From Acidobacteriaceae bacterium (lineage in GTDB: Bacteria; Acidobacteriota; Terriglobia; Terriglobales; Acidobacteriaceae): 64,000 bases of DNA. The stretch spans positions 1 to 64,000 of the forward strand of contig DAHUZH010000002.1 in NCBI GenBank assembly GCA_027306695.1, written 5' to 3'. The notes beneath the pieces were generated by a model that was not told where the DNA came from, searched no databases, and saw only the letters and a list, made by a program, of their open reading frames with translations. Below, one piece after another: positions 1 through 64,000 of this stretch. Within the stretch, counting starts at the first letter, position 1. Each line of letters starts with the position of its first letter. Both the position numbers and the translations under genes were made by a program.

Positions 1-240
1 TGCGAAGAGCCAGAGCAGCTTCAGCTTAACCCGATTCCTGCCGACTTCAACACACACGTATCGAGGATGTCAACAGAACCAGATGGTTGCAAAAAAAAGC
101 ACTTCTCCGGTGTTCACGGTTCCCTGTATCTTCAGCATCTTAACCAACTAAGCCGCTCCAAGAAAAAGGCTCGGGCTGCTAGACTGAATTTTCCAATCTC
201 GATGGATCAGCGAAGACGATGGCTGAGAAGGGTTAGTCTC

Positions 241-1530
241 ATGTCTAGGGTAATCGTCATCGGTGCGGGCGTAATGGGGCTTGCAGCCGCATATCAGGCA
301 CTTTTGGACGGCTGCGAGGTAGACGTTTTCGAGGCGTCTCCAGTACCGGGAGGCATGGCTGCACACTTCGATTTCGGCGGTCTGTCAATTGAGCGCTTCT
401 ACCATTTTGTGTGCCGGTCAGACCATCCTACGTTTGCATTGATGTCCGAACTCGGTATCGCGGACAAACTGCGCTGGGTTGAGACCAGCATGGGCTTCTT
501 TCACCAGGGAAGATTGCATCGCTGGGGCGATCCGATTTCACTGCTGAAACTTCCGGGTATCAGCCTGATCGGGAAATTACGTTACGGATTCTTTGTATTT
601 CTATGCCTGCAGCGCAACCATTGGCCTGCATTGGAACATAAATCGGCCCGGAAGTGGATCACCCGCTATTGCGGAAAGGAAATTTACGACCGATTCTGGC
701 ATCCGCTGCTGGATTTTAAATACTACGAATACGCCGACAACATTTCTGCTGCCTGGATATGGACACGAATCCGAAGGGTTGGAAAATCGCGAAAAAATAT
801 CATGCAGGAAGAGCTTGGCTACATCGACGGAGGGTCGAAAACTCTGGTGGATGCGTTGCTGGGTGAGATTGAGCAGCGAGGCGGACGTTTGCATCTGAAC
901 GCGCCAGTAGAGCGCGTAGCGATCGAAAACGATCAGGTGACGGGCGTCAACGCTCTTGCAAAGCGATTTCCTGCAGATGCCGTTATTTCTACTGTTCCGA
1001 TTCCGCTCATCGCCGGCATGGTTCCCGATTTGCCGCCGCAGTGGAAGGCGCGTTACAGCGCCATCCACAGCATAGGAGTGATCTGTGTCATTTTTAAACT
1101 GAAGCGCTCCGTGAGCCCGCACTTCTGGGTGAACATTTCCGAGGCTGGCATCGAGATACCGGGAATCATCGAGTTTTCCAATCTGAGAAACGTTGGTGAC
1201 AACAGCATCTTGTATGTTCCCTACTACATGCCGGTGACGAATGCCAAATTCTCCTTGCCGGATGACAGACTGCGAGAGGAAGCGTTTTCGTGTCTTCAGC
1301 AGATCAATCCGGCGTTGACGCGCGACGATATCATGGATGTCAGGGTGGGGCGTCTGAAGCACGGACAACCGGTTTGCGAGCCAGGCTTCGCGGCAAAAAT
1401 TCCGCCCATCCAGACGCCGATTCACGGCCTTCAGGTTGCCGATACCTGTTTCTATTATCCCGAGGACCGAGGGATCGCCGAGAGTGTACAAATGGGTCGC
1501 AACATGGCCCGATCGGTCGAAAGCACCTGA
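241..1530 (+). CDS. FAD-dependent amine-oxidase-like oxidoreductase
   Basis: A 429-residue flavoprotein. The N-terminus has a dinucleotide-binding fold with glycines 8, 10 and 13 (GAGVMG) and an acidic residue at 31 (VDVFEA) that would bind the adenosine ribose. The C-terminal VADTCFYYPEDRGIAES segment resembles the FAD-closing motif of protoporphyrinogen-oxidase and amine-oxidase relatives. The reading frame is open upstream to the window edge, but ATG 241 is chosen because the Rossmann fold starts directly after it and GAGAAGG lies just upstream. Such proteins often occur in surface-polysaccharide clusters, and the next gene encodes a GT-C-like membrane protein, so a role in glycan or lipid-linked sugar modification is possible. 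The substrate cannot be told from sequence. Family call is good, function open. Confidence 0.8.
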   Translation: MSRVIVIGAGVMGLAAAYQALLDGCEVDVFEASPVPGGMAAHFDFGGLSIERFYHFVCRSDHPTFALMSELGIADKLRWVETSMGFFHQGRLHRWGDPISLLKLPGISLIGKLRYGFFVFLCLQRNHWPALEHKSARKWITRYCGKEIYDRFWHPLLDFKYYEYADNISAAWIWTRIRRVGKSRKNIMQEELGYIDGGSKTLVDALLGEIEQRGGRLHLNAPVERVAIENDQVTGVNALAKRFPADAVISTVPIPLIAGMVPDLPPQWKARYSAIHSIGVICVIFKLKRSVSPHFWVNISEAGIEIPGIIEFSNLRNVGDNSILYVPYYMPVTNAKFSLPDDRLREEAFSCLQQINPALTRDDIMDVRVGRLKHGQPVCEPGFAAKIPPIQTPIHGLQVADTCFYYPEDRGIAESVQMGRNMARSVEST

Positions 1531-1555
1531 TTCTGATATTGTGGCAGAGAACTGC

Positions 1556-3371
1556 ATGAGTGAAGCGGCGACCACGACCGAAGCGGTGACAGCTACACGC
1601 AGCCCAATCGAGACGGACGTGCGCTCCAATGCAACGCGCAATGGACCGCTATGCGCCCTGGTTGTTGCAGCCAGCGTGCTGATCGCCGCTCCAGTAGCAA
1701 ATATGCCCTTCAGCGACGAATTTTCATACGTCAAAACAGCGCTGGATTTTGCTCGCACCGGGCATATCCTCTACAACGGATGGGCCACGGCCATGCTGGG
1801 ATGGTTGATTCCGTGGGACGCTCTGTTCATCAAGATTTTCGGCTTTTCCTTTACTGTCATCCGGTTATCGATGCTGCCGATTGATGCGGCGACTGTGTAT
1901 TTGTTCCATCAGATATTGCGACGGTTTGGAATCAATTCGCAGAATGCGATGTTTGGGACTTTGGCGCTTGCGCTCTCGCCCATTTTTCTCCCTTCCGCCG
2001 CAAGTTACATGACGGACATCCCCGGATTGCTCGTCATCTTTGTCTGCATGTACATGTGTCAGCGGGCAGTCGCAACACCCAGTGATCGGGCCGCTTTGTT
2101 GTGGCTGTGTTCGGCAGTGGCGGTCAACGTGGCTGGCGGTACTGTGCGCCAGATCGCATGGCTGGGAGCACTGGTTATGGCGCCCTCGACGGCGTGGCTG
2201 CTGCGCGAACGCCGCGACATGAAGATCGCCGGAGTATTGTTATGGGTGCTCAGCCTGGCAGGTGTTTTAGCTTGCCTGCATTGGTTCAACAGGCAGCCAT
2301 ATTCCGTGCCCGAGCATGTTATCTGGGCGCCGATTCGCTGGATGTTGCTGCCGCACCTGGGCGCGCAGATTGTAAAGACATTGTTTTGCCTGCTGCTCAT
2401 CCTTTTTCCCGTTTCAGCTGCGTGGCTGCCGACCGCGCGCCGGTTAGATCGCAAGGCCTGGCTGCGGATCGCCGGCGCGATGGTCTTGCTGGTCTCGCTC
2501 TGGCTTCTGGCCTATGCAGAGGGAAGGCCCGATACCTGGGTGATGCCATGGCTCATGTTTCTTCTGGCGGAACAGTCCAGCCTGCGGCCAGGCATGTTCG
2601 GCACACCTGTCGTAATGGTTCTGTGGATCAGGCTCGCACTTTCTCTCATGGTGATTGCCTCCGGACTGATGATGGCGGAGCAGATCGCAAGCCTAAAGAA
2701 AACCAGGCCGATCTACTCTGGCGCATACGCATTACCGTGGAACAGCATGGCCTGGATTCTGGGTCCATTCTCATTGAGCTACCTTCTGTTATTGTCGCCC
2801 CAGGGGGGCTTTCAACTTAATCCAGGACAGATATCTCGTGGGATTGACTCCTGTCGCAATCGTCTTTCTGCTGAGGCTGTACCAGGAACGAGTCAGGGCG
2901 AAGCTGCCGGTAGTCAGCCTGGTCACACTGGCTGTATTCGCGGTCTATTCTATTGCGGGTACTCACGATTTTTTTGCGGAATCACGTGCTGAGGTAAGCG
3001 CAATTCAAATGGTTGAAAGCTCTGGCGTGCCAAGAAGAGAAATCCAGACAGGTTTCCCAGATGATGGCTGGGTACAGATTGAAAACGGTGGCTATATCAA
3101 CGAGTCACGGATACGAGTACCAGCAGGAGCGTATAACCCCACTCTCGACTCGAATATCCCCGAAAGGTGCAGCGACGGATTCACTAAATTTACCCCAGCA
3201 ATTCATACCAAATATCTCATATCCTCTCCATGGTTCAAAAATCCCCCGGATCCTCCTCCGCCGCTGTGGTGTTTCGCTCCAGCAAAATATCTTCCGATTC
3301 ATTACACGACATGGTTGCCACCCTTTCATGCAACACTTTACGCACAGCAACTAAGAAATAGATTGAATTAA
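1556..3371 (+). pseudogene. GT-C (family 39-like) membrane glycosyltransferase, frameshifted
   Basis: Two reading frames together encode one polytopic membrane protein. The first (from ATG 1556) has the N-terminal acidic motif PFSDEFSYV typical of dolichyl-phosphate-mannose/ArnT-like GT-C enzymes and many hydrophobic helices. It loses sense after LLLLSPQGG. The second frame gives FNLIQDRYLVGLTPVAIVFL, the expected continuation, and runs to 3371. Removing one G from the six-G run at 2803-2808 joins the frames smoothly. Without correction the first frame ends at 2992. The gene follows the FAD oxidoreductase by 25 nt and is probably cotranscribed. Whether the frameshift is real, phase-variable or a sequencing error cannot be decided here. 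The sugar donor and acceptor are unknown. Confidence 0.7.
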
Positions 3372-3440
3372 ACCGCATCGATGCAGTGCGGACATACTCA
3401 GGTTTGCGTCGGATCGCCGCTCACGATACCATCCGCTTGA

Positions 3441-4472
3441 ATGGAGTTGAACAGCCCAGCCAGCCGCATTGTCTCCGCCGAGCCGGTGGACGACGACCTC
3501 GCACTCGACCTGAAACTGCGCCCACAGCGGCTGAACGAGTTCATCGGGCAGCGCAAGGCGAAGGAGCAGTTGTCGATTGCGCTCGAAGCCGCGCGCAATC
3601 GTGGCGAGGCGCTCGACCATGTATTGCTCTCCGGGCCGCCCGGGCTGGGCAAGACGACGCTGGCCAACATCATCGCCAATGAACTGGGAGTGGGCTTTCA
3701 ACAAACCTCCGGGCCTGCGATCCAGATTCAGGGAGACCTGACGGCCATCCTGACGAACCTGAAACAGCATCAAGTGCTGTTTCTCGATGAGATTCATCGG
3801 CTGCAGGCGGCGCTCCAGGAAAAACTTTACACCGCGCTCGAAGACTACAAACTGGACATCATCATTGGGCAAGGGCCAGCGGCGCGCACGCATGTGATGG
3901 ACCTGCATCCATTCACCTTTATCGCTGCCACAACGCGACCCGGCCTGCTGGCCTCGCCGTTGCTGGCGCGCTTCGGCATCCTGCTGCGGCTGGATTTTTA
4001 TAACGATGAAGAACTTCGCATCATCGTGCATCGCTCCGCTGAAGTGCTGAACGTGCCCATAGACGACGATGGCGCGGCCGAGATCGCCATGCGCTGCCGC
4101 GGCACTCCGCGCATCGCCAATCGGCTACTGCGCCGCGTGCGGGACTATGCGCAGGTGCGCGGCAACGGCCACATCGACCGCGCCACGGCAATGGCTGCAC
4201 TGGACCTGCTGGAAGTGGACGCGCACGGTTTCGATGAAATGGACCGCCGCCTGCTGCGCACCATCATCGACAAATATGATGGCGGCCCGGTGGGCCTGAA
4301 CACGCTGGCGGCTGCGCTGGCGGAAGAAGAAGATGCGCTGGAAGAGGTCTACGAACCGTTCCTGATCCAGATTGGTTTCCTCGACCGCACGCCGCGCGGA
4401 CGGGTCGCCACTCGGCTTGCCTACCAGCACTTCGGTCTGGAGCTGCCACGCAAACAGAACCAATTGTTTTAG
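3441..4472 (+). CDS. ruvB: Holliday junction branch migration DNA helicase RuvB
   Basis: 343 residues, normal length for RuvB. It is the AAA+ motor that drives branch migration of Holliday junctions together with RuvA. Walker A is GPPGLGKT (65-72), Walker B is DEIH (116-119), sensor 1 is in ATTRPG (163-168), the arginine finger is in LLARFG (about R177), and sensor 2 is in [10 protein letters not shown]. The C-terminal winged helix ends in the usual Gln-Leu-Phe. ruvA and ruvC are not adjacent. No strong Shine-Dalgarno sequence precedes ATG 3441, but it gives the standard N-terminus. Confidence 0.97.
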
Positions 4473-4502
4473 GCGTGTCAAAATTGAAGTGCTGAACTTC
4501 TT

Positions 4503-5147
4503 ATGAAGTCCATTCCGCGCCCGCTGCAAAAGACGCTCGAAAAGCTAGCGCTGCTGATTGCATGGATACCGATCGTTATCGCAATCTTTTATTTCACCAT
4601 CCCGCTCGGCAACACGCATGCCAACCATTTCGATACACTGCTCGTTCTTGGGTATCCCGCCAGCCCGGATGGCACCCCTTCGCCCGAGCAGCGCGAACGT
4701 GTGCTGGAGGCAGTGCGTCAATTCCAAGCCGGAGTGGCGCCGGTCATCATTCTTTCTGGCGGAGCGGCGCACAACCGCTTTGTGGAAGCGGACGTGATGG
4801 CGAAACTGGCCGAAGCCTCCGGCGTTCCTGCTCGTGACATAGTGCAGGAAGGACGAGCGCGCAATACGATCGAAAATATCGCATTCTCTTTGCAGATAAT
4901 GCTTGCGCATGGATGGCAGTCGGCGGAAGTAGTGACCACGCCGGCGCATGTGCGCCGCGCCAGCCTGATCGTGATGTATTCGTCCCCGGCCATCAACTGG
5001 CGCATGCAAGCTGCCCCGTGGCCTGCGGAATACAGCCTGGTCGATAAAAGCGCACGCTACGCCTTCGAGGTCTACGTCTGCGCAAAGATGCGCATCTTTG
5101 GGTTTAAGGAACTGCATGTGGGCTTTCAGAAACCGCCTTCCCATTAG
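4503..5147 (+). CDS. YdcF/SanA-like DUF218 membrane protein
   Basis: 214 residues. One transmembrane helix lies at about 14-36, followed by a DUF218 domain with the family landmarks LLVLGYPA, IILSGGAAHN, EADVMA, GRARNTIENI and VVTTPAHVRRA. Members of this family (ElyC, SanA, YdcF) act in envelope or lipid-carrier biology, and the chemical activity is mostly unknown. It starts 30 nt after ruvB on the same strand and could be cotranscribed. The domain probably faces the periplasm. Confidence 0.85.
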   Translation: MKSIPRPLQKTLEKLALLIAWIPIVIAIFYFTIPLGNTHANHFDTLLVLGYPASPDGTPSPEQRERVLEAVRQFQAGVAPVIILSGGAAHNRFVEADVMAKLAEASGVPARDIVQEGRARNTIENIAFSLQIMLAHGWQSAEVVTTPAHVRRASLIVMYSSPAINWRMQAAPWPAEYSLVDKSARYAFEVYVCAKMRIFGFKELHVGFQKPPSH

Positions 5148-5295
5148 ATCGTCTTCCGCGTGGCGCGCCTTGCGATATTTGAGACGAACCGAATTGCGGC
5201 GTCTAACGTCCAATGCATCAGGAACATCTTCGATTGCAGCTAAAATATAAAGAAGAACCTGCATATCTTGTCTGGCTGAACCACACATCCACACG

Positions 5296-7740
5296 ATGCA
5301 TGTAGACTGCCCCAAATTTTTTCTGCTGGCCTTTGCTTGCCTCTTGCTGAGCGTGTGCCTTCCCGTGTTCGCCGTATCTGCGGAGAGTGACCTTCCAAAA
5401 GTGGAGGCCACACCGACAAATGCTTTACCTGCTGCTCCAAGTCCAGCAGCCGCATATTTAACTCCGCCGCAGATCCATCGGCCGCATGTCACTATTCCTG
5501 AACTAGACAGTGAGCCGAATCTTGCGGATTTTCTGGTCCCTCCACGTCACGCTCGTGCCGTGCGTGAAATGCTGCGGATCGATAACTTTGTCCAACGCTA
5601 TCCAGAAGATGGAAAGCCCCCGACCGAACGCACCATTGCATATCTCGGCTACACGCACAAGTATTTCTATGCTGCTTTTGTGTGCTACGACAAAACACAA
5701 AATCTCGTCCGCGCGCACATGCTGGCGCGAGACTCGCTGGGCGACGATGATTTTGTTGAAGTCATGCTGGACACATTTCACGATCAGCGCCGCGCATTCG
5801 TATTCAAGACCAATGCATTGGGCATTCAGGCGGACGCGCTCTACAGCGAACAAAACGGCTCGGACTATTCGTTCGATACGGTGTGGGACACCTGGGGAAA
5901 ACGTACGAGGTATGGGTATGTGGTGCTGATCCGTGTCCCGTTTGCGAGTATGTACTTTGCCAAGGCCGCCCCCAACCAAATGCGCACCTGGGGCATCATC
6001 TTGGAACGCGGCATATCGCATGCGAATGAGTCCGTCTTCTGGCCGCAGAACCGGCACAACGTAGCGGGCCGCCTCACGCAAGACATTGCTGCCGACGGCT
6101 TCACAAATATCGCACGCGGGCAGAACCTACAGTTTGAGCCATACGTGCTGGGCCACAATCTGCGCCAGTTGAACACCGTCAATCCGGTCAACCCATATTT
6201 TCAGGACAAGCACCTGCAGGGTTATGCCGGGCTGGACGCAAAGTTCATCCTGCATAACAGCCTGGTACTGGACACGACCATCAATCCAGATTTCAGTCAG
6301 GTGGGCATCGACAATCCAGCCACGCCGAACCAGCGTTTTCCGCCATACTTTCCGGAAGTGCGTCCGTTTTTTATTGAAAACAGCAGCTATTTCATGACGC
6401 CAGTCAGCCTGTACTACACGGACAATATCGTTCTGCCACAGTACGGTGCAAGGCTTACAGGCAAACTGGGGCCGTTGGCGCTTGGTATCCTGGGCGTCGA
6501 TGATCGAAGTCCAGGCCAGGCCGTTCCGCCGGACAATCCTGAATACAACACACGCGCGCATTTTTATGTTGGGCGTGTAAACCGCGATATCGGGAGCTTG
6601 TCGAACCTTGGGATCATCTATGCCGACCGTGAGTATCAAGATTCCTTCAACCGTGCGGGCGGATTCGATTATCGCGCACGCTTGAAAAATCGCTGGACAT
6701 TGACTGGGCAGGCCATCACGTCCGCAACGCGGAATGTCAGCAATTTCACATCGGGCGAACAGCCTTGCGAACTGTTCACTCTGACGTGCAGCGGCCAGGT
6801 CTATTCGCAGCAACTGAACTATTCGGACCTGCATAGAAACTGGTGGATCGCTTATAACGATACATCGGCGGGATATGTGACGGACACTGGGTTCTTTCGC
6901 AGGCCGGACGTCCGCGAACCGAATGGCTATTACAGCTATATTTTTCGGCCCAAACATGCCGCAGTACTCTCGCACGGCCCCAGCATCTATAGCGAGCGCA
7001 TCTGGGACCACACAGGATTGCCGCTCGATTTTTATATCAATCCAACCTACAGTGTTACGTTCAAGTACCGGACGTCTGTCTCCGCCAATGTGGACCTAGG
7101 ACAGGACCGGTTACGCCCGGTGGACTATTCCGCTCTGCCCAAGAATGTGGAATATCACAGCCATACCAGTGGCCTGAATTTTTATAGTTCACCCCAACCC
7201 TACATTGCCGTAGGTGGCGGAGTGTACAAGGGAACCGTCATCAACTATTCACCGCCGAGCAACAGTGGTCCTGGCCCGGTGAATGTAACTTCGCCCAATC
7301 TCAACGTAGAAGTGAAGCCTGTCAGCCCAATCGATCTACAAAATAGTTATGTATATACGCACTTCACCAACCTGACCAACGGCGACGTGGTATATGACAA
7401 CCACGAGCTGATCTCTCGCTGGAACTATCAGCTCACCAAGGCGGTTTCTTTTAACCTGATCGGCCAATACATCTCTACCTTGCCGAACCCGCAGTACACC
7501 AGCGCGCCAAATTCAAAAACGCTTTTCGCAGACGCTCTTTTTACTTATCTGCCGCATCCCGGCACAGCGGTCTACTTTGGCTACATTGGAAATTTCGCCA
7601 ATATCGATCGCGCCCTCTGCACGCGGGATGCAAACGGGCTTTGCAATACGAATGACCCCATTCTGCCGCCTACGTATTCCTCGTTAATGAATGACAGCAA
7701 GACCATCTACCTGAAGCTGACCTACCTGCTGCGCTTCTAA
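5296..7740 (+). CDS. DUF5916-type outer-membrane barrel with CBM9-like N-terminus
   Basis: 814 residues. A signal peptide covers about residues 1-27, followed by a proline/alanine-rich linker. Residues about 60-250 look like a CBM9-type beta-sandwich (ERTIAYLGYTHKYFYAAFVC, DDFVEVMLDTFHDQRRAFVF), and the rest is a DUF5916 barrel with frequent aromatic-ended beta strands. The protein ends in YLLRF, a typical outer-membrane C-terminus. Known members are widespread in Bacteroidota and Acidobacteriota and have no established function. A role in binding or taking up carbohydrate is inference from the N-terminal fold. It stands alone, convergent with the next gene. Confidence 0.8.
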   Translation: MHVDCPKFFLLAFACLLLSVCLPVFAVSAESDLPKVEATPTNALPAAPSPAAAYLTPPQIHRPHVTIPELDSEPNLADFLVPPRHARAVREMLRIDNFVQRYPEDGKPPTERTIAYLGYTHKYFYAAFVCYDKTQNLVRAHMLARDSLGDDDFVEVMLDTFHDQRRAFVFKTNALGIQADALYSEQNGSDYSFDTVWDTWGKRTRYGYVVLIRVPFASMYFAKAAPNQMRTWGIILERGISHANESVFWPQNRHNVAGRLTQDIAADGFTNIARGQNLQFEPYVLGHNLRQLNTVNPVNPYFQDKHLQGYAGLDAKFILHNSLVLDTTINPDFSQVGIDNPATPNQRFPPYFPEVRPFFIENSSYFMTPVSLYYTDNIVLPQYGARLTGKLGPLALGILGVDDRSPGQAVPPDNPEYNTRAHFYVGRVNRDIGSLSNLGIIYADREYQDSFNRAGGFDYRARLKNRWTLTGQAITSATRNVSNFTSGEQPCELFTLTCSGQVYSQQLNYSDLHRNWWIAYNDTSAGYVTDTGFFRRPDVREPNGYYSYIFRPKHAAVLSHGPSIYSERIWDHTGLPLDFYINPTYSVTFKYRTSVSANVDLGQDRLRPVDYSALPKNVEYHSHTSGLNFYSSPQPYIAVGGGVYKGTVINYSPPSNSGPGPVNVTSPNLNVEVKPVSPIDLQNSYVYTHFTNLTNGDVVYDNHELISRWNYQLTKAVSFNLIGQYISTLPNPQYTSAPNSKTLFADALFTYLPHPGTAVYFGYIGNFANIDRALCTRDANGLCNTNDPILPPTYSSLMNDSKTIYLKLTYLLRF

Positions 7741-7760
7741 GCGCGAATCATCCGGCCATA

Positions 7761-9203
7761 CTATTCCGCAGGAACCACAAGATATTGCTCGATCTTGCCG
7801 TCTGGCATCTGGTAGGTCGTGACATATACATGCGTCTTTGGAAAAGATACGTCATACATGCGAAACGTCATGCCGCCGCGCAGTTCCTTGGATATCTGTC
7901 GAAATTCGAGCGGCGCGCCAAGCGGCTTCAGGCTCGATGCATAATCCGCCATTGCCTCGGCGTCGAAATAGGCGTTGCAGTTCTCCGTGAAGAGAGTGCG
8001 GTCGATCTGGTCATTCTGCAGGCCAAGAAAAATCTGCCGTGCCTGGTCTTCACTGGCTTTCGCTTCGCTTGGCGGCAAGCCAACCAACAACGCGGCCAGT
8101 TTGCTCGCAATCGCGCCGGCTGCGCCGACGGCCTCCTGATTCGTCAACACCGCAATCGCCACCTTGTCCTGCGGCAGCACCATATTTTCGCTGGTAAATC
8201 CGGAAACCTCACCACTATGCGAAATCACTGGATGACCGTTGCGGGTGGAAACCTCAACTCCCAGGCCGTAATTCGTATCCTGCCCATTTTTCAACTTCAC
8301 TCCGGTAAACATCTGCTGATACGATGCAGGCTGGAGCAGAGATTGATTCATCATGCTGATGTCCCACAGCAGCAGATCGTGCACCGGCATGGCCAGTTCG
8401 CCGGCTGCAAACATCCAACCTGGACCATCCGTCGGAGCGGGGCGCAGCGGTCCGAGCGCGTAACGAATGTACCCGTGCGCATCGCTCTGCTCCAACTGGT
8501 GGGCATCGGAGTTCATCACGCTGCGCATGTCGAGCGGAGTAAAAATGTTTTGCTGCAAGAATTTCATCAGCGGCATGCCGCTGATGATTTCGACAATTTT
8601 TCCGGCGAGGACAAAGTTCGTGTTGCTGTACTGCCATTGAGTGCCGGGGTCGAAGTCGAGCGGTTTTCTGCCCCAGTTGTTCAGGATGGCGTCCGCCGTA
8701 GTGGCATGCTTCATCGGCAGCATGGAGTAGTCTTCCGCGTAATAGTCCTGATAGCCAGAGGTGTGAGAGAGAACCTCGCGCAGCGTCACTTCATTGGAGC
8801 GCGTCAGTGCAGGCAGCCATTTTGAAACGGTGTCGTCGAGCGAGAGCTTGCCTTGCTGCTGGAGGATGAGAACCGCCGACGCCGTGAACTGTTTGCTGAT
8901 GGAGCCGATGCTGTAACGCATTTGCGGCGTGGCCGCGTCTGGCGGATCGAGTTCCGCTTTGCCGTAGGCGCGCAGATACGCAACTTTTCCGTCTTTCACA
9001 ATGCCGACCGAAGCGCTGGGCACGCCGGTCTGCGCCAGCACCTGCTGCGCAACGGCGTCCACCTTGGCCTGCTCGGCAGTGGGCAGCGTGTTCTGCGCGA
9101 AGGCAGCGATTCCTGTCAACAAACAACCGGCCACACACATGCCTGTTAGTGCGGCAAAGACATTTCGACACAGACGGCCAATCCACTCTACATGCAAGGA
9201 CAT
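7761..9203 (-). CDS. Exported serine hydrolase, beta-lactamase/penicillin-binding-protein-like
   Basis: 480 residues with an N-terminal signal sequence. The serine beta-lactamase fold is shown by S101-I-S-K104 (SxxK nucleophile and base), Y192-S-N (YxN) and H329-S-G in place of KTG. A C-terminal extension follows the catalytic domain (from about 380). Such class-C-like proteins include D-aminopeptidases, esterases and carboxypeptidases, so beta-lactamase activity should not be assumed. Start ATG at 9203 is set by AAGGAG 8-9 nt upstream. The gene is divergent from the unknown gene at 9318. Confidence 0.85.
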   Translation of the reverse strand: MSLHVEWIGRLCRNVFAALTGMCVAGCLLTGIAAFAQNTLPTAEQAKVDAVAQQVLAQTGVPSASVGIVKDGKVAYLRAYGKAELDPPDAATPQMRYSIGSISKQFTASAVLILQQQGKLSLDDTVSKWLPALTRSNEVTLREVLSHTSGYQDYYAEDYSMLPMKHATTADAILNNWGRKPLDFDPGTQWQYSNTNFVLAGKIVEIISGMPLMKFLQQNIFTPLDMRSVMNSDAHQLEQSDAHGYIRYALGPLRPAPTDGPGWMFAAGELAMPVHDLLLWDISMMNQSLLQPASYQQMFTGVKLKNGQDTNYGLGVEVSTRNGHPVISHSGEVSGFTSENMVLPQDKVAIAVLTNQEAVGAAGAIASKLAALLVGLPPSEAKASEDQARQIFLGLQNDQIDRTLFTENCNAYFDAEAMADYASSLKPLGAPLEFRQISKELRGGMTFRMYDVSFPKTHVYVTTYQMPDGKIEQYLVVPAE

Positions 9204-9317
9204 GCGGGACACTCCTTGAAAGAAAATTACAGCGGAGTGTAGCACAGCGGAAACTCCACCCCGCAAACCCGTAAAATAATAGATGCGAACGATTTTAGCG
9301 GAGATAGGATTTTATAG

Positions 9318-10268
9318 ATGGCTCAAGAAGGAAATTTACAAAGCTCGACTGCATTGACCACTGCGATGGAAACAGCCGCAAAGGCTGCCGGTTTAATCAT
9401 TTTGTCCGTTCACGCAGGCGCGGATTTTCATGGAGCGCCGACCACCTGCTTTTCTTTCGGCCTGCACGCCGACACGGCCAGCGCGCGCTCTCTGCAACTG
9501 GAGCTGAGCGAAGCCTTCGACTTCCATCAACCCTCGCTGCTGCCGGAGATGACCAATTATCTGCGCGAGTCCGCGCTTCGCCTGCGTAATCCCCGGCCCG
9601 ACTGTTATGTCACCCAGGCCGGATTGCCGATTCGGTTCAATGGGTTTACGTGGCCATTTCACAAATCCACCTCCGGCGCCGACACCTACGTAGTGCATGG
9701 GGTCGCGCATCTGGAAGATGGCACGGCCAGTCCGCTGCACGCCAAAATTGCTGCCAGCATGACGGTCACGTTTGCCGACATTGTTCCCGCACCCGAACAG
9801 CCTTACGCGGAGACGTTTATCTACAACGCGGTCCGCAAAACGCTAGACCAGGGCCAGATGGAAATGATCAAGAGCGGCAATCGCCAGCCTGTTCCCGTGA
9901 CCACGCGCTATTACAGCCGCTGGCAAAAGAAATTTGTTTTTACTGACACGGACGAGGAGGGCCGCATGGATTTTCTGGCGCTCAAGCTGTATTGGCTCTC
10001 CGGCGTGCTCGGTGGCAGTCAGCCGGTGTGGATTGCCGATCCGCGCGATGCGCAGTATCTCAACACGGGAGTGGAACAGTTGCAGCAGGCCGCTGCCGGG
10101 CTGGCCAGCGAAGGGCTGGTGCAGATCGGCGGCGACGGGCAATTTGCCGCAGCCACGGCCCGGCTGCTGGAGCGCGCGGACCACTACCACGCGATTCTTG
10201 CCGAGGCCCTGGCTCTCACCAAGCCGACTTTCAACGAAGAGATGCGCCACGGGCATACCAATATGTAG
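9318..10268 (+). CDS. Protein of unknown function, 316 residues
   Basis: A soluble 316-residue protein with no signal peptide or membrane segment that I recognise. It is mixed alpha/beta, with a stretch FYSRWQKKFVF-like region (VTTRYYSRWQKKFVFTDTD) near the middle and an alpha-helical C-terminus rich in Ala, Leu and Gln. Codon use and the overlap-free layout look like a real gene. It starts 115 nt from the divergent serine hydrolase, and the GNAT gene follows after 16 nt, so the two are probably one transcript. No function is assigned. Confidence 0.7.
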   Translation: MAQEGNLQSSTALTTAMETAAKAAGLIILSVHAGADFHGAPTTCFSFGLHADTASARSLQLELSEAFDFHQPSLLPEMTNYLRESALRLRNPRPDCYVTQAGLPIRFNGFTWPFHKSTSGADTYVVHGVAHLEDGTASPLHAKIAASMTVTFADIVPAPEQPYAETFIYNAVRKTLDQGQMEMIKSGNRQPVPVTTRYYSRWQKKFVFTDTDEEGRMDFLALKLYWLSGVLGGSQPVWIADPRDAQYLNTGVEQLQQAAAGLASEGLVQIGGDGQFAAATARLLERADHYHAILAEALALTKPTFNEEMRHGHTNM

Positions 10269-10284
10269 TGGGCGCGGGACTTCC

Positions 10285-10824
10285 ATGGAAACCACCCTGC
10301 GAAAAGCGACCGCTGCCGATATTCCCGCGCTCCAGGAATTGATCGATGCCTCCGTTCGTGGCCTGCAGGCGAACGACTACACGCCTGCGCAAATGGAACT
10401 GGCTTTGCAGACCGTCTTCACCGTGGACAGCCAGCTTATCGAGGACGGCACATATTTTGTCGTCGAGCAGAACGGGGAGCTGCTGGGCTGTGGCGGCTGG
10501 AGCCAGCGCAAGACGCTTTGCGGCGGCGACCACCATGCAGTGCGGGAAGATGCACTGCTCGACCCGTCGCAGGACGCGGCGAAAATCCGCGCGTTCTTCG
10601 TACACCCCAAATGGACGCGTCGCGGCATCGGCAGCTTTCTTTTGCATGTTGCGGAAGAGGCCGCGCTGTCCGCTGGTTTCCAGCGGCTGGAGATGGGAGC
10701 TACGCTGACCGGCGTGCCGCTCTACCTGCGGGAAGGTTATCGAGTCGTCGAACGAATGGAAGTCCCGCTGAAAGATGGCGTGTCGCTGCCGGTGGTTCGT
10801 ATGGAAAAAATGGTTGCCGAGTAA
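10285..10824 (+). CDS. GNAT-family N-acetyltransferase
   Basis: 179 residues. The GNAT acetyl-CoA-binding motif A is visible as FFVHPKWTRRGIGSFLL (R-x-x-G-x-G type), preceded by the strand YFVVEQNGELLGCGGWS and followed by RLEMGATLTGVPLYLREGY, the usual motif B region. The reading frame is open further upstream, but ATG 10285 begins the conserved fold directly and lies 16 nt after the previous gene. It acetylates a small molecule or protein amine; the substrate cannot be predicted. Confidence 0.88.
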   Translation: METTLRKATAADIPALQELIDASVRGLQANDYTPAQMELALQTVFTVDSQLIEDGTYFVVEQNGELLGCGGWSQRKTLCGGDHHAVREDALLDPSQDAAKIRAFFVHPKWTRRGIGSFLLHVAEEAALSAGFQRLEMGATLTGVPLYLREGYRVVERMEVPLKDGVSLPVVRMEKMVAE

Positions 10825-11231
10825 GAACGTTTCGCGTCCAGCCCATGCATCTGCGTCCCCTGCTGCCCGAGCGATTCCGCCGTAGCGGACAAGTCGAGAA
10901 ATCCGCAGTTTATTTTCCGTATCAAAAAGGGCAACGCAGGCCATAAGAACCGCTATAGTTTTGAGAGGATAGGTGTTCTCCAGACGACATCATCCGTCTG
11001 TGTCGAAAACAGTACGAAGAATATTGCTGCATCGGCATGGGCCGATATCCTATACTTTTGAAAACGCTGGTTGCCAGCGTACCGGCATCCTACGTAAGGG
11101 CAGCGATTGCAGTCACACCCGCCCGAAACAGGCCCGGCGTGAAGAATAGATGCAGGTCTGGTTGCGACGTTGAGGGAATTTGTATTGCGCGGTCCATGCT
11201 GCAATGCCTGCCTTGCGAATAGGGGAGTCCG
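10825..11231. other. 407-nt intergenic region upstream of the MerR gene
   Basis: No convincing gene is seen here. A perfect 7-bp stem with a 3-nt loop (ACGCTGG/CCAGCGT, 11064-11080) lies about 150 nt before the MerR start. It is not followed by a T run on the plus strand, so it is more likely an operator-like element than a terminator. The MerR gene has a good Shine-Dalgarno, AGGGGAG, at the end of this region. Confidence 0.35.
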
Positions 11232-11828
11232 ATGGCAACACAACAGCCAGCCCGGCGCAAGATGCAACCAACGGCGCAAGTCTCGATTCCAGATAAGCTC
11301 TATTTCCGCATTGGAAATGTCGCTCGTCTGTGCAGTCTGCCTGCTTATGTGCTGCGTTTCTGGGAGACGGAATTTCCTCAACTGAAGCCCAACAAGGGTG
11401 GCACAGGGCAGCGCCTCTATCGCAAACGCGATGTCGAGATAGTCCTTGAAATTAAACACCTCCTCTACGAGGAAGGCTTCACGATCGCTGGCGCTCGACG
11501 CCTGATGGCGGAGAACCGCCGCATGCTTCACGCCGAGCGAGATCAGGCTCCGGTTGCTGCTCTTAAAGTTTCTAAGACCCAGCAGCCATCCAATGGTGTA
11601 AAGGAAGCGCCTGCACCAGCTCGACGCAGCGCCTCCGAAGTGCTGCAGCCTCCAGCGAAGCCCAAAGCCGCTCCGTCCAATCCGCGGCTGAAAGACATCC
11701 GAAAGGAAATGAAGGAGTTGCTCGCTTTGCTGGGAGCGGAAGACGCGGCATCCAGCGCCATGCAGGCCCCACCCAAACGAGGCACAAAAAAGAACCATCC
11801 CGCCGACGATGCACCGACGTTGTTTTAG
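11232..11828 (+). CDS. MerR-family transcriptional regulator
   Basis: 198 residues. Residues about 23-90 form a MerR winged helix: [20 protein letters not shown] is the recognition helix region, then [29 protein letters not shown] and [15 protein letters not shown] proline/alanine-rich linker and a short helical end follow. There is no cysteine-rich or drug-binding effector domain. This short MerR type with an F-W-E-x-E motif is common in acidobacteria and deltaproteobacteria near ihf or gyrase genes. Its targets are unknown. AGGGGAG lies 4-10 nt before ATG 11232. Confidence 0.9.
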
Positions 11829-11856
11829 TGACCATATACTTGCCCCATAAGTATTT

Positions 11857-12898
11857 ATGCAAGCCTTAGCCAGTAGGATGCAAGCCCAAACAATGCCAAG
11901 GGACGTTGAAGATCTTGAGCGTCACGCTGCTAAATTCTGGCCTGCGGCCCTCGCCCAGCGCGAGGAAACGACCAGCATTATTCCAAAGCTCATTGAGTCA
12001 CAGGAAAAATTCATCGGAATACTATACGTTGCCGATGCTGCCCCAACTGCATGGAAGGACGTACTGCGGGCGACAGCCGGGATGCCCGGAAACCTGTTCC
12101 TGAAACACCTCATCGTTTTGTCCGATGTGGGAGGGGAGAAACTGCAACGCTACAAGACTGAAATTAGGAAATTTTTTCCCGCTGGCGCAATGACCTTATC
12201 ATTGGAAGAATGCTGAGCATAAATATGTTTTTCAATCCGTTAACAGTCGACAGAAATGCACGTTGCAAGTCGATGGCCCTGGCCTTGCAGATGCCTGTGA
12301 CCTATCTGCTGCGATGGAAGATGTTGCGATGCTTCTCATTCACGGCGGGTCTGCGACAGACCCCGGCATACCAGACGACGTTCTTGAAAAGTGCACCATG
12401 GGAGCGCTCATCGGTAAAAAACGCGACCTCGACAGCTTTGTCAGACAGCGTTACATTCATGTAAGCCGGATCACCGGCGGTGCAACGGCAAACGCAATGG
12501 GGCAACTCTGTCAGGCATACGTGCGAGAGCGACTGGAAAATGCACTTCCTACATGGGACTTTTCGCGACACACGATTCCCGGAATAAGCCAGAACGAGGG
12601 CCGTACCGATATGTCCTTCGATCTGGTCGCGCAGTCTCCGAAGGGAAGATATTGCGCGATAGAGGTCAGTTTTCAGGTGACAACCAACAGCACGATAGAA
12701 CGCAAGGCGGGTCAAGCGGACGCTCGCCAGCGGTTATTGCGGGCCGCTGGGCACAAGATCGCTTATGTGATCGATGGCGCTGGCAACTTTCAACGCCGCT
12801 CCGCGCTATCCACCATCTGCGCGTATAGCGATTGCACCGTTTCAATCAAAGATGAGGAATTGGATGATCTCGCAAAATTCCTTAGAACGCTCAAATAA
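11857..12898 (+). pseudogene. DpnII/MboI-like type II restriction endonuclease, frameshifted
   Basis: Two frames encode one endonuclease of about 340 residues. The N-terminal frame (from ATG 11857 or 11893) ends at TGA 12214 after MTLSLEEC. The next frame supplies AEHKYVFQSV and runs to 12898. Skipping one base between about 12193 and 12214 joins them. The C-terminal domain holds the likely PD-(D/E)xK-type core: FDLVA, then CAIEVSFQVTTNS, then the conserved AYVIDGAGNFQRR. As in DpnII/MboI relatives, the usual lysine after E-V is absent. The methyltransferase follows 14 nt later. The fold assignment is by memory of the family pattern. If the frameshift is real, the enzyme is inactive. Confidence 0.65.
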
Positions 12899-12912
12899 CA
12901 TAGACCACTACT

Positions 12913-14685
12913 ATGCCCCATCAAAGTGAAAAGGCGAATCGCCTTGCCGTCCGCACGATTGAAGTTTCGAGTATAGATTGCCTACCGAGGCCGAATTCAG
13001 AGCGGGCTGAAGTTTGGCTGCTAGTTTTGCCATACAGGCATAGGACGAACCATGCAGAAGCGTGGTTCAAGGCATTGCAACAGTTTGCGCAGGCGCTCAA
13101 CGATCAGTCAATCGTTGCAGTCCTGACAACTGCGCAAGACGCGGCGGAAACGTGGCCGCTAGTCAGCAATTTTCTACACTTCCAGTTACTGGTCGCCATA
13201 AAGCTCGCCACTCCAATTACGCTGGGACCGCAACGCCTTCCACAGCACCATGTCGCATTGTTGGTTTTGTCGAAATACCGTACTTCCTTGCGCCATACGA
13301 AAACCAGAATCGGCTATACCTATTGCCCAGCGTGTGACAAGACAACGAAAGACTACGGGGGCAAGAAACACACGTATCACGAATACGGGACCCTTGTTTC
13401 CGACGTATGGAGAGATATTGCGTATGCACCCGGTGAGCAACCAAGGGAGATTACAACACGCCTGGCCGATCTATTCGGCTTGGAGCCTTATCGAGATATT
13501 ATCGTTGCGAATCTCGCCTCTGTACCTTCGCTTTACCAAGGACCCATGGAACCAGAACCTTGGCAAAATGCTCGCGGGGATGACACCCAGAATTTAGATT
13601 CACAACTCATCCACGGCGATTCGCTTGAGGAGCTTCGGAAGCTCCCAGCAAACTCCATTGATTTTTGTTTTGCCGATCCGCCCTACAACCTCGCCAAGCG
13701 ATATGATTCTTGGGACGATGCGATCGATGTTCAGGACTACTTAAACTGGTGCGATAACTGGCTGGATGAGCTTGCCCGCGTGTTGCGTCCGGGCTGTACT
13801 TGCGCAGTGCTCAACATTCCGATTCTGGCCATTCGGCATTTTCAGCGCATGAAGCAAAGCCTGACCTTTCAGTCTTGGATTGTTTGGGAAGGGATGAGCT
13901 TGCCCGTGCGGATGATTATGCCCTCTCACTATTCCATTGTTTGCTTCTCGAAGGGCACACCACGGCCTGTACCGGGACTTATCCGTGGTTCGGCAATATC
14001 TCTCGAAGCAGATGCGATCAAGACACTTCGCGAAAACCATTGTGTGCGTCAGCAGTGCATGGCGATGCGACGGAGGGCTGCGAATCCAGATCGCGAACCA
14101 ATCAGCGATCTTTGGTGGGACATTCATCGGCTCAAACACAACTCCCGGCGCGTCGATCATCCTTGCCAGCTCCCTCCGGCACTCATGCTGCGGCTGATTG
14201 CACTGCTTACATCCGAAGGAGAAGTTGTATTGGACCCGTTCAATGGTGCTGGCACTACTACCCTTTGTGCGGAAGTGCTGAGTCGTCGGTACATAGGTGT
14301 TGAACTTTCGGAGAAATATCACGCAATTGCCGAATCGCGGCACATCTTGTTGAAGGGTGGTGGAGATCCGTTTGAAAAAATAGTAGGTGTGCCAAAGGCG
14401 AAAAACAGTCGCGTCCATCGGATTGGTGGGATGAAATACGAAGTCCCCAAGAAAACCTTGCAACTGGAAGTGAAGCGCGTTGCGGGGCTGTTAGGCCACA
14501 TCCCCTCGCGGGATGAGCTTCAACAAACAGGTATTTATCCAATCCGGTATTACGATGAGTATTTCGTAGGTTGGGGCGAAGTATGCGCGGCCGCTAGGAC
14601 AACTGGAATGTCAGAATCGCGTACAGGGTCAACCGATGATAGTTTCCATCAACCTATGCTCTTTATGACTGATTCTGAAACGTAG
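12913..14685 (+). CDS. Beta-class DNA methyltransferase with duplicated N-terminal half and HNH-associated repeat
   Basis: 590 residues. It is the modification enzyme paired with the preceding endonuclease and methylates adenine N6 or cytosine N4. The catalytic motif IV is DPPY (255-258) and the AdoMet-binding motif is DPFNGAGTT (441-449), an order typical of beta-class enzymes. Residues 1-190 look like a degenerate copy of the same domain: LPYR at 39-42 stands where DPPY would be, FQLLVAIKLATP matches the later FQSWIVWEGMSLP, and C138-x-x-C141 lies before SDVWRDI, which parallels SDLWWDI at 398-404. Residues about 513-563 match the homing-endonuclease-associated repeat (LLGHIPSRDEL, GWGEVCAAAR). 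The target sequence cannot be read. GC looks lower than in the neighbours, consistent with acquisition. Confidence 0.85.
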   Translation: MPHQSEKANRLAVRTIEVSSIDCLPRPNSERAEVWLLVLPYRHRTNHAEAWFKALQQFAQALNDQSIVAVLTTAQDAAETWPLVSNFLHFQLLVAIKLATPITLGPQRLPQHHVALLVLSKYRTSLRHTKTRIGYTYCPACDKTTKDYGGKKHTYHEYGTLVSDVWRDIAYAPGEQPREITTRLADLFGLEPYRDIIVANLASVPSLYQGPMEPEPWQNARGDDTQNLDSQLIHGDSLEELRKLPANSIDFCFADPPYNLAKRYDSWDDAIDVQDYLNWCDNWLDELARVLRPGCTCAVLNIPILAIRHFQRMKQSLTFQSWIVWEGMSLPVRMIMPSHYSIVCFSKGTPRPVPGLIRGSAISLEADAIKTLRENHCVRQQCMAMRRRAANPDREPISDLWWDIHRLKHNSRRVDHPCQLPPALMLRLIALLTSEGEVVLDPFNGAGTTTLCAEVLSRRYIGVELSEKYHAIAESRHILLKGGGDPFEKIVGVPKAKNSRVHRIGGMKYEVPKKTLQLEVKRVAGLLGHIPSRDELQQTGIYPIRYYDEYFVGWGEVCAAARTTGMSESRTGSTDDSFHQPMLFMTDSET

Positions 14686-14724
14686 AGACTGCAAGGGAGC
14701 CAGCAGACCACCAGTGTATCAAGC

Positions 14725-14752
14725 AAAAAAAGGGCCCCTCGTTGGAGGGGCC
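14725..14752 (-). terminator. Rho-independent terminator of the OmpA-like gene
   Basis: A perfect 8-bp GC stem (GGCCCCTC, 14733-14740; GAGGGGCC, 14745-14752) with a GTTG loop. On the minus strand the stem is followed by seven T residues (plus-strand A run 14725-14731). It lies 44 nt after the stop of the minus-strand OmpA-like gene. Confidence 0.85.
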
Positions 14753-14796
14753 AATCTGCCTTGGTTCTCTCTTGTGTGAGAGCTTTTTAGTCAGCC

Positions 14797-15759
14797 TTAT
14801 TGGTTAGTTGGCTGCGACGCAGTCCCATTCGAGGAGGACTGCGCGGTACTGGACTGCGCCGCGCCGGTTGTTGAGCCGCCTGCGTTCGACGCACTCAAGG
14901 CTGACAAACTGTTATGCATCAGTGTGACTTCCACGACGCTGCCATGACGGCGGGTGCTGCTGTCGCTGGTTTCCAACGGAGCATTGCCCAATCCGATCTG
15001 GCGAATTTTATAGAGCGGAACCTGGTGTTGCGTGACCAGGTAACGGGTAACGGCTGAGGCCATGCGGTGGGAGGTTGCGACGCCAGCCGATCCGCGTACA
15101 GGGGAGTAACCCTGCACATCCACCAGGTAGCCGCGCTGCCCCTGCAACTGGGTTGCAAGCTGATCGAGCGCGTCCTTCGCATTCTGGCCGAGGACATCCT
15201 GACCGGGACGGAAGCGAATCTCCACCTGGCTTACAGTCTGGTACTGGTCGATGTTGCTGACCGCAGTGTTGATCTGATCGGTCTTGGTGCTGGCCTGCTG
15301 CGCCAACTGTTGGGCCTGGTTGGCTGTGTTGCCAGCGACTGTGGCGTGCTGGTCGGCAATCTGGGCCTCGCTCCGTGCCTTGGCGATGCCAGCCTGAGTG
15401 CGGCCATCCAGATCTTTAATGTCCTGCGCGTTGGTTGCGGAAAGCTGATCCAGCTCGTTCAAGCGGTCCTTTACAGGATCGACTTGACGATGTACCCACT
15501 TCTTGCGGGCCATGGGATTCAGGTGCCCCCAGAATCCCTCATGGGACTGGGTCGACAAAGGTTGCCCCGTCGCATACATCGAATCGTTGCCGCTTCCAGA
15601 AGTTGCCGACGATTGCGACCCTCCGGTGGATGTTCCCGTTTGCACCTGTGCATTGGAGGGATTATTTTGGCCGACTGTCTGCGCCAAAAACGGGGCCGTC
15701 GAAAAGGTGGCCAGAACAGCAGTGGCAATGCGAAGCGAATTTCGAGTTTTCGTTGTCAT
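14797..15759 (-). CDS. OmpA-family peptidoglycan-associated protein
   Basis: 320 residues. A signal peptide is followed by a Ser/Gln/Thr-rich segment, a heptad-like Ala/Gln/Asn-rich helix (about 115-180, with repeated QAQQLAQQAS-type units, reminiscent of Lpp-like coiled coils), then an OmpA C-terminal domain: VEIRFRPGQDVLG, DALDQLATQL, VDVQGYSP, SHRMASAVTRYL, IGLGNAPLETS and RRHGSVVEV. It probably tethers the outer membrane to peptidoglycan. ATG 15759 is preferred over the upstream ATG because GGGAACGAG lies just before it and the signal peptide starts there. A strong terminator follows. Confidence 0.85.
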   Translation of the reverse strand: MTTKTRNSLRIATAVLATFSTAPFLAQTVGQNNPSNAQVQTGTSTGGSQSSATSGSGNDSMYATGQPLSTQSHEGFWGHLNPMARKKWVHRQVDPVKDRLNELDQLSATNAQDIKDLDGRTQAGIAKARSEAQIADQHATVAGNTANQAQQLAQQASTKTDQINTAVSNIDQYQTVSQVEIRFRPGQDVLGQNAKDALDQLATQLQGQRGYLVDVQGYSPVRGSAGVATSHRMASAVTRYLVTQHQVPLYKIRQIGLGNAPLETSDSSTRRHGSVVEVTLMHNSLSALSASNAGGSTTGAAQSSTAQSSSNGTASQPTNQ

Positions 15760-16097
15760 AATCTCGTTCCCCGCTGGTGAAAACAGCAAGTGCCGGATGA
15801 ATGCCGACACCTAGCAACACCCAGACAAGTGCAACCATGGTGCCAAATGAAGGCCACGCTATGTCCCAGAGGAAAATAGCGGCTAAGTTTTTTGTTTTCA
15901 ATTGAAGATGAGCAGCGGGCTAGGGCTGTGCGGGTTTGGATGTGGCAAAAACGTTGAAATGATCGCGTAAATCCTGCCTGCTACGAGGCAAAAACTACCC
16001 GCAAGGCTTTGCATACCGCGCAATTTCAACGCAAAGCAGTATGCTGCCCCCTCTAGTCTTGCAACGGTTTCAGGTTCCAAGAAGGCGCTGGCAGAGC
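15760..16097. other. 338-nt region between two minus-strand genes
   Basis: This holds the upstream region of the OmpA-like gene and the 3' flank of the DUF2393-like gene. An AT-rich tract near 15885-15905 could belong to the promoter of the OmpA-like gene. I see no RNA gene or persuasive coding frame. Confidence 0.3.
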
Positions 16098-16676
16098 TTA
16101 ATGCGGTGTTTCCACACTTAATACTTTGAGAACTGGGATTTGCTGGTTCCACATGGGCGAAATGTCATCGAAGATCAGGCGGAAGTCCGCAGATGCGCCG
16201 GGGGCAAGAGGGGCCGCGCGGATGGGTTCGGTGTCCACGTAAGGTTCCCGCGAGCGGATCAGGGCCAGCGGAACCTGTTCGGCCTGGGGCGGTTCGCCTT
16301 CGTCATTCGCAAATAGCGCTTGAACGGTGAGGGAGGTGATGGTCCGATCTCCATGATTCGAGACTGTTCCGTCGATATAAGTGAGCTGGCCGCCGGCAAA
16401 GTTGTTTGCCTGGCTCATTTGAAGATTACTTAAAACCACATGGCTAGCGTAAGGATTGGTGCGGGGACCCGTTGCACCGGACTCGGCGCGATGATGCCCA
16501 TCGATCAGGAATGCCGCGCCTAGAAGAAGCAGAATCACGCCAGCCGCAACCAGCCAAGCCAGCCAATTCCGATCATTGCCGCTGGTGCCTGCCGGGCGTG
16601 GGCCTTCGGAAGCGAAAAGGACAGGATCACTGTGCTGGCCAGAAGGCGGGTTGGGTTCTGAGGCGGGTGCGTGCAT
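16098..16676 (-). CDS. DUF2393-like membrane-anchored protein
   Basis: 192 residues. A proline/serine-rich N-terminus, one transmembrane helix at about 40-62 (LAWLVAAGVILLLLGAAFLI), then a beta-sandwich of the FxLYD/DUF2393 kind: VVLSNLQMSQ, LTYIDGTVSNHGDRTITSL, PGASADFRLIFDDISPMWNQ. In the family, these single-pass proteins have no known role. The fold suggests a periplasmic interaction module. ATG 16676 is the start of the open frame, and the intergenic region before it is shared with the small plus-strand gene at 16851. Confidence 0.7.
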   Translation of the reverse strand: MHAPASEPNPPSGQHSDPVLFASEGPRPAGTSGNDRNWLAWLVAAGVILLLLGAAFLIDGHHRAESGATGPRTNPYASHVVLSNLQMSQANNFAGGQLTYIDGTVSNHGDRTITSLTVQALFANDEGEPPQAEQVPLALIRSREPYVDTEPIRAAPLAPGASADFRLIFDDISPMWNQQIPVLKVLSVETPH

Positions 16677-16850
16677 GCGCCGATTGTAACTCTACGAAAT
16701 CTCGCGGAAAAGAACGTCCACGAGCAGGGAAACATTAAAAATTGAAAAAAAAGCTAACGAAGCGAATCCCTTTGACCGAAAACTACGTCATAACAGTAGC
16801 AAGACGCAGGCGTTAGCAAGTGACGGCCATCGGATACAGGAGGAACCACC

Positions 16851-16970
16851 ATGTCGGCCTTCTACAAGCAAGCCCGCAAGCGTGCTCCCCTACCCCGAGG
16901 AGACGCAATGTATCGCGCAGCCGCAGTGGCGGCGGCCCTGATGGTCCTGGCAACGGCTGCGTTTTTATAG
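16851..16970 (+). CDS. 39-residue small membrane protein
   Basis: A short frame preceded by a strong Shine-Dalgarno (AGGAGG, 7 nt before ATG 16851). The product has a basic N-terminus (YKQARKRAPLPRG) and one hydrophobic helix (AAAVAAALMVLATAAFL), then stops at 16970. A second Shine-Dalgarno-like GAGGAG precedes an in-frame ATG at 16908, which would give a 20-residue form with only the helix. Family and function are unknown. The good ribosome site and the coherent membrane-insertion profile are the reasons for calling it. Confidence 0.6.
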   Translation: MSAFYKQARKRAPLPRGDAMYRAAAVAAALMVLATAAFL

Positions 16971-17007
16971 TTTTGGGAGATTGCCCAGATAGGTACTTGG
17001 GCCATAA

Positions 17008-17886
17008 CTAGATGAAACGCGCACGGGCTGTCTTCTGACGGAAATCATCCCCTTCCATGGAAATCGTAATACACATTTCTTGTAAACGAGAGAGCATTCG
17101 GTCTCCGATGCGATCACCGAGCGTACCTTCTTTCATTGCACGTTCGGCATCAATGGTTTCCTGTGACTTCCCTGCGCCCTTATTCAACAGGGCTACGCCC
17201 TTATCGGTTACATCTTGTTGCGGTGGGGCAGGCGCTTGGGTACGGGTCAGCGCTGAGGCCAAGTTGGGATAATTGGTGGTGATCAGCGTTGTTTTCTTGT
17301 CGTTGTAGCGGGTATTCAGGACATGCGCCACTGTATCCCACACCCAGTCCGTTTTCTTCACTGCGCCCAACTCATCTAGGAGGAGGATCTCCGTCTCAAA
17401 AATCGGGCGCAAGATATCGAGTTCCGTTGTGGCAACCTGAGGATTGTAGGAATTTTGAATCTGCTTGAGCAGGTCGCGGTAATCGCAGAAAATCCCCGTT
17501 GCGCCGCGCTGTTCGATCAACTCCCGCAGTAATCCCACCGCCAGATGTGTTTTGCCCGTACCGATGCTGCCCGTCAGCAACAATCCGCGCCCTTCAGTTT
17601 CGAGCGGGTAGCCTGCGGCAAAGCGCCGCGTCGCCATCAGCGCCATGCCGAGCGAAGGGTCGGCATGGCGAAAGCCGGTGTGGAAGCTCTCCAGCGAGCA
17701 GTGGGCGTAGCGCTTTGGAATGCGGGCGCGCTGCAATCGCAGCCCTGCCTTTCGCTCCACGCGACAGACGCATTCGGCGGCAAACTGCTCCGCGCCGCGG
17801 CGTATCAGCCTCAGTCCTGTGCCAGCGCAATGCGGGCAGACGACGGTGGAGGGTTCGGACCTATCGGGCATGGGAGATTGGTTCAT
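17008..17886 (-). CDS. DnaC/IstB-like AAA+ ATPase with N-terminal zinc finger
   Basis: 292 residues. An N-terminal four-cysteine zinc-binding element (CPHC at 17-20, CVC at 39-41) precedes a helicase-loader ATPase: Walker A GSIGTGKT (106-113), Walker B LLLDELG (168-174), sensor 1 TTN (203-205), and the C-terminal IGDRMLSRL typical of DnaC/DnaI. In this family the protein loads the replicative helicase onto DNA. No transposase or phage gene is adjacent, so it is likely the chromosomal loader rather than IstB. A Pro/Gln-rich insertion (about 214-245) lies before the C-terminal box. It is divergent from rpmE. Confidence 0.82.
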   Translation of the reverse strand: MNQSPMPDRSEPSTVVCPHCAGTGLRLIRRGAEQFAAECVCRVERKAGLRLQRARIPKRYAHCSLESFHTGFRHADPSLGMALMATRRFAAGYPLETEGRGLLLTGSIGTGKTHLAVGLLRELIEQRGATGIFCDYRDLLKQIQNSYNPQVATTELDILRPIFETEILLLDELGAVKKTDWVWDTVAHVLNTRYNDKKTTLITTNYPNLASALTRTQAPAPPQQDVTDKGVALLNKGAGKSQETIDAERAMKEGTLGDRIGDRMLSRLQEMCITISMEGDDFRQKTARARFI

Positions 17887-18011
17887 CGAGCGTCTCTGTC
17901 TTCCAGTATCGCAGCCCGTTGCGCACCGGCCCTATGTGGATTCCGCATTGCAGGCTGTGGGAATCTCGCATAAACTAAAGAATAGCGTTTTAAGAGAAAG
18001 GTTTCACTCCG

Positions 18012-18260
18012 ATGCCGAAGCAAGGAATCCACCCAAATTACGAAACGATCCGTGTGCAGTGCGCCTGTGGTCATGCTTTTGAGACCCGCTCCACACACAA
18101 GGGCGACATTCACATGGAAATTTGCTCCAACTGCCATCCGTTCTTTACTGGCAAGCAGAAGATGATCGATACCGCTGGCCGCGTCGAACGCTTCCGCCGC
18201 AAATACGCGCAGTCGGACTCCTCGAAGGCCGAGGCCGCTGCCGGAGCCGCCAAGAAGTAA
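18012..18260 (+). CDS. rpmE: 50S ribosomal protein bL31
   Basis: 82 residues. It is the zinc-binding (C+) type of bL31: [13 protein letters not shown] start, CACGHAF and [11 protein letters not shown] cysteine pairs, and the basic [11 protein letters not shown] segment. It is a component of the large ribosomal subunit. An alanine-rich tail follows. It is transcribed alone and followed by a clear terminator. Confidence 0.97.
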
Positions 18261-18286
18261 CTCGCTTGGTACAGAGAAAAAGAGAG

Positions 18287-18312
18287 GGCCTCCGCTGCGG
18301 CGGGGGCCTTTT
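18287..18312 (+). terminator. Rho-independent terminator after rpmE
   Basis: A 9-bp stem with one T-G wobble (GGCCTCCGC, 18287-18295; GCGGGGGCC, 18300-18308), TGCG loop, then TTTT. It lies 27 nt after the rpmE stop. Confidence 0.85.
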
Positions 18313-18361
18313 GGTTCCTGCGGCTTCACAGAGGTACGGCTTTTGAAGCACACTGACATCA

Positions 18362-18755
18362 GTGGCTACACATCAAGCACAAGCCGAAGAACTTATAAGC
18401 GCCATGAAGCGCTTGATGGACGACGCTGCCGCGTATAAGTCTGCTGTCGCATTGCTGGCCGTTCATTCCGCGATTGCGTTCAATGATGCGGTTTCGGAAC
18501 GGCTAACCGGAAAGGCCCATAAAGGGCAAGATCACTCCACAGCGTCCAGGGAAACAAGGTCGGCATGCGTGAAAAATAAAATTGATACCAGCGGCATAAA
18601 GCATCTGGATTATTTATTGAGCAAAAAAAACCGAATATTCGTACAGCGGAATTGTTGATCAAGAAACGGCCGAATATGCGGCCGATAAAGCGGAGAAATT
18701 CTCCAACTGGACATACAGAAGCGGAGTCTTACGGAGGGAGGCAAGCAATGCCTAA
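18362..18755 (+). pseudogene. HEPN-like helical protein, frameshifted in an A8 run
   Basis: About 130 residues if corrected. The first frame (GTG 18362; ATG 18404 is an alternative) is helical, with VALLAVHSAIAFNDAV, KAHKGQDHSTA and IKHLDYLLSKK. After the run of eight A residues at 18623-18630 this frame soon stops (18658). The frame one base shorter continues YSYSGIVDQETAEYAADKAE and ends at 18755, which is the expected last helix. The pattern resembles HEPN-superfamily proteins, but no clear R-x4-6-H RNase motif is visible, so toxin activity is not shown. It overlaps the next gene by 8 nt, so the two are translationally linked. The frameshift may be a sequencing error or slippage. Confidence 0.5.
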
Positions 18756-19326
18756 GACAAAGATTGCACAACCTGCAATGCTCCCGGAACCTGGGGACAT
18801 AAGGACAGGCAGGGTAGCAAATGCAGTTGCGGAGCTGCTCATGCGCAAGTTGATCGTGCCGAAAGTTTATTTCGAGCCCAAAGCACTCGCGTCTTTCCAG
18901 AAGGCAACGACATATGAACACGCATTTTTGCCGCCTGATTCATACAAGGCTCCCGATGTTCTGGCCATAGATCGGGCGGGAACAGGGGATGTTCATGCGA
19001 TACATATCTTCCCTGGCCCAATAATGGGCTTCAAAAACTTAAAAAGCTTGGCGGAATTTATACAGCTTTTTCTTGCAGCGTTTCCCGCTCATTTCAAGTA
19101 TGTCGCTGTGGAATCTGAGATCTCCGACTTCGTGTCGAAGCAACAATTATTTGCTGATGACGGTTTCGGGCGTGTAGGAGTTATCGAGATTAAAGAAAAT
19201 CCGACCGCTCCTCCTGAAGCGAGAATTGTCATCCAGGCCGAACGATTCCGAGTCGAACCTAGGTGGATCGAGAAATTCGATAATTTCCAGAAGAAGACAC
19301 ATGCGGATAGAGAGACTCGGGGCTGA
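18748..19326 (+). CDS. Unknown protein overlapping the HEPN-like gene
   Basis: 192 residues. ATG 18748 lies inside the end of the HEPN-like frame and has GGAGGGAGG just upstream, so it is chosen over upstream in-frame starts. The product is soluble and alpha/beta, with APDVLAIDRAGTGDVHAIHI and later GRVGVIEIKEN. These could be parts of a restriction-nuclease-like fold, but the catalytic pattern is not clear. I do not recognise the family. The tight overlap with a HEPN-like gene, the compact size and the isolated position between the rpmE terminator and dusB suggest a two-gene module such as toxin-antitoxin or defence. That is inference. Confidence 0.6.
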   Translation: MPKTKIAQPAMLPEPGDIRTGRVANAVAELLMRKLIVPKVYFEPKALASFQKATTYEHAFLPPDSYKAPDVLAIDRAGTGDVHAIHIFPGPIMGFKNLKSLAEFIQLFLAAFPAHFKYVAVESEISDFVSKQQLFADDGFGRVGVIEIKENPTAPPEARIVIQAERFRVEPRWIEKFDNFQKKTHADRETRG

Positions 19327-19373
19327 AGTCACTCGCCATGAAAAAGCACTGGGACAATCCGGCGGAGCACGCG

Positions 19374-20501
19374 ATGCCCAAGAGTGCGCGTGTGCCTGCG
19401 TCGCTGCGCATCGGTTCTGTTCACATTGCGCCGGCGACGGTGCTCGCACCGATGGCGGGCGTTACGGACACGGTGTTTCGCCGTTTTATCCGCAATGCCA
19501 GCCTGTTCAGTCATGGTAGCGCGCCAGAAAGCGCGGCGACGGATTTTGTCCACGGCGTCGAAGCCAACATCAGCAATCAACAATCCGGCTGTGGGCTGAT
19601 TATGACGGAGTTTACCTCCGCAGATGGCCTGTCGCGCATGCGGGAGTCAAAACGCAAGCGCTATCTCACGTTTTACGAAGACGAACATCCCATCGCTGCG
19701 CAGCTTTTTGGTTCCGACCCGGAGACATTGGCCGAGGCCGCGCGCATTGTCGAAGATGCAGGCTTCGACATCGTCGATCTGAACCTGGGCTGCCCGGCCA
19801 AGCGCGTCGTCAGTTGCAATGGCGGCAGCGGCCTTTTACGCGATCTGCCGCTGATCGAAAAGATTTTTGAGCGCGTGCGTGCAGCGGTGCGCATTCCTTT
19901 CACCGTGAAATTTCGCCTGGGATGGAATGACGACAACATCGTCTGCGTGGAATTGGCGAAACTGGCTGAAGCGAGCGGGTTGAACGCGGTGGCGCTTCAT
20001 GCGCGTACCCGCGAGCAGGGTTACGCAGGGCAGGCGCGGTGGGAGTGGATCGGCGCCATCAAGCAAGCGGTGCAGATTCCTGTCATCGGCAACGGCGATA
20101 TTCGTACGCCGGAGGACGCCTGCGCCCTGATCGCTGAGACGCACTGCGACGCAGTGATGATTGGGCGTGCTGCTCCGGCGAACCCTTGGATATTTCGCCA
20201 AATTGCGGAATACACCGCGACCGGCAGCTATACCCAGCCCACGGAACTTGACCGCTATCAGTTGATCCGCACGTATTTTTCCATGCTGCTGGAGGAAGAA
20301 TATCCAGACGCCACCGGCAAGATGAAGCAGTTTGCTTCGTGGTTTACGCATGGAGTTCCGGGGGGGGCTGCGTTGCGCAAAGCTATTTATGAGGCCAAGA
20401 CCGGAGTTGGGATCATCGAAGCGGTCGAGCGGTTCTTTGCACCGAGGCTCGCTGCAACGACTGTCCAGGCCGAAGATTCCATTCCAGTACTGGTTCCGTA
20501 A
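19374..20501 (+). CDS. dusB: tRNA-dihydrouridine synthase DusB
   Basis: 375 residues. FMN-dependent reduction of uridine in tRNA. Landmarks are LAPMAGVTDTVFRR, the catalytic cysteine in NLGCPAKRVVSCNGGSGLLRD, VKFRLGW, ALHARTREQGY, VIGNGDI and GRAAPANPWIFRQI. Compared with Escherichia coli DusB there is an insertion of about 25 residues after FRRFIRN (SLFSHGSAPESAATD and beyond). ATG 19374 has GGCGGAG upstream; ATG 19338 is an alternative adding 12 residues. It lies 47 nt after the preceding unknown gene. Confidence 0.95.
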   Translation: MPKSARVPASLRIGSVHIAPATVLAPMAGVTDTVFRRFIRNASLFSHGSAPESAATDFVHGVEANISNQQSGCGLIMTEFTSADGLSRMRESKRKRYLTFYEDEHPIAAQLFGSDPETLAEAARIVEDAGFDIVDLNLGCPAKRVVSCNGGSGLLRDLPLIEKIFERVRAAVRIPFTVKFRLGWNDDNIVCVELAKLAEASGLNAVALHARTREQGYAGQARWEWIGAIKQAVQIPVIGNGDIRTPEDACALIAETHCDAVMIGRAAPANPWIFRQIAEYTATGSYTQPTELDRYQLIRTYFSMLLEEEYPDATGKMKQFASWFTHGVPGGAALRKAIYEAKTGVGIIEAVERFFAPRLAATTVQAEDSIPVLVP

Positions 20502-20508
20502 GAAACTT

Positions 20509-22092
20509 TCACAGTTTGCTCTCGCGGCGCTTGCGAAAGACCACGCGAATCTTTTCGCGCCAGCGCTCATCGAGTGCGATCAGGGTCCAATCCACATCCG
20601 GCGAAATATAGCGCAGTACAATTTCCGTTGTCGAGTGGATGCGCAGCGCAGGCGCAACCAGATACAGCAATGGAGCGTCGGGCCGCAGTTGCTTGCCCGG
20701 GAAATATCCAAAGCGTTCGAGGTCGCTCTTTGCATCGGCGCTGCGTTTCGGGGCCGCCATTGGATGATGATGCCGCCGCACGCGCACCCAATAATCCAGC
20801 GCTTGCAGCGCGAGATGCAAGTCCTCATTCGCTTTGATTTCCACCACCACCAGCCTGCCATCGCGCCGCACGGCCAGAAGATCGAGCACGGCGCGGTCGG
20901 CGGCAGAAAATGCCGGGACCTGCGCGTACACAGGCTGCGGCTCAATCATCGCATCGATCGAACCCGGCGAGCGCCGCAGCATCGACTCCAGCCAGCGCTC
21001 CGGCTGCTGACGGTAGAGTGCATCGCGCTTGTCTCCCGTGGCCCGTCTGCGAAGGACCAGTTGCGCCACCAACTCGCGCAGTGTTGGCGCAGACTCTTCC
21101 GTCAGCAGCGTGGCATTGGCCCCGCTGCCGAAAAGAATCTCTTCCGAGCGAGCAAAACTATTTTCGGCCACGCTGGTGCGCACGCGCGCAAACTCTATCC
21201 CATGCCATAGCAGACCGACTTCGCTGCCGCTGCGGAAAACGACTTCCATCTCCGCCGCTGCGTCCGGTGGAAGCAGCGCCTGTACCCGTTCGATGGCTAC
21301 CCGAAAGCGTTCTTCCGCCGCCAAGGTGTTGGGCGCATGCACCAGATGCGTGTCGAGATTTCCCTGGTCGCTGTGCTCTCGAAGATACAGCTCTTCTGTT
21401 TTTTCATCGAGTTCATATAGTTCCCACTTGGCGGCGCGCGGATGCATCCAGGCCAGCCGAGCGGCGGTCACTGCGGATTTCCCTCGCGGAAGAATCAGCC
21501 GCAAGCCTTCCACCAGGCGACGGCCTCCACTCTGTTCGCGGCAATGATGCAGCCATAGCACGCCAAGCGTGAGCACGCCGTCAATCAGCGCTTGAGACTC
21601 TTCGCCATTGACTGCGATCACCGCCCACGCGGAGCTGCCGCAGACCAGCATTCCCCGTGCGTAGGCGGGACCGAAGCTGCGCTCCAGATCCATCGCCGTA
21701 CGCAGACCGTCCACTTTGTAGTCGGGAAAATAACGCGGCAAGATGCGTTCCAGCAGCGGAATAAAACGGGTGCGCGTGTTCTCCCGCTGTGAAGGCAGGC
21801 GGCGCTGCTGCGGTTGCAATTCCAGCGTCTGTGGCTTGGTCTGGCCCATGCGCAGAACATGCAGGCGCAGGCCGGTTTTGCGCACGGTGATGTCTATGAC
21901 GTGCCGAATTAAATCGCGTTCTTCCGACCACACATGCAGCATGCAATGGCCGTGCTCCGTCGCGACCGAGGTGTGGGCCAGCCGCAGATCGAACAGGATG
22001 CGCCCGCCCTCCAGCAACACGGCAGCGGGCTGGTCATCCAGAAATGTCTGGAGTTGGACGGCCAGTTGTTCCGGGCTGGCCGCTTCTACCAT
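20509..22092 (-). CDS. Unknown protein with C-terminal PD-(D/E)xK-like domain
   Basis: 527 residues, soluble. The N-terminal part has no family I recognise. Residues about 405-445 read DRAVLDLLAVRRDGRLVVVE then IKANEDLHLALQALDYW, a D-x(n)-E-x-K arrangement with a following helix, as in archaeal NucS/DUF91 and Holliday-junction-resolvase-like nucleases. The start ATG 22092 overlaps the stop of the YfiT-like gene by 7 nt, so the two are coupled. Nuclease activity is inference, and the core may serve only as a scaffold. The gene is convergent with dusB. Confidence 0.65.
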   Translation of the reverse strand: MVEAASPEQLAVQLQTFLDDQPAAVLLEGGRILFDLRLAHTSVATEHGHCMLHVWSEERDLIRHVIDITVRKTGLRLHVLRMGQTKPQTLELQPQQRRLPSQRENTRTRFIPLLERILPRYFPDYKVDGLRTAMDLERSFGPAYARGMLVCGSSAWAVIAVNGEESQALIDGVLTLGVLWLHHCREQSGGRRLVEGLRLILPRGKSAVTAARLAWMHPRAAKWELYELDEKTEELYLREHSDQGNLDTHLVHAPNTLAAEERFRVAIERVQALLPPDAAAEMEVVFRSGSEVGLLWHGIEFARVRTSVAENSFARSEEILFGSGANATLLTEESAPTLRELVAQLVLRRRATGDKRDALYRQQPERWLESMLRRSPGSIDAMIEPQPVYAQVPAFSAADRAVLDLLAVRRDGRLVVVEIKANEDLHLALQALDYWVRVRRHHHPMAAPKRSADAKSDLERFGYFPGKQLRPDAPLLYLVAPALRIHSTTEIVLRYISPDVDWTLIALDERWREKIRVVFRKRRESKL

Positions 22093-22616
22093 CCCATCCG
22101 CTCACGCAGGGCAGTGATGTGCGCGGTGTGATGGCGGCCATGCCAGGCATAGAGTGCGGCCACTTGTTCGAGCGTTTGATCGCCGGATTGTGGATGTTTA
22201 TATCCGCGCTGGCCCCAGTCGGATTCATCGAGAGAACGCAGGAGAACGACCCAGCGGGCATGCAGCGCGTCGAGCAGTTGCAGCGAGATCGCAGCGGACT
22301 GCGTGCGCACATCGGCCAGCTCCGCCCAAAGATTTTCCTTGTATGGCGTAATCGCCGGCCAATCTTCTGTCAGCGCCAAGCGCGTTCGAGCAGCGGCCTG
22401 CATGTGACTGTCGGCAACATGATGGATGGTCTGGCGCACGCTCCAGCCACCTTCCCGGTAGGGCGTTTCGAGTTGGGTCTCATACAGTCCGTCCACGGCG
22501 TCGCGCAGTTTTTGCGGCAGTTCCGCAATCGCATGAACAGCGTCCTCACGCTCCTGCGGCGAAAGGCGAGCGGGCCGCACGAATTTTCCAATGGGATAGC
22601 GTAAATCATTATTCAT
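22086..22616 (-). CDS. YfiT/BstA-like DinB-superfamily metal-dependent enzyme
   Basis: 176 residues. Four-helix DinB fold with a histidine metal site: SVRQTIHHVADSHM near residue 60 and WHGRHHTAHI near the C-terminus. YPIGKF at the start is typical of the YfiT subgroup, whose members in Firmicutes include bacillithiol S-transferases. The thiol partner here is unknown. ATG 22616 is chosen because GGAG precedes it. It overlaps the following nuclease-like gene and diverges from tldD. Confidence 0.85.
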   Translation of the reverse strand: MNNDLRYPIGKFVRPARLSPQEREDAVHAIAELPQKLRDAVDGLYETQLETPYREGGWSVRQTIHHVADSHMQAAARTRLALTEDWPAITPYKENLWAELADVRTQSAAISLQLLDALHARWVVLLRSLDESDWGQRGYKHPQSGDQTLEQVAALYAWHGRHHTAHITALRERMGW

Positions 22617-22775
22617 GCACTCCACGCTACCATGGGATGCTCTCGCCATGCAGCCTTGACTTTTTGGAGACAGCCACCAAAAGCATCGTTGGACCCCGCG
22701 ATGAATCTAAAGATTAGAATCGAATCAGGCCGCCAATGCGCGCCGTCATTGCGCACGCCAGCCCTAGGAGCACAC

Positions 22776-24218
22776 ATGCAAGCAGCATCGCCGGACACCC
22801 GCAAATTTTTCTACGAACATCTCGGCCTGAATGACCAGATACTGGAGCGGTGTCTCAGCGAAGCGCTCTCGGCGGGCGGCGACTATGCCGATCTCTATTT
22901 TGAGTACATCACCGCCAGTTCGCTGATGGTCGATGAGTCGCTGGTGAAATCCGCAAGCCAGGGCATCAGCGCGGGTTGCGGCCTGCGGGTGGTTTCCGGC
23001 GAGCGCACCGGCTATGCCTATACGGACGATCTTTCTCCCGAACGGTTGATGCGCGCCGCGCGTACAGCAGCGCTGATTGCCAGCGGTCCTTCCAAGCAGC
23101 AGGTGCAAGGCTTTCGTGAGTCACCGTCTGCCGGACTCTACCCCATCGCCAGCGCGGGTTCGGATGCCGAGACGGCGGCCAAGCTGGAACTGATCCAGCG
23201 GGCCAATCGCGCCGCGCGCGCTTACGACCCGCGTATCGTGCAGGTGCAGGCCAGCTTTGCGGATGAACTGCGGCGCATCCTTGTCGCAGGTTCGGATGGC
23301 AGCTTCGCCACAGACACGCAGCCACTTGCCCGCCTGAGTGTTTCCGTTATTGCGAAAGAAGGCGAAAATATCGCGCGCGGAAGTTCCGGCGGCGGTGGGC
23401 GCGTGTTGCTCGACTTTTTTCTGACCAACAAGACGCCTGAATACTTTGCGACCGAAGCCGCGCGGCAGGCAGTTTTACAGCTTGGCGCAGTTCCAGCGCC
23501 AGCCGGCGAGATGCCGGTGGTGCTTGGACCGGGATGGCCCGGGGTTCTGCTGCACGAGGCCGTCGGACATGGCCTGGAGGCCGACTTCAATCGTAAGAAA
23601 ACATCGGCCTTCGCCGGTCTTGTCGGCCAGATGGTCGCCAGCCCCAAGGTGACGGTGGTCGATAACGGGACGATGCCGAACCGCAGAGGCTCGCTCAACG
23701 TGGACGATGAAGGTTCGCCGACGCAGGAGACGGTACTGATCGAAAACGGCGTGCTGAAGGGTTACATGAGCGACAAACTGTCGGCGCGGTTGATGGGCAT
23801 TGCGGACACCGGCAACGGACGCCGCGAAAGCTATCAGCACATTCCCATGCCGCGCATGACCAATACCTACATGCTGGCCGGTGAGGACGACCCGCAGGAC
23901 ATCATCCGTAGTGTGCGACGAGGACTGTACGCCGTAAATTTTGGTGGCGGACAGGTGGACATCACGAACGGGAAATTCGTCTTCTCCGCGTCGGAAGCGT
24001 ATCTCATCGAAGACGGCAGAATCACCGCGCCGGTGAAGAACGCGACATTGATCGGCAATGGGCCGGAAGCGTTGAAGCATGTCTCGATGGTCGGCCATGA
24101 CCTGCAACTGGATGAGGGTGTGGGAACTTGCGGCAAGGCGGGACAGAGCGTTCCGGTGGGCGTCGGCATGCCGACTATCAAGCTGGACAAAATGACCGTG
24201 GGTGGAACGAGAAATTAA
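22776..24218 (+). CDS. tldD: Metalloprotease TldD
   Basis: 480 residues. Catalytic subunit of the TldD-TldE peptidase that trims unfolded peptides such as antitoxins and processes some natural-product precursors. The zinc site is H260-E-A-V-G-H265 in LLHEAVGHGLEAD. Other family landmarks are VDNGTMPNRRGSLNVDDEG, RMTNTYMLAG, YAVNFGGGQVDI and the C-terminal GTCGKAGQSVPVGVG. ATG 22776 has AGGAG 6 nt upstream. tldE follows after 31 nt, so the two form an operon. Confidence 0.95.
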   Translation: MQAASPDTRKFFYEHLGLNDQILERCLSEALSAGGDYADLYFEYITASSLMVDESLVKSASQGISAGCGLRVVSGERTGYAYTDDLSPERLMRAARTAALIASGPSKQQVQGFRESPSAGLYPIASAGSDAETAAKLELIQRANRAARAYDPRIVQVQASFADELRRILVAGSDGSFATDTQPLARLSVSVIAKEGENIARGSSGGGGRVLLDFFLTNKTPEYFATEAARQAVLQLGAVPAPAGEMPVVLGPGWPGVLLHEAVGHGLEADFNRKKTSAFAGLVGQMVASPKVTVVDNGTMPNRRGSLNVDDEGSPTQETVLIENGVLKGYMSDKLSARLMGIADTGNGRRESYQHIPMPRMTNTYMLAGEDDPQDIIRSVRRGLYAVNFGGGQVDITNGKFVFSASEAYLIEDGRITAPVKNATLIGNGPEALKHVSMVGHDLQLDEGVGTCGKAGQSVPVGVGMPTIKLDKMTVGGTRN

Positions 24219-24249
24219 GTCATAGTCAACAGTTTTGAGGAAAATTTTT

Positions 24250-25626
24250 GTGAATAGTACAGTTACCGTTACATCTCATGCTATAGACCAAGAATTTGTA
24301 ACCGACATTGTTGCTAAAGCGCTGCGCGCCGGAGCCAGCGATGCTGAAGCTGCCTTTGGCGAGGGCGATGAGTTTGAAACGCTGGTCCGGCTGGGACAGG
24401 TGGAGCAGTTAAAAGAGGCTGGTTCGCGCGCGCTGGGGTTGCGCGTGTTTCAAGGCACAAGGACGGCCTCCACTTCCACCAGCGATCTTTCACCGGAAGG
24501 CATCGAGCAGTTAGTTTCCGGCGCGATGGCGTTGGTCCGCGTCACTTCAGAAGATCCATACGCGGGTCTGCCGGAGCGTGAGGAATTTGGTACGCTTGCG
24601 GGCGATCTCGATCTGTATTACGAGGATGTTTATTCGCTTCCGGCCATTGAGCGGATCGAGTATGCACGCCGCGCGGAAGCAGCAGCCATGGCTGCCGACA
24701 CACGCATTCAAAACTCCGGCGGAGGCAGTTTCGACGCCGCGACGGGACGCAAAATTCTGGCGAATTCTCGCGGGTTTGTCGGGGAGTCGCGCCGATCTTC
24801 CTGCTCCATCAGCGCGCAGCCGATTGCGCAGTCGCCGGACGGCGGCATGCAGCGCGATTACTGGTATTCCAGCCAGCGTTCGCTGGCCCTGCTCGATTCT
24901 CCGGAATCGGTGGGCCGGGAAGCGGCGCGGCGCACGCTACGAAAGCTGGGAGCGCGAAGAGTGCCCACGCAAAGGGTCTCGCTCGTGTTTGCGCCAGAGG
25001 TTGCTCGCTCGATTCTGGGGGCCATTCTTGGCGCTGTGAACGGAAATGCCGTTTACCGCGACTCGTCATTTCTGGCAGGCAAGCTGGGCGAAACAGTTGC
25101 GGGCAGTAATCTGACCGTCATCGATGATGGCACGATGGTAGGCGGTTTCGGCAGCGCACCCTTCGATGGCGAAGGTCTGCTGACGCGCCGCAAAGTCGTC
25201 CTCACGCAGGGTGTGTTGACCAGCTATCTGCTGAATACATACACGGCGCGCAAGCTGGGTTTGCAGTCGACCGGCAACGCCGCGCGCGGACTGGCTGGCA
25301 GCCCCGGCATTGGCGCGGGCAATTTTTATCTGGAGCCAGGAGAGAAAACGCCGGAGGAAATTCTTGCCGAAATTCCCAATGGATTGTACGTGACTGATTT
25401 GATTGGCCATGGCGTGAACATTGTCACCGGAGATTATTCGCACGGCGCTTCCGGCCTGTGGATTGAAAACGGAGAACTCATCTATCCGGTGGAAGAAATT
25501 ACGGTTGCGGGCAATTTGAAGGAGATGCTCCACAACATTTCCAGTGTTGGGAACGACTTGATTTTCCGCAGCGCGATGGCCTGCCCTACGCTGTGTATTG
25601 AAGGAATGACGATTGCGGGCGAGTAA
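24250..25626 (+). CDS. tldE: TldE/PmbA metalloprotease partner
   Basis: 458 residues. Non-catalytic partner of TldD in the heterodimer; it lacks the HExxxH zinc motif, as expected. Landmarks: TRTASTSTSDLS, YAGLPEREEFG, VVLTQGVLTSYLLNTYTARK, GNFYLEPGEKTPEEIL, LYVTDLIGHGVNIVTGDYSHG and IEGMTIAGE. GTG 24250 is preferred over TTG 24235 because GAGGAAAA lies 5-12 nt upstream of it. Convergent with egtD. Confidence 0.93.
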   Translation: MNSTVTVTSHAIDQEFVTDIVAKALRAGASDAEAAFGEGDEFETLVRLGQVEQLKEAGSRALGLRVFQGTRTASTSTSDLSPEGIEQLVSGAMALVRVTSEDPYAGLPEREEFGTLAGDLDLYYEDVYSLPAIERIEYARRAEAAAMAADTRIQNSGGGSFDAATGRKILANSRGFVGESRRSSCSISAQPIAQSPDGGMQRDYWYSSQRSLALLDSPESVGREAARRTLRKLGARRVPTQRVSLVFAPEVARSILGAILGAVNGNAVYRDSSFLAGKLGETVAGSNLTVIDDGTMVGGFGSAPFDGEGLLTRRKVVLTQGVLTSYLLNTYTARKLGLQSTGNAARGLAGSPGIGAGNFYLEPGEKTPEEILAEIPNGLYVTDLIGHGVNIVTGDYSHGASGLWIENGELIYPVEEITVAGNLKEMLHNISSVGNDLIFRSAMACPTLCIEGMTIAGE

Positions 25627-25645
25627 TAGTTCTTTGTTGTTCTCG

Positions 25646-26698
25646 CTACGCGGCTTCTTCTTCCGCATCATCCTCCATCATTGTCTCGCTGTCTACCACG
25701 CGCGCCAGATGCACACCGAACCAGCGGTCGGAGTCATACCAGCTTTGCTCCAGGACAAAGCCGCTTTTCAGCAACATGTCTTCCACCGCTTCCACAGTAA
25801 ATTTGTAGCTGTTCTCGGTGTGGATGGATTCTCCCCGTCGGAAGTTAAAGCTGCGGCCCAGCAAAGGCACACGCACAGCTTGATTGCGATTACTGTCCAG
25901 GTGCATTTCAATGCGGCTTTCTTCGGCATTCCAAATCGCGCGATGCTCGAAGGCGTCGAGCGCAAAATCGGCCTTCAGTTCGCGATTCAAACGGGCCAGA
26001 ATGTTTCGATTGAATGCCGCGGTCACACCAGCTTTATCGTTATAGGCCGCCAGCAACGGCGCCGCAGCTTTCGCCATATCCGTGCCCAGCAGCAGTGCAT
26101 CCCCGGGTTGGAGCTGCGAACGTAGCCACTGCAATAATTCCACCGCTTCCTCTGGATCGAAGTTTCCGATGCTGGAGCCGATATATAACGCGAGTCGGCT
26201 ATTTTCTTCTGGCAGATTCAGAGATTTTCCCTGGGTAAATTCGGAACAGATGGACCGCACCTCGACTGCTGGCAGAGCTGCATGGACGTTCCTGCTGGCC
26301 CACTGCAACGCGGCTTCTGAAACATCGACCGGCATGTATAGAGCGTGCCCTTGCCGCGCCATCAGAGCACGCAACAGCGCGACAGTTTTGCTGGCGCTCC
26401 CGGCCCCCAGTTCGAGTATGGAAAGCTGCTCGCCGCCAAGGCCAGAGGCCGCCACAATAATTTCGTCGGCATGCCGCAAAAAAATGGAGTGTTCGAGCGA
26501 GGTCAGGTAATACTCCGGCAGCCGCGTGATGGCCTCAAACAGTCGCGAGCCTGGAGCATCATAGAACAGCCACGATGGCAGATATTTTTGCTTTGCGGAA
26601 AGGCCTTCGAGCGCAGCTTTGGCCACTGCGAATGTTTCCAGTGTCGCTGCGGCATTCGATTGGTCTGTCGAATTATCGATGACAGAGCTAGAGTTCAT
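25646..26698 (-). CDS. egtD: L-histidine N-alpha-methyltransferase EgtD
   Basis: 350 residues. It makes hercynine by three AdoMet-dependent methylations of histidine, the first step of ergothioneine synthesis. The fold is shown by ILELGAGSASKTVALL (AdoMet site), PVDVSEAAL, LALYIGSSIGNFDPEE and LLLGTDMAK, with the C-terminal IHTENSYKFTVE and WYDSDRWFGVHLARV. It overlaps egtB by 4 nt (ATGA) and so is translated with it. A short acidic tail (EDDAEEEAA) follows. Confidence 0.94.
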   Translation of the reverse strand: MNSSSVIDNSTDQSNAAATLETFAVAKAALEGLSAKQKYLPSWLFYDAPGSRLFEAITRLPEYYLTSLEHSIFLRHADEIIVAASGLGGEQLSILELGAGSASKTVALLRALMARQGHALYMPVDVSEAALQWASRNVHAALPAVEVRSICSEFTQGKSLNLPEENSRLALYIGSSIGNFDPEEAVELLQWLRSQLQPGDALLLGTDMAKAAAPLLAAYNDKAGVTAAFNRNILARLNRELKADFALDAFEHRAIWNAEESRIEMHLDSNRNQAVRVPLLGRSFNFRRGESIHTENSYKFTVEAVEDMLLKSGFVLEQSWYDSDRWFGVHLARVVDSETMMEDDAEEEAA

Positions 26699-27993
26699 AC
26701 GCCTTCTCCATCCGACGCCAAACGAATGCCGGAAAATTGCCAGCACGCGGCTGGTGCAAAAAAATTCCGATAGGTTGCACGAATATGCGACAACGGTGTC
26801 GCCACCGAACCGCCACGCAACACCATTTGGTTGCACATAAATTTCCCGTTATACTCCCCGAGCGCGCCCGCCGCCGGTTTGTATCGCGGATATGCGGTGT
26901 AGGGACTTTGTGTCCACTCCCACACGTCCCCGAACATCTGTGCCGGATGCTGCGCGTCCTCATTGAATGCTGCTGGCTGCGGATGGAGTGCACCATTTTC
27001 GAGTAAATTTCCAGTGACGGAAATACCGGAGGCGACATGTTCCCATTCAAACTCGGTGGGTAGGCGGCATCCAGCCCAGCGCGCGTAGGCGTCGGCCTCG
27101 TAGTAGCTCAGATGGCAGACCGGTGTTGTCAGCAATTCGCTGAGCGGCGCTGCCCCATGCAGGGTGAACACATCCCATGCACCCTGAGGCCCCGGTTGCC
27201 AATAGAGTGGCGCATTCCAGCCCTGCGCTTGCACTGTGTCCCAGCCGTCGGAAAGCCAAAGTTCTGGGCGGTCGTAGCCATGGTCCCGCATAAAGTCGAA
27301 ATATTCGGCGCAAGTGACCAGGTTCGATGCGAGGCGGAATGGTTCGAGATACACACGATGCCGCGCGAGTTCATTGTCGAAGGCAAAGCCGCTGCCCGTG
27401 TGGCCAATCTCCACCAAGCCCCCGGCATAGGAGAGCCATTTTCTCTGGGCTGCCTTCATCGTCGGCGCGGGCAAAGGCAACGGCGCGTAGACCGGCTGCA
27501 AAGGGTTCGACCAGAAGGCATGCTTCATATCTGTCAGGACCAGTTCCTGATGCTGTTGCTCATGGTGCAGGCCCAGCTCGATACGTTCCTGCGCTGCTTG
27601 GGATGCTCCTTGTTGCAATAATTGAAGGACAGATGCTTCCACATGTTGGCGATAGGCCAGCACCTGCTCCAGCGAAGGGCGCGAAAAAGACGCGCGCAGA
27701 CGCTTTTCAGGATGAGGCCCAAGGGACTTGTAATAGCTGTTGAAGAGCCAGAGAAAATCTTCGTCGAAGGGCCGGTAGGCCGGGGCAAATTCACGCAAAA
27801 TAAATGTTTCAAAGAACCAGGTGCTGTGAGCAAGATGCCATTTGACCGGACTTGTCTCCGAGCAGGATTGCACCATCTGGTCTTCCGGCGTCAGCCGTGC
27901 GGCGAGACCGGCAGTCCTGCCACGCACGGCCTGAAAACGCTGGGCGAGAGACGACTCCGTCGGGCTGGATTGCAGAACTTCCGTAGTGGCCAC
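26695..27993 (-). CDS. egtB: Ergothioneine sulfoxide synthase EgtB
   Basis: 432 residues. Non-haem iron enzyme that joins hercynine with a cysteine thiol donor. The N-terminal DinB half carries the iron ligands: KWHLAHSTWFFE (H53/H56) and LGLHHEQQHQE (143-150). The C-terminal half is a formylglycine-generating-enzyme-like (SUMF1) domain: GFAFDNELARHRVYLEPF, RLPTEFEWEHVA, FGDVWEWTQSPY and VLRGGSVATPLSHIRATYRN. GTG 27993 is chosen because AGGAG lies 9 nt upstream. The VIT transporter gene ends 21 nt before, so the three genes probably form an operon. egtA, egtC and egtE are not in the window. Confidence 0.94.
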   Translation of the reverse strand: MATTEVLQSSPTESSLAQRFQAVRGRTAGLAARLTPEDQMVQSCSETSPVKWHLAHSTWFFETFILREFAPAYRPFDEDFLWLFNSYYKSLGPHPEKRLRASFSRPSLEQVLAYRQHVEASVLQLLQQGASQAAQERIELGLHHEQQHQELVLTDMKHAFWSNPLQPVYAPLPLPAPTMKAAQRKWLSYAGGLVEIGHTGSGFAFDNELARHRVYLEPFRLASNLVTCAEYFDFMRDHGYDRPELWLSDGWDTVQAQGWNAPLYWQPGPQGAWDVFTLHGAAPLSELLTTPVCHLSYYEADAYARWAGCRLPTEFEWEHVASGISVTGNLLENGALHPQPAAFNEDAQHPAQMFGDVWEWTQSPYTAYPRYKPAAGALGEYNGKFMCNQMVLRGGSVATPLSHIRATYRNFFAPAACWQFSGIRLASDGEGV

Positions 27994-28014
27994 AGCATGC
28001 TCCTGAAAAAACTG

Positions 28015-28734
28015 CTAGAAGCTAGGATGCACGCTGAGCAATCGCGCAAGGATATACGCTGCTCCGGCGGCAAGTCCCCCTATAAATACTGTCTGGAGCG
28101 CAGACTTCCAAAAACCTCCGCCGGTCAGCCGGCCTTTAATGGCGCCAAAAACAAAGAGTGCGATCAGTGTGATGCAGACCGAAGCGTGCAGGGCCGATGC
28201 TTCCTGCAACAGAAGCATGTACGGCAGCAAAGGGATAAATCCGCCGGCAATGTAGGAGAATGCGATGATGGCGGCGCTCTGCCGGGCGCGAAAACTCGCG
28301 GGTTCTTCCAGGCCGAGTTCAAAGCGCATCATGAAGTCGACCCATGCCTTGGGATTGCGTTTCAGGGCCGTCAAAACGGGGTCGCTCTCGGTCCGCGTTA
28401 CGCCATATTCTTCAAAGATGGCGTAAATCTCCTCTTCTTCGTCGTGCGTGCGCTCGATAATTTCTCTTTCTTCGCGCTGGCGCTCGCTGACGTAGTGTTC
28501 CGCATCGCCGCGCGCGGCCAGATATCCGCCGAGTCCCATGGCGATGGAACCTGCGGCGATCTCGGCGAGACCGGCCAGTACGACGATGTGCGTCGATCCC
28601 ACTGCGCCGGAAAGTCCGGCAGCCAGCGCAAAAGGGACCGTCAAGCCATCGGACATGCCGATGACGACGTCGCGCACTAGCTCAGTGGACTGGAAATGAG
28701 TCTCGACATGGGTTGCGTCCGGTAAATAGTGCAT
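28015..28734 (-). CDS. VIT1/CCC1-family metal transporter
   Basis: 239 residues. The VIT family moves Fe2+/Mn2+. Conserved helices: VRDVVIGMSDGLTVPFALAA, LAGLAEIAAGSIAMGLGGYL, then a charged, Glu-rich cytosolic segment (EREEIERTHDEEEE-type, about residues 85-115) that is the metal-binding domain in plant VIT1, followed by three more helices (SYIAGGFIPLLPY, ITLIALFVFGAIKGRL, GGLAAGAAYILARL). ATG 28734 is preferred to the upstream TTG 28776. Iron supply would fit with iron-dependent EgtB, whose gene follows; that link is inference. Confidence 0.88.
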   Translation of the reverse strand: MHYLPDATHVETHFQSTELVRDVVIGMSDGLTVPFALAAGLSGAVGSTHIVVLAGLAEIAAGSIAMGLGGYLAARGDAEHYVSERQREEREIIERTHDEEEEIYAIFEEYGVTRTESDPVLTALKRNPKAWVDFMMRFELGLEEPASFRARQSAAIIAFSYIAGGFIPLLPYMLLLQEASALHASVCITLIALFVFGAIKGRLTGGGFWKSALQTVFIGGLAAGAAYILARLLSVHPSF

Positions 28735-28858
28735 CGGGCGCAGTGTATCGCACCCGGTTGAATTTTCGGTGTCCAAAATTGTGAAGGCCGCAGGTTTGCG
28801 ACTTTCTGCTCCGTGCTTCCGTCTACAAAAGGAAGAAAGACTTCACTGGAACTGGCTC

Positions 28859-29521
28859 ATGAGGCAAGCAAAACACAGTCGGCATTGTTTTTTGAGGCAG
28901 TCTGGGTGGCTTCTGCCATTATTTTTTCTGACTTCTACCTTATTGGCCATGCAAATGGGTGAAAGCGGCCCCGGATCATTTCCGGATTTGCCCAACGTTC
29001 GAGGCACGGTCAAGTCGGTCCATGGCAGCGATGCAACCATTCAAACCGAAGCGGGCCAGATGTACACCATCCACACCAGCGACAACACGCATATTTATAA
29101 GGACCGAAAGCCCTTAAAAATGAGCGAAATTCAAGTGGGCGACATGCTGATGGGCGCCGGTTCTCTCGATGAAAAATCCCACCTGTTGCGGGCTGTTTTT
29201 GTCGGCGACATTGATGCGGCAACAGTCGCAAAAATGCGCGCAGAGTTGGGGAAAACATGGATCGCTGGCAAGGTGCTGAAAATCGACGAGGCGCGGATTA
29301 CCGTGGACCGCATCGACCACAAAACCCAGGTGATGGAAGCCGACGAAACAACTTCGTTTCGCAAAGACGGTCAGAGCATCACCTTGCTGGATGTGCATGT
29401 AGGAGATCCCATTCGCGGCAAAGGCGAAGTGAAGAATGGGGTATTTGTTCCGACTGAATTGACTGTAATTGATCCGGGCCGGCGTCGAGGGCCGAACGCT
29501 TCACCGCTCGACCATCCGTAG
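28859..29521 (+). CDS. DUF5666-type secreted protein
   Basis: 220 residues. A signal peptide (WLLPLFFLTSTLLAMQMG) is followed by two repeats of an OB-like beta module, each with V-x-G-x-V-x-x-[VI] strands: VRGTVKSVHGSDATIQTEAG with EIQVGDMLMGAG, then IAGKVLKIDEARITVDRI with DVHVGDPIRGKG. DUF5666 has no known function. It precedes the Oar-like receptor by 68 nt and may share its transcript. An earlier in-frame TTG/ATG start exists; ATG 28859 gives a proper signal peptide. Confidence 0.72.
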   Translation: MRQAKHSRHCFLRQSGWLLPLFFLTSTLLAMQMGESGPGSFPDLPNVRGTVKSVHGSDATIQTEAGQMYTIHTSDNTHIYKDRKPLKMSEIQVGDMLMGAGSLDEKSHLLRAVFVGDIDAATVAKMRAELGKTWIAGKVLKIDEARITVDRIDHKTQVMEADETTSFRKDGQSITLLDVHVGDPIRGKGEVKNGVFVPTELTVIDPGRRRGPNASPLDHP

Positions 29522-29589
29522 AAATTGCGCAAGATGGTAGATCGAGACACGCACGCGGAAAACTTTTGAAGAGGTATTGCAAGCCGTCC

Positions 29590-32500
29590 ATGTTCAGCAA
29601 AATATCATTTGCAATTTTTGCATTGTTTGCCGTTGCGGCATCGGGGGGAGTTGCACCTGTGGCGGCGCAGCAATCGTCCGCAAGTTCCGCTTTACCGCGA
29701 CAGGCTGCTCCTGCATCTCTACCAGCGGCCCCTCTCCCTGCCGATTCTTCCGCCGCTGGAGGTATGGTTCGTGGCATCGTGAAGTCGGGCAGCACGCCAC
29801 TTCCCGGCGTGACCGTCACGGCCACGAATACTTTGACTGGCAAGCGCTACATCACCGTCACGGACGTTCACGGCATTTATGCGATGCGAATCCCGAAAAA
29901 CGGACGCTATGTCGTGCGCGTGGAACTGGCCGCATTCGGTGCGCAGACGAAGGAAGCGTTGCTCAACGCGAGCAATCGGCAGCAGGCCCTCGACTTTACG
30001 ATGATGCTGGCTTCACGTCTGGGCAATGGGACAGGACAAGGTCAAGGATTGGGCCGAGGCATTCCGAACGCCGCTGCGCTGCGTGCGCTTAGCGCCATGG
30101 CGCAGGCCGGGGGCGCTGCCGCAGCGGGCATGGGCAATGAACAGAGTGGGGTGAGCCTTGCCGGGGCCGCGCAAAGTTCAGACATCGCAACTGAATCGGT
30201 TGCCGTGCAAGGACAGGCTGGAACGGTCAATCCCTTCGCCAATATCGACCAGACCCAGCTCCAGCAGAGAATGGAAGACATGCGCGCACAAAACGCATTG
30301 TCGCGGTCGCCGGGACAAAGTGGTGGCCGCGGGGGCCGCATGCGTGGTCCCGGTGGTGGCGGCCCAGGCGGCGGCTTCTTTCGCCACTTCAATCCGACGC
30401 AGCCGCATGGGGCCATCTTTTATCGTGGAGAAAATTCTGTGCTCGATGCCACGCCGTTTTCTGTGACAGGAACGCCGATTGTGCAGCCGCCGTACAACGA
30501 CAATACGGCGGGCATCGTGTTCATTGGGCCGCCACAGATACCGCATCTGCTGAAGCCGAGCACCAGTAATTTCATATTTCTGACCGCCATCATCACCCGC
30601 AACTCGACCCCGTTCAATGAATATGCAATTGTTCCGACGGTGGCCGAGCGCAGCGGAAACTTCGCCGATTACACGGGGACAGGTACTTCTGTGGTGCCGA
30701 TCTATGATCCAACAACCGGCCAGCAATTTGCGAACAATACCATTCCCAGCGGTGCAATCAACTCACAGGCAAAGGCCCTGTTGCAATACATTCCGTTGCC
30801 GAACCAACCCGGCCTGCAAAATTTTGAGTATCTGACGACTGCGCAAACCAATCAGACCAGGTTCGGCATGCGCTTCGTCCACAACTTCGGTTCTGGCGGA
30901 GGAGGAGCGGGGCTGCCGCCGTTTTTACAAGGCCTGATGGGGAACACCAATCACGGTTTGACGCAGAATGTGAATGTGAACTTCAACTTCAATCATGCTG
31001 CTTCCGACTTGTTGAATGTATTTCCGCAGCTAGGTGGGGCCAATCAAACGTATCAGTATTCATTGAATCTCGGTTATGTAATCGGCTATCACCGCTGGAC
31101 GAACAACGCCAACCTGAACTTCAACCGGACGAATGCGCAGATCGGCAATTTTTTTACCGGCAAGACCAACGTTGCTGGGGAGGTGGGCATTCAAGGCCTC
31201 GGTTCGGACCCATTTAACTTCGGTGTGCCGAACCTTGTATTTTCGCAATTCCAGGGCGTAAGTGAGCAAATCCCCAATTACACACTGAATCAAACGATTG
31301 CGTTTCAGGACACAGCTTCATGGACGGGCAAGAAGCATAACGTTCGCTTCGGCGGAGATTATCGACGCATCCATCTTTACAAGCAGGGTGGCACGAATGT
31401 GACAGGCAGCTTTTATTTCACGGGCTTCGCCACGCGCAAGCCCGGGGGTGTGTCCGTGGCTGGTCAGCAGTCGTCAGGAGCAGACTTCGCGGACTTTCTG
31501 CTGGGCCTGCCTCAAGAGGCGGCCATCCAGCAGGGAGTGGGCAAATTTTATTTTGCAGCCAATGTCTTCGATTTGTTTGTTCAGGACGACTGGCATCCGC
31601 TGAATAATCTAACGGTGAACTATGGCTTGCGCTACGAGTACTATTCCCCTTACACGGAAGAACACAATCGCCTGACCAACCTTGCATTCACGCCGAATTT
31701 GACGCAGCTCGCCGTGGTGTATCCGAACACGACGTCCAGCATCAACGGGAAGTATCCGGCCAGTGTCATCAATCCAGACCGCAAGGATTTTGCGCCACGC
31801 ATCGGCTTTGCCTGGCGTGCGAACAAGTCGACCGTCGTGCGCGGTGGGTATGGCATCAACTACAACACCGGCCAGTACGCAGCGGAGGTGCAGAACCTTT
31901 CTTATCAACCCCCATTCGCCAATACGCTGACGAACATCGTGCCTTCTCAGTCAGCGCCAAGCCTTTCACTGGAAACGGCGCTGAACGGGAGCACGACGCC
32001 CAGCGGGATCAGCAACAACTATGCATTCAATAAGAATTATCTGCTGGGCTACGTGCAGGTGTGGAACCTCGACATACAAAATACTTTGCCGTTGAACATT
32101 GTTTTTAACGTGGATTACAACGGGGCCAAAGGGACGCATCTGGATTTGGTGGATGCTCCAAACCGGCAGTTGACGGGGCTTCTCAACCCCGCGTATCCAT
32201 CCTTCGACTATGAAGACTCGATTGCATTCTCCAACTACAATGCGCTTGCGATTCGGGCCTTTAAGCGGTTGCAAAATGGAATTTCCATGGGTGCAACGTA
32301 TACCTACGCGCATTCCATCGATGACGCTTCTTCCATTGGCCAGTCTGGCACGGTGGTTGCGCAGAATCAGCAGGACATCCTTGCGGAAGAGGGAAATTCC
32401 TCGTTCGACATTCGCCATCAGGTTGTTGGTCAATGGTTGTATGAACTGCCGTTTGGACCCAATACACGCTTCTTCAATAGCGGTTCCTGGCTGGGGCATG

Positions 32501-32970
32501 CGCTGAGCAATCTGTCGGTTTCCGGGACCTTCGATTTTGCTACGGGTGTGCCGCTTTCTCCGCAGTACCAGGCGACCAGCGCCGATGTAGCGCGCGGTTC
32601 GGCGGGCAGCCAACGGCCCAATCGTGTGCCGGGTTCTTCTTTGACCGCGGGAGGCGGGAGCCTGCTTCGGTGGTTCAACCTGAATGCATTTTCGCCGCCG
32701 GTCAATCCAATCACAGGTGCGCCGGAGTATGGCAACGCATCGCGCAACTCGATTCCAGGCCCGGGGACAGTCGCTGTGGACATGTCGCTTTCCAAGACCG
32801 TACATTTCGGTGGCAATCGCTCGCTGGAGCTGCGCGGCACGGCCAACAACGTGTTCAATACAGTCCAATATGCCACAGTGAATAGTTTTATCGATTCGCC
32901 CACACAGGGTCAGGTGACTTCGGCTGCAACCATGCGGCAGATCATTTTTACAGCACGGTTTCGTTATTAG
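29590..32970 (+). CDS. Oar-like TonB-dependent receptor with carboxypeptidase-regulatory domain
   Basis: 1126 residues. Signal peptide about 1-25, then a CarboxypepD_reg beta-sandwich (MVRGIVKSGSTPLPGVTVTA, ITVTDVHGIYAMRIPKN). A long, low-complexity Gly/Gln/Ala/Arg-rich segment follows (about 145-260, with GGRGGRMRGPGGGGPGGGFF), then a large outer-membrane barrel ending NNVFNTVQYATVNSF and, at the C-terminus, FTARFRY. No clear TonB box or plug was seen. Acidobacterial genomes hold many such Oar-like proteins, and the ligands are mostly unknown. ATG 29590 is used; a TTG 24 nt upstream is possible. The VWFA gene follows by 22 nt. Confidence 0.85.
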   Translation: MFSKISFAIFALFAVAASGGVAPVAAQQSSASSALPRQAAPASLPAAPLPADSSAAGGMVRGIVKSGSTPLPGVTVTATNTLTGKRYITVTDVHGIYAMRIPKNGRYVVRVELAAFGAQTKEALLNASNRQQALDFTMMLASRLGNGTGQGQGLGRGIPNAAALRALSAMAQAGGAAAAGMGNEQSGVSLAGAAQSSDIATESVAVQGQAGTVNPFANIDQTQLQQRMEDMRAQNALSRSPGQSGGRGGRMRGPGGGGPGGGFFRHFNPTQPHGAIFYRGENSVLDATPFSVTGTPIVQPPYNDNTAGIVFIGPPQIPHLLKPSTSNFIFLTAIITRNSTPFNEYAIVPTVAERSGNFADYTGTGTSVVPIYDPTTGQQFANNTIPSGAINSQAKALLQYIPLPNQPGLQNFEYLTTAQTNQTRFGMRFVHNFGSGGGGAGLPPFLQGLMGNTNHGLTQNVNVNFNFNHAASDLLNVFPQLGGANQTYQYSLNLGYVIGYHRWTNNANLNFNRTNAQIGNFFTGKTNVAGEVGIQGLGSDPFNFGVPNLVFSQFQGVSEQIPNYTLNQTIAFQDTASWTGKKHNVRFGGDYRRIHLYKQGGTNVTGSFYFTGFATRKPGGVSVAGQQSSGADFADFLLGLPQEAAIQQGVGKFYFAANVFDLFVQDDWHPLNNLTVNYGLRYEYYSPYTEEHNRLTNLAFTPNLTQLAVVYPNTTSSINGKYPASVINPDRKDFAPRIGFAWRANKSTVVRGGYGINYNTGQYAAEVQNLSYQPPFANTLTNIVPSQSAPSLSLETALNGSTTPSGISNNYAFNKNYLLGYVQVWNLDIQNTLPLNIVFNVDYNGAKGTHLDLVDAPNRQLTGLLNPAYPSFDYEDSIAFSNYNALAIRAFKRLQNGISMGATYTYAHSIDDASSIGQSGTVVAQNQQDILAEEGNSSFDIRHQVVGQWLYELPFGPNTRFFNSGSWLGHALSNLSVSGTFDFATGVPLSPQYQATSADVARGSAGSQRPNRVPGSSLTAGGGSLLRWFNLNAFSPPVNPITGAPEYGNASRNSIPGPGTVAVDMSLSKTVHFGGNRSLELRGTANNVFNTVQYATVNSFIDSPTQGQVTSAATMRQIIFTARFRY

Positions 32971-32992
32971 GTTTATTACTTTGGAGAAGACG

Positions 32993-35245
32993 ATGCGCTC
33001 GCAGACGATCTATATATCCCGCTGCTTTTCCTGTGTACTCAGCGGTCCGCTGCTGCTGGCCGCATTGGTCGGGATTTTTTCCTGCTCGGTCTACGCGCAG
33101 GCAGGCAGCGGTTCGCAGTCGCCGGACACTTCGCAGGCTTCATTCACGTTGAAGGTCAACAGCGACATTGTTCTGACGAATGTGGTCGTGCGGGACAAGA
33201 AAACCGGTCAGGTTGTTACCGGACTGAAACCGAGCGATTTCACAGTCCTTGAAAATGGTAAGCCGCAGCGTATTCTCTCGCTGGATTTTGAAAATGTCGA
33301 CGACCTGGCGCGGCAGGGCGAAGGTGTGGTGAGCGGGACGACAGGGACAGGCGCCGCTGCCCCGCAGGTGCAACTCTTCTCCAGGAATGGGCAAGTCGAT
33401 GAAGCCGCGCTGAGAAACCGTCGGCCGATTGTGATGATGTTCGATCTCTCTTCCATGCAGGTTGAAGACCTGGATCGAGCGGTCGCCGCTGCCAAGGATT
33501 ACGTGCAGAAGCAGATGCAGCCTGCCGACCTGGTGGCGTTGGTGTCGCTGGGCACATCGTTGAGCCTTGACCAAGACTTTACTTCCGATAAGAGTTTGAT
33601 CCTGCGCCAACTCGACCGCTATAACGGCAATGAAGGCCAGGGCATGGCTGCCGGTGGCGATGGGACCACCAGCGGAACACAGGATTTGAGTGTGTCCTAC
33701 ACTCCCGACGAGAGCGAATACAACTACGTCAATACGGACGTGAAACTCTACGCCATCGAAGCGGTTTCCAAGGCGCTCCAGCGTATCCCGCAAAAAAAAT
33801 CTCTGCTGTTTTTCTCCGGCGGCCTGACGCGCACCGGCATTGAAAACCAGGCGTCTTTGAATGCTGCGATCAACGCGTCGGTGCGCGCGAACCTCTCCAT
33901 TTATACGGTGGACGTGCGTGGTCTGGAAGCGCTGCCACCCGTCGGCGATTCGCAAACGGCCAGCCTGCGCGGCAACGCGGCCTATTCCGGTTCGGCAGTC
34001 ATGAACCAGTTCAGCACGAATTACGGCTCGCAAGAGACGCTGTCTGCGCTCTCGACCGACACTGGCGGCAAGGCGTTTTTCGACACGAATGATTTTGCTC
34101 CTGCATTTCAGCGCATCCAGCGCGATACTGCGGCCTATTATGAAATCGCATTCCGTTCCAGTAACCTCGCGCGCGATGGAAAATTTCGTAAGCTGACGAT
34201 TCGCGTCAAACGCCCGGGCGTGAAGCTGGAGTATCGCCCTGGTTACTGGGCTGCCGCCGATTTTCGGCATTCGACGAACGAAGATCGCGAGCGGCAGTTG
34301 GATGAAGAGCTGGCCAGCGATCTTCCCGCGACTGACATGATGGTCTATCTCGATGCCTATTACTTCTGGGCGCATACAGGCAGCTTTACCGTGCCTGTAT
34401 CGCTTATCGTGCCCGGCTCGCAGATTCCTTTTGTGCATGGCGGCGATCAGGAAAAAGCCACGCTGGATGTGATCGGCGAAGTGAGGAACCACGCGGGCAT
34501 GCAGGTCGGCAACGTTCGCGACACGGTCAAGTTGAAACTGAAGACGACGCAGGATGCGCAGCAGAAAAATATCCAGTACACCACGAGTTTCATGCTCGCG
34601 CCCGGCACGTATCAGATCAAATTTGTCGTGCGTGAGAATGAGTCTGGACGTATGGGTTCGTTTCAGGCCAACATCACCGTGCCGGAGTACAAGAAAGACC
34701 AGATCAAGTTGAGTTCGGTAGTGCTTTCCAATCAGAAGGTCCCGTTCCCGAAAAAAACGAACAACCCCCTCGTTGTGGATGGCGCAGAGTGGATTCCAAA
34801 TGTGCCGCACGTTTTCCAGCAAGGACAACACATGTATCTGCTGTATCAGGTGTACGATCCAGCCCATGCCGAGGCCGGTTCGACAGCAGGCGATCCGCAG
34901 CCGGCACAGGCGAAGAAAGGCCATCATCCAACCTCCGACAATGCCCCAGTTCGTGTGCTGACGAACCTCGAACTGTTGGACCACTCCGTCAAAGCACTGG
35001 AAACTCCGCTGGTGGTCGCCAGTCGCATCAATCTGCCGCAGCAGAATGGCGTCGCATTTTTACTGGATGTGCCGCTGGATAAGCTCCAGCCCGGTCTTTA
35101 TACCTGCCAGGTGAATGTGATTGACGACGCAGCGGGGAGTTTCAGCTTTCCTCGTCTCGCCCTGCTGTTGCGTCCGCCAGCGGCAGCGGGCAGCGCGGCT
35201 GCGACAGGCAATCCTAAAAACGGGCAGACTTCAGGCGGGCGTTGA
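32993..35245 (+). CDS. VWFA-related acidobacterial domain protein
   Basis: 750 residues. Signal peptide, then FTLKVNSDIVLTNVVVRDKK and VTGLKPSDFTVLENG, the entry motif of the acidobacterial VWFA-related domain. The metal-ion-dependent adhesion site has the D-x-S-x-S arrangement in MMFDLSSM (about 142-149), followed by KKSLLFFSGGLTRTGI and a DVRGLE segment. The second half is a beta-sandwich region of unknown type. It is likely periplasmic or surface-exposed and could bind proteins. ATG 32993 has GGAG upstream and is preferred over TTG 32981. It shares a transcript with the barrel gene before it. Confidence 0.85.
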   Translation: MRSQTIYISRCFSCVLSGPLLLAALVGIFSCSVYAQAGSGSQSPDTSQASFTLKVNSDIVLTNVVVRDKKTGQVVTGLKPSDFTVLENGKPQRILSLDFENVDDLARQGEGVVSGTTGTGAAAPQVQLFSRNGQVDEAALRNRRPIVMMFDLSSMQVEDLDRAVAAAKDYVQKQMQPADLVALVSLGTSLSLDQDFTSDKSLILRQLDRYNGNEGQGMAAGGDGTTSGTQDLSVSYTPDESEYNYVNTDVKLYAIEAVSKALQRIPQKKSLLFFSGGLTRTGIENQASLNAAINASVRANLSIYTVDVRGLEALPPVGDSQTASLRGNAAYSGSAVMNQFSTNYGSQETLSALSTDTGGKAFFDTNDFAPAFQRIQRDTAAYYEIAFRSSNLARDGKFRKLTIRVKRPGVKLEYRPGYWAAADFRHSTNEDRERQLDEELASDLPATDMMVYLDAYYFWAHTGSFTVPVSLIVPGSQIPFVHGGDQEKATLDVIGEVRNHAGMQVGNVRDTVKLKLKTTQDAQQKNIQYTTSFMLAPGTYQIKFVVRENESGRMGSFQANITVPEYKKDQIKLSSVVLSNQKVPFPKKTNNPLVVDGAEWIPNVPHVFQQGQHMYLLYQVYDPAHAEAGSTAGDPQPAQAKKGHHPTSDNAPVRVLTNLELLDHSVKALETPLVVASRINLPQQNGVAFLLDVPLDKLQPGLYTCQVNVIDDAAGSFSFPRLALLLRPPAAAGSAAATGNPKNGQTSGGR

Positions 35246-35266
35246 TACAACTCGTTCGCCAGCATA

Positions 35267-35476
<210 letters not shown>

Positions 35477-37150
35477 TTACTCCAATGCCTGCTCCAGCGC
35501 TGCTGGAGAAACCACTTCGCTACGGTTGCGGAAGCGTTGCGTAAGCTGCTGGGGCAGCTTCGATCCGGTGAAGTGAAGCACCATCCACGCTGTCGCCATC
35601 CACGCTACCGTGCCGCAGCCCAGTTGCAGCAGATCATGACGAAATATGCCCGCGCGCGGCAGAAGATGCACCATTCCATCGAGTGCGGCAAACGCCAAAA
35701 CGGCTGCGCCCAGCGAGCGCACCAACTCTGAATACTCCAGTCCGTTCCACGCCACCAGGCGTTTGAAATGCAGCAGCCACGCCAGCGCCAACGTCTGCAC
35801 TACGATGCCGCAGTCGGACGCGAGTGCGAGCCCTACCGGTCCCATGCGATGAAACAGATACCAATAAATTGGAATCGAAGCGGCGGTGATCGCAGTGCTG
35901 GCCGCCATGGGAGTGAATGTATTTCCAGCGGCGTAGAACGCTCGCGCATAGATGGCCTGCGCGGACCAGAAGCAGAGCGATCCGGCAAAGAGTGTGAAGT
36001 AGAGTGCAGTCTGCCCCACGTCGGCATGACGAAAGAACCCTCCGCGCAAGACCAGATCGACCGCCGGATACGCGAGTCCGATCATCCATGCAGAAAGCAG
36101 AAAGGCGAAGGCGAAGATGCGCGTCACAATCCTGTTGACCGCAGAGGCGAATTCACGATGCTTGCCCTGCCCGGCCAGAGCGGCGAAAAACGGCATGGAC
36201 GCAGCGCCAGCGGCTTGACCCAAAATCGCCATGGGTGCGGTGAACAATGTCTTCGCATAAAGCAGTTTTGTAATGTCTCCGCGCCCCTGCGAGGCGAAAT
36301 GCGACAGAATCCAGGTGTCCGCCGAAACCAGGGAGACCCCGATCATCAGCGGAATCGACATGCGCACCCATTCCCGAAGACCGGGATGCGACCAGTTCAG
36401 CGAAAAGCGAAGACGCAGACCGATGCGATGCGCGCCGATGTAATTCAACAAGAACGGCCCCGCGATGGCCCCCGCGACGGCGCCGATGGCCAGCGAAGAA
36501 ACGCCAAAATGTTTCGCCAGCACGACGCCACCCAGAATGATGCCGAGGTTGTACACTAGCGGCGAGACCGCCTGCCAGGCGAATTGTTTGCGGACCAGCA
36601 GCACGGCCGCCAGTACGCCTCCGGCAAAAAAACACAGTTGCGCGGGCAGCAGGATGCGCGTCATGTGAGTACACAGTGCGGCCGTCGCAGCGTCGAAGCC
36701 AGGAAAAAAAATCCGTGTGTAGAGTGGCGCAAATATCTCGCCCAGAATCACCGCCGTCCCTAGAACCAACAGCATCACGCTGAGAATTACCGACAGGGCC
36801 TCTTCGCTTTCATGCTCTCGTCCCTGCTCGCGATAGCGGCTCAGAATGGTGATAAAGGTGATGGAAGCCGTGCCGCCGACCAGCAGATACGTCAGCATAT
36901 CGGGTAACTGGAAAGCGGTATTGTAGGCATCGGTCAGCGAACCAGCGCCGAACAAATACGCGATGACCTTGATACGCACCAGCCCGATGACCCGCGACAG
37001 CATGGCGGAAACCATGAGCAGCAGAGTGGCCGAGAAGGCCGTGTGCTCGTGCGACAGCCGCAGCCATTTCGGTCGCGTCCGCGCGGGAAGCTGGGTCGGC
37101 TTCTCTTGCGGCGATTGGCGCGCTTCCCGCGTTGATGGCTTCTCTTGCAT
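35477..37150 (-). CDS. murJ: Lipid II flippase MurJ
   Basis: 557 residues. Moves lipid II across the cytoplasmic membrane for peptidoglycan synthesis. Fourteen hydrophobic helices of the MATE/MOP fold are visible. Landmarks are LLMVSAMLSRVIGLVRIKVI, YLFGAGSLTDAYNTAFQLPD, LLVGGTASITFITILSRYRE, ILLPAQLCFFAGGVLAAVLL and YARAFYAAGNTFTPM. A Gln/Arg/Lys-rich cytosolic N-terminus precedes the first helix. ATG 37150 is chosen because the open frame further upstream reads unlike the family. It diverges from the YeiH-like gene. Confidence 0.9.
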   Translation of the reverse strand: MQEKPSTREARQSPQEKPTQLPARTRPKWLRLSHEHTAFSATLLLMVSAMLSRVIGLVRIKVIAYLFGAGSLTDAYNTAFQLPDMLTYLLVGGTASITFITILSRYREQGREHESEEALSVILSVMLLVLGTAVILGEIFAPLYTRIFFPGFDAATAALCTHMTRILLPAQLCFFAGGVLAAVLLVRKQFAWQAVSPLVYNLGIILGGVVLAKHFGVSSLAIGAVAGAIAGPFLLNYIGAHRIGLRLRFSLNWSHPGLREWVRMSIPLMIGVSLVSADTWILSHFASQGRGDITKLLYAKTLFTAPMAILGQAAGAASMPFFAALAGQGKHREFASAVNRIVTRIFAFAFLLSAWMIGLAYPAVDLVLRGGFFRHADVGQTALYFTLFAGSLCFWSAQAIYARAFYAAGNTFTPMAASTAITAASIPIYWYLFHRMGPVGLALASDCGIVVQTLALAWLLHFKRLVAWNGLEYSELVRSLGAAVLAFAALDGMVHLLPRAGIFRHDLLQLGCGTVAWMATAWMVLHFTGSKLPQQLTQRFRNRSEVVSPAALEQALE

Positions 37151-37271
37151 GGGTACTCTGGGTTTGATTCTATCGGGTGGGCCAGCCGGAGGTCTCTGCG
37201 ATAAGCCGTGCCTATCTCCCATAAGGAAATAGGCTTGGACGCGGAAACTGTAGCTTCGAGACACTAAGGCC

Positions 37272-38192
37272 GTGACGAAGAACCTGTTTTTTATTGGGAT
37301 TGTCGTGGCCGCCAGTGGTCTGATTTCGCCTGCGTTGGCTTTGGCCGTCGGGTTGGTCTATGGGCTTACGATGGAACATCCCTTTCATGTAGAGAGCAAA
37401 CATCTCATAAAATTTCTGCTCCAGGCCTCCGTGGTTTTTTTAGGCTTCGGGATGAACTTGCAGCAAGTGGTGCGCGCTGGACGCTCCGGATTTATTTACA
37501 CCGCCATTACTATTACGATTGCGTTGTCGCTGGGAATGCTTTTAGGGCGTGTGCTCGGCGTTGGCCGCACGCAGGCCTTTCTCATTTCCGCTGGAACTGC
37601 GATTTGCGGCGGAAGCGCCATTGCCGCAGTTGGGCCGGTTATGAACGCTAACGATGAAGAGATGGCGGTTTCTCTGGGCACGGTTTTTGTGCTCAATTCC
37701 GTCGCGCTACTTTTGTTTCCATTTATCGGCGGGAAACTGCATCTGTCGCAGACGCAGTTCGGCCTGTGGGCTGCATTGGCCATCCACGATACCAGCTCTG
37801 TGGTGGGTGCGGCGGCAAAGTATGGCGCCCTGGCGCTGGTGATTGGCACGACGGTCAAGCTGGCACGCGCTTTGTGGATCGTGCCGCTTGCTATAGGCAC
37901 GGCTGCCGTTAAAAAGAGCAAGACAAAAATCCGGTGGCCATGGTTTATTTTGTACTTCTGTCTGGCTGCGGTCATGAACACCTATGTACATTCGTTCGCG
38001 GGTTTCTATCATGCATTTTCCAAGCTAGGGACAGATGGTCTGACGGTAACGCTTTTTCTCATTGGCACTGGGCTCACTCGTAAAACGTTAAAACAGGTAG
38101 GTTTTCGTCCCATGGTGCAAGGCGTCATGTTATGGGCCGTCATGGCGATTGGAACTCTGTGGGCCATCCGCAGCGGCAGGATCGCGCTGTGA
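37272..38192 (+). CDS. YeiH/UPF0324-family putative sulfate exporter
   Basis: 306 residues with about ten hydrophobic segments. Family signs: LIKFLLQASVVFLGFGMNL, LISAGTAICGGSAIAAVGPV, FVLNSVALLLFPFIG and IHDTSSVVGAA. In databases the group is named putative sulfate exporter; transport has not been shown for most members. It is convergent with the sulfur operon of the minus strand, which makes a sulfur link tempting but unproven. GTG 37272 is the start, with AAGG just upstream. Confidence 0.85.
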   Translation: MTKNLFFIGIVVAASGLISPALALAVGLVYGLTMEHPFHVESKHLIKFLLQASVVFLGFGMNLQQVVRAGRSGFIYTAITITIALSLGMLLGRVLGVGRTQAFLISAGTAICGGSAIAAVGPVMNANDEEMAVSLGTVFVLNSVALLLFPFIGGKLHLSQTQFGLWAALAIHDTSSVVGAAAKYGALALVIGTTVKLARALWIVPLAIGTAAVKKSKTKIRWPWFILYFCLAAVMNTYVHSFAGFYHAFSKLGTDGLTVTLFLIGTGLTRKTLKQVGFRPMVQGVMLWAVMAIGTLWAIRSGRIAL

Positions 38193-38217
38193 GGCAGAGC
38201 GTTTGCTCGTATGATTA

Positions 38218-38940
38218 CTACAGCCGTATGTAGGCGAAATGCCCTTGAATCTCCAGCATCGGAATCGCCGAGACCATGCTGGGAACGGAGATTACGCCCG
38301 GCAGCATGTGGGCCAGCAGATCGCGTGCAACCATCTCCGGGCTGGCCTGCAATTTCAATCGCTTGACCGCCTCCCGCGCTGCGCCTTCCGTGGCTACGTG
38401 ACAACTCAACAGTTGCACACCCCGCCGTTGCATTCCTTGCAAGGACCAGTCCCAATCGATCGAATGTCGATCGTTCGGGTCATCGCTTGCATATTTCCCA
38501 TCGGGCGCATTTTTGGAAGCCAGATAAATGTTACGTTCCGCCGGTTTGCCGGTGGCCGGGTCAGTGACATGAAACAACGAGCCGAGTTGATATTTTTTCC
38601 ATGCATAATCATCGAAGTTCAAAATATTGGCGCCCGCGCGCAGGGCAGCCACTATCAGAATTTTATTTTTTGGAATGCCAAAGCCGCGTTCCAGTCCGGT
38701 GAGAGCGTTATGGACGTGAAGCGCCAGGTTTTCACCATCGGGTGCGGTCGCGTCGAACAATTGCTTCACGGTTTTTCGTGCGCGCAATAACTTTTGAAAA
38801 GAGGCCGCATCCCAGTCGCCACGCGCATAAAAAATATCTGCTTCTTCTGCATGCGCGGACTGGGCGATGGCCGGCAGCGTGGCGGACGCCAGCGCAGCGG
38901 TGGCTAGAAACCTTCGACGCGAAACTTTTGTCATTGACAT
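38218..38940 (-). CDS. Tat-exported DsrE-like protein
   Basis: 240 residues. A Tat signal (SRRRFLATAALASATLPAIA) is followed by a DsrE-like alpha/beta domain: LALHVHNALTGLERGFGIPK, ILIVAALRAGANILNFDDYA, GVQLLSCHVATEGAAREA. DsrE-family proteins handle sulfane sulfur via a cysteine, and here the C-H of LLSCHVA is the candidate. It is the last minus-strand gene before the sulfate operon's own end and lies 62 nt after cobA-type gene stop, so it may be cotranscribed. No strong ribosome site is seen before ATG 38940. Confidence 0.7.
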   Translation of the reverse strand: MSMTKVSRRRFLATAALASATLPAIAQSAHAEEADIFYARGDWDAASFQKLLRARKTVKQLFDATAPDGENLALHVHNALTGLERGFGIPKNKILIVAALRAGANILNFDDYAWKKYQLGSLFHVTDPATGKPAERNIYLASKNAPDGKYASDDPNDRHSIDWDWSLQGMQRRGVQLLSCHVATEGAAREAVKRLKLQASPEMVARDLLAHMLPGVISVPSMVSAIPMLEIQGHFAYIRL

Positions 38941-39002
38941 AAGGATATATTTACCAGATGGGACGATCCTGCACCGCGCTGCAAACAATAAATGTCCAGC
39001 GG

Positions 39003-39803
39003 TTAAGTGTGCAGGGCACTCTCCGGTTGCTCACGAACAAGTTCTGCGGACAGAAAGCTTGTTGTTAAAGACGGCTGAAGTTCCCGCGTACCCAATAGCG
39101 CCCCAGCCAACACGAGAACGGGTGCTGGGCCCGGTTCAAAATCAGACAGGCGTCCGAGTGTGGCGTGCTGGACGGACTGGTCGGGCTGCGCGGCCCGGCT
39201 CACAATGGTGCATGGCAGTGTGGAAGGCAACCCACTCGCCAGCAACTCCCGCGCTAACTGACTGAGATCGCGGCCTGGCATGTAGATGCCGAGGGTTGCA
39301 TCTTCAGGCAATTTTTCATTCCATATCGAAGGGCAGCTTTGGTTCTCCGCGTGATGCGCGGTCGTCAAAATTATTTTTGAGGATGCGCGCCGATCTGTCA
39401 GTGGAGTTCGCAGCGCGGCTGCTGCGGCAAACATGGCGGTGATGCCCGGAACCACTTGGTAGGGAATGCCCGCTTGTTCGAGCGCCTCCATCTCTTCTCC
39501 CGCACGGCCAAACACAAGCGGGTCGCCGCTTTTAAGACGTACGACGCTCTGATCGCGCAGAGCGGCATCGATCATCAGGGAGTGAATGGCGGCCTGCGTG
39601 ATTCGTTTTTTGCCGCAGCGTTTGCCCACGTTCAGCAGGAGCGCTCGCGGGTTCACTCGCTCCAGCACCGGGGCAGGCACAAGGTCGTCATGCAGCACCA
39701 CATCGGCGGTCGCCAGCAAATCAGCCGCCTTCAACGTCAGCAATTCTGGATCGCCTGGACCTGCGCCGACCAGATATACCGTACCCTTCACTGCTACTGT
39801 CAT
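39003..39803 (-). CDS. cobA: Uroporphyrinogen-III C-methyltransferase (SUMT/CobA type)
   Basis: 266 residues. Methylates uroporphyrinogen III at C2 and C7 to precorrin-2 for siroheme. Landmarks: VYLVGAGPGDPELLTLKA, ADVVLHDDLVP, VVRLKSGDPLVFGRAGEE, VVPGITAMFAAAAAL and LGIYMPG. ATG 39803 has GAGGTG just upstream. It overlaps the Met8-type gene by 4 nt. With that enzyme it makes the siroheme that Sir needs. Confidence 0.92.
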   Translation of the reverse strand: MTVAVKGTVYLVGAGPGDPELLTLKAADLLATADVVLHDDLVPAPVLERVNPRALLLNVGKRCGKKRITQAAIHSLMIDAALRDQSVVRLKSGDPLVFGRAGEEMEALEQAGIPYQVVPGITAMFAAAAALRTPLTDRRASSKIILTTAHHAENQSCPSIWNEKLPEDATLGIYMPGRDLSQLARELLASGLPSTLPCTIVSRAAQPDQSVQHATLGRLSDFEPGPAPVLVLAGALLGTRELQPSLTTSFLSAELVREQPESALHT

Positions 39804-40429
39804 TGCACACCTCGTTCGATGTTGGATGGATGAAAGAATTTCCGCGATGGACATTCCGAGGATTCGCAGAGAGAACGCTGTGCCAATTGATGCAGCCAGG
39901 CCTTTCTCTCGCTGCTCGGCGGATAGGCGGCCAGTACTTCTCGACGCAATTTGCCGACTTCCGCAAGCCATGCGCCGGTGTCCGCAGGAAGTTGTTCGTC
40001 GATCTCGCGGCGCAAACGCTGGGCCAGCGCCGGGCTTTTCCCTGCGGTGGAAATTGCGATCTGTAAATCTCCGCGCTGCACGACGGAGGAAAAGTAAAAA
40101 TCGCAGTTCGGAGGGTCATCCACGGAATTGCACAGGATGCCACGCCTGCGTGCAGCCAGATAGACCGCGTGGTTGACCTCTGACGAATTTGTAGCGGCCA
40201 CGACCATGAATACATCCTCTAAATCCGCGTCCTGCAATATCTCGCGCCGCAGTGTGAGTTTGCCTGCGTCTGCCAGCACCTGTATCCCGGCCTGTATCTC
40301 GGGGGCAATAACGGTAAGGCTTGCTCCAGCTTGAAGCAGGCTCGAGATTTTTTCCGCAGCGACTTCTCCTGCTCCAACCACCAGACAAGGTCGGCCTTGC
40401 AACTTCAAAAAAATAGGGAACAAACTCAT
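39800..40429 (-). CDS. Precorrin-2 dehydrogenase / sirohydrochlorin ferrochelatase (Met8/CysG N-terminal type)
   Basis: 209 residues. NAD-dependent oxidation of precorrin-2 and likely iron insertion. MSLFPIFLKLQGRPCLVVGA begins the Rossmann fold; AATNSSEVNHAVY, CNSVDDPPNCDFYFSSVVQR and ISTAGKSPALAQRLRREID are the family motifs. It lies 25 nt after sir and overlaps the CobA-type gene by 4 nt. Confidence 0.92.
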   Translation of the reverse strand: MSLFPIFLKLQGRPCLVVGAGEVAAEKISSLLQAGASLTVIAPEIQAGIQVLADAGKLTLRREILQDADLEDVFMVVAATNSSEVNHAVYLAARRRGILCNSVDDPPNCDFYFSSVVQRGDLQIAISTAGKSPALAQRLRREIDEQLPADTGAWLAEVGKLRREVLAAYPPSSERKAWLHQLAQRSLCESSECPSRKFFHPSNIERGVQ

Positions 40430-40454
40430 ACCGCTCCTAACATTGCTTTTCGCA

Positions 40455-42167
40455 TTACTCGGCTGCGTGCGGAACGCGCCCGGGAGAAGGATCGCGCTCT
40501 ACCGCGGCAGCCGGAATTCCAGCGAGCTGGGCGCGCAGGTCGGCATCACTCTGGCGCGAAAAATAAGCGCGCAAGTTTTCCTCTGCTTCGCGGTTGGAAA
40601 GATATCCGCGCAGCAGACGCTCCATCGCATTTGGAACTTCCGTGGCCGCGCAACGATAGCCGACCGTGCGCGCAGTTTTCTGGTGCAGCCCGACCGCCCC
40701 GCCCACACAAAAGTAATAAGCGTCGACCAGCTTGCCTTCCTGTTTTACCTTTTTTCCTTCGATCCCAATGTCGGCAATCCAGTGTTGTCCGCAACCGTTG
40801 GGGCAGCCGGTTACGTGCAGCTTCAACTGCTGGTCAAAGCCGGGCAGCCGCTGCTCCATCTCTTCCACCAGCCACCGAGTAAACGCTTTGGTCTCGGTAA
40901 TGGCGAGCTTGCAGAACTCCGTTCCGGTGCAGGCAATAGCGCCTCGCCAGAAGGGAGAGCCTTCGACGCGCAGCCCGATGGCCTCCAACTCTTTCCCCAG
41001 TTCGGGCGTGCGCGCGTTTGGAACATTGATGATGAGCAGGTTCTGCATCACCGTGGCACGTAGATCGCCAGTTCCGAATTTTTCCGCCAGTTCTGCTACT
41101 GCGAGCAGTTGGTCGCCGGAGAGTCTTCCTCGCAGCACGGACGCACCTACGAAACTCAATCCACTTTGTTTCTGCCGGTGCACGCCGACGTGATCGCGGA
41201 ATACATCGGAGGGAACAGACTCTTCGACTGCTGGATCCAGGCGGTATCCAAGCCTTGATTCAAGCTCAGAGAGAAAGGTCTGCGCGGTCCAGCCTTGCTT
41301 CAGGAAAAGATATTTCAAGCGTGCCCGGTCGCGGCTTTCCCGCAGCTCTTGTTGATCGCGAAAAATTTCCGTGATGGCGCGAACAGTGCTCAGTACCTGA
41401 TGGGGACGGATAAATGCATCCAGCTTGACGGCCAGGTGAGGCTCGGAAGACAGGCCACCGCCCACGCGCAAAGAATAGCCCGCATCTACCCCGTGGGATG
41501 TTTCTCTCTGCACGGCCGTCAGCCCGATGTCGTTAATTTCAGGATATGTGCACCACGAAGGGCATCCTGTCAGGGAGATTTTGAATTTACGCGGCAGGTT
41601 GTAGAAATCTGGATTTGCCGTGAGATCGCGCGCAACTTCCAGCGCAAGCGTAGAAGCGTCGGCAATCTCATCCGCTGCGATGCCTGCCAGCGGGCAACCT
41701 GTAACGTTGCGCACCACGTCGCCGCAAGCACCCTTGGGAGACAGTCCGACTTGACTAAACGTGTCGACAATCTCCGGCAGAGATTCGATCGTGAGCCAGT
41801 GCAACTGGATGTTCTGCCGCACAGTAATGTCGGCGAGGTTGCGCGCATGGCGCTTGGTAATATTTGCGATGACTCGCACCTGGTTGGCGTGCAGAATACC
41901 GTTGGGCACGCCAATGCGCATCATGAAATACTCCGTCGCTTTGCCTTCGCCGCCTGTGCCTCCCACCGCGCCCACGCCGTCTCCCTGCGTGTAGATGCCC
42001 CACCATTTGAAATAGGCAGACGCCCATTCCGGTAACACGCTGCTGCGTCCCTCGCGGGCAAACTGGCGCACCTCATCGAAGACTTCCCATGGATTTTTTT
42101 CAAGCTTCAGGCGCTCCATTTTTTGCGCTTTGGTTTCTTTTACGGGGGCGGTGATCGTCGTGGTCAT
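40455..42167 (-). CDS. sir: Ferredoxin-type sulfite (or nitrite) reductase, siroheme enzyme
   Basis: 570 residues. Siroheme and 4Fe-4S ligands are C413 and C419 (CTGTEFC) and C455 and C459 (VTGCPNGCG). The N-terminal half holds the ferredoxin-like repeats (ANITKRHARNLADITVRQN, IQLHWLTIESLPEIVDTF and CGDVVRNVTGCPL). Sulfite reduction is preferred over nitrite because of the cysDNH and siroheme neighbours. It reduces sulfite to sulfide for cysteine. AGGA lies 6-9 nt before ATG 42167. Confidence 0.92.
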   Translation of the reverse strand: MTTTITAPVKETKAQKMERLKLEKNPWEVFDEVRQFAREGRSSVLPEWASAYFKWWGIYTQGDGVGAVGGTGGEGKATEYFMMRIGVPNGILHANQVRVIANITKRHARNLADITVRQNIQLHWLTIESLPEIVDTFSQVGLSPKGACGDVVRNVTGCPLAGIAADEIADASTLALEVARDLTANPDFYNLPRKFKISLTGCPSWCTYPEINDIGLTAVQRETSHGVDAGYSLRVGGGLSSEPHLAVKLDAFIRPHQVLSTVRAITEIFRDQQELRESRDRARLKYLFLKQGWTAQTFLSELESRLGYRLDPAVEESVPSDVFRDHVGVHRQKQSGLSFVGASVLRGRLSGDQLLAVAELAEKFGTGDLRATVMQNLLIINVPNARTPELGKELEAIGLRVEGSPFWRGAIACTGTEFCKLAITETKAFTRWLVEEMEQRLPGFDQQLKLHVTGCPNGCGQHWIADIGIEGKKVKQEGKLVDAYYFCVGGAVGLHQKTARTVGYRCAATEVPNAMERLLRGYLSNREAEENLRAYFSRQSDADLRAQLAGIPAAAVERDPSPGRVPHAAE

Positions 42168-42207
42168 GTTTATCCTGTCCTGAAAAATATTCGATCAACA
42201 GCAAAAT

Positions 42208-42900
42208 CTAAGAAGTCTTTTCGCTGAATGTGTGAATGCCGCACTCCAGTTTTTTTCCAGACCAGCGGCCCGAACGTGGATTGTTCGGGTCTTCTGGAAT
42301 GGACGTGCAGGGCTCGCAACCGATGCTGGCGTATCCCTGGTCGTAAAGCGGTAAATAGTCGATCTCATTGCGCGTGAGATATTCCCACACCTGCTTCCAG
42401 TTCCACTCGGCGAGTGGGCTCACCTTCAACAACGTCTTGTCGCTGGGAAGCACATGCTGTTCCACCTGGCGCAAATTCTTTCGCGTGGGTGATTGTTCTC
42501 TCCGCAGACCGGTGAACCAAATGTCATACTGTTCCAGCCCGCGCATCAACGGCCCAACCTTGCGCAGGCCGCAGCAGCGCGTCGGGTCGCTCTGGTTCAG
42601 GATGCCGAAGGCCGCTTCCTGCTCTTCGACGGTCTGCTCCGCCTGGAGGTTCGTCAGATTGAGGGACCATTTCCGCACCATGGTGTCCCGATAGGAGTAG
42701 GTCTCGGCAAAGTGATAGCCGGTATCGAGAAACAGCACAGGGATCTCGGGATTGAGTTGACGAAGCAGATGCAGCACGATCATGTCTTCGGCCTGAAAGC
42801 TGTTCGTGATGCATGGATGGCCTGGCTGGCGCAGGATTTCGCCGATCAACAACTCGGGTGGGAGCACTTGCCAATCGGGATGGATTTCGGGTCCGCTCAT
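42208..42900 (-). CDS. cysH: Adenylyl-sulfate reductase of the APS type
   Basis: 230 residues. Reduces activated sulfate to sulfite with thioredoxin. Paired cysteines C109-C110 (RCCGLRK) and C195/C198 (GCEPC) form the 4Fe-4S site that marks APS-specific enzymes; the C-terminal ECGIH (C220) is the redox cysteine. Other signs are NSFQAEDMIVLHLL, FLDTGYHF and WFTGLRREQSPTR. ATG 42900 is 1 nt from the cysN stop. Using APS directly means no APS kinase is needed, which fits the degenerate CysC-like tail of CysN. Confidence 0.92.
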   Translation of the reverse strand: MSGPEIHPDWQVLPPELLIGEILRQPGHPCITNSFQAEDMIVLHLLRQLNPEIPVLFLDTGYHFAETYSYRDTMVRKWSLNLTNLQAEQTVEEQEAAFGILNQSDPTRCCGLRKVGPLMRGLEQYDIWFTGLRREQSPTRKNLRQVEQHVLPSDKTLLKVSPLAEWNWKQVWEYLTRNEIDYLPLYDQGYASIGCEPCTSIPEDPNNPRSGRWSGKKLECGIHTFSEKTS

Positions 42901-42901
42901 G

Positions 42902-44716
42902 CTAGGAATACCTTTCCGGAGATGAAATTCGCAGACCTTCGATCCAGTTCAAAATGGACCGCACGGCGGGCGACTGGAGCCACGCATCGTCGTCGGAAGC
43001 GTCTGGCTGAGAAGGCGCTGCATCGAGGACATGTCTTGCGTCCAGTACATGCGCGGACTGAAGGGTTGCGTGGATGATCGCGGGCAGATGAGATGGTTCG
43101 TGTTCCGCATGGTGCGCGGCCGTGTACAGCGCAACAATTCCGGCGACATACAGCGTGCGCACGCAATCGCGAGTGGAAAGCAAGTCGCGGTCTTTGTCCT
43201 CCACCCAAAGCGCGTTGTGTCCGGAGTCGAAAAGAATGCGCTCCAGCCGCTGCGCGAGCGAAGCCTGCGTTCCCAGCCATATTGCGGCGGGGGCGTGGCC
43301 CTGTTTCTGGAAGCGCTCCGCGGCCGTGACCAGACGCGGCAGCGAAGTCATTTCTTCGGCGGTCAGCGCGGACGGCAATTGCGAAGTAGCGACTGCTTTC
43401 TTCTGTGCAAGGTTGCGGGTAATCATTCCCGCGCCGACGGTGGCGTTGGTCAGGGGATCGATCAGGATGAAGCTTCCAGCGATGCGGTTTTCTGCGTACA
43501 GATCGAAAAACAGCGGGCTGGTACTTTCAAATTCCACCACGCCGATGTCGTTCAATCCAAGCGCGGTCGCGGAGGAATGCTGCATGGTGATGACATCCAC
43601 GCGGCTGCGAATCCTATGCGCCTCCGCCCGGACCTGCCGCGTAGTGTGTTTCAAAAGCCATTGTTTGTGTAGCTCCAGGGGGACCTCGTGCATCCAGACC
43701 ACATTGGCCGCAAAACGGCGACTGACTTGCGGCGGACGTTCCGGATCCACGAGAACATCGCCTCTACTGAGGTCGATTTCATCTTCCAGCGTGAGCGTGA
43801 TGGAAGCGCCTTCGGCCGCCACCGGCAGTTCTCCATCGAAGGTGACGATGGATTGCACGCGCGTAGTTTGCCGCGACGGCAACACCATGACCGCGTCGCC
43901 AGGGCGGACCGAACCGGAAGCGATCTGTCCGGCGAAGCCGCGGAATTCGTCTCCCGGTCGAATGACGTATTGGACAGGGAAGCGAAAGGCGGCGCTGTCC
44001 TTCAAGCGCGTTACCGGGACCTGCTCCAGATATTCGACCAGGGTCGGGCCGGAGTACCACGGCATCCGCTGACTGTGCGTGACGACGTTATCTCCCTCGA
44101 GCGCGCTGATGGGAATGCATTGGATGGAAAGCGCGGCTTCGGGACGGATCTGCTTCGCCAGCGTTTGCAGGTCGTTTTGCAGTCCATGGAAAATCTGCTC
44201 GGAATAATCCACCAGGTCCATCTTGTTGATGGCCGCAACGATGTGCGGAATTCCCAGCAGGGACGCGATGTAGGCATGGCGGCGCGATTGCGGCAACAGT
44301 CCCTTGCGCGCATCGACCAGCACGACGGCGGCATCGGCGGTAGAGGCGCCGGTCGCCATGTTGCGTGTGTATTGTTCGTGGCCCGGCGTGTCGGCAATGA
44401 TGAACTTTCGGCGCGCGGTTGAGAAATAGCGGTACGCTACATCGATGGTGATGCCCTGCTCTCGTTCGGCGCGCAGCCCATCGGTCAACAGAGAGAAGTC
44501 GAGCGGGCCTGTCGAGCGGTTCAGGCGGCCACTCCGCACTGCCTGCATCTGGTCTTCATAGACCGCCTTCGAGTCGTAAAGAAGCCGCCCGATCAGCGTC
44601 GACTTGCCATCGTCCACGCTGCCCGCAGTGGTGAAGCGCAGCAGATCGTGTCCGAGATGCTGCCGCAGCAGATGCTCGAACGGGGCCGCTTCCACATTTT
44701 GTTGCGAAACCGCCAT
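42902..44716 (-). CDS. cysN: Sulfate adenylyltransferase subunit 1 (CysN) with degenerate CysC-like tail
   Basis: 604 residues. GTPase partner of CysD. P-loop GSVDDGKS (32-39), DTPGH (109-113), NKMD (164-167), then two beta-barrel domains. Typical CysN ends near residue 430-475. Here residues about 475-604 continue with AAIWLGTQASLAQRLERILF, then VEDKDRDLLSTRDCVRTLYV, AGIVALYTAAH and HATLQSAHVLDARHVLDA. These align in order with APS kinase (CysC), but the P-loop GLSGAGKS is replaced by GTQASLAQ, so kinase activity is unlikely. ATG 44716 shares its A with the cysD stop TGA. A bifunctional NodQ-like ancestor is likely. Confidence 0.88.
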   Translation of the reverse strand: MAVSQQNVEAAPFEHLLRQHLGHDLLRFTTAGSVDDGKSTLIGRLLYDSKAVYEDQMQAVRSGRLNRSTGPLDFSLLTDGLRAEREQGITIDVAYRYFSTARRKFIIADTPGHEQYTRNMATGASTADAAVVLVDARKGLLPQSRRHAYIASLLGIPHIVAAINKMDLVDYSEQIFHGLQNDLQTLAKQIRPEAALSIQCIPISALEGDNVVTHSQRMPWYSGPTLVEYLEQVPVTRLKDSAAFRFPVQYVIRPGDEFRGFAGQIASGSVRPGDAVMVLPSRQTTRVQSIVTFDGELPVAAEGASITLTLEDEIDLSRGDVLVDPERPPQVSRRFAANVVWMHEVPLELHKQWLLKHTTRQVRAEAHRIRSRVDVITMQHSSATALGLNDIGVVEFESTSPLFFDLYAENRIAGSFILIDPLTNATVGAGMITRNLAQKKAVATSQLPSALTAEEMTSLPRLVTAAERFQKQGHAPAAIWLGTQASLAQRLERILFDSGHNALWVEDKDRDLLSTRDCVRTLYVAGIVALYTAAHHAEHEPSHLPAIIHATLQSAHVLDARHVLDAAPSQPDASDDDAWLQSPAVRSILNWIEGLRISSPERYS

Positions 44717-45681
44717 CAAAAATAGCCCTCGCGTTTCTTCAGTTCCATGGAGCCTTCTTCATCGTGGTCGATGGCGCGATTTTCCCGTTCGGACCGCTGG
44801 AAGGTGAACATTTCCTGAATGATTTTCGGCAGGGTATCGGCGGTGGACTCGATGGCCCCGGTGCAGGGCACGCAACCGAGCGAGCGCATGCGCACGACCC
44901 TGCGCTGCGGAACTTCCTTCGGAAGCAATGGGATTGGGCCCTGCGTCAGCAGCATGGAGCCGCCGCGCACCACTACCTCGCGCTCTTTGGCGAAATATAA
45001 GGGGACGATGGGAATGTTTTCCTTGTAGATATAGAGCCAGATGTCGAGCTCGGTCCAGTTGGAAAGCGGAAAGATACGGATGTGTTCGCCCTTTGCGAGC
45101 CGCCCGTTGTAGTGGTTCCAGAGTTCAGGTCGCTGGTTGCGCGGGTCCCACTGCCCGGCGGAATCGCGAAACGAATAGATGCGCTCCTTGGCGCGAGATT
45201 TTTCCTCGTCGCGCCGCGCGCCCCCGAAAGCCGCGTCGAAACCACCCGATTCGAGCGCATCCAGCAAGGCGCGCGTCTTCAGCAGCCCACAGCATTTTTG
45301 TGTTCCCAGCTTGAACGGACTGGCGCCATCCTGGAGCGCCTGCCGGTTGCCGTGGACGATCAACTCCGCGCCAATTTCTCGCGTGTAGTTGTCGCGGAAC
45401 GCAACCATCTCCGGAAATTTGTAACTAGTATCGACATGCAGGAGCGGGAACGGAATTTTGCCCGGATGAAACGCCTTTTGCGCCAGCCGCAACAGGACGG
45501 AGGAGTCCTTGCCGATCGAATAGAGCATCACGGGCCGGGCAAAGTCCGCAACTGCCTCGCGCAGAATGTGAATGCTCTCCGCTTCAAGCGATGCTAGATG
45601 GCTGGAATCGGCAGGCGCGCCAATGCCTGCTGTAAGGACGGGGATTGGGATCTCTGGAGCTACTTCAAGTAATTGGGTCAT
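44716..45681 (-). CDS. cysD: Sulfate adenylyltransferase subunit 2 (CysD)
   Basis: 321 residues. Makes APS from ATP and sulfate with CysN. PP-loop [73 protein letters not shown] and [14 protein letters not shown] are all present. AGGA lies 8-11 nt before ATG 45681. It is the first gene of the operon after the leader region at 45738-45953, so its transcription is probably controlled by the Cys/Met-codon attenuator. Confidence 0.95.
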
Positions 45682-45737
45682 CGGCAGTCCTGTTCACTTT
45701 GGTGGGGGGCGGTCGGGTGAACTTTTCTGCTGAAATG

Positions 45738-45772
45738 AAAAGCCCACCAGGACGATTCTTCTGTCGGTGGGC
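45738..45772 (-). terminator. Attenuator terminator before cysD
   Basis: On the minus strand GCCCACC (45772-45766) pairs perfectly with GGTGGGC (45748-45742), with a 17-nt loop, followed by TTTT (45741-45738). It stands 57 nt before cysD and 34 nt after the leader peptide stop. The GCCCACC arm can instead pair with GGCGGGC of the leader coding region (45830-45824, one mismatch in seven), which would prevent the terminator. A separate small hairpin (GAAGCTG/CAGCTTC, 45796-45814) contains the leader stop codon. Confidence 0.75.
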
Positions 45773-45806
45773 GAAAGATTTTAGGGTCTTACTTTGAAGC
45801 TGGGTT

Positions 45807-45914
45807 TCAGCTTCTTAGAGTGTGCCCGCCCGTCCAGAAGATGTGCGATTGTGCCCGCATGGAACACATGGGACACATGCACATACAGCGGGTCTGAAGG
45901 GCCGACACTTGCAT
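45807..45914 (-). CDS. Cys/Met-rich leader peptide of the cysDNH operon
   Basis: A 35-codon frame, MQVSALQTRC then MCMCPMCSM and RAQSHIFWTGGHTLRS, ending TGA at 45807. It has four cysteine and four methionine codons in a 10-codon run (45885 to 45858). It begins 4 nt below the predicted transcription start and shows no Shine-Dalgarno, so translation would be near-leaderless. The run sits upstream of an alternative pairing region, as in classic amino-acid attenuators. I propose that stalling at Cys (or Met) codons leaves GGCGGGC free to form an antiterminator. The amino-acid bias is visible; regulation is inference. Confidence 0.72.
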   Translation of the reverse strand: MQVSALQTRCMCMCPMCSMRAQSHIFWTGGHTLRS

Positions 45915-45924
45915 CGTGAATCCA

Positions 45925-45953
45925 ATCTTATCCGCGAGTCCGTGCCGAGTCAA
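45925..45953 (-). promoter_or_regulatory. Predicted sigma-70 promoter of the cysDNH operon
   Basis: Minus strand: -35 TTGACT (45953-45948), 17-nt spacer, -10 TAAGAT (45930-45925). The start point expected near 45918 is 4 nt before the leader ATG at 45914. It lies between the ilvA stop and the leader. Confidence 0.65.
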
Positions 45954-45998
45954 GTTTTTCGCGCGGAACGGGCGGATGAAGAGTACCGAGCGCAAAGC

Positions 45999-47219
45999 CT
46001 ACTGGATGCGCTCGAATCGGTATTTTGCTTCTTCCAGAGCATTCGAGATCGACGCGATATGGGAAGCGCCACGAGTTTCGAGCGTGATGTCGATGACTGT
46101 GTCTCCAAGATTAACGCCGTAATACGCCCGATTATGCAAGGTCTCCACGATATTGGCCTGCTGGTCTCGAAGCACCTTCGTCAACTGGTGAAGAGCTCCG
46201 GGCCGGTCTGTAAGGTGCACCCGGATTCGGATGCGCCTGCCATCCTTGACCAATCCGCGTTCGATGATCTTTGCCAGAAGGCTGACGTCGATGTTTCCTC
46301 CGCAGACGAGAACCGCCGTTTTCTCATGGTCGAGCCGAGTCTTTTTCTGGAGCAGAGCAGCAAGCGCGATTGCGCCGGCCCCTTCGGCCAGCGTCTTCTC
46401 TTTTTCGAGTAAGACCAAAATTGCATTCGCGATCTCCTCTTCGTCGACCGTAACAATTTCGTCGACGAAGCGCTGGACAAGAGGGAAAGTGTAATCTCCC
46501 GCACGCCGCACCGCGATTCCGTCTGCGATGGTCGCCTCCGCCGGAAGCGTCACCGGCCCTCCTTGTTCCATGGCGCGCAGCATGGAGGGAAGACGTTCTG
46601 TCTGTACACCAATGACGCGAATCGCCGGGTTGGTTTCTTTAATGGCGCAGGCCACGCCGCTGATCAATCCACCGCCGCCGATCGGCACAACGACAGCTTC
46701 CAGGCCCGGCACTTGTTCCAGCAATTCAAGGCCAATCGTTCCCTGACCGTTGATGACTTCTGGATCATCGAAAGGATGGAGGAATGTAAGGTCCTCTTCA
46801 TTGCAGCGGCGCCACGCTTCCGCGCAGGCTTCGTCGTAGTTGGCGCCATGCAGAATAATTTCCGCCCCAAACTCTTGCGTTGCCGTGATTTTCACCAGCG
46901 GCGTCATCAGCGGCATCACGATCTGCGTGCGAATCCCCTGTTGCGTGGCATGGTAGGCGACCGCCTGGGCGTGATTTCCCGCGCTTGCGGCAATCACTCC
47001 TCGCCGCTTTTCTTTTTCCGTAAGCGTAAAAATCTTATTCAGCGCACCCCGCTCCTTGAAGGCACCGGTCCGCTGCAAATTATCAAGTTTCAGGTAGACC
47101 TGTTGCCCGGTCTTCGTGGAGAGGTCCTCGGAATAACGGCAGGGTGAGAGATAGATATAGTTGCGGATGCGCTGTTCCGCTCGCTTGATTTCGTTGAGAG
47201 AAACGCTTGTCGGTTCCAT
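45999..47219 (-). CDS. ilvA: Threonine ammonia-lyase (threonine deaminase)
   Basis: 406 residues. Makes 2-oxobutanoate for isoleucine. PLP lysine K55 in RTGAFKERGA; phosphate loop GGGGLISG; the catalytic domain ends near residue 320. A single C-terminal ACT domain follows (IRVHLTDRPGALHQLTKVL, TVIDITLETRG), the short biodegradative-like arrangement of about 400 residues. ATG 47219 overlaps the upstream stop by one nucleotide (TAATG), so it is coupled to the AHAS-small-subunit-like gene. The Ile/Val-rich leader upstream points to a biosynthetic role. Confidence 0.94.
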   Translation of the reverse strand: MEPTSVSLNEIKRAEQRIRNYIYLSPCRYSEDLSTKTGQQVYLKLDNLQRTGAFKERGALNKIFTLTEKEKRRGVIAASAGNHAQAVAYHATQQGIRTQIVMPLMTPLVKITATQEFGAEIILHGANYDEACAEAWRRCNEEDLTFLHPFDDPEVINGQGTIGLELLEQVPGLEAVVVPIGGGGLISGVACAIKETNPAIRVIGVQTERLPSMLRAMEQGGPVTLPAEATIADGIAVRRAGDYTFPLVQRFVDEIVTVDEEEIANAILVLLEKEKTLAEGAGAIALAALLQKKTRLDHEKTAVLVCGGNIDVSLLAKIIERGLVKDGRRIRIRVHLTDRPGALHQLTKVLRDQQANIVETLHNRAYYGVNLGDTVIDITLETRGASHIASISNALEEAKYRFERIQ

Positions 47220-47830
47220 TATGAGACCTGTCCTGTGCACAATACCTTGGCTGGAGCAACCGACGTGCCCCATTTCTTGCTTCCGGAAAGAACAGCGGAA
47301 AATTCTGTTACGTTCTTCGGTTCTTGCGCTTCGCGGGACGATAAATCCTCGCGTGGATGGCTTTCAAACCCATGCACTCCCACCGAAGCGGCAGATATCG
47401 ACTGCACCAGACCGTAGGGGCAAAGAATTCGTTCCAGCGTTTCAATTTCATTTCCGGTGCCGATCGCTTCTACAACAATCCACATCGACTGGACCGTTAG
47501 AACTCGCACTTCGAGGGCAGCGACCACTTGTAAAACTGTCAACCGAGTCAGTTGATCGCACATGATCTTGAAGAGCGCGATGGTTCGCGTCAACCCGGTG
47601 TCTGCTGGGAAGGCCTCTACTGTGCGAATGTCCTGTAACTTGCGCACAAGCATCTCAATCCGTCTTGCTTTCTCCGGCTCGGCATGAACGGCAAAACTGA
47701 CCCGCAATCCATCACCCACCTGGAAGGAGGCGATGGATTGGATTGTGACCTGATGATGATCGAGAATACGCAAAATCCGGGACTGCACCCTCGGTTGATT
47801 GTCCGTCGTTAACAGGAATGTCCATTCCAT
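47219..47830 (-). CDS. Acetolactate synthase small subunit-like ACT protein
   Basis: 203 residues. The N-terminal part is an ACT domain (MEWTFLLTTDNQPRVQSRIL, HHQVTIQSIASFQVGDGLRV). Residues about 82-150 resemble the C-terminal domain of AHAS regulatory subunits (TIALFKIMCDQLTRL, EVRVLTVQSMWIVVEAIGTG, LERILCPYGLVQSISAASVG), and a polar tail follows. No acetolactate synthase large subunit gene is adjacent. It might regulate AHAS or sense branched-chain amino acids for IlvA. ATG 47830 has AAAGGAG 12 nt upstream. It is the first gene of the ilv operon. Confidence 0.75.
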   Translation of the reverse strand: MEWTFLLTTDNQPRVQSRILRILDHHQVTIQSIASFQVGDGLRVSFAVHAEPEKARRIEMLVRKLQDIRTVEAFPADTGLTRTIALFKIMCDQLTRLTVLQVVAALEVRVLTVQSMWIVVEAIGTGNEIETLERILCPYGLVQSISAASVGVHGFESHPREDLSSREAQEPKNVTEFSAVLSGSKKWGTSVAPAKVLCTGQVS

Positions 47831-47870
47831 TGCGAATCTTTTCTCCTTTGCTGCTTGTTTCACCGCAAAT

Positions 47871-47913
47871 GAGAAAAGCCACCAACCCTTGGTGCGGGTC
47901 GGTGGCTTTTCTC
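47871..47913 (-). terminator. Attenuator terminator before the ilv operon
   Basis: A perfect 13-bp stem, GAGAAAAGCCACC (minus 47913-47901) with GGTGGCTTTTCTC (47883-47871). The 17-nt loop contains CCCGCACC (minus 47898-47891). The leader region GGTGCGGG (minus 47951-47944) is its exact complement, and GGCTTTC (47937-47931) can pair with the GAAAAGCC of the first arm. That pairing (8 + 6 bp) would replace the terminator. The run of T is inside the second arm (TTTTCTC). Confidence 0.75.
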
Positions 47914-47936
47914 GGAACTTGCTTTGTTCTGAAAGC

Positions 47937-48068
47937 CTACATCCCCGCACCATCCATAAAGCCGCTAATCTGAATTACGACAATAATGCTTACAAGGGTC
48001 GGGCACACAATACGGCTCACCTGTGGCTTGTTTAGAGTGAAGGCGCGCATTGCGGAGCTGGAAGTCAT
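47937..48068 (-). CDS. Ile/Val-rich leader peptide of the ilv operon
   Basis: A 43-codon frame (ATG 48068; a second in-frame ATG at 48050 gives 37 codons) that reads TLVSIIVVIQI in its centre and ends TAG at 47937. Four Ile and three Val codons lie within 30 nt (47996-47967). It begins about 5 nt below the predicted start point. It is followed by a strong terminator and a matching antiterminator. This is the expected layout of an ilv attenuator. The stop codon is directly beside the antiterminator strand GGCTTTC, so a ribosome reaching it would mask that strand and allow termination. Confidence 0.75.
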   Translation of the reverse strand: MTSSSAMRAFTLNKPQVSRIVCPTLVSIIVVIQISGFMDGAGM

Positions 48069-48079
48069 GTACTCTGCAA

Positions 48080-48108
48080 TGGATACCAAATGCAAAGAAG
48101 ATCGTCAA
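48080..48108 (-). promoter_or_regulatory. Predicted promoter of the ilv operon
   Basis: Minus strand: -35 TTGACG (48108-48103), 17-nt spacer, -10 TATCCA (48085-48080), a weak -10. The expected start near 48073 would give AGTAC as the whole 5' leader before ATG 48068. The region also holds the upstream area of the divergent gene at 48188. Confidence 0.45.
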
Positions 48109-48187
48109 GTAATATGCTGCTCGTCCACGACATTATGACGATCATCGAGTATCTCAGCACCGTACTGACCCATGCCAAAGGAGAATT

Positions 48188-49744
48188 ATGAATCATTTGG
48201 ATCAATCCTCTGGAGGGACATCCCGCCGCCGCTTTCTCAAGGGTATGGCGGCTGGCCCAGCTCTCGCACTCGCTTCTGGAGGCAATCTCCTGTCCCAGAT
48301 TCCGCATGAATCTGCAAGCGGGCCCACAAGGAAGACTCCTGCAAAATCCAACACGTTCGTCGCCATCCAGATCGGCGCGCGTTCCTTCGTCGACGAAGGA
48401 GTCGATCCGTGCCTCGACACTCTGCAGGAGACCGGCGGCGTCAACGTTCTTATGGCTACCGTTTTTACGTACGGCTCAGGTTTGGCCGGTCGTCAAGTCC
48501 ATGGCGAGCCCCTCCCAGACCACGGAGTCCAGGAGTATGACCGTGTTCATGGCGGCAGCTTCACCCGCGTCCATCCCGAGTTTTACGCCGACTCCCCTAT
48601 CAAGGACATTCGCGCTCCTGAGCTTGGCGACTTCGACATCCTGGCGGATGTCATTCCCAAAGCCAAGGCGAAAGGGATGCAGACTTACGCCCTCTTCGAG
48701 GAAAACTATAACCCGCGCCTCATCCCCAACTTTGAAAAGGTCGCTGAGGTGGACTTGTACGGCAAAGTAGGTTCGACTACCTGCTTCAATAACCCCTACG
48801 CGCGGGCTTTTCTCGCATCCATGGTCGCCGACTGGGCCACCAATAACGATATTGACGGCATCATGTGGGAGTCGGAGCGTCAGGGTCCACTCAACAACAC
48901 CATCGGCGCCAGTTTCAACAAGATATTTCCCCGTCGCTTTTCCTCCGCCAATTGTTTCTGCGATCACTGCATCCAGAAGGGCAAGTATGTCGGTATCGAC
49001 GGCAGCCGTGCTCGCGAAGGTTACATCGCGCTGGACCACTGGGTGAGCCGCACCCAGGCTGGCCCAAAATCTCCTGACGGAAGTTTCGTGGGTCTCTGGC
49101 GGCTGTTCCTCGAATATCCAGAGATATTTGCCTGGGAACGCTTCTGGTATACCAGCCAGGAGGAAATGTACAGTACCCTCTACGGCACAGCCAAGGCCAT
49201 CAAACCTCGCCTCCAGGTCGGGTGGCACATCATGCATGTTGTCACCATGAGTCCTTTTTACAGTGCCGACACCAGCTATGCCCGTCTTGTCCCATTCTCC
49301 GACTACCTCAAGCCATGCACCTATAACAACTGCGCCGGTCCGCGTCTTGCCCAGTACGTCCGCAACGTCCAGTCCACAGTTTTTCGCGACATGTCCCCGG
49401 AGCAGGTCCTCGAGATGCACTATGCCTTCTTCGGCTATACCGGCGAGCCTGGCCTGGACAAACTGCCGACTTCCGGCCTTTCCAGTGAGACTGTAGGCAT
49501 TGAAACTAGGCGCGCCATCGACGACGTTCAGGGCGCAATTCCCATCTACCCCGGCATCGACATCGACATACCCACAGGCCTCAATGAAAAACGCACCCAG
49601 CCCTCCGATGTTCGCGCAGCTACACTCTCCGCATTGAAAGCTGGCGCCGCAGGCGTAGTCCTTTCCCGCAAGTACGCAGAAATGAGATTGACCAATATCG
49701 CCGGGGCCAGACAGGCGCTGCAAGATGCTGGCGCGATCACCTGA
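48188..49744 (+). CDS. Tat-exported protein, probable TIM-barrel glycosidase-like
   Basis: 518 residues. Tat signal SRRRFLKGMAAGPALALASG near residues 13-32. The mature protein has alternating strands and helices of a TIM barrel: NVLMATVFTYGSG, DIDGIMWESERQG, VGWHIMHVVTMSPFY, IYPGIDIDIPTG and GAAGVVLSRKYAEM. The segment DGIMWESER may hold a catalytic carboxylate, and a CDHC pair follows it. It resembles putative glycoside hydrolases of unknown family in acidobacteria. The substrate is not inferable. It stands divergent to the ilv leader. Confidence 0.65.
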   Translation: MNHLDQSSGGTSRRRFLKGMAAGPALALASGGNLLSQIPHESASGPTRKTPAKSNTFVAIQIGARSFVDEGVDPCLDTLQETGGVNVLMATVFTYGSGLAGRQVHGEPLPDHGVQEYDRVHGGSFTRVHPEFYADSPIKDIRAPELGDFDILADVIPKAKAKGMQTYALFEENYNPRLIPNFEKVAEVDLYGKVGSTTCFNNPYARAFLASMVADWATNNDIDGIMWESERQGPLNNTIGASFNKIFPRRFSSANCFCDHCIQKGKYVGIDGSRAREGYIALDHWVSRTQAGPKSPDGSFVGLWRLFLEYPEIFAWERFWYTSQEEMYSTLYGTAKAIKPRLQVGWHIMHVVTMSPFYSADTSYARLVPFSDYLKPCTYNNCAGPRLAQYVRNVQSTVFRDMSPEQVLEMHYAFFGYTGEPGLDKLPTSGLSSETVGIETRRAIDDVQGAIPIYPGIDIDIPTGLNEKRTQPSDVRAATLSALKAGAAGVVLSRKYAEMRLTNIAGARQALQDAGAIT

Positions 49745-49799
49745 TTGTCGGGCCAGTTTCAGCGGTCGATAAAGGACATTGCGAATGGAGCTGATTTAG

Positions 49800-50969
49800 G
49801 TGGACAGGCAAAGATGGCGCAGGAATTGTAAGTATGGAATGGTCATCCTCGCTGCACTTGCACTAAGTTTCACATTGGATGGAATGTTTGTTGTCAGCGG
49901 ACATGCGCAGTCGATTCCGGCCCAAACGGCTCCCGCGCCCGCATCTTCTGAAGCGAAGGCTTTTGCGGTGAACTCCATGCAAACTGTCACGTATGGAAAC
50001 TTGCCGGACATATCGGGCCAGCAGGCAGCGGAACAGAAATCTGGCGGAAGTATTCATGGAACGGTGATGGACTCGAATGGAAATGTTGTTGTCGGCGCGC
50101 TCGTCACGCTGGAGCGCGATGCAAAAAAAACACAACGCACGCAGCTCACCGACAGCGCGGGATCTTTTAACTTCACGGACCTCGGTTCCGGGACGTTCCA
50201 AATCACAGTTGCGTCGCAGGGTTTTACCGCCTGGGTCGGTCCAAAAATTGTTCTGTCTACTGGGGAGTATTACGAAGCACCGGAGATTGCTCTGCATGTA
50301 GCGTCGGCAAATACGAGCGTCCGCGTAGTTTTCTCCCGGCAGGATTTGGCCGAAGAGCAAGTGAAAATAGAAGAGAAACAGCGCGTGCTCGGCGTGTTCC
50401 CCAACTTTTACACCAGCTATGTTTGGAATGCGGAACCGCTGACCGTCAAGCAGAAATTTCAACTTGCATGGAGGACATCGATCGATCCAGTCACCTTTGC
50501 AATCACCGGCGTTGTCGCGGGGATTGAGCAGTGGCAAAACGATTTCAGTGGCTATGGCCAGGGAAGCACGGGTTATGCGAAACGTTTTGGCGCTTCGTAT
50601 GCCGACGGTTTCATCGGCACCATAATCGGCGGCGCAATTCTTCCATCGCTCCTTCACCAGGATCCGCGTTATTACTACAAAGGCACAGGAAGCATCCGGT
50701 CGAGGGCGCTTTATGCCATTGCAACCGTCGTGATTACCAAGGGCGACAATGGGCGCTGGCAGCCGAACTATTCCAACGTGCTGGGCACTTTTGCAGCAGC
50801 AGGCATCTCGAATTTATACTATCCCTCGGTTGATCGTGGAGTCCAGATAACCCTCGACAATGCGCTGATCGGCACTGCCTCCGGCGCAGTCAGCGCCTTG
50901 CTGCAGGAGTTTCTGATTAAGAAAATCTCGCGCGGGGTTCCATCGCCTTCGTCCGGCACTCAACCGTAG
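49800..50969 (+). CDS. Secreted protein with carboxypeptidase-regulatory domain
   Basis: 389 residues. A signal region near the N-terminus (MVILAALALSFTLDGMFVV) is followed by a CarboxypepD_reg fold (GGSIHGTVMDSNGNVVVGAL, FNFTDLGSGTFQITVASQGF), then a C-terminal domain with hydrophobic segments (FAITGVVAGIEQWQNDFSGY, FIGTIIGGAILPSLLHQDPR, NALIGTASGAVSALLQEFL) that suggests membrane association. The group seems acidobacterial. GTG 49800 is used because GGAG precedes it by 9 nt. Function unknown. Confidence 0.7.
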   Translation: MDRQRWRRNCKYGMVILAALALSFTLDGMFVVSGHAQSIPAQTAPAPASSEAKAFAVNSMQTVTYGNLPDISGQQAAEQKSGGSIHGTVMDSNGNVVVGALVTLERDAKKTQRTQLTDSAGSFNFTDLGSGTFQITVASQGFTAWVGPKIVLSTGEYYEAPEIALHVASANTSVRVVFSRQDLAEEQVKIEEKQRVLGVFPNFYTSYVWNAEPLTVKQKFQLAWRTSIDPVTFAITGVVAGIEQWQNDFSGYGQGSTGYAKRFGASYADGFIGTIIGGAILPSLLHQDPRYYYKGTGSIRSRALYAIATVVITKGDNGRWQPNYSNVLGTFAAAGISNLYYPSVDRGVQITLDNALIGTASGAVSALLQEFLIKKISRGVPSPSSGTQP

Positions 50970-51137
50970 TTCGACGAACTCGTCTGCAATGTGTATCTTG
51001 GCAGAAATTAAAAAACAGCCTCACATGATTGCCGATAATGTAACTAATTACATCTTGAGTGAATACTTTAGGAATGTCCGGGAAAAAGTTTATGGTGGAT
51101 TGAAGCAGTTTTGACCCATTGAGGAGCAGGGAGCAAT

Positions 51138-53270
51138 ATGCGGAATCGTAACATCGTCCGATCGTTCTTTTTTATTCTTGCCACCGCTTCTTTTGCGGGG
51201 GGTGCTTTTAGCGCTCAAGCGCAACAAAATATGCCCGCTCCAATGCGGCCTCCGGCAACACCGCTGGTCACGCACGACCCTTATTTCAGTATTTGGTCGA
51301 TGGCCGACAAGCTGACCGATGTTCCCACCAAACACTGGACCGGCGCCGTGCAAGCGTTGAACGGAATTGTTCGTGTCGACGGGAAGAACTATCGATTTCT
51401 CGGTACTTCCGGTAGACGAGGGCAGACGGTTCCAGCGCTGGAGGAAGTCAACCAGCAAGTGACGCCAACGCGGACTATCGTCGTGATGAGAAATTCGGAA
51501 ATCGAGCTACGCATCGAGTTCATGACACCGGCCTTCCCAGAAGACCTGCCAGTAATGGCGCGCCCTGTCACCTACCTGACCTGGCAGGTGAAGGTTCGCG
51601 ATGGTCACGATCATGACGTTGCGCTCTACTTCGATGCGGCAGGAACACTGGCAACAAACGATCCCGGTGAGCCAGTCCTGTGGTCGAGAGGCGCAATCCA
51701 GAGTCTCGACTTGTTGCGCGTCGGTACGCAGGCCCAACCGGTTCTCCAGCGTTTTGGAGACAATGTTCGCATCAACTGGGGATGGTTTTACATCGGAGTA
51801 CCCCAAAACGAGAAGGCGCAATTAGCTGCGGGCAACCAGAGTTATCGGCAAAAATTTATGGCCACAGGCAGCCTGCCGCAGTCCGACGATATCGATGGGC
51901 CGCGCACTCCGCAAAGCCGGTATCCCGCGGCGCCTGCGCTCAATGTGGTGTTTCCGCTTGGCAGCGTGGGCGCGGCCCCGGTCACACGTCATATACTGCT
52001 CGCCTACAACGATTTGTTTTCCGTCGAGTACATGGAACGAAAGTTGCTGCCGTACTGGCGGACGGAATTCCCGACCTTCGCGGCCATGCTGCAAGCGGCG
52101 GAACAGCAATATCCAGCGCTCGAAACGCGCTCGGAAAAATATGATGCCGCGCTCGAAGCCGATCTTGTCCGAGCTGGCGGCCCAGAGTATGCGGCCATTG
52201 CGACGCTGGCTTTTCGCCAGGCGATTGCGGCCCACAAGCTGGTTGAAGACATGGATGGCACGCCGTTTTTTATGCCGAAGGAGAACTTCAGCAACGGCTC
52301 CATCTCCACAGTCGATGTCATCTATCCTTCCGCGCCGATGTTTCTATTTTTGAATCCAAGACTGGTCGAGGCGCAGTTGGAGCCGGTACTACGGTATGCG
52401 GAGATGCCTCGCTGGAAGTTTCCTTTTGCGCCCCATGATCTGGGGGTGTATCCGCTGGCGAATGGCCAGCTTTATGGCGGTGGCGAAGAGACAGAAGAAA
52501 ACCAGATGCCGGTGGAAGAGTCCGGCGATATCATCCTGCTGGTGGCGGCAACCGAGCGCGCAGAGGGTAATCCGGACTTCGCGCGGCGCTACTGGTCTTT
52601 GCTGACAAAATGGGCAGAGTATCTTATGGTCAAAGGTCTTGACCCGGAAAACCAGCTCAGTACGGACGACTTCGCCGGCCATCTTGCGCACAACGCCAAC
52701 CTATCCATCAAAGCCATCGAAGCGCTGGGGGCCTATGCGCAACTCGCCGATCAACTTGGACATTCCGAAGTGGCGAAGCGGTATCGGTCGGCAGCAACAG
52801 ATATGGCGAAGCAGTGGGTAAAAATGGATGCCGATGGCGACCACTATCGACTTGCCTTCGATAAGCCGGGTACATGGAGCCAAAAGTACAACCTGGTCTG
52901 GGACTCTATCCTAGGGCTGCATTTGTTTCCGGCCAAGGTCAGCAAACATGAGATCGCTTTCTATAAACAGCATCTGAACACGTATGGGCTGCCGCTGGAT
53001 AACCGCGCTACCTACACGAAACTGGATTGGGAGATATGGACGGCAACACTGGCCAACACCCCGGGCGATTTTCAGGTCTTCGTGCATCCAGTTTATAAAT
53101 TCCTGAATGAGACGCCGAACCGAGTTCCCATGACGGACTGGTACGATACGATCACCGGGAAGCAGATCGCATTTCAGGCGCGTTCTGTTGTCGGAGGCGT
53201 CTATATCAAGATGCTTGCGGACCCCGTGCTCTGGCGCAAATGGTCAACCCCACCGCCCGCACATCAGTAG
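51138..53270 (+). CDS. Glutaminase-family protein (DUF4965/DUF5127/DUF1793 type)
   Basis: 710 residues. Signal peptide, then TPLVTHDPYFSIWSMADKLT, which is the entry of the DUF4964/DUF5127 beta region, DUF4965 (AALEADLVRAGGPEYAAIAT, LAFRQAIAAHKLVED, YPSAPMFLFLNPRLVEAQLE) and DUF1793 (LVWDSILGLHLFPAKV, YGLPLDNRATYTKLDWEIWT). Fungal relatives (GtaA) are glutaminases, but other members have glycosidase-like (alpha/alpha)6 barrels, and the bacterial ones are uncharacterised. GAGGAGCAGGGAG precedes ATG 51138. Confidence 0.85.
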   Translation: MRNRNIVRSFFFILATASFAGGAFSAQAQQNMPAPMRPPATPLVTHDPYFSIWSMADKLTDVPTKHWTGAVQALNGIVRVDGKNYRFLGTSGRRGQTVPALEEVNQQVTPTRTIVVMRNSEIELRIEFMTPAFPEDLPVMARPVTYLTWQVKVRDGHDHDVALYFDAAGTLATNDPGEPVLWSRGAIQSLDLLRVGTQAQPVLQRFGDNVRINWGWFYIGVPQNEKAQLAAGNQSYRQKFMATGSLPQSDDIDGPRTPQSRYPAAPALNVVFPLGSVGAAPVTRHILLAYNDLFSVEYMERKLLPYWRTEFPTFAAMLQAAEQQYPALETRSEKYDAALEADLVRAGGPEYAAIATLAFRQAIAAHKLVEDMDGTPFFMPKENFSNGSISTVDVIYPSAPMFLFLNPRLVEAQLEPVLRYAEMPRWKFPFAPHDLGVYPLANGQLYGGGEETEENQMPVEESGDIILLVAATERAEGNPDFARRYWSLLTKWAEYLMVKGLDPENQLSTDDFAGHLAHNANLSIKAIEALGAYAQLADQLGHSEVAKRYRSAATDMAKQWVKMDADGDHYRLAFDKPGTWSQKYNLVWDSILGLHLFPAKVSKHEIAFYKQHLNTYGLPLDNRATYTKLDWEIWTATLANTPGDFQVFVHPVYKFLNETPNRVPMTDWYDTITGKQIAFQARSVVGGVYIKMLADPVLWRKWSTPPPAHQ

Positions 53271-53376
53271 GTATCAAAATATCCAGCACAGGCTTCCACA
53301 TTTTGACCAAGCCTATTGGCTTCCCATCATTTTCCAAACATCGACATTCTTCCTATATTCGTTACGTTGTTGAAAT

Positions 53377-55563
53377 CTAATGCACGGCTACGATCCGCCA
53401 TTGTTGCGTCAAGCTGGTGCTATTTTGTGGCTCTTGGACTGCAAATCCCGCTTGATTGCCAGCTCCTTCATTCATATCCAAAACCAATCCACTCGCACGA
53501 TTTACGATGCTGAAGTAGCCGCTACCGGCTGAGACGATATTCCATTCTTGATAGGGGGCGTTGCCTGGCGCCACGAGTGAGATGATGCTTCCGCTTGTGG
53601 TGGCACCCCCAGCATCATCCAGTGTGCCCGATCCAGGATTCATATTCGAGATTTGGAAATAGCCGTCGTTATTACTGGCGATACTCCACTGTTGCGTGGC
53701 CATGGGATTTCCATTGTCTGGCGCTGTATTCAACCATGTACTTCCGCTTGGTGAGTTTGGATATACGCCTAAGATTTGACCATTGGACTTATTGACGAAC
53801 TTATAGCTTGTGCTTGGGTCTAGCTTTCCGCCCAGTCCGTCCACCCCAGGAAGCACCGCCGAATAATTAGGAGAAGTGGTGTCCGTAGCCCCTGAGCTAT
53901 CTGCGTTGTCAAATAGGGTCAACCCGTTCCAGGTGTAAATTGCATTCGGAAGGTTGTCTCCACTGAGAAAACCGCCGCTAGTATTTGGAATGTCAACACC
54001 TTCCGGGTCCCAGTATTCGATGCCCATCCCAAGATTATCCGGTAAGCCTTGCTGCACATCTTGCAGGTCGATCAGGAATTGGCGCTGGAGAGATTGGCTG
54101 GGAGGCGCGTACCACGGATCGTTCGCATCAAATCCGTTTTCGTAATGTTCTGCTGTCTCCATGATAAAAATCGGTTTTCCGATATTTGTGGCTGCTGCGG
54201 TCAGCACATCCTGTTCCACAGGTTTATTGCCTGGATCCGATGCAGTGCCCTGCGCATCTGTCAAAGGGCCATGAAAGATGGGATAGTAGCTCTGACAAAT
54301 TGCGTCATAGGGGACATTGTTCTGATTCGCAAGTGTAAAAAAGGCGGTTAAATCCCAAGCCGGTGTGATGTGGATACAGGTGAGAGGCGGAGGGAGCGCA
54401 GGGCCAATCGAGGTGTCGGCTGCCGCATCTTTTACTGCTTGCATCGCCATTTTTTGTATTGCTGCGAAATTGCCGAAGTTGGTTCCTGTCGGGCTGCCGA
54501 TAGAACCCAGAAATCCAGTATCGACTTCGTTACCGATCGACACTAAATCTGGCATGGTTCCTGCCTGACGATATTGCAAAACCTCATTTTTTACGTAGTT
54601 ATAAACATCGGTCTGGAGCTGTGCAAGCGGGTCGTTCACCCATGCGGCAGGAACACTCGATGAGTTTCCACCATCGAAGAGTAAAGTCAGTTCGATGCTC
54701 ATTCCCAGGTTTTTGGCCCGCTTCGCCAGATCCAGATCCTGGGCGTCCGATTCCGCATAGCAAAGATTCTGCACGCAAGCTGCCTGCGTGGATTGCATTG
54801 CGTATGGAGGCATGGAGGTTGGCCGCAGACGAATCATATTCACCCCATGGTTCTTCAGCATCGCGAGCAGGTCCTGCTCCTGGCCTCCGTCTTTCCACCA
54901 CGGCAATCCGGCGGATATACGCGCCGCTTCCTGTTTCTCCAATAATGCATTGTCGATACCGCGAAAGAACACCGGACGTAAAAGCCATTGCTGGCTTTGC
55001 GAGGGACTGCCGGAAGAGACGCTCAATGCAAGAGATGTGCCTGCGGACGACGAGCCACTCGTCAGTAGACCGCCTCCTTCATTGGAGATCGTGTAGTGAC
55101 CGTCACCGGCGGAAGTCAGAAGCCATTGTTGCGTCGTACTGCCGGTACACGAGTTTTCCACCGCCGTATTATTTGCCTCATCGAGACATGAACCATCCGC
55201 AATGTCACTAATTTTCCACAGATTCCCGGCTAGACTTGTAAAGGCCCATCTCTGGCTCAAGCTGCTGAAACTTCGCGATTGCTGAATGACTTGTCCACCT
55301 GCACCTGTTGAACTGTTGGCAATATCCATCTGCAAGCCGTTCGACTGGTTCAGGACATAGTAGGCCTCTCCATCGATTGGCGTGATATCTGTTGGCTGTG
55401 CTGGTTGTTGCGATCTCGGTGTGGCTGGCGGTGTAGAGGGCGGCGCTGGTGTGACGGGGCCGGTCGTACTACTAGTCGTACTACTATTGGATGGGCTGCA
55501 CGCGGTACAACATAGCAGACAAATATTTATAGCAATGCAGCAGGCTTTGGTCGATAAGCTCAC
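53377..55563 (-). CDS. Lipoprotein GH53 endo-beta-1,4-galactanase with two ricin-like domains
   Basis: 728 residues. Lipobox-like LLCCTAC near residue 16-22. A ricin-B-like (CBM13) domain (about 61-196, QRWAFTSL, TTQQWLLTSAGDG and QSQQWLL) precedes a GH53 barrel (GIDNALLEKQ, WWKDGGQEQDLLAMLKNHGV, MIRLRP). Catalytic acid/base is E346 in SIGNEVDTGF and nucleophile E469 in IFIMETAEHY. A second ricin-like domain (QQWSIASNNDGYFQISN, LTQQWRIVAVH) ends the protein. GH53 cuts beta-1,4-galactan. GTG 55563 is chosen because AGGAG precedes it by 8 nt; a TTG lies 27 nt upstream. Confidence 0.9.
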   Translation of the reverse strand: MSLSTKACCIAINICLLCCTACSPSNSSTTSSTTGPVTPAPPSTPPATPRSQQPAQPTDITPIDGEAYYVLNQSNGLQMDIANSSTGAGGQVIQQSRSFSSLSQRWAFTSLAGNLWKISDIADGSCLDEANNTAVENSCTGSTTQQWLLTSAGDGHYTISNEGGGLLTSGSSSAGTSLALSVSSGSPSQSQQWLLRPVFFRGIDNALLEKQEAARISAGLPWWKDGGQEQDLLAMLKNHGVNMIRLRPTSMPPYAMQSTQAACVQNLCYAESDAQDLDLAKRAKNLGMSIELTLLFDGGNSSSVPAAWVNDPLAQLQTDVYNYVKNEVLQYRQAGTMPDLVSIGNEVDTGFLGSIGSPTGTNFGNFAAIQKMAMQAVKDAAADTSIGPALPPPLTCIHITPAWDLTAFFTLANQNNVPYDAICQSYYPIFHGPLTDAQGTASDPGNKPVEQDVLTAAATNIGKPIFIMETAEHYENGFDANDPWYAPPSQSLQRQFLIDLQDVQQGLPDNLGMGIEYWDPEGVDIPNTSGGFLSGDNLPNAIYTWNGLTLFDNADSSGATDTTSPNYSAVLPGVDGLGGKLDPSTSYKFVNKSNGQILGVYPNSPSGSTWLNTAPDNGNPMATQQWSIASNNDGYFQISNMNPGSGTLDDAGGATTSGSIISLVAPGNAPYQEWNIVSAGSGYFSIVNRASGLVLDMNEGAGNQAGFAVQEPQNSTSLTQQWRIVAVH

Positions 55564-56053
55564 AATGAATCTCCTGAAAGCTTTCTGCAAGTGCCTATTT
55601 CCGTATAACTGGATTTGCAGCCGATCTCACCGTATACCTGGAAAGCGATATGTCGAATCCGACGAACGTAGGATTCGGCTTCCTTTCATGCGTATAGAAG
55701 TTTCCACTCACAGAATTCTGGCGATGTGAAGCTAGATGAAGAGCCAGAGGAAACTGGCTGCCAGGCTCTTTTAAGGGAGATGGAAAAAATCTTTTTTGTG
55801 AATCCAACTTCCGTCTGATTCGCACTGTATAGAAACGCGCATAGTATTCGGTTCGGGATTCAAGTTTGGCTTCGGCTGCCATTTGTATGAAGGGTTCAGC
55901 CCTTCAAGGATTTACCTGGTGCAGGCCGCGAGACAGTCTGGCCCAGAAGGGACCTGATAAGGTTTAGGTTTTGAAGAAATGTATGTGTGCGATTATTTTG
56001 TATCATATTGATTATAAAAGTTTTATATCATTGAACTTCTAGGGGGCGACTAG
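55564..56053. other. 490-nt divergent region between the GH53 and Oar-like receptor genes
   Basis: Two hairpins are visible. One (AAGAGCC 55739-55745, GGCTCTT 55764-55770, with an inner GCCAG/CTGGC stem) has T residues on the plus side and could act as a terminator. The other, TGAAGGG-TTCAG-CCCTTCA (55888-55906), is a 7-bp perfect stem. The stretch 55990-56035 is AT-rich, with TATAAAAGTTTTATATC-like symmetry, a likely operator or promoter for the receptor gene. No gene is seen. Confidence 0.35.
55739..55770 (+). terminator. Terminator-like hairpin
   Basis: AAGAGCC/GGCTCTT stem (7 bp) with a nested GCCAG/CTGGC stem; TTT follows on the plus strand. No plus-strand gene ends nearby, so it may insulate the receptor promoter or fold in the 5' UTR of the minus-strand galactanase. 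Confidence 0.3.
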
Positions 56054-59000
56054 GTGAAAGCAAATCAATTCTTGAAGAAAATTACTCTGTTTTCTGTGGT
56101 CATGGTGTTTGTTTTGGGGGCTGTGATGTTCGGCCAGAATTCCAACACTGGAGAAATCAAAGGCAATGTTACGGATTCCTCTGGAGCCGTCATTCCTGGA
56201 GCAACCGTACAAATCAGAAATGTCCAGACAGGTGTTTCGACGACGACAACGACAAACGGGGCTGGATTGTACGATGTTCCTGCTGTCCCTCTTGGAGACT
56301 ACTCCATAAGCTTTTCAAAGCCGGGATTTGAGGAATATGTGCGCAACGGGATCGTCTTACAGCTCACGACGATCGGCGTCGACGCTGTCTTAAAGGTTGG
56401 AGCTTCTTCGCAAAGGGTGGAGGTGACTTCCAACGTTCCCTTACTGCAAACGGAGCAGTCGGACCAGGAGATGACCCTGGACACCAAAGCGGTGCAGAAT
56501 GCCCCGATTGTGGGAGGGGTCTGGTTTAATGAGTTGACCAACATCATTCCCGGCGTCAACGGCGGCGGCGGCCAGGATGCGTCGGGACAGGGAATAGGGA
56601 TTAACGGGACCCAGGGATACATGGGGAACTGGTTACTGGAAGGTGCAGTCGCAACCGACCCAAGAGACAACAATGCCAGCGACAACTATCCGCCGATCGA
56701 TTCGATTGGAGAGGTTTCGGTTGAAAGCGCAAACTACGGCGCACAGTACGGAAATGGAGTGGCGGCGCTGAATGTGATATTGAAGAGCGGTACGAACAGA
56801 TGGCACGGTTCGGCTTTTGAATTCAACCAAAATGATTATTACGATGCGGAAAATTACTTTCAGCAGGGACGTCCGGCGCCGCTGCGGTGGAATGAGTTTG
56901 GAGGGAGTGTTGGCGGTCCCATCATAAAAAACAAACTGTTCTTCTATTTCACCTACCAGCGGAACCCGGTCAATTCTTCGACTGTGTCTATCCTCACGGT
57001 CCCGACACAAGCCATGAAGAACGGAGATTTCTCAGCATTTCAAACTACCATCTACAATCCGAACACCACGATTTGCACCTCGGGAAGCAGCAATTGCAGC
57101 CGAACGGCATTTAACGGAAATGCAGTGCCAACCAACTTGGTGGATCCCGTTGCCTCCGCTATACAGGGTTACTTGCCGCTGCCAAATTTACCGGGCACTG
57201 TCAACAACTATAGCGCGGTCGTTACCGAGCCCAGCCTTTCGCAATGGTATGTTGGAAAAGTCGACTACAACATCTCCAATGGCAATCGTCTTTCCGGTTC
57301 GGTGTTCTATTATCCAATTTCTCTTACATACAACGCCGATGCACTTTGTTCGCTGGGTTTCGACTGCACCAAATCAAACGGAAACCATAATATCGCCGGG
57401 CAGATTACGGACACCTGGACCTTCAACTCGAAGATGGTGAATGAGGCACACATCGGGGCCCTGCGAGAACTAGACGCCTATATTCCTCCATCGTTTGGAA
57501 AGAATTTTCCCACCAAGATAGGGCTTGAGCCGGCCTACGGGACCAACGCACCCGGCAATATTTTTCCGAACGTTACGGTGAACAGCGGCGGAGGTATCGG
57601 GCAGATCGGGATCGGCAGCGGGGTCCATGCTGTTCTGGCGGAGGGCGCTTACACTGAATCGGATGTCTTCACTCTGATCCATGGCAGACACACGATCAAG
57701 CTGGGCGGTGAATTCGACAAGAACTACCAGAACTATACCAACTGGGGAGATGTGCAGTCTGGAAACTTTCAGTTCGACGGAATTGGGACTTATAATTTTG
57801 GCGCGACGGACCCACTGTCCGGTCAGGCCAGCACTGGCATTCCTTACGCCGATTTCCTATTAGGGGAAGTTTACGGATGGTACATCTATGAATATAAAGA
57901 AACCGGTGCAAGGATGTGGAACCTCGGTGCCTTTGCTCAGGACGATTATCAGATTACTCCGAGACTAGTTCTGAATGTAGGTTTGAGATATCAGAGACAG
58001 TCGGGCTGGAGCGAAGTAAAAAATAGGTGGGGTACTTTTGATCCGACTCTTGTTAATACCGGGCAGTACGTAAAGCCGAATACTTTGGGGGCCATTACGT
58101 ATGGTGGGCAGTTGGGAAGGAACACAATCGAAAACGGTGTCAACGAGTTTGCGCCAAGAGTTGGATTTTCATGGTCGCCGACGGACCGGACGGTCGTCCG
58201 GGGCAGTTATGGGATATTCGATGCCCCGCGCTCTGCCGAGACTTACACGGATGGTGCTCTTGGGCTGGGGCTGAATCCGCAAGGCTCTTATGGCTACGGA
58301 GCGTTCCCCGCGTTCCTGTTAAAAAATGGGCCTCCGGCTGGGTCCGTAGTTTATCCGCAGCTGTCCAATCTTTCCAATTCCCAGTTCAATTACCAGGCGG
58401 TGAATTACTATCCGGAGAATATACCAATCCAGTACTATCAGGAAGCTTTGCTCTCTGTACAAAACCAATTGCCGGGACAAATACTGTTGGATGCGAGCTA
58501 TGTCTTTACCAAGGGGACACACTTAAACTTTGGAAGAGACATCGACCAGGTCCCGCAAGCGCTCTTAAGCCAAGGCGCATCCGCAGAGCCTTACCCGCAG
58601 TTCAAGTCGATTCAAGGGGCCCTATTCGATGGGTACTCCAACTACAACGCGTTGCAGCTGCGTTTGGAAAAGCGTATGTCGTATGGTTTAACATTTTTGC
58701 TGAATTATGCTTGGTCGAAGACAATGGATACTGGCACCAGTTCCGGACATGCGCAGGGAGTGGACATATGGCAGAACGCATATAATGTAGATGCCAATTA
58801 TGGGTTGTCGCAATTGGACGCGACCAATACTTTCACCGGGTCGGCAACTTATGAGCTTCCCTTCGGGCATGGACGTACATTTTCTCTTCACGGAGTGCTG
58901 GATGAGGCGGTTGGCGGCTGGCGTCTCTCTAGTATTTTCCAGGTCCATACGGGAATTCCCTTTACGCCATATATCGCATCTGCCGACTTAAGCAATTCGC

Positions 59001-59374
59001 AGGCGAACCAGTGCTTCTGTGGATATCAATGGTATCCAAATGTAGTAGGCAGTCCATCTGTTTCCAACCAATCCATTAGTGGCTGGTTTAATCCCGCCGC
59101 ATTCGCTCAACCCGCTCCGAATACATTTGGGAATGAGAAAAGGAATTTGTTGCGCGGGCCAGGATGGGAGGATGTAGACCTAAGCGTGGCCAAGGTATTC
59201 GCGTTGCCGAAAGCGTCGAACTTTGAACTGCGTCTCGACACATTCGACGCCCTCAATCATCCGAATTTCTCGCAGCCATATGCTGGAGTTGGTCCGGGTG
59301 TAGCCGGCTCCGGGGTGATTACGGGAGCGAACACTTATCGTCAATTACAGATAGGGGGCAGGTTTACGTTCTGA
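56054..59374 (+). CDS. Oar-like TonB-dependent receptor
   Basis: 1106 residues. Signal peptide about 1-27, then a CarboxypepD_reg domain (GEIKGNVTDSSGAVIPGATV, TTTTTNGAGLYDVPAVPLGD), a plug-like segment (SSQRVEVTSNVPLLQTEQSD, NELTNIIPGVNGGGG, GYMGNWLLEGAVATDPRDNN, VSVESANYGAQYGNGVAALN, GTNRWHGSAFEFNQ) and a barrel ending RQLQIGGRFTF. These features mark it as an outer-membrane transporter. Between a galactanase and a glycosidase gene it may import galactan oligosaccharides. GTG 56054 is preceded by AGGGGG. The TPR gene downstream is separated by the IS remnant. Confidence 0.88.
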   Translation: MKANQFLKKITLFSVVMVFVLGAVMFGQNSNTGEIKGNVTDSSGAVIPGATVQIRNVQTGVSTTTTTNGAGLYDVPAVPLGDYSISFSKPGFEEYVRNGIVLQLTTIGVDAVLKVGASSQRVEVTSNVPLLQTEQSDQEMTLDTKAVQNAPIVGGVWFNELTNIIPGVNGGGGQDASGQGIGINGTQGYMGNWLLEGAVATDPRDNNASDNYPPIDSIGEVSVESANYGAQYGNGVAALNVILKSGTNRWHGSAFEFNQNDYYDAENYFQQGRPAPLRWNEFGGSVGGPIIKNKLFFYFTYQRNPVNSSTVSILTVPTQAMKNGDFSAFQTTIYNPNTTICTSGSSNCSRTAFNGNAVPTNLVDPVASAIQGYLPLPNLPGTVNNYSAVVTEPSLSQWYVGKVDYNISNGNRLSGSVFYYPISLTYNADALCSLGFDCTKSNGNHNIAGQITDTWTFNSKMVNEAHIGALRELDAYIPPSFGKNFPTKIGLEPAYGTNAPGNIFPNVTVNSGGGIGQIGIGSGVHAVLAEGAYTESDVFTLIHGRHTIKLGGEFDKNYQNYTNWGDVQSGNFQFDGIGTYNFGATDPLSGQASTGIPYADFLLGEVYGWYIYEYKETGARMWNLGAFAQDDYQITPRLVLNVGLRYQRQSGWSEVKNRWGTFDPTLVNTGQYVKPNTLGAITYGGQLGRNTIENGVNEFAPRVGFSWSPTDRTVVRGSYGIFDAPRSAETYTDGALGLGLNPQGSYGYGAFPAFLLKNGPPAGSVVYPQLSNLSNSQFNYQAVNYYPENIPIQYYQEALLSVQNQLPGQILLDASYVFTKGTHLNFGRDIDQVPQALLSQGASAEPYPQFKSIQGALFDGYSNYNALQLRLEKRMSYGLTFLLNYAWSKTMDTGTSSGHAQGVDIWQNAYNVDANYGLSQLDATNTFTGSATYELPFGHGRTFSLHGVLDEAVGGWRLSSIFQVHTGIPFTPYIASADLSNSQANQCFCGYQWYPNVVGSPSVSNQSISGWFNPAAFAQPAPNTFGNEKRNLLRGPGWEDVDLSVAKVFALPKASNFELRLDTFDALNHPNFSQPYAGVGPGVAGSGVITGANTYRQLQIGGRFTF

Positions 59375-59462
59375 GCTTGTCTTCCATCTAAAGGTAGTGT
59401 CCAGAGTTTTTCGCACTTTCGATCTTCCGTCTTACTCAGGAAGGTTGTTGGGTTTGGGTTGT

Positions 59463-59496
59463 TTTGCTCCTGGCCCCCATGGGGGCCAGGAGCAAA
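59463..59496. repeat. 34-bp perfect palindrome beside the transposase remnant
   Basis: TTTGCTCCTGGCCCCCA followed by its exact complement TGGGGGCCAGGAGCAAA. It begins 4 bp beyond the transposase stop, and the receptor stop is about 90 bp on the other side. It would form a very strong hairpin in either RNA and could terminate both transcripts, or be part of the insertion-element end. Confidence 0.8.
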
Positions 59497-59500
59497 GCGG

Positions 59501-59980
59501 TTAGGCGATGGCCACGATTTCAGCCAGCCGGTCCATCTGCAGATAGCGTTTGGTTCCCCACTTGGTCGCGGCCACATGGCGTAGCCGCGCGGCCACCAGC
59601 ATCAGCGCCGATTGGCCGTCGGGAAATGCGCCCACCACTCGCGTTCGTCGCCGAATCTCCCGCATCAGCCGCTCCAGCGGGTTGTTGGTCCGCAGGCAGC
59701 GCCAGTGTTCCGGCGGCATGGCGTAGTAGCTGAGCGTTTCGCCGATCCCGTTCTCGACGATCTCCGCAGCCTTGGTCAGCCGCATGGCGCGCAGCTTCTC
59801 GACTAGCTGGAGAGCCTTTTCTTGAGCCGCCTTCGCGTCTTCTTGCGTGTGGATCGCCTTCAGCATCGCAGCCACCTCCTTCACCTTGCCGGTAGGCACC
59901 GCCGTCCACACGTTGCGATAGAAATGCACCACGCAGCGCTGCCACTTGGCTTCGGGAAAGAAGTCGGCCAGGGATGACAA
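59501..59980 (-). mobile_element. IS256-family transposase remnant
   Basis: Only the C-terminal 159 residues remain of a protein of about 400. Landmarks are FFPEAKWQRCVVHFYRNV (59980 side), NNPLERLMREIRRRTRVVG with the DDE glutamate, and FPDGQSALMLVAARLRHVA. The two catalytic aspartates, which lie upstream, are missing. The open frame begins at a TTG directly after an in-frame stop, so the copy is broken. No matching second end was found. It lies between the Oar-like receptor and the TPR gene, a pair that is often adjacent. Confidence 0.85.
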
Positions 59981-59989
59981 GTAGAACTA

Positions 59990-60025
59990 TTCGGGGCTGA
60001 AACAGTTTAACTGTTTCAGCCCCGA
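59990..60025. repeat. 36-bp perfect palindrome at the broken end of the transposase remnant
   Basis: TTCGGGGCTGAAACAGTT followed by its exact complement. It begins 9 bp past the truncation point of the transposase frame and 60 bp before the TPR gene. It could be a terminator, a target palindrome, or the site of the deletion that trimmed the element. Confidence 0.8.
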
Positions 60026-60085
60026 AACTTGCATAAGCTAGCCCGATTTCGCTGTACAATTTAGAAGCTCATTCAGGGCTTTTTT

Positions 60086-61330
60086 GTGAAACAAAAATAT
60101 AAATTCCACTTAGTATTTCCGGTTTGTGTTCATGTTCGGCAAGCCATGCTTATTCCGGTTTTATGCATGCTCCTGCATGCCTGTGGCCTATATGCGCAAG
60201 GCTCGGCGCAGGAATCCAATAAAGTAAACAACTATCTGGAGCAAGGTCAAGCGGCATTGCAGGCCAATCGAACGGAAGCAGCTATCCAGGATTTTCAACA
60301 AGCGCTTTCCTTGGATCCTAAAGATGTTGAAGCCAATATGAACCTTGGCGTCATTGCCTTCTTAAATGGTGACTGTGAAGACGCGGAGCCAAGGCTAAAG
60401 TTTGCCTTGGCTGGAGGTACTGCCCAGATGAAAGCGCGGGCATTTCTCGCTATTTGTGAAAAAAGAATGGGACAGAGAACAGCCCAGGCTGATCTAGAAA
60501 GGTCTTTTGCAGAGTTAAAAGACTCGAAACTACAGACAATGGTCGGGGTTGAGCTGGCTTCATTGTATTATCAGCGGGGACATCTCGATCGCACAGCTTC
60601 CGTCATGCAGACGCTGACAAAACTCGACCCAGACAATATAGATATTTTATATTTTGCGCAACTTGTTTACTCCGAGATGGCCGATGACACCCTGAACAAA
60701 CTAGCTTTACTGGCGCCCAACTCCGCACGCATGCAGGAAGTGGTCGCGGAGAAGTTGGTGAATGCGGGCAATCTGAAGGGGGCGATCGATCACTATCACA
60801 AGGCGCTGGCCCTCGATCCCTATCTTCCTGGGACGCACTATGAACTAGCTGAAGCTATTCTTGAGTTATCTCCGAATGATGCACAAGCACAGTCGGATGC
60901 TCTCCAACAGTTGCAGCTTTCCCTCAAAGTCGATGGTGAGAGTGCGAAGACGGAATCCATGCTGGGTAGGATCGCCTATTTACAAGGCGACCAGGAAAGC
61001 GCACTCAAATACTATAAGCATGCTTTGGCACTGAACCCGGGAGATGAAGAGGCGCAGATGGGCATTGCCAAGTTGCTGATGCAAGAGAACAAGCCGCAGG
61101 AGGCCATGAAATATCTGCACAAGATTGTCGATTCCGAACCATTGAACGCAGAGGCCCACTACCGGCTGGCCATGGTCTGCAAGGCACTGAATTTGAAGGA
61201 TGAAGAACAGCAACAGCTTCGCTACTTTCAGGAAATCAAAAAAACTCAAGATCAAGTGAAAAGTTTATATCGAGAAATGAATAAGCAGTCAAACTCGATC
61301 GATGACACTCAATCCAACGTGAATCAATAG
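60086..61330 (+). CDS. Exported TPR-repeat protein
   Basis: 414 residues. A signal peptide (MLIPVLCMLLHACGLYAQ, about 21-38) precedes nine or so tetratricopeptide repeats, e.g. NYLEQGQAALQANRTEAAIQ, DFQQALSLDPKDVEANMNLG, AIDHYHKALALDPYLPGTHY and SALKYYKHALALNPGDEEAQ. The protein ends in a polar tail. In acidobacterial loci, TPR proteins often follow Oar-like receptors. It probably acts as a periplasmic scaffold. GTG 60086 is the likely start. Convergent with the glycosidase gene. Confidence 0.85.
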   Translation: MKQKYKFHLVFPVCVHVRQAMLIPVLCMLLHACGLYAQGSAQESNKVNNYLEQGQAALQANRTEAAIQDFQQALSLDPKDVEANMNLGVIAFLNGDCEDAEPRLKFALAGGTAQMKARAFLAICEKRMGQRTAQADLERSFAELKDSKLQTMVGVELASLYYQRGHLDRTASVMQTLTKLDPDNIDILYFAQLVYSEMADDTLNKLALLAPNSARMQEVVAEKLVNAGNLKGAIDHYHKALALDPYLPGTHYELAEAILELSPNDAQAQSDALQQLQLSLKVDGESAKTESMLGRIAYLQGDQESALKYYKHALALNPGDEEAQMGIAKLLMQENKPQEAMKYLHKIVDSEPLNAEAHYRLAMVCKALNLKDEEQQQLRYFQEIKKTQDQVKSLYREMNKQSNSIDDTQSNVNQ

Positions 61331-61418
61331 CATTGTCGGCCAATTGCTATGCGCATCTTTCCGGTCAATCGGCAGCACCGGTTCCCCGTGCTACGTAAAC
61401 CAGAGATGCTTATGCTCG

Positions 61419-63539
61419 TCACCTTTCCACACTGATCTGATACCAAGTGGTGGCAGACTTTCCCAACACAACTTTCCATTTATTGCCGGGCATCTTTATC
61501 GCCTCGATGGAGATACCTAATGGCTGTCCCGCACCATCGATAGTCTGAAGATGAACCATGCGAGCACCCTGAAGATGATGAAGTGTGAGTGTTCCCTTCA
61601 CCTGCTCGATGAGCGTCGGTGAAACTCCCCAATTCGTCACATTTGTTCCTGCGGTATTCCACTGCTGCCCTGTATTTTCGACACGCCCACCTGCGACCAG
61701 GAGTAATTTAGAAGCCTCGGCGATGGGTTTTTCATCCATAGAGCTGAGCAAAATTGTACAAAAAATGTTATTGACGGATGCTGACAGATTGCTGACAGCC
61801 TTCCCATTCGCCTGGACAAAGCCGATCAACGCCTGGGTTCGCGGCGTATCGATGGTCACTAGCCCGGATTGCTCCGGCGAACTGTACCAGGTGAGCTGCT
61901 GCGTATCGGAGACGATGGGATCGGGCGCTGAGATTTTTGGAAAAGGCTGCGTCGGAGCGCCATTGAGCGACGAGATTCGCACTTCATCTTCAAGTGGAAG
62001 ATATAGCGGAAATCCTGGGGTAAAGTAAGGTCGTTCCGTTGACGGAAGAAGCATGCTGTCAAAGACCTGCTTCTCCGTGTAGGAACGCTGCACGACCTTG
62101 CGCGCATTTTCAATGTCGCTGCGAAGAAACATCAAGGCCCCGGCGGCAAGCTCTGGCATCTTAACTGGGTCGAGGGAAATATCAAATGGATCGCCCACGT
62201 ATGGTTTCCATGCAGGATCGATCTTAGGTTCAAAGGTATACCAGAAGATGCCGTCCCAATCCTGGAGTGCGCCATAGGCGGCAAGGATCGGAATACCTTC
62301 GCCAGCGTAATCGTTGGGAAAAGGATTGTTGACCTCACTTACGATGTACGGCTTGCCAGCGATGGCAGAGCGCGAAAGCTCAACCACGGTGGAGTTGAAT
62401 GGGTCATTGACCATGGGAGATTTGCGAACGTACATCGCAGGATGCTCCCAATAGGTATGTCCGTCGATTACATCAAGCGATGAAGTCGCCAGCAGAATGG
62501 GATAACCACTGGTTGCATGATTATGATCGGAGGTCGCAATTACGAGCGATTTTTCTCCGAGTTCACGCTTTAGATAATTTTCCATGCCGGTAAAATAATC
62601 GCGCTGCATGTCGTTGTAGAACTCAGCTTCCGCATAGAAACGTTCTGGTGGCGCTGTTGCTGCCTGCTCTCGCCAGGCGATGAGGGGCACTAACGCATTC
62701 GCATCTACACCGGAGATGCTGCGCAGCTCTGCGATTTGTTCAGATGTTTGATGCTTGGAAAGCCACTGGTTATACATTCCCGTTAGTTCTTGCAGGTAGA
62801 AAGGCGATGGAGCGTGATACCCGATATTCAACGCATTTTCATTGTTGATCTCGACAATCGCCACGGCTGGATCGTCGGTGTACTTGAGCTTGGTATACGG
62901 GTTCCGGTGAGCAAGAAGCTGCCGCGCATACTCCTTCTGCAGTTCAATCATGCGCAGAACGAAGAGCGAGGTCCCCTTGGCGCCTTGTCGCAGAAGATGC
63001 GCATCCTGCACGCCGTCCGCAGCTTTGAATGGACGGCCCACCAGCAGATTGAAATCGATATAAATTCCGCGCTTTTCAAGCTGGCCGATAAAGAAATCCT
63101 CCCGATCCAGTTGTTCGGCATCGAGTGTACGTGTGTCCTGACGGCGGCTATCGATAAGACCGCGAGGCGTCTCCAGATCCAGAAATTGAAAACGTACACA
63201 GTTCACGCCAAAACGAGCCAGTGTCGCCGCCCAAAACGGTGCATCCTGCTTGGATGGAATTTGTCGCGAGCCTTTGCTCCAGTCCGTGATGTTGACCCCC
63301 CACAAGCGAATACGCTGGCCATCGCTGGTAGCCAGATGGCCATTTTTGACTTGAATAAATCCATGCTTGCCTGCCGGAGCATCCAGCAAAAAAGATATAT
63401 CCACCGGCGAGTGGAGCAGGGCCGCACGACGGTGGTCCATAGTAAAAAGTGTCATGTCGCTGGTTGTCTGTGCATGGATCGTGTGGTCAATTCCGGCAAA
63501 GGAAAGCATAAGTGTGGCAAGGGCAAACCAATATCGCAT
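61419..63539 (-). CDS. Exported clan-A (GH5-like) glycoside hydrolase
   Basis: 706 residues. Signal peptide about 1-23. The catalytic TIM barrel covers about residues 55-480: HLATSDGQRIRLWGVNITDW, FGVNCVRFQFLDLETPRGLI, acid/base E234 in IVEINNENALN, nucleophile E402 in YIVSEVNNPFPND. A C-terminal beta domain follows (about 500-706). The NE motif and the overall pattern put it in clan GH-A, but I cannot name the GH family. The mature enzyme would act in the periplasm or outside. GAGAGGAATG lies before ATG 63539. Confidence 0.8.
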   Translation of the reverse strand: MRYWFALATLMLSFAGIDHTIHAQTTSDMTLFTMDHRRAALLHSPVDISFLLDAPAGKHGFIQVKNGHLATSDGQRIRLWGVNITDWSKGSRQIPSKQDAPFWAATLARFGVNCVRFQFLDLETPRGLIDSRRQDTRTLDAEQLDREDFFIGQLEKRGIYIDFNLLVGRPFKAADGVQDAHLLRQGAKGTSLFVLRMIELQKEYARQLLAHRNPYTKLKYTDDPAVAIVEINNENALNIGYHAPSPFYLQELTGMYNQWLSKHQTSEQIAELRSISGVDANALVPLIAWREQAATAPPERFYAEAEFYNDMQRDYFTGMENYLKRELGEKSLVIATSDHNHATSGYPILLATSSLDVIDGHTYWEHPAMYVRKSPMVNDPFNSTVVELSRSAIAGKPYIVSEVNNPFPNDYAGEGIPILAAYGALQDWDGIFWYTFEPKIDPAWKPYVGDPFDISLDPVKMPELAAGALMFLRSDIENARKVVQRSYTEKQVFDSMLLPSTERPYFTPGFPLYLPLEDEVRISSLNGAPTQPFPKISAPDPIVSDTQQLTWYSSPEQSGLVTIDTPRTQALIGFVQANGKAVSNLSASVNNIFCTILLSSMDEKPIAEASKLLLVAGGRVENTGQQWNTAGTNVTNWGVSPTLIEQVKGTLTLHHLQGARMVHLQTIDGAGQPLGISIEAIKMPGNKWKVVLGKSATTWYQISVER

Positions 63540-63747
63540 AGATCATTCCTCTCTGCTGGAGTGTGTCGAACAAAGATGTAAATTAACCGCGAATTCTACG
63601 GTTTAATGTCTACATCCATCCATCCATCGTGGCAACTATATGCGCGTTGCCCACGACTCGAATCCGACAAAAGTATGAGTTAGCCAGCAGTCGTATCCAT
63701 CGAAGAGCCAGTGAATCTAGCGGACCGGAGAGAAGATGTGGGTGGCT

Positions 63748-64000
63748 TTACAGATGCAGCAAGCCACGCTGCAGAGCGACAACCACGGCCTGGGTACGGT
63801 CACTTACATTCAGTCGTCGAAGGATTACACTGACGTGGCATTTGACCGTTGCTTCCGTAATGCCCAGTTCCGCGGCGATCTCGTTATTGCTCTTACCTCC
63901 GACCAGAAGCGCCAGCACTTGGCGTTCCCTCGAACTTAGGTCGGCATCTGGAGTCCGCGAAGCAAGCGCTAGTTTTATCGGCTGTGGAAGGAACCGCCCG
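63748..64000 (-). CDS. LuxR-type response regulator, C-terminal part (runs off the window)
   Basis: Partial minus-strand gene; the stop is TAA at 63750-63748 and the N-terminus lies beyond 64000. The visible 84 residues contain the GerE helix-turn-helix: LSSRERQVLALLVGG, KSNNEIAAELGITEATVK, CHVSVILRRLNVSDRTQAVV, VALQRGLLHL. It is transcribed toward the glycosidase gene, with 208 nt between, so it could regulate that gene or a locus outside the window. Confidence 0.9.
   Translation of the reverse strand, partial: GRFLPQPIKLALASRTPDADLSSRERQVLALLVGGKSNNEIAAELGITEATVKCHVSVILRRLNVSDRTQAVVVALQRGLLHL

Follow-up and report, generated by a model that had tools for sequence, protein, structure and literature searches.

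Gene content and domain layout of the locus

The window, i.e., the whole stretch of 64,000 nucleotides that we analyzed, lies on contig C222 of a 4.0 Mb draft genome (G000) of an Acidobacteriaceae bacterium. On its forward strand, positions 12,913 to 14,685 encode a protein of 590 amino acids which, based on the open reading frame, Pfam and its relatives, is predicted to be a two-part DNA methyltransferase, composed of a pseudo-methyltransferase half, an active-type beta-class half and a PF18780 repeat. The N-terminal half (N-half; residues 1-205, forward strand, 12,913 to 13,527) revealed a degenerate methyltransferase fold with neither DPPY nor FxGxG in profile alignment, models and structure matches. 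Within it, residues 122-169 (13,276 to 13,419, same strand) form a block, CPAC...KTTKDYGGKKH...GTL.SDVWRDI, which in the alignments falls where the target-recognition region is expected and is proposed here as a DNA-reading element. The C-terminal half (C-half; residues 227-480, forward strand, 13,591 to 14,352) appears to be an active-type beta-class N6/N4 methyltransferase, and its alignment places the catalytic motif IV, DPPY, at residues 255-258 (13,675 to 13,686) and the SAM-binding loop of motif I, DPFNGAGT, at residues 441-448 (14,233 to 14,256), both in the forward direction. A helical repeat of family PF18780 at the C-terminus (residues 514-561, forward strand, 14,452 to 14,595), seen both by Pfam and in the whole-protein model, is probably DNA-binding.

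In Pfam, the protein matched N6_N4_Mtase (PF01555) at residues 249-474 with an E of 2e-41 and 142.8 bits against a curated cut-off of 26.7, and all 81 two-part members aligned by us matched this family as well (E 0.01), while the first 226 residues gave no match over the cut-off. The C-half shows DPPY (255-258; DPPYN at 255-259) ahead of DPFNGAGT (441-448) and thus the order IV, recognition region, X, I, to which the name beta class refers. PF18780 (HNH_repeat, "Homing endonuclease associated repeat") reached 26.9 bits at residues 514-561 against a cut-off of 26. A sequence-only reading of the locus had named this C-terminal repeat of homing-endonuclease type correctly but had taken it for an unusual addition; with 72 of 81 members carrying it, it is a regular part of the family. 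Neither an HNH nor a LAGLIDADG nuclease domain was detected at E values up to 1, the associated repeat PF18780 being the only trace of this kind. A frame or assembly artefact was rejected for the methyltransferase, as its frame is open over 590 amino acids and relatives of similar length occur in many genomes.

Directly upstream lies a gene for a BanI-like type II restriction endonuclease, which the sequence-only reading did not mention. Its 5' part (forward strand, 11,857 to 12,216) matches positions 4-104 of the RE_BanI profile with an E of 1.8e-31, and its 3' part, in another frame (forward strand, 12,263 to 12,898), matches positions 127-336 with an E of 4.4e-78. Comparison with the intact relative L029 unveiled a single-base frameshift near 12,193-12,200, which splits the nuclease gene and leaves it broken in this assembly, while the methyltransferase is intact. 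With respect to a BanI-type restriction-modification system, the window therefore holds an adjacent PF24447 endonuclease but no intact nuclease frame, possibly due to an assembly error. Further downstream, at 17,008-17,886, we observed an IstB/DnaC-like ATPase gene (PF01695, E 4.2e-13).

Distribution of the family and its nuclease partners

When the N-half alignment was searched against genome contigs of GTDB, 176 pattern matches were obtained; relatives are encoded by 153 of these, and the best 80 were kept; the same kind of search in viral contigs gave two loci. The two-part methyltransferase is encoded at these 82 loci (the best 80 of 153 relatives and the two from viral contigs, three of all in part only) in at least 19 phyla, members without an N-half being outside the reach of a search with this query. 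The NCBI labels of the best 80 of 153 name 19 phyla, with five loci unlabeled; as most loci come from metagenome bins, isolated taxonomic outliers like the one archaeal bin (L029) may stem from wrong binning. No N-half match was found in plasmid and phage records. The N-half had matches in 20 of 396 genomes drawn from the phylum of the window, with two-part proteins in the window genome, G132, G360, G009 and G051; none of the 20 except the window genome belongs to the window's family, which suggests that the family was spread by horizontal transfer. For the alignments, we removed L053, L087 and L095, whose sequences are incomplete, as well as L062, L103 and L110, each of which shares 95% identity or more with a row that stayed in, so that 77 rows including the window remained; with L010, L011, L012 and L018, alignment A4 holds 81 rows, and A5, from which L073, L104 and L108 were dropped as short, holds 78.

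An RE_BanI homologue is located directly upstream on the same strand at 70 of the 82 loci, in most cases at a distance of 40 bases or less or overlapping by 4. The remaining 12 include five with less than 400 bases of upstream DNA and seven with more (1.4 kb in L080; more than 3 kb in L044, L084, L089, L101, L104 and L106), and these seven may encode solitary methyltransferases. For L012 and L018, the most distant two-part proteins, no nuclease-like gene was found among the neighbors listed, one of which, beside L012, was run against Pfam; L162 (3780-5639) and L163 (3364-5226), which carry the same proteins as L012 and L018, may be solitary methyltransferases, too. As the nuclease gene is split also in L043, L048 and L057, it may happen repeatedly that the nuclease is lost and the methyltransferase kept. 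Two further loci showed deviating nuclease genes: L034 carries a second 5' nuclease fragment downstream of the methyltransferase (8735-9022; 71% identical to the 5' part in the window), which may be a tandem copy or belong to a second system, and the BanI-like nuclease frame of L046 (2214-3749, 511 amino acids) has about 170 extra N-terminal residues, possibly owing to a wrong start or a fusion.

With a homologous nuclease gene followed by the methyltransferase gene, these loci resemble BanI (PF24447) restriction-modification systems. The PF24447-type plasmid nucleases of Bartonella (about 46% identical to that of L029) and Acinetobacter (about 38%), the two plasmid relatives with an annotated partner, are however followed by cytosine-5 methyltransferases of the dcm type, and no methyltransferase is present in the incomplete gene table of a third plasmid (E. 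coli), whereas in our loci the partner is a predicted amino-methyltransferase with a pseudo half. Judged by their sequences, related nucleases are thus paired with two unrelated kinds of methyltransferases.

Relatedness of the two halves, complementary losses and origin

On the question of whether the N-half is a METHYLTRANSFERASE, four results concur, namely a PADLOC profile, profile-profile alignment, structure matches and scans of single N-halves. The N-half of the window alone matches the PADLOC methyltransferase profile PDLC03238 at profile positions 218-293 (E 2.9e-7), a range that falls inside the positions 125-355 matched by the C-half. The N-half and C-half profiles are collinear over 169 columns with an E of 8.9e-5, and against 13 single-domain relatives the N-half profile reached a probability of 99.2 and an E of 3.7e-19, while one reversed and three column-shuffled control profiles gave E values of 0.07-0.56. 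These 13 are the matches L013-L028 without L015, the two-part L018 and L028, picked as best matches of the N-half. When 78 N-halves were scanned singly, five matched N6_N4_Mtase at E up to 1, with 4.7e-4 as the best value. The homology extends to about residue 205, slightly beyond the 190 of the sequence-only reading, and stops at the strand of motif I (195-200).

The collinearity of residues 1-190 with the catalytic part had already been claimed by the sequence-only reading, and its three pairs were recovered in order, as LPYR/PPYN, FQLLVAIK/FQSWIVWE and SDVWRDI/SDLWWDI, by the independent profile-profile alignment over the 169 columns; its placing of the CPAC cysteines where CVRQQC occurs later holds for the first cysteine, C138 falling on C377, but the second is offset by two columns. 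The same reading would have been contradicted by a fold other than that of methyltransferases, and beta-class DNA methyltransferases came out as top matches of the predicted structure. Modeled alone, the N-half reached a pLDDT of 85.6 and a pTM of 0.83, and Foldseek ranked DNA methyltransferases first, with an E of 4.0e-7 for M.BceJIV and CcrM; chains of METTL3-METTL14 and MTA1 were also among the fold matches of this model. In VIA-align, the best solved match was MboIIA (1g60_A; Z 11.1, rmsd 3.4, 162 aligned residues), followed by M.BceJIV (Z 10.5, rmsd 4.6, 172 aligned) and CcrM (Z 10.1, rmsd 3.8, 164 aligned), moderate values as expected of a truncated, degenerate copy. For the C-half, MboIIA gave a Z of 24.4 (rmsd 4.2, 220 aligned), M.BceJIV 23.8 and CcrM 23.5. 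In the whole-protein model (pLDDT 87.6, pTM 0.88), residues 12-200 repeat the strand-helix order of residues 231-441, ending at the motif I strand; the segment that would follow motif I and close the SAM pocket is absent. Sequence profile and models taken together, the N-half is homologous to methyltransferases and is predicted to adopt a methyltransferase fold.

Searching the N-half profile against sequences of solved structures returned only MboIIA (E 0.069) and ribosomal S15a chains (E 0.29), too weak a result when taken alone. A Pfam domain of its own was sought for the N-half, with none over the cut-off; CarbpepA_inh, which matched 34 of 78 N-halves (best E 0.0075), stayed below the family cut-off in the window and looks like a coincidence of cysteines. 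Chance or low complexity as the source of the likeness of the two halves, for which the missing Pfam match over the cut-off in the window could be quoted, is refuted and deserves practically no weight, since PDLC03238, profile alignment, Foldseek and VIA-align concur on a methyltransferase and the reversed and shuffled controls fail.

The catalytic motifs are distributed unequally. In the N-half, neither [DNS]PP[YFW] nor FxGxG occurs in any of the 81 aligned proteins, so that it shares fold and ancestry with the beta class but not the motifs of an active member. All 81 C-halves, on the other hand, carry DPPY or DPPF, and 79 of them D.F.G.GT, the other two reading DPFNGVAT and DPFNGAAT. The reverse was found for D147-Y148-G149-G150: in the alignment of 53 rows used for the tree, this motif is present in 18 of 18 N-halves (with W at 148 in two) and 13 of 13 single-domain methyltransferases, while none of the 18 C-halves has it, a gap taking its place. 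The single-domain set carries the block by selection, having been chosen by similarity to the N-half; its absence from the C-halves was not selected for. As far as these alignments go, the losses are complementary, the N-half lacking the catalytic motifs and the C-half the DYGG core of the CxxC-KDYGGKKH block.

The tree comprised 53 rows: each half was represented by L012, L018 and 16 of the 77 rows, to which the 13 single-domain proteins and, as outgroup, four methyltransferases from the own genome were added. N-halves form one clade (100/99) with long branches, indicating fast evolution, and C-halves another (98/98); of the single-domain relatives, one group lies closer to the N-halves (95/79) and the other closer to the C-halves (86/74), neither placement being firm. 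A single clade of N- and C-halves was not rejected (AU p 0.307). Phylogeny thus allows either that one methyltransferase was doubled and the copies diverged or that two related methyltransferases were fused, and the earlier description as an "inactive internal copy", well supported in that an inactive copy precedes an active one (DPPY and FxGxG being absent from all 81 N-halves), may be too specific in calling it internal. Since the basal L012 and L018 are already without the motifs, the pairing and the loss of the catalytic motifs in the N-half preceded the spread of the family in either case.

The single-domain KDYGG methyltransferases of the beta-class N6/N4 type (L013-L027) belong to the same family and are homologous to both halves, carrying the CxxC-KDYGG block in one catalytic domain. 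They differ in having no second half, so one domain would do both jobs, the 13 aligned rows being the best matches of the N-half. Some of them adjoin nucleases of other kinds: next to L171 is a BamHI family nuclease (E 3.1e-42), next to L169 a BglII-like one (E 2e-7), next to L172 a BglII-like one below the cut-off (E 9e-5), and L115 and L167 have DpnII/BanI-like neighbors.

A proposed division of labor within one chain

The earlier observation of two halves was right, and as its best-supported reading we propose a mechanism, argued by analogy and in our view fairly probable, in which the N-half reads the DNA and the C-half methylates it, as in EcoP15I Mod but within one chain. According to the EcoP15I report (PMC4490356), this type III Mod dimer is likewise of the beta class and has one methyltransferase copy reading and the other methylating: most base contacts are made by one Mod subunit, and the flipped adenine is received by the other. 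The same report places the target-recognition region of Mod between the part with motifs IV-VIII and the part with motifs X and I, and its authors call such a division of labor conceivable for the whole beta-amino subfamily and METTL3-METTL14.

Transferred to our protein, the two-part methyltransferase would do the modifying in a type II restriction-modification system with a BanI-like restriction partner and would form an asymmetric pair in a single chain. The C-half would take the place of the methylating subunit, with SAM binding and methyl transfer as its predicted activities, and we infer that the dead N-half most likely packs on it like the second subunit in dimeric beta-class methyltransferases. 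In the place of the reading subunit, the N-half would read sequence through the CxxC-KDYGGKKH block; the PF18780 repeat probably gives extra DNA contacts and, together with the C377-x4-C382 region of the C-half, may read further bases. As the chain is asymmetric, it would mark one strand each time it binds, and to finish a palindromic site it would have to bind again in the opposite orientation.

The block occupies the place of the target-recognition region and is more constrained than the rest of the N-half, with a mean column information of 3.61 bits compared to 1.79 for residues 1-121 and 2.08 for residues 170-205. Its conservation is partly built in, because the 82 loci were retrieved with two patterns taken from it, though L126, H128, T131, Y135, C138, P139, C141 and W166, all outside these patterns, are at 100% in the 77 rows. 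It could also reflect zinc binding or folding instead of DNA reading. Residues 131-160 are the least confident part of the N-half modeled alone (pLDDT 51-61) and reach 81-92 in the whole-protein model. At the same place, the C-half has its own invariant residues C377, R379, C382 and R386, and with this region it may recognize some of the target on its own.

These residues, together with PF18780 in 72 of 81 members, would also fit an explanation that we hold to be unlikely, in which the N-half is only a structural partner replacing a second subunit, while region 351-395 of the C-half and the C-terminal repeat read the sequence; beta-class methyltransferases are mostly seen as dimers according to PMC4490356. 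In a pure scaffold, however, one would expect the interface to be the conserved part, and not the region at the recognition position, whereas the N-half varies widely outside residues 122-169 and has a near-invariant block. Still more doubtful is a regulatory or restriction-coupling module, e.g., a sensor of methylated DNA or a binder of the BanI-like nuclease: though the tight gene pair at 70 of 82 loci would suit it, two-part methyltransferases also occur with no nuclease gene adjacent, since among the 12 unpaired loci there are seven whose sequence extends upstream by more than 1.3 kb, and the basal L012 and L018 have kept the block with no nuclease gene nearby. That the N-half is a functionless evolutionary remnant, as its missing catalytic motifs and fast evolution might suggest, is very improbable in view of a block that is near-invariant in at least 19 phyla; no loss of the N-half was seen among the loci, all of which were retrieved with the N-half as query.

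BanI cleaves at GGYRCC, DPPY is commoner in N6-adenine methyltransferases, and the methyltransferases of BamHI and BglII, whose nuclease families adjoin some of the single-domain relatives, are N4-cytosine enzymes. From the motifs of the two-part enzyme, the methyl type should be either N6-adenine or N4-cytosine; the latter would be favored if the nuclease has kept the BanI site, as GGYRCC has no fixed A. The observed/expected ratio of GGYRCC was 0.52 in the window (fourth lowest of 64 patterns), 0.58 in G396 (sixth of 64) and 0.73 in G399 (29th of 64). Closely spaced GGYRCC pairs numbered 12 versus 29 in the reversed control for G000, and 57 versus 1 and 11 versus 0 in the whole genomes G400 and G401, an excess in the latter two that runs in the opposite direction to G000, G396 and G399. 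In the 400 kb samples of G396 (L122-L141) and G399 (L142-L161), GTMKAC was strongly depleted, with observed/expected ratios of 0.18 and 0.10.

Several known systems resemble the proposed arrangement in part. EcoP15I differs by its two identical active chains, whereas here one copy in a single chain appears permanently inactive, and it has the helicase-nuclease Res, in place of which the two-part methyltransferase adjoins a PF24447 nuclease rather than a type III Res. M.BceJIV, CcrM and MboIIA align with the C-half over its length but have one methyltransferase domain per chain. METTL3-METTL14 and the ciliate MTA1-MTA9 are alike in joining an active methyltransferase to a methyltransferase-like partner; they are separate eukaryotic proteins of the MT-A70 branch, and METTL3-METTL14 acts mainly on RNA. 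Our models and alignments predict an active-type and an inactive methyltransferase fold in one chain, though all 81 proteins match PF01555 and none an MT-A70 family at E 0.01. METTL14 has EPPL in place of DPPY (PMC4490356).

The component families are known; as far as our searches of titles and abstract beginnings in open-licence literature show, the fused dead and live architecture is undescribed as a conserved type II modification enzyme, although REBASE may catalogue one. Whether it represents a widespread prokaryotic methyltransferase with recognition on a dead and catalysis on a live copy in one chain, and thereby a single-chain form of the EcoP15I division of labor, the bacterial equivalent of METTL3-METTL14 and a case in which the BanI nuclease family has changed its partner to an unrelated kind of methyltransferase, is a point on which we are evenly divided. 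Found beside a nuclease in many unrelated bacteria, the two-part enzyme may show how one half aims while the other marks. In a homodimer, reading and catalysis are hard to mutate apart, as both chains come from the same gene; if our proposal is true, one gene would hold the two jobs in separate halves, and mutants of reading and of chemistry would be separable. Should the N-half read DNA, exchanging its block among relatives could help to learn how specificity is encoded.

Follow-up and report, generated by a model that had tools for sequence, protein, structure and literature searches.

A predicted cysteine-codon transcription attenuator upstream of sulfate assimilation genes in Acidobacteriota

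The uORFC-8-2 motif, which lies before cysS in Rhodobacterales, is predicted to function in ribosome-mediated attenuation by Cys-tRNA (PMC8632094), and candidate Cys leader peptides have been predicted before cys operons in Actinobacteria (PMC1262725). Leaderless polycysteine short open reading frames (ORFs) of mycobacteria are cysteine-responsive and are described as acting through translation attenuation (Canestrari et al. 2020 via PMC9031893, PMC9094748, PMC13236596). A leaderless leader peptide within a classical attenuator is provided by Sinorhizobium meliloti trpL, whose RNA starts at the ATG of the peptide (PMC7298713). As for Acidobacteria, almost no attenuator predicted in a 2010 survey had an assigned function (PMC2965389).

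The window analysed here, a 64,000-nucleotide stretch of Acidobacteriaceae DNA, contains a sulfate assimilation operon with the gene order cysD-cysN-cysH-sir-cysG (names taken from NCBIfam profile matches), and ilvA, encoding threonine ammonia-lyase (NCBIfam), is the upstream neighbour. The initial annotation of this DNA had placed before cysD a 35-codon frame with the motif CMCMCPMCSM, followed by a terminator hairpin (GCCCACC/GGTGGGC and four Ts), and all of these elements are found in the sequence (Table 1). The motif brings four Cys codons within eight, and the U-tract of the terminator is only four long. A consensus scan of the region found one sigma-70 promoter, against 0.3 expected, and its spacing to the start codon is the same in relatives. 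The leader RNA of the window folds far better than shuffled sequences (z of -4.97; 0 of 200 shuffles), and genus relatives have a hairpin similar to the one that spans its stop codon. Rfam models (SAM riboswitches, T-box and others) gave nothing above gathering score anywhere in the window, and the leader ORF matches no NCBIfam family.

Elsewhere at the locus, CysN is 605 residues long and beyond residue ~457 has only a partial, sub-cut-off match to the CysN/CysC bifunctional model (window positions 42902-43400), possibly a degenerate APS kinase domain. We take a nearby ORF on the plus strand (37272-38192) to resemble a YeiH-type putative sulfate exporter.

Table 1. Features of the leader and operon, in window coordinates.
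Feature	Position	Strand	Basis
Promoter, sigma-70-type, TTGACT-17-TAAGAT	45953-45925	-	Consensus scan, 9/12 matches
Inferred transcription start zone, ~2-5 nt before ATG	45915..45919	-	10 nt between -10 box and ATG; family-wide statistic
Leader peptide ORF, 35 codons, MQVSALQTRCMCMCPMCSMRAQSHIFWTGGHTLRS	45914-45807	-	Stop TGA 45809-45807; Cys-rich short ORF conserved before cysD
Putative regulatory Cys codons 10, 12, 14, 17 (TGT, TGC, TGT, TGT)	45864..45887	-	Sequence; Cys enrichment in leaders
Predicted antiterminator 5' strand, UCUUCUGGACGGGCGGGC, within leader codons 25-31	45824..45841	-	Fold of transcript cut before terminator 3' arm
Predicted antiterminator 3' strand (terminator 5' arm, 45772-45766, and loop)	45757..45772	-	Same cut-transcript fold
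Predicted small hairpin spanning stop codon, GAAGCUGAAACCCAGCUUC, inside antiterminator	45796..45814	-	Folding
Intrinsic terminator	45772-45738	-	GCCCACC 45772-45766, GGTGGGC 45748-45742, TTTT 45741-45738; equivalents in relatives
cysD, sulfate adenylyltransferase small subunit	44716..45681	-	TIGR02039, 451.7 bits, exceeds cut-off of 396.6; start at 45681
cysN, sulfate adenylyltransferase large subunit	42902..44719	-	TIGR02034, 585.5 bits, above cut-off
cysH, (phospho)adenylyl-sulfate reductase	42208..42900	-	TIGR00434, 202.6 bits, above cut-off
sir, sulfite/nitrite reductase (NirA-like), the operon's sulfite reductase	40455..42167	-	NirA-family, 381.6 bits, below the family's own cut-off
Siroheme synthase N-terminal domain protein (cysG N-term)	39800..40429	-	TIGR01470, 171.4 bits, above cut-off

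The initial annotation had proposed looking for the same leader before cysD in other acidobacteria, and this search found it widely. Defining a Cys-clustered ORF as one of 10-70 codons with at least four Cys in 12 codons, we identified such ORFs upstream of cysD on the coding strand of 59 of 94 regions from the family and phylum, against 6 of 94 on the opposite strand; since these counts, like those for other genes below, are drawn from related genomes, p-values overstate their independence. Among amino acids, cysteine alone shows a strong coding-strand excess in these 94 regions. Within the window's genus (10 genomes, including the 'Acidobacteria bacterium' MAGs JAJZCA010000006.1 and JAJYUB010000009.1), a short Cys-rich ORF precedes cysD in each of the nine other genomes, and their terminators agree in position with that of the window. 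The leader peptides of these relatives diverge greatly (MNFSTTRMGCLCCVCTM..., MALRGQMRCMCCMSLDMC... and MVSKLSILDCRMQCNCCCSND...) with Cys density kept, and relatives' clusters read CLCCVC, CNCCC or CCCCCC, without Met. Across genera, neither peptide sequence nor Cys spacing is conserved, only Cys density. Absence of conserved Cys codons or competing pairs had been named as evidence against an attenuator; both the Cys cluster and the competing pairing are kept in relatives.

Leader and terminator also occur together in further families of Acidobacteriota (L042, L043, L044 and L051), whereas upstream of CysD relatives from other phyla and Bryobacterales Cys ORFs are at chance level at most. A strict intrinsic terminator follows 37 of the cysD leaders, and about 30 are without a strict U-tract terminator. 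Five cysD upstream regions (L056, L075, L089, L090 and L091) have a Cys leader and then, where the terminator would be, a strong hairpin with a poor U-tract; these could be Rho-assisted or translational variants. A family-wide search for five consecutive Cys codons was dropped as a means of finding members, being swamped by repeats.

The leader arrangement is not special to cysD but is also found before sir genes that form an operon of their own. Cys-clustered ORFs precede sir in 52 of 70 regions from a family-wide search for sir, against 2 of 70 on the reverse strand, span 39 genera and include very Cys-dense examples with 8 to 10 Cys per 12 codons (L201, L210); they are also present in genomes that lack this cysD. 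Among 66 sir leaders, 58 have a strict terminator ~31 nt past the stop, so that a canonical terminator lies ~30 nt past the stop codon in 95 leaders (37 cysD and 58 sir). Since the arrangement occurs in every genus relative and is strongly biased to the coding strand before both cysD and sir, chance does not account for it.

Searching for DNA similar to the window leader likewise turned up copies away from cysD. In two genomes (G005 and G007) a leader copy precedes sir while cysD, located elsewhere, has its own leader. In these genomes the Cys leader is separated from sir by remnants of the cysD start and the cysH end (L163, G005:C122; L162, G007:C135), as if cysDNH had been deleted and the leader left in place. 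Three others (G002, G008 and G009) have sir split from cysDNH, with a separate Cys leader for each operon; the one directly before sir is different (MKFHTMTAICCMCMCPMRLRRSYV and close variants) and has its own terminator. A sir gene embedded in the cysD operon, the situation in the window, lacks a separate leader (L164, L165).

The association is specific for cysteine and for sulfur genes. Control upstream regions are at background, with Cys-clustered ORFs in 1 of 30 for hisG, 2 of 30 for cysS and 3 of 30 for cysK, against 1, 3 and 4, respectively, on the reverse strand. Two individual cysK genes follow poly-Cys short ORFs (L305, G037:C8, ...PCACCCCCCR; L307, G041:C1, MLQCLPVNAPFYACCCCC), while the cysK group as a whole does not rise above background; in some genera the regulon may extend to cysK.

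Promoter positions suggest that these leaders are translated from a near-leaderless start. Transcription generally initiates ~7 nt past the -10 box, and on this basis the 5' leader is predicted to be 0 to 6 nt long. The first in-frame start codon falls 5-13 nt past the -10 box of a promoter scoring at least 8 in 33 of 60 leaders, against 2.3 in shuffles (maximum 6), and a Shine-Dalgarno-like motif is present in 4 of 56. Such a start fits the group, as ~13% of genes are predicted to be leaderless in Acidobacteria (PMC3160421).

The initial annotation further held that the leader forms two exclusive structures through pairing of GGCGGGC (45830-45824) with the terminator arm at six of seven positions. 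Folding of both structures agrees that they are mutually exclusive and dependent on ribosome position, and the GGCGGGC segment is present and pairs, but the helix is longer than the six or seven pairs envisaged. With the ribosome stalled at the Cys cluster, 45841-45824 pairs with 45772-45757 over 14 bp (45841-45835/45763-45757, 45832-45830/45767-45765 and 45827-45824/45772-45769), taking the terminator's 5' arm and loop. At equilibrium, a ribosome placed at the Cys codons gives a modelled terminator probability of 0.02 in the window and one at the stop codon gives 1.00, the latter in line with the proposal that translation to the stop favours termination. When the spacer is shuffled, the probability averages 0.91 and is as low as the stalled value in 2% of cases.

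Equilibrium folding with the full terminator discriminates stall from stop in few relatives (mean terminator probability 0.76 and 0.96, respectively), and in most of them the terminator beats the antiterminator even with a stalled ribosome. The argument therefore relies on co-transcriptional folding, and the mechanism must be kinetic, as in other attenuators. Equilibrium folding was replaced by co-transcriptional folds of transcripts cut before the terminator 3' arm, with a mask for the ribosome footprint. Capture of the terminator 5' arm in cut transcripts averages 0.74 with stall, 0.21 at stop and 0.51 in shuffles for the 37 cysD leaders, stall being highest in 37 of 37 under a first stop-state model that ignored RNA behind the ribosome and overstated the contrast. 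For the 58 sir leaders the averages are 0.63, 0.20 and 0.46; the stall value exceeds the stop value in 56 of them and the shuffled value in 53, the other five having no antiterminator above shuffles. With a 30-nt footprint mask, stall exceeds stop in 33 of 37 cysD and 46 of 58 sir leaders (79 of 95 in total). In these models the antiterminator and terminator are mutually exclusive and depend on ribosome position. Stalling at either Cys or Met codons had been expected to favour antitermination; the models uphold this for Cys, whereas the Met codons are not conserved.

The best-supported reading of the locus, and in our judgement a highly probable one, is ribosome-mediated transcription attenuation, with charged Cys-tRNA as the signal, before the sulfate assimilation operon, as had been proposed. 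It is supported because ORF, Cys cluster, terminator and competing antiterminator are conserved in many genera despite divergence of the peptide. We infer that the leader ORF is translated, that ribosomes stall in it, that transcription terminates prematurely and that the system responds to cysteine. Transcription would start 2-5 nt upstream of the AUG, with a ribosome beginning translation of the near-leaderless 35-codon ORF. When Cys-tRNA is scarce, the ribosome would stall at codons 10-17 and leave 45841-45824 available for pairing with 45772-45757; with the terminator 5' arm captured in this way, polymerase would read on into cysD-N-H-sir-cysG. When cysteine is plentiful, the ribosome would reach the stop codon and cover or disrupt the antiterminator, so that the hairpin at 45772-45742 with its U-tract would form and transcription would end near 45738.

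Alternatively, Cys stalling might act mainly on cysD translation or via Rho, as in the mycobacterial polycysteine leaders, with the hairpin and U-tract secondary. Translation attenuation is what is described for the mycobacterial Cys leaders (PMC13236596, PMC9031893), Cys leaders without terminators have been described (PMC1262725), and the U-tract is weak or absent in ~30 Acidobacteriota leaders. We nevertheless regard this alternative as improbable: the canonical terminator sits at a near-constant distance past the stop in 95 leaders, the leader RNA is predicted to capture that terminator's 5' arm, and the cysD ribosome-binding region of the window lies outside the competing structures.

That the ORF encodes a small functional Cys-rich protein, metal- or thiol-binding and located before cysD by coincidence, would fit its CxC and CC motifs, and the lack of an NCBIfam family means that no function is excluded. 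Such a protein is hard to reconcile with Cys density being kept across genera while sequence and spacing are not, with a conserved C-terminal segment that coincides with the antiterminator strand, or with an ORF that accompanies cysD or sir only and is at background before hisG, cysS and cysK, and we consider it very unlikely. Sensing of methionine in addition to cysteine appears slightly less likely still. The window leader has four Met codons in among its Cys codons, and Met recurs at that place in some genus relatives, but in most leaders of the family the Cys runs contain no Met, and Met clusters (at least four in 12 codons) occur in 8 of 94 cysD regions, against 59 of 94 for Cys. Judged from codon content, methionine is probably not sensed.

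Returning to the Cys-tRNA-sensing transcription attenuator, we lean towards a broader view in which Acidobacteriota possess a phylum-level cysteine regulon, controlled by near-leaderless Cys-codon attenuators that re-evolved or were carried independently before each sulfur operon (cysD, sir and at times cysK) and resemble by convergence the polycysteine leaders that act on translation in mycobacteria. The proposed attenuators provide a control mechanism for sulfur assimilation, specific and open to testing, in this large and little-cultivated phylum, add a terminator-based form of cysteine attenuation beside the translational kind known from mycobacteria, and make ~100 diverged natural variants available for studying how leaderless translation is coupled to transcription. 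We found no published report of such leaders in Acidobacteriota or of this combination, which is weak evidence as the literature covered has few subscription journals.

A comparison with described systems places these leaders close to several of them. Like uORFC-8-2, they consist of a short ORF with Cys codons and then an intrinsic terminator, but that motif has a tandem Cys pair and precedes cysS in alphaproteobacteria (PMC8632094), whereas the window leader precedes sulfate assimilation genes. Membership in uORFC-8-2 was considered and rejected: the leaders here lie before cysD or sir, and cysS of this family is at background. The actinobacterial candidates share the short ORF with runs of Cys ahead of cys operons but are without conserved terminator hairpins and have their Cys runs near the stop codon (PMC1262725). 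With the mycobacterial leaders, the likeness is a leaderless Cys-rich ORF before sulfur genes (near-leaderless here, by promoter prediction); control there is described as translation attenuation, in contrast to the intrinsic terminator and competing antiterminator here, and because canonical terminators are present we do not class the two together. Trp-type attenuators offer a parallel in leader ORF, regulatory codons and mutually exclusive terminator and antiterminator. As in that type, codons for the end product of the operon cluster in a short ORF (in the window, 59 of 94 cysD and 52 of 70 sir regions), and an intrinsic terminator separates the leader ORF from the first gene (in the window and 95 leaders); the amino acid sensed, the operon and the phylum differ. 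The principle is thus an ordinary one, found in a new phylum and in a new combination of Cys codons, intrinsic terminator, near-leaderless start and two sulfur operons.

Follow-up and report, generated by a model that had tools for sequence, protein, structure and literature searches.

The element described here, which lies on the minus strand ahead of an orphan ACT gene and ilvA of an Acidobacteriaceae bacterium, is judged from its sequence to be a ribosome-mediated (classical) transcription attenuator sensing Ile/Val supply, and we put the probability of this reading at about 0.92. By computation, the window (the whole stretch of 64,000 nucleotides that was analysed, contig DAHUZH010000002.1) holds a leader with cognate codons, a terminator before the first gene and an antiterminator exclusive of that terminator, and the arrangement is conserved with compensatory change, as in classical attenuators (Table 1). 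A sequence-only reading of the region had likened its layout to the classical ilv attenuator of enterobacteria, and this is supported by the anatomy, by stall-dependent folding, by conserved relatives and by a leader and terminator that co-vary. This soil acidobacterium thus very probably switches on isoleucine genes when Ile or Val runs short; we infer that the leader is translated, that termination occurs in vivo and that the element responds to Ile/Val supply. The element is well supported as a real attenuator; its kind is known, its phylum has been little studied, and it opens the way to a broader set of amino-acid-specific attenuators there.

Table 1. Positions in the window of the two attenuators, their parts and the genes that follow the first of them.
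Feature	Position	Strand	Basis or remark
Intrinsic terminator hairpin, 18 bp, loop GCACCAA	47871..47913	-	folding; covariation in 34 leaders
T-rich tract of terminator	47877-47867	-	
Antiterminator 5' strand, GGTGCGGG..GGCTTTC	47931..47951	-	overlaps leader stop TAG
Antiterminator 3' strand, AAAAGCCACCGACCCGCACC	47891..47910	-	terminator 5' arm and loop
Leader ORF, MTSSSAMRAFTLNKPQVSRIVCPTLVSIIVVIQISGFMDGAGM and stop	47937..48068	-	predicted start codon; M-T-x..-M-R start and GAGM/GVGM end before the stop common to two same-genus leaders
Alternative in-frame leader starts	ATG 48050, GTG 48020, TTG 48095	-	
Control codons ATT ATT GTC GTA ATT CAG ATT (Ile Ile Val Val Ile Gln Ile)	47967..47987	-	relatives Ile-rich at the same place
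Orphan AHAS-small-subunit-like ACT gene, 203 aa	47219..47830	-	AAAGGAG at 47849-47843
ilvA, threonine ammonia-lyase	45999..47219	-	TAATG overlap with ACT gene
Second, separate attenuator before cysD	45742..45914	-	family member, 0.1 kb behind ilvA
Second leader, MQVSALQTRCMCMCPMCSMRAQSHIFWTGGHTLRS and stop	45914-45807	-	
Cys/Met run of second leader, RCMCMCPMCSM	45887-45855	-	
Second antiterminator 5' strand	45842-45823	-	
Second terminator	45772-45742	-	

The terminator arms, GAGAAAAGCCACCGACCC (47913-47896) and GGGTTGGTGGCTTTTCTC (47888-47871), enclose the loop at 47895-47889 and form 18 pairs, one of them G-U, with 11 G+C-rich pairs ahead of the TTTTCTCATTT tract; the stem of 13 bp given in the sequence-only reading was an undercount. 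The fragment 47955-47868 folded at -44.3 kcal/mol (z -6.2), a value equalled by none of 200 shuffles. The proposed complementarity of the leader to the terminator strands was borne out by the positions of the pairs, GGTGCGGG (47951-47944) with CCCGCACC (47898-47891) and, as a second block, GGCTTT (47937-47932) with AAAGCC (47909-47904), and by a duplex energy of -28.7 kcal/mol; the whole antiterminator fold reached -30.3 kcal/mol when the transcript ended before the terminator 3' arm. The leader peptide ends in LVSIIVVIQISGFMDGAGM, and its 3' frame reads CTT GTA AGC ATT ATT GTC GTA ATT CAG ATT AGC GGC TTT ATG GAT GGT GCG GGG ATG TAG, with the stop at 47939-47937 overlapped by the antiterminator 5' strand, so that the claim of a stop beside this strand also held. 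Neither a promoter nor a Shine-Dalgarno site of the leader could be recognised convincingly in a consensus scan.

The Ile/Val-codon run that had been noticed in the leader is real and comprises six Ile/Val codons. As a chance control, a mechanical scan for T-run hairpins with a short ORF at most 90 nt upstream was applied to the window and to 100 dinucleotide-shuffled windows. The best Ile/Val density in the window, 6 of 8 residues, was found at the attenuator leader, whereas the per-window best in the shuffled set was 2-4 in 95 cases, 5 in the other five and 6 in none; an equal leader together with a terminator was likewise seen in 0 of 100.

The behaviour of the switch was examined by folding the transcript just before the terminator 3' arm, with the bases covered by the ribosome hidden. 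The nascent RNA folded as the antiterminator (-30.3 kcal/mol) whichever of the six Ile/Val codons occupied the A-site; with the A-site at the leader stop, the fold fell to -0.1 kcal/mol, the antiterminator could not form and the terminator then reached -35.3 kcal/mol. In the full-length RNA at equilibrium, the terminator was computed to be more stable than the antiterminator at every ribosome position; thus the switch must be a kinetic competition, as in known attenuators. We propose that RNA polymerase would make the leader while a ribosome follows through the leader ORF, and that scarcity of charged Ile-tRNA (here also Val-tRNA) would stall the ribosome in the IIVVIQI run. The stalled ribosome would leave GGTGCGGG..GGCTTT free to pair with AAAGCC..CCCGCACC while the terminator 3' arm has yet to be transcribed, and transcription would run on into the ACT gene and ilvA. 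With plentiful charged tRNA, the ribosome would reach the TAG and cover the antiterminator strand, and transcription would end at the 18-bp terminator.

The genes named in the sequence-only reading, an AHAS-small-subunit-like gene and ilvA, were confirmed by Pfam ALS_ss_C (4e-9, 36.8 bits against a cut-off of 23.2) and by TIGR01127 (500 bits, above the cut-off), respectively. The ACT protein scored below the equivalog cut-offs of TIGR00119 (28.9 bits against 56.9) and PRK11895 (46.5 against 119), and its sole PDB relative by sequence was a plant AHAS small subunit; it is, as judged from these profiles, related to the AHAS small subunits IlvN/IlvH and not an equivalog of them. The genome's canonical leuABCD-ilvDBNC operon was located on a different contig, where a divergent gene, identified from its sequence as LysR-type, stands ahead of it; the same scan found no attenuator there. 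On the other side of the leader, a divergent gene at 48188-49744 (plus strand) encodes a protein of 518 aa that carries a twin-arginine-like signal (SRRRFLKGMAAGPALALASGG) and for which no Pfam or NCBIfam match was obtained.

Of the 10 genomes of the same genus, only 3 (the window's, L075 and L076) had the orphan ACT gene, with no further match at comparable score among 300 family genomes; a contig search with the single ACT protein gave no match, and one with the alignment returned only the two MAGs already found. The window's ilvA is also missing from most of the genus. IlvN-like matches at 23-28% in the family were set aside as ordinary ilvN genes behind ilvB that are not orthologous to the orphan. 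A separate, stand-alone 98-aa ACT protein, preceded by an attenuator-type leader (THAIITTSSGG; L310, genome G243, genus g92), is 41% identical to the window orphan over 71 residues, a weak match, and weakly similar to IlvM.

The ACT orthologues in two same-genus MAGs (L003/L004), at 37-41% protein identity, stand behind the same attenuator. Their leaders, IIIPSIIRSIISIHMGAGM and IMIPSIIRSIIRIHMGVGM, are Ile-rich and end in HMGAGM and HMGVGM before the stop; the GAGM/GVGM end is kept, the stop lies on the antiterminator strand and the terminator is the same. The antiterminators of the orthologues use partly different pairs (GGGTG, GGC and TGTAG with CTACA, GCC and CACCC), indicating that the pairing was kept while the sequence moved. 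Both orthologous ACT genes stand alone, with no adjoining ilvA: in one MAG ilvA lies elsewhere without a leader (same-genus G006: elsewhere, no leader), and in the other, an assembly 88% complete, ilvA was not found. Within the genus the attenuator therefore goes with the ACT gene, and in other genera it stands directly before ilvA. The description of the element as an attenuator before ilvA stands in so far as ilvA is in the transcript; however, the immediate gene is the diverged AHAS-small-subunit-like ACT gene, which has no ilvA next to it in the two relatives. The absence of an Ile/Val run from orthologous leaders, which would have spoken against the sequence-only reading, was for the most part not observed, as Ile runs occur in both orthologous leaders and in nearly all leaders of the family. 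The exception is genus g87, where leaders L114 and L116 keep the hairpin and have lost the Ile run, and where ilvA is the closest to that of the window (82-84% identical).

A covariance model built from the three leaders (window and two orthologues) and searched in other genera gave matches before ilvA, ilvD and lysC, and before a PaiB-like gene that has a leuA-like gene behind it. Ile-rich attenuators precede a PaiB-like (FMN-binding) gene at L105, L112 and L294, and at L105 a leuA/cimA-like gene comes next. In a survey of 108 ilvA upstream regions, taken from further genomes in the family, the attenuator layout was present in 46 (32 by scan and 14 more by a second model, R2), and more than half of the genes examined were without such an element. 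The last 22 codons of 35 leaders comprised 22.1% Ile, 4.2% Val and 3.1% Leu, in comparison to 1.2 and 1.4% Ile in the other frames of the same leaders, and the maximal Ile count per leader was 4.9 against 0.9 +- 0.2 in shuffles. The proposed sensing of both amino acids thus agrees with the window leader, which has Ile and Val codons; for the ilvA-linked class it has to be narrowed, as this class is mainly Ile-specific and Val codons are unusual. Downstream of the last Ile codon, the antiterminator commonly follows after 11-17 nt, a spacing that fits a stalled ribosome leaving the antiterminator strand free. The ilvA-like leader L254 was repeat-like and was left out of the counts, and matches of R1 (L097, L098, L106, L109-L111 and L113) and several of R2 (e.g. 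L271, L274-L279) had no pathway leader and were taken as plain terminators or chance.

Covariation in related genomes, suggested in the sequence-only reading as a check, was found in both parts of the switch. In 34 leaders the terminator helix was 98.5% paired, and at 4 of the 8 pairs both bases had changed. A fixed-register count for the antiterminator (MAFFT alignment) was weakly above its shuffles because the register differs among lineages, and the clear covariation evidence is the register-free duplex test, which exceeded both swaps and shuffles. The family mean was -20.8 kcal/mol, compared with -13.2 +- 0.5 for shuffled leaders and -16.8 +- 0.5 for leaders swapped among genomes (-18.3 in the best of 200 swaps); in 52 further elements it was -23.2, against -17.5 swapped and -13.8 shuffled. 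Without coevolution the swapped pairs should equal the real ones, so the deficit of the swaps counts even though relatedness lowers the effective number of sequences.

These results also bear on three other explanations. The hairpin could be a constitutive intrinsic terminator, or the terminator of an upstream or opposing transcript, lying beside a chance ORF with incidental antiterminator complementarity; indeed, terminator-like hairpins are about as frequent in the window as in shuffles (11 vs 11.2), and a simple consensus scan gave no excess. We regard this as very improbable, given that the Ile/Val density of the leader was reached in no shuffled window, that the orthologues and the 46 ilvA genes are preceded by a codon run, stop position and antiterminator of this kind, that leader and terminator co-vary, and that codon identity tracks the pathway. 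An element in which the codon run is decayed or unread, and in which general transcription-translation coupling rather than Ile/Val-tRNA is in control, would resemble L114 and L116, which retain the hairpin only; the six correctly placed Ile/Val codons of the window leader and the enrichment of Ile in almost all other leaders make this improbable, if a little less so.

T-box and riboswitch leaders regulate ilv genes in other phyla. A leader of this type, or another one binding a metabolite or tRNA, with the ORF present by chance, is thus conceivable here, and PMC10272879 mentions ppGpp riboswitches upstream of ilv genes. However, Rfam gave no match in the window at gathering score, and 19 related loci searched at E up to 1 gave only weak chance matches to unrelated families. 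The conserved features are the ORF, the codon identity, the stop position and the two hairpins, and a ligand-binding leader is accordingly given very little credence in comparison to a ribosome-mediated attenuator.

When R2 was searched in 250 family and 247 phylum genomes, about 60 further elements were read, and their downstream genes were identified by reference proteins or NCBIfam, with some labels assigned by reading and representatives then checked. Leaders before ilvB/ilvD were Ile/Val/Leu-rich (ASVVILVIVGIISVIMTAAVAS and stop), those before leuA were Leu-rich and those before leuA/cimA-like genes Ile-rich, and those before lysC and hom were Thr/Ile/Met-rich (STITTTTITGAHGG and stop). 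Before hisI, His-run leaders L298, L314 and L319 (RHHGHHHHHHG, SRHHGHHHHHG and SHRHHSHHAHG, in the ~70 bases before and through the match) are accompanied by a terminator and an antiterminator, and Cys-run leaders (TCMCMCCCCCGC) occur before cysD and a peroxiredoxin gene. The codon-pathway match had a mean z of 1.05, in comparison to 0.00 +- 0.08 for permuted labels, and was reached in 0 of 5000 permutations. The test set was picked after inspection and matches with no recognisable amino-acid pathway gene were excluded; what the test establishes is an agreement of codons with pathway inside the chosen set, and the share of real matches lies outside its reach. The training of R2 on Ile leaders cannot explain the His, Cys or Thr runs.

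The window itself contains a second element of this kind. It has an antiterminator duplex of -23.2 kcal/mol, and the genes behind it are cysD-cysN-cysH and then a nitrite/sulfite-reductase gene. In other genomes, poly-Cys leaders (TCMCMCCCCCGC and similar; L296, L297 and L308) precede a peroxiredoxin gene.

We consider it likely that Acidobacteriota widely control amino-acid synthesis by leader-peptide attenuation, in which one design, a leader ORF whose stop lies on the antiterminator strand and a terminator of the GCCACC or CCCACC type, was re-coded to carry Ile, Val/Leu, Thr/Met, His or Cys codons and was captured in one genus by an orphan AHAS-small-subunit-like gene; this design is absent from Rfam and undescribed in the literature searched. 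Such elements would serve as predicted amino-acid sensors, with a specificity readable from codons, for a large soil phylum that is hard to study genetically. As terminated and full-length leaders can be counted, they may also provide starvation markers for metatranscriptomes, and they offer a case in which to study how one switch acquires other amino-acid specificities or comes to serve other genes.

Mycobacteria have cysteine-responsive poly-Cys leaders. Similar Cys runs stand before sulfur genes in the second leader of the window and in L287, and Cys runs also occur in L296, L297 and L308; in the acidobacterial elements, however, the run is joined to a terminator and antiterminator of the ilvA-leader design, and the phylum is another. 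Terms for Cys-responsive or poly-Cys leaders occur in PMC9031893 and PMC13236596. The literature searched yielded nothing more specific on acidobacterial leader peptides, and the comparative survey of 2010 by Lopatovskaya and colleagues, which is cited there and lies outside this search, may include predictions for the phylum.

For Corynebacterium, PMC10272879 describes ilvB uORF attenuators and suggests that more exist in other phyla. In the ilvB uORF and ilvB-OMG elements, an intrinsic terminator likewise follows a uORF with many branched-chain codons, and reports of ilvB-OMG cover several phyla, with codons for BCAA and Thr; these elements stand before ilvB, whereas the acidobacterial elements stand before ilvA and other pathways. 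No relevant covariance-model match to ilvB-OMG, other Rfam leader families, T-boxes or riboswitches was obtained in the window or at the 19 related loci.

The closest parallel is with enterobacteria, for which ribosome-mediated attenuators of ilvGMEDA and ilvBN are named in PMC1183508. Both systems have a leader peptide with pathway codons, a stop beside the antiterminator strand, mutually exclusive antiterminator and terminator, and an ACT small-subunit gene and ilvA downstream. They differ in phylum and have no evident sequence relation, and no match to known ilv leader RNAs was obtained in Rfam (window at gathering score, 19 relatives at E up to 1). The acidobacterial ilvA-linked leaders carry Ile almost only, and the genes are a diverged IlvN-like orphan and ilvA, while the main leu-ilvDBNC operon lies elsewhere. 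The window element works like the enterobacterial ilv attenuator but is not classed with it as a homologue.
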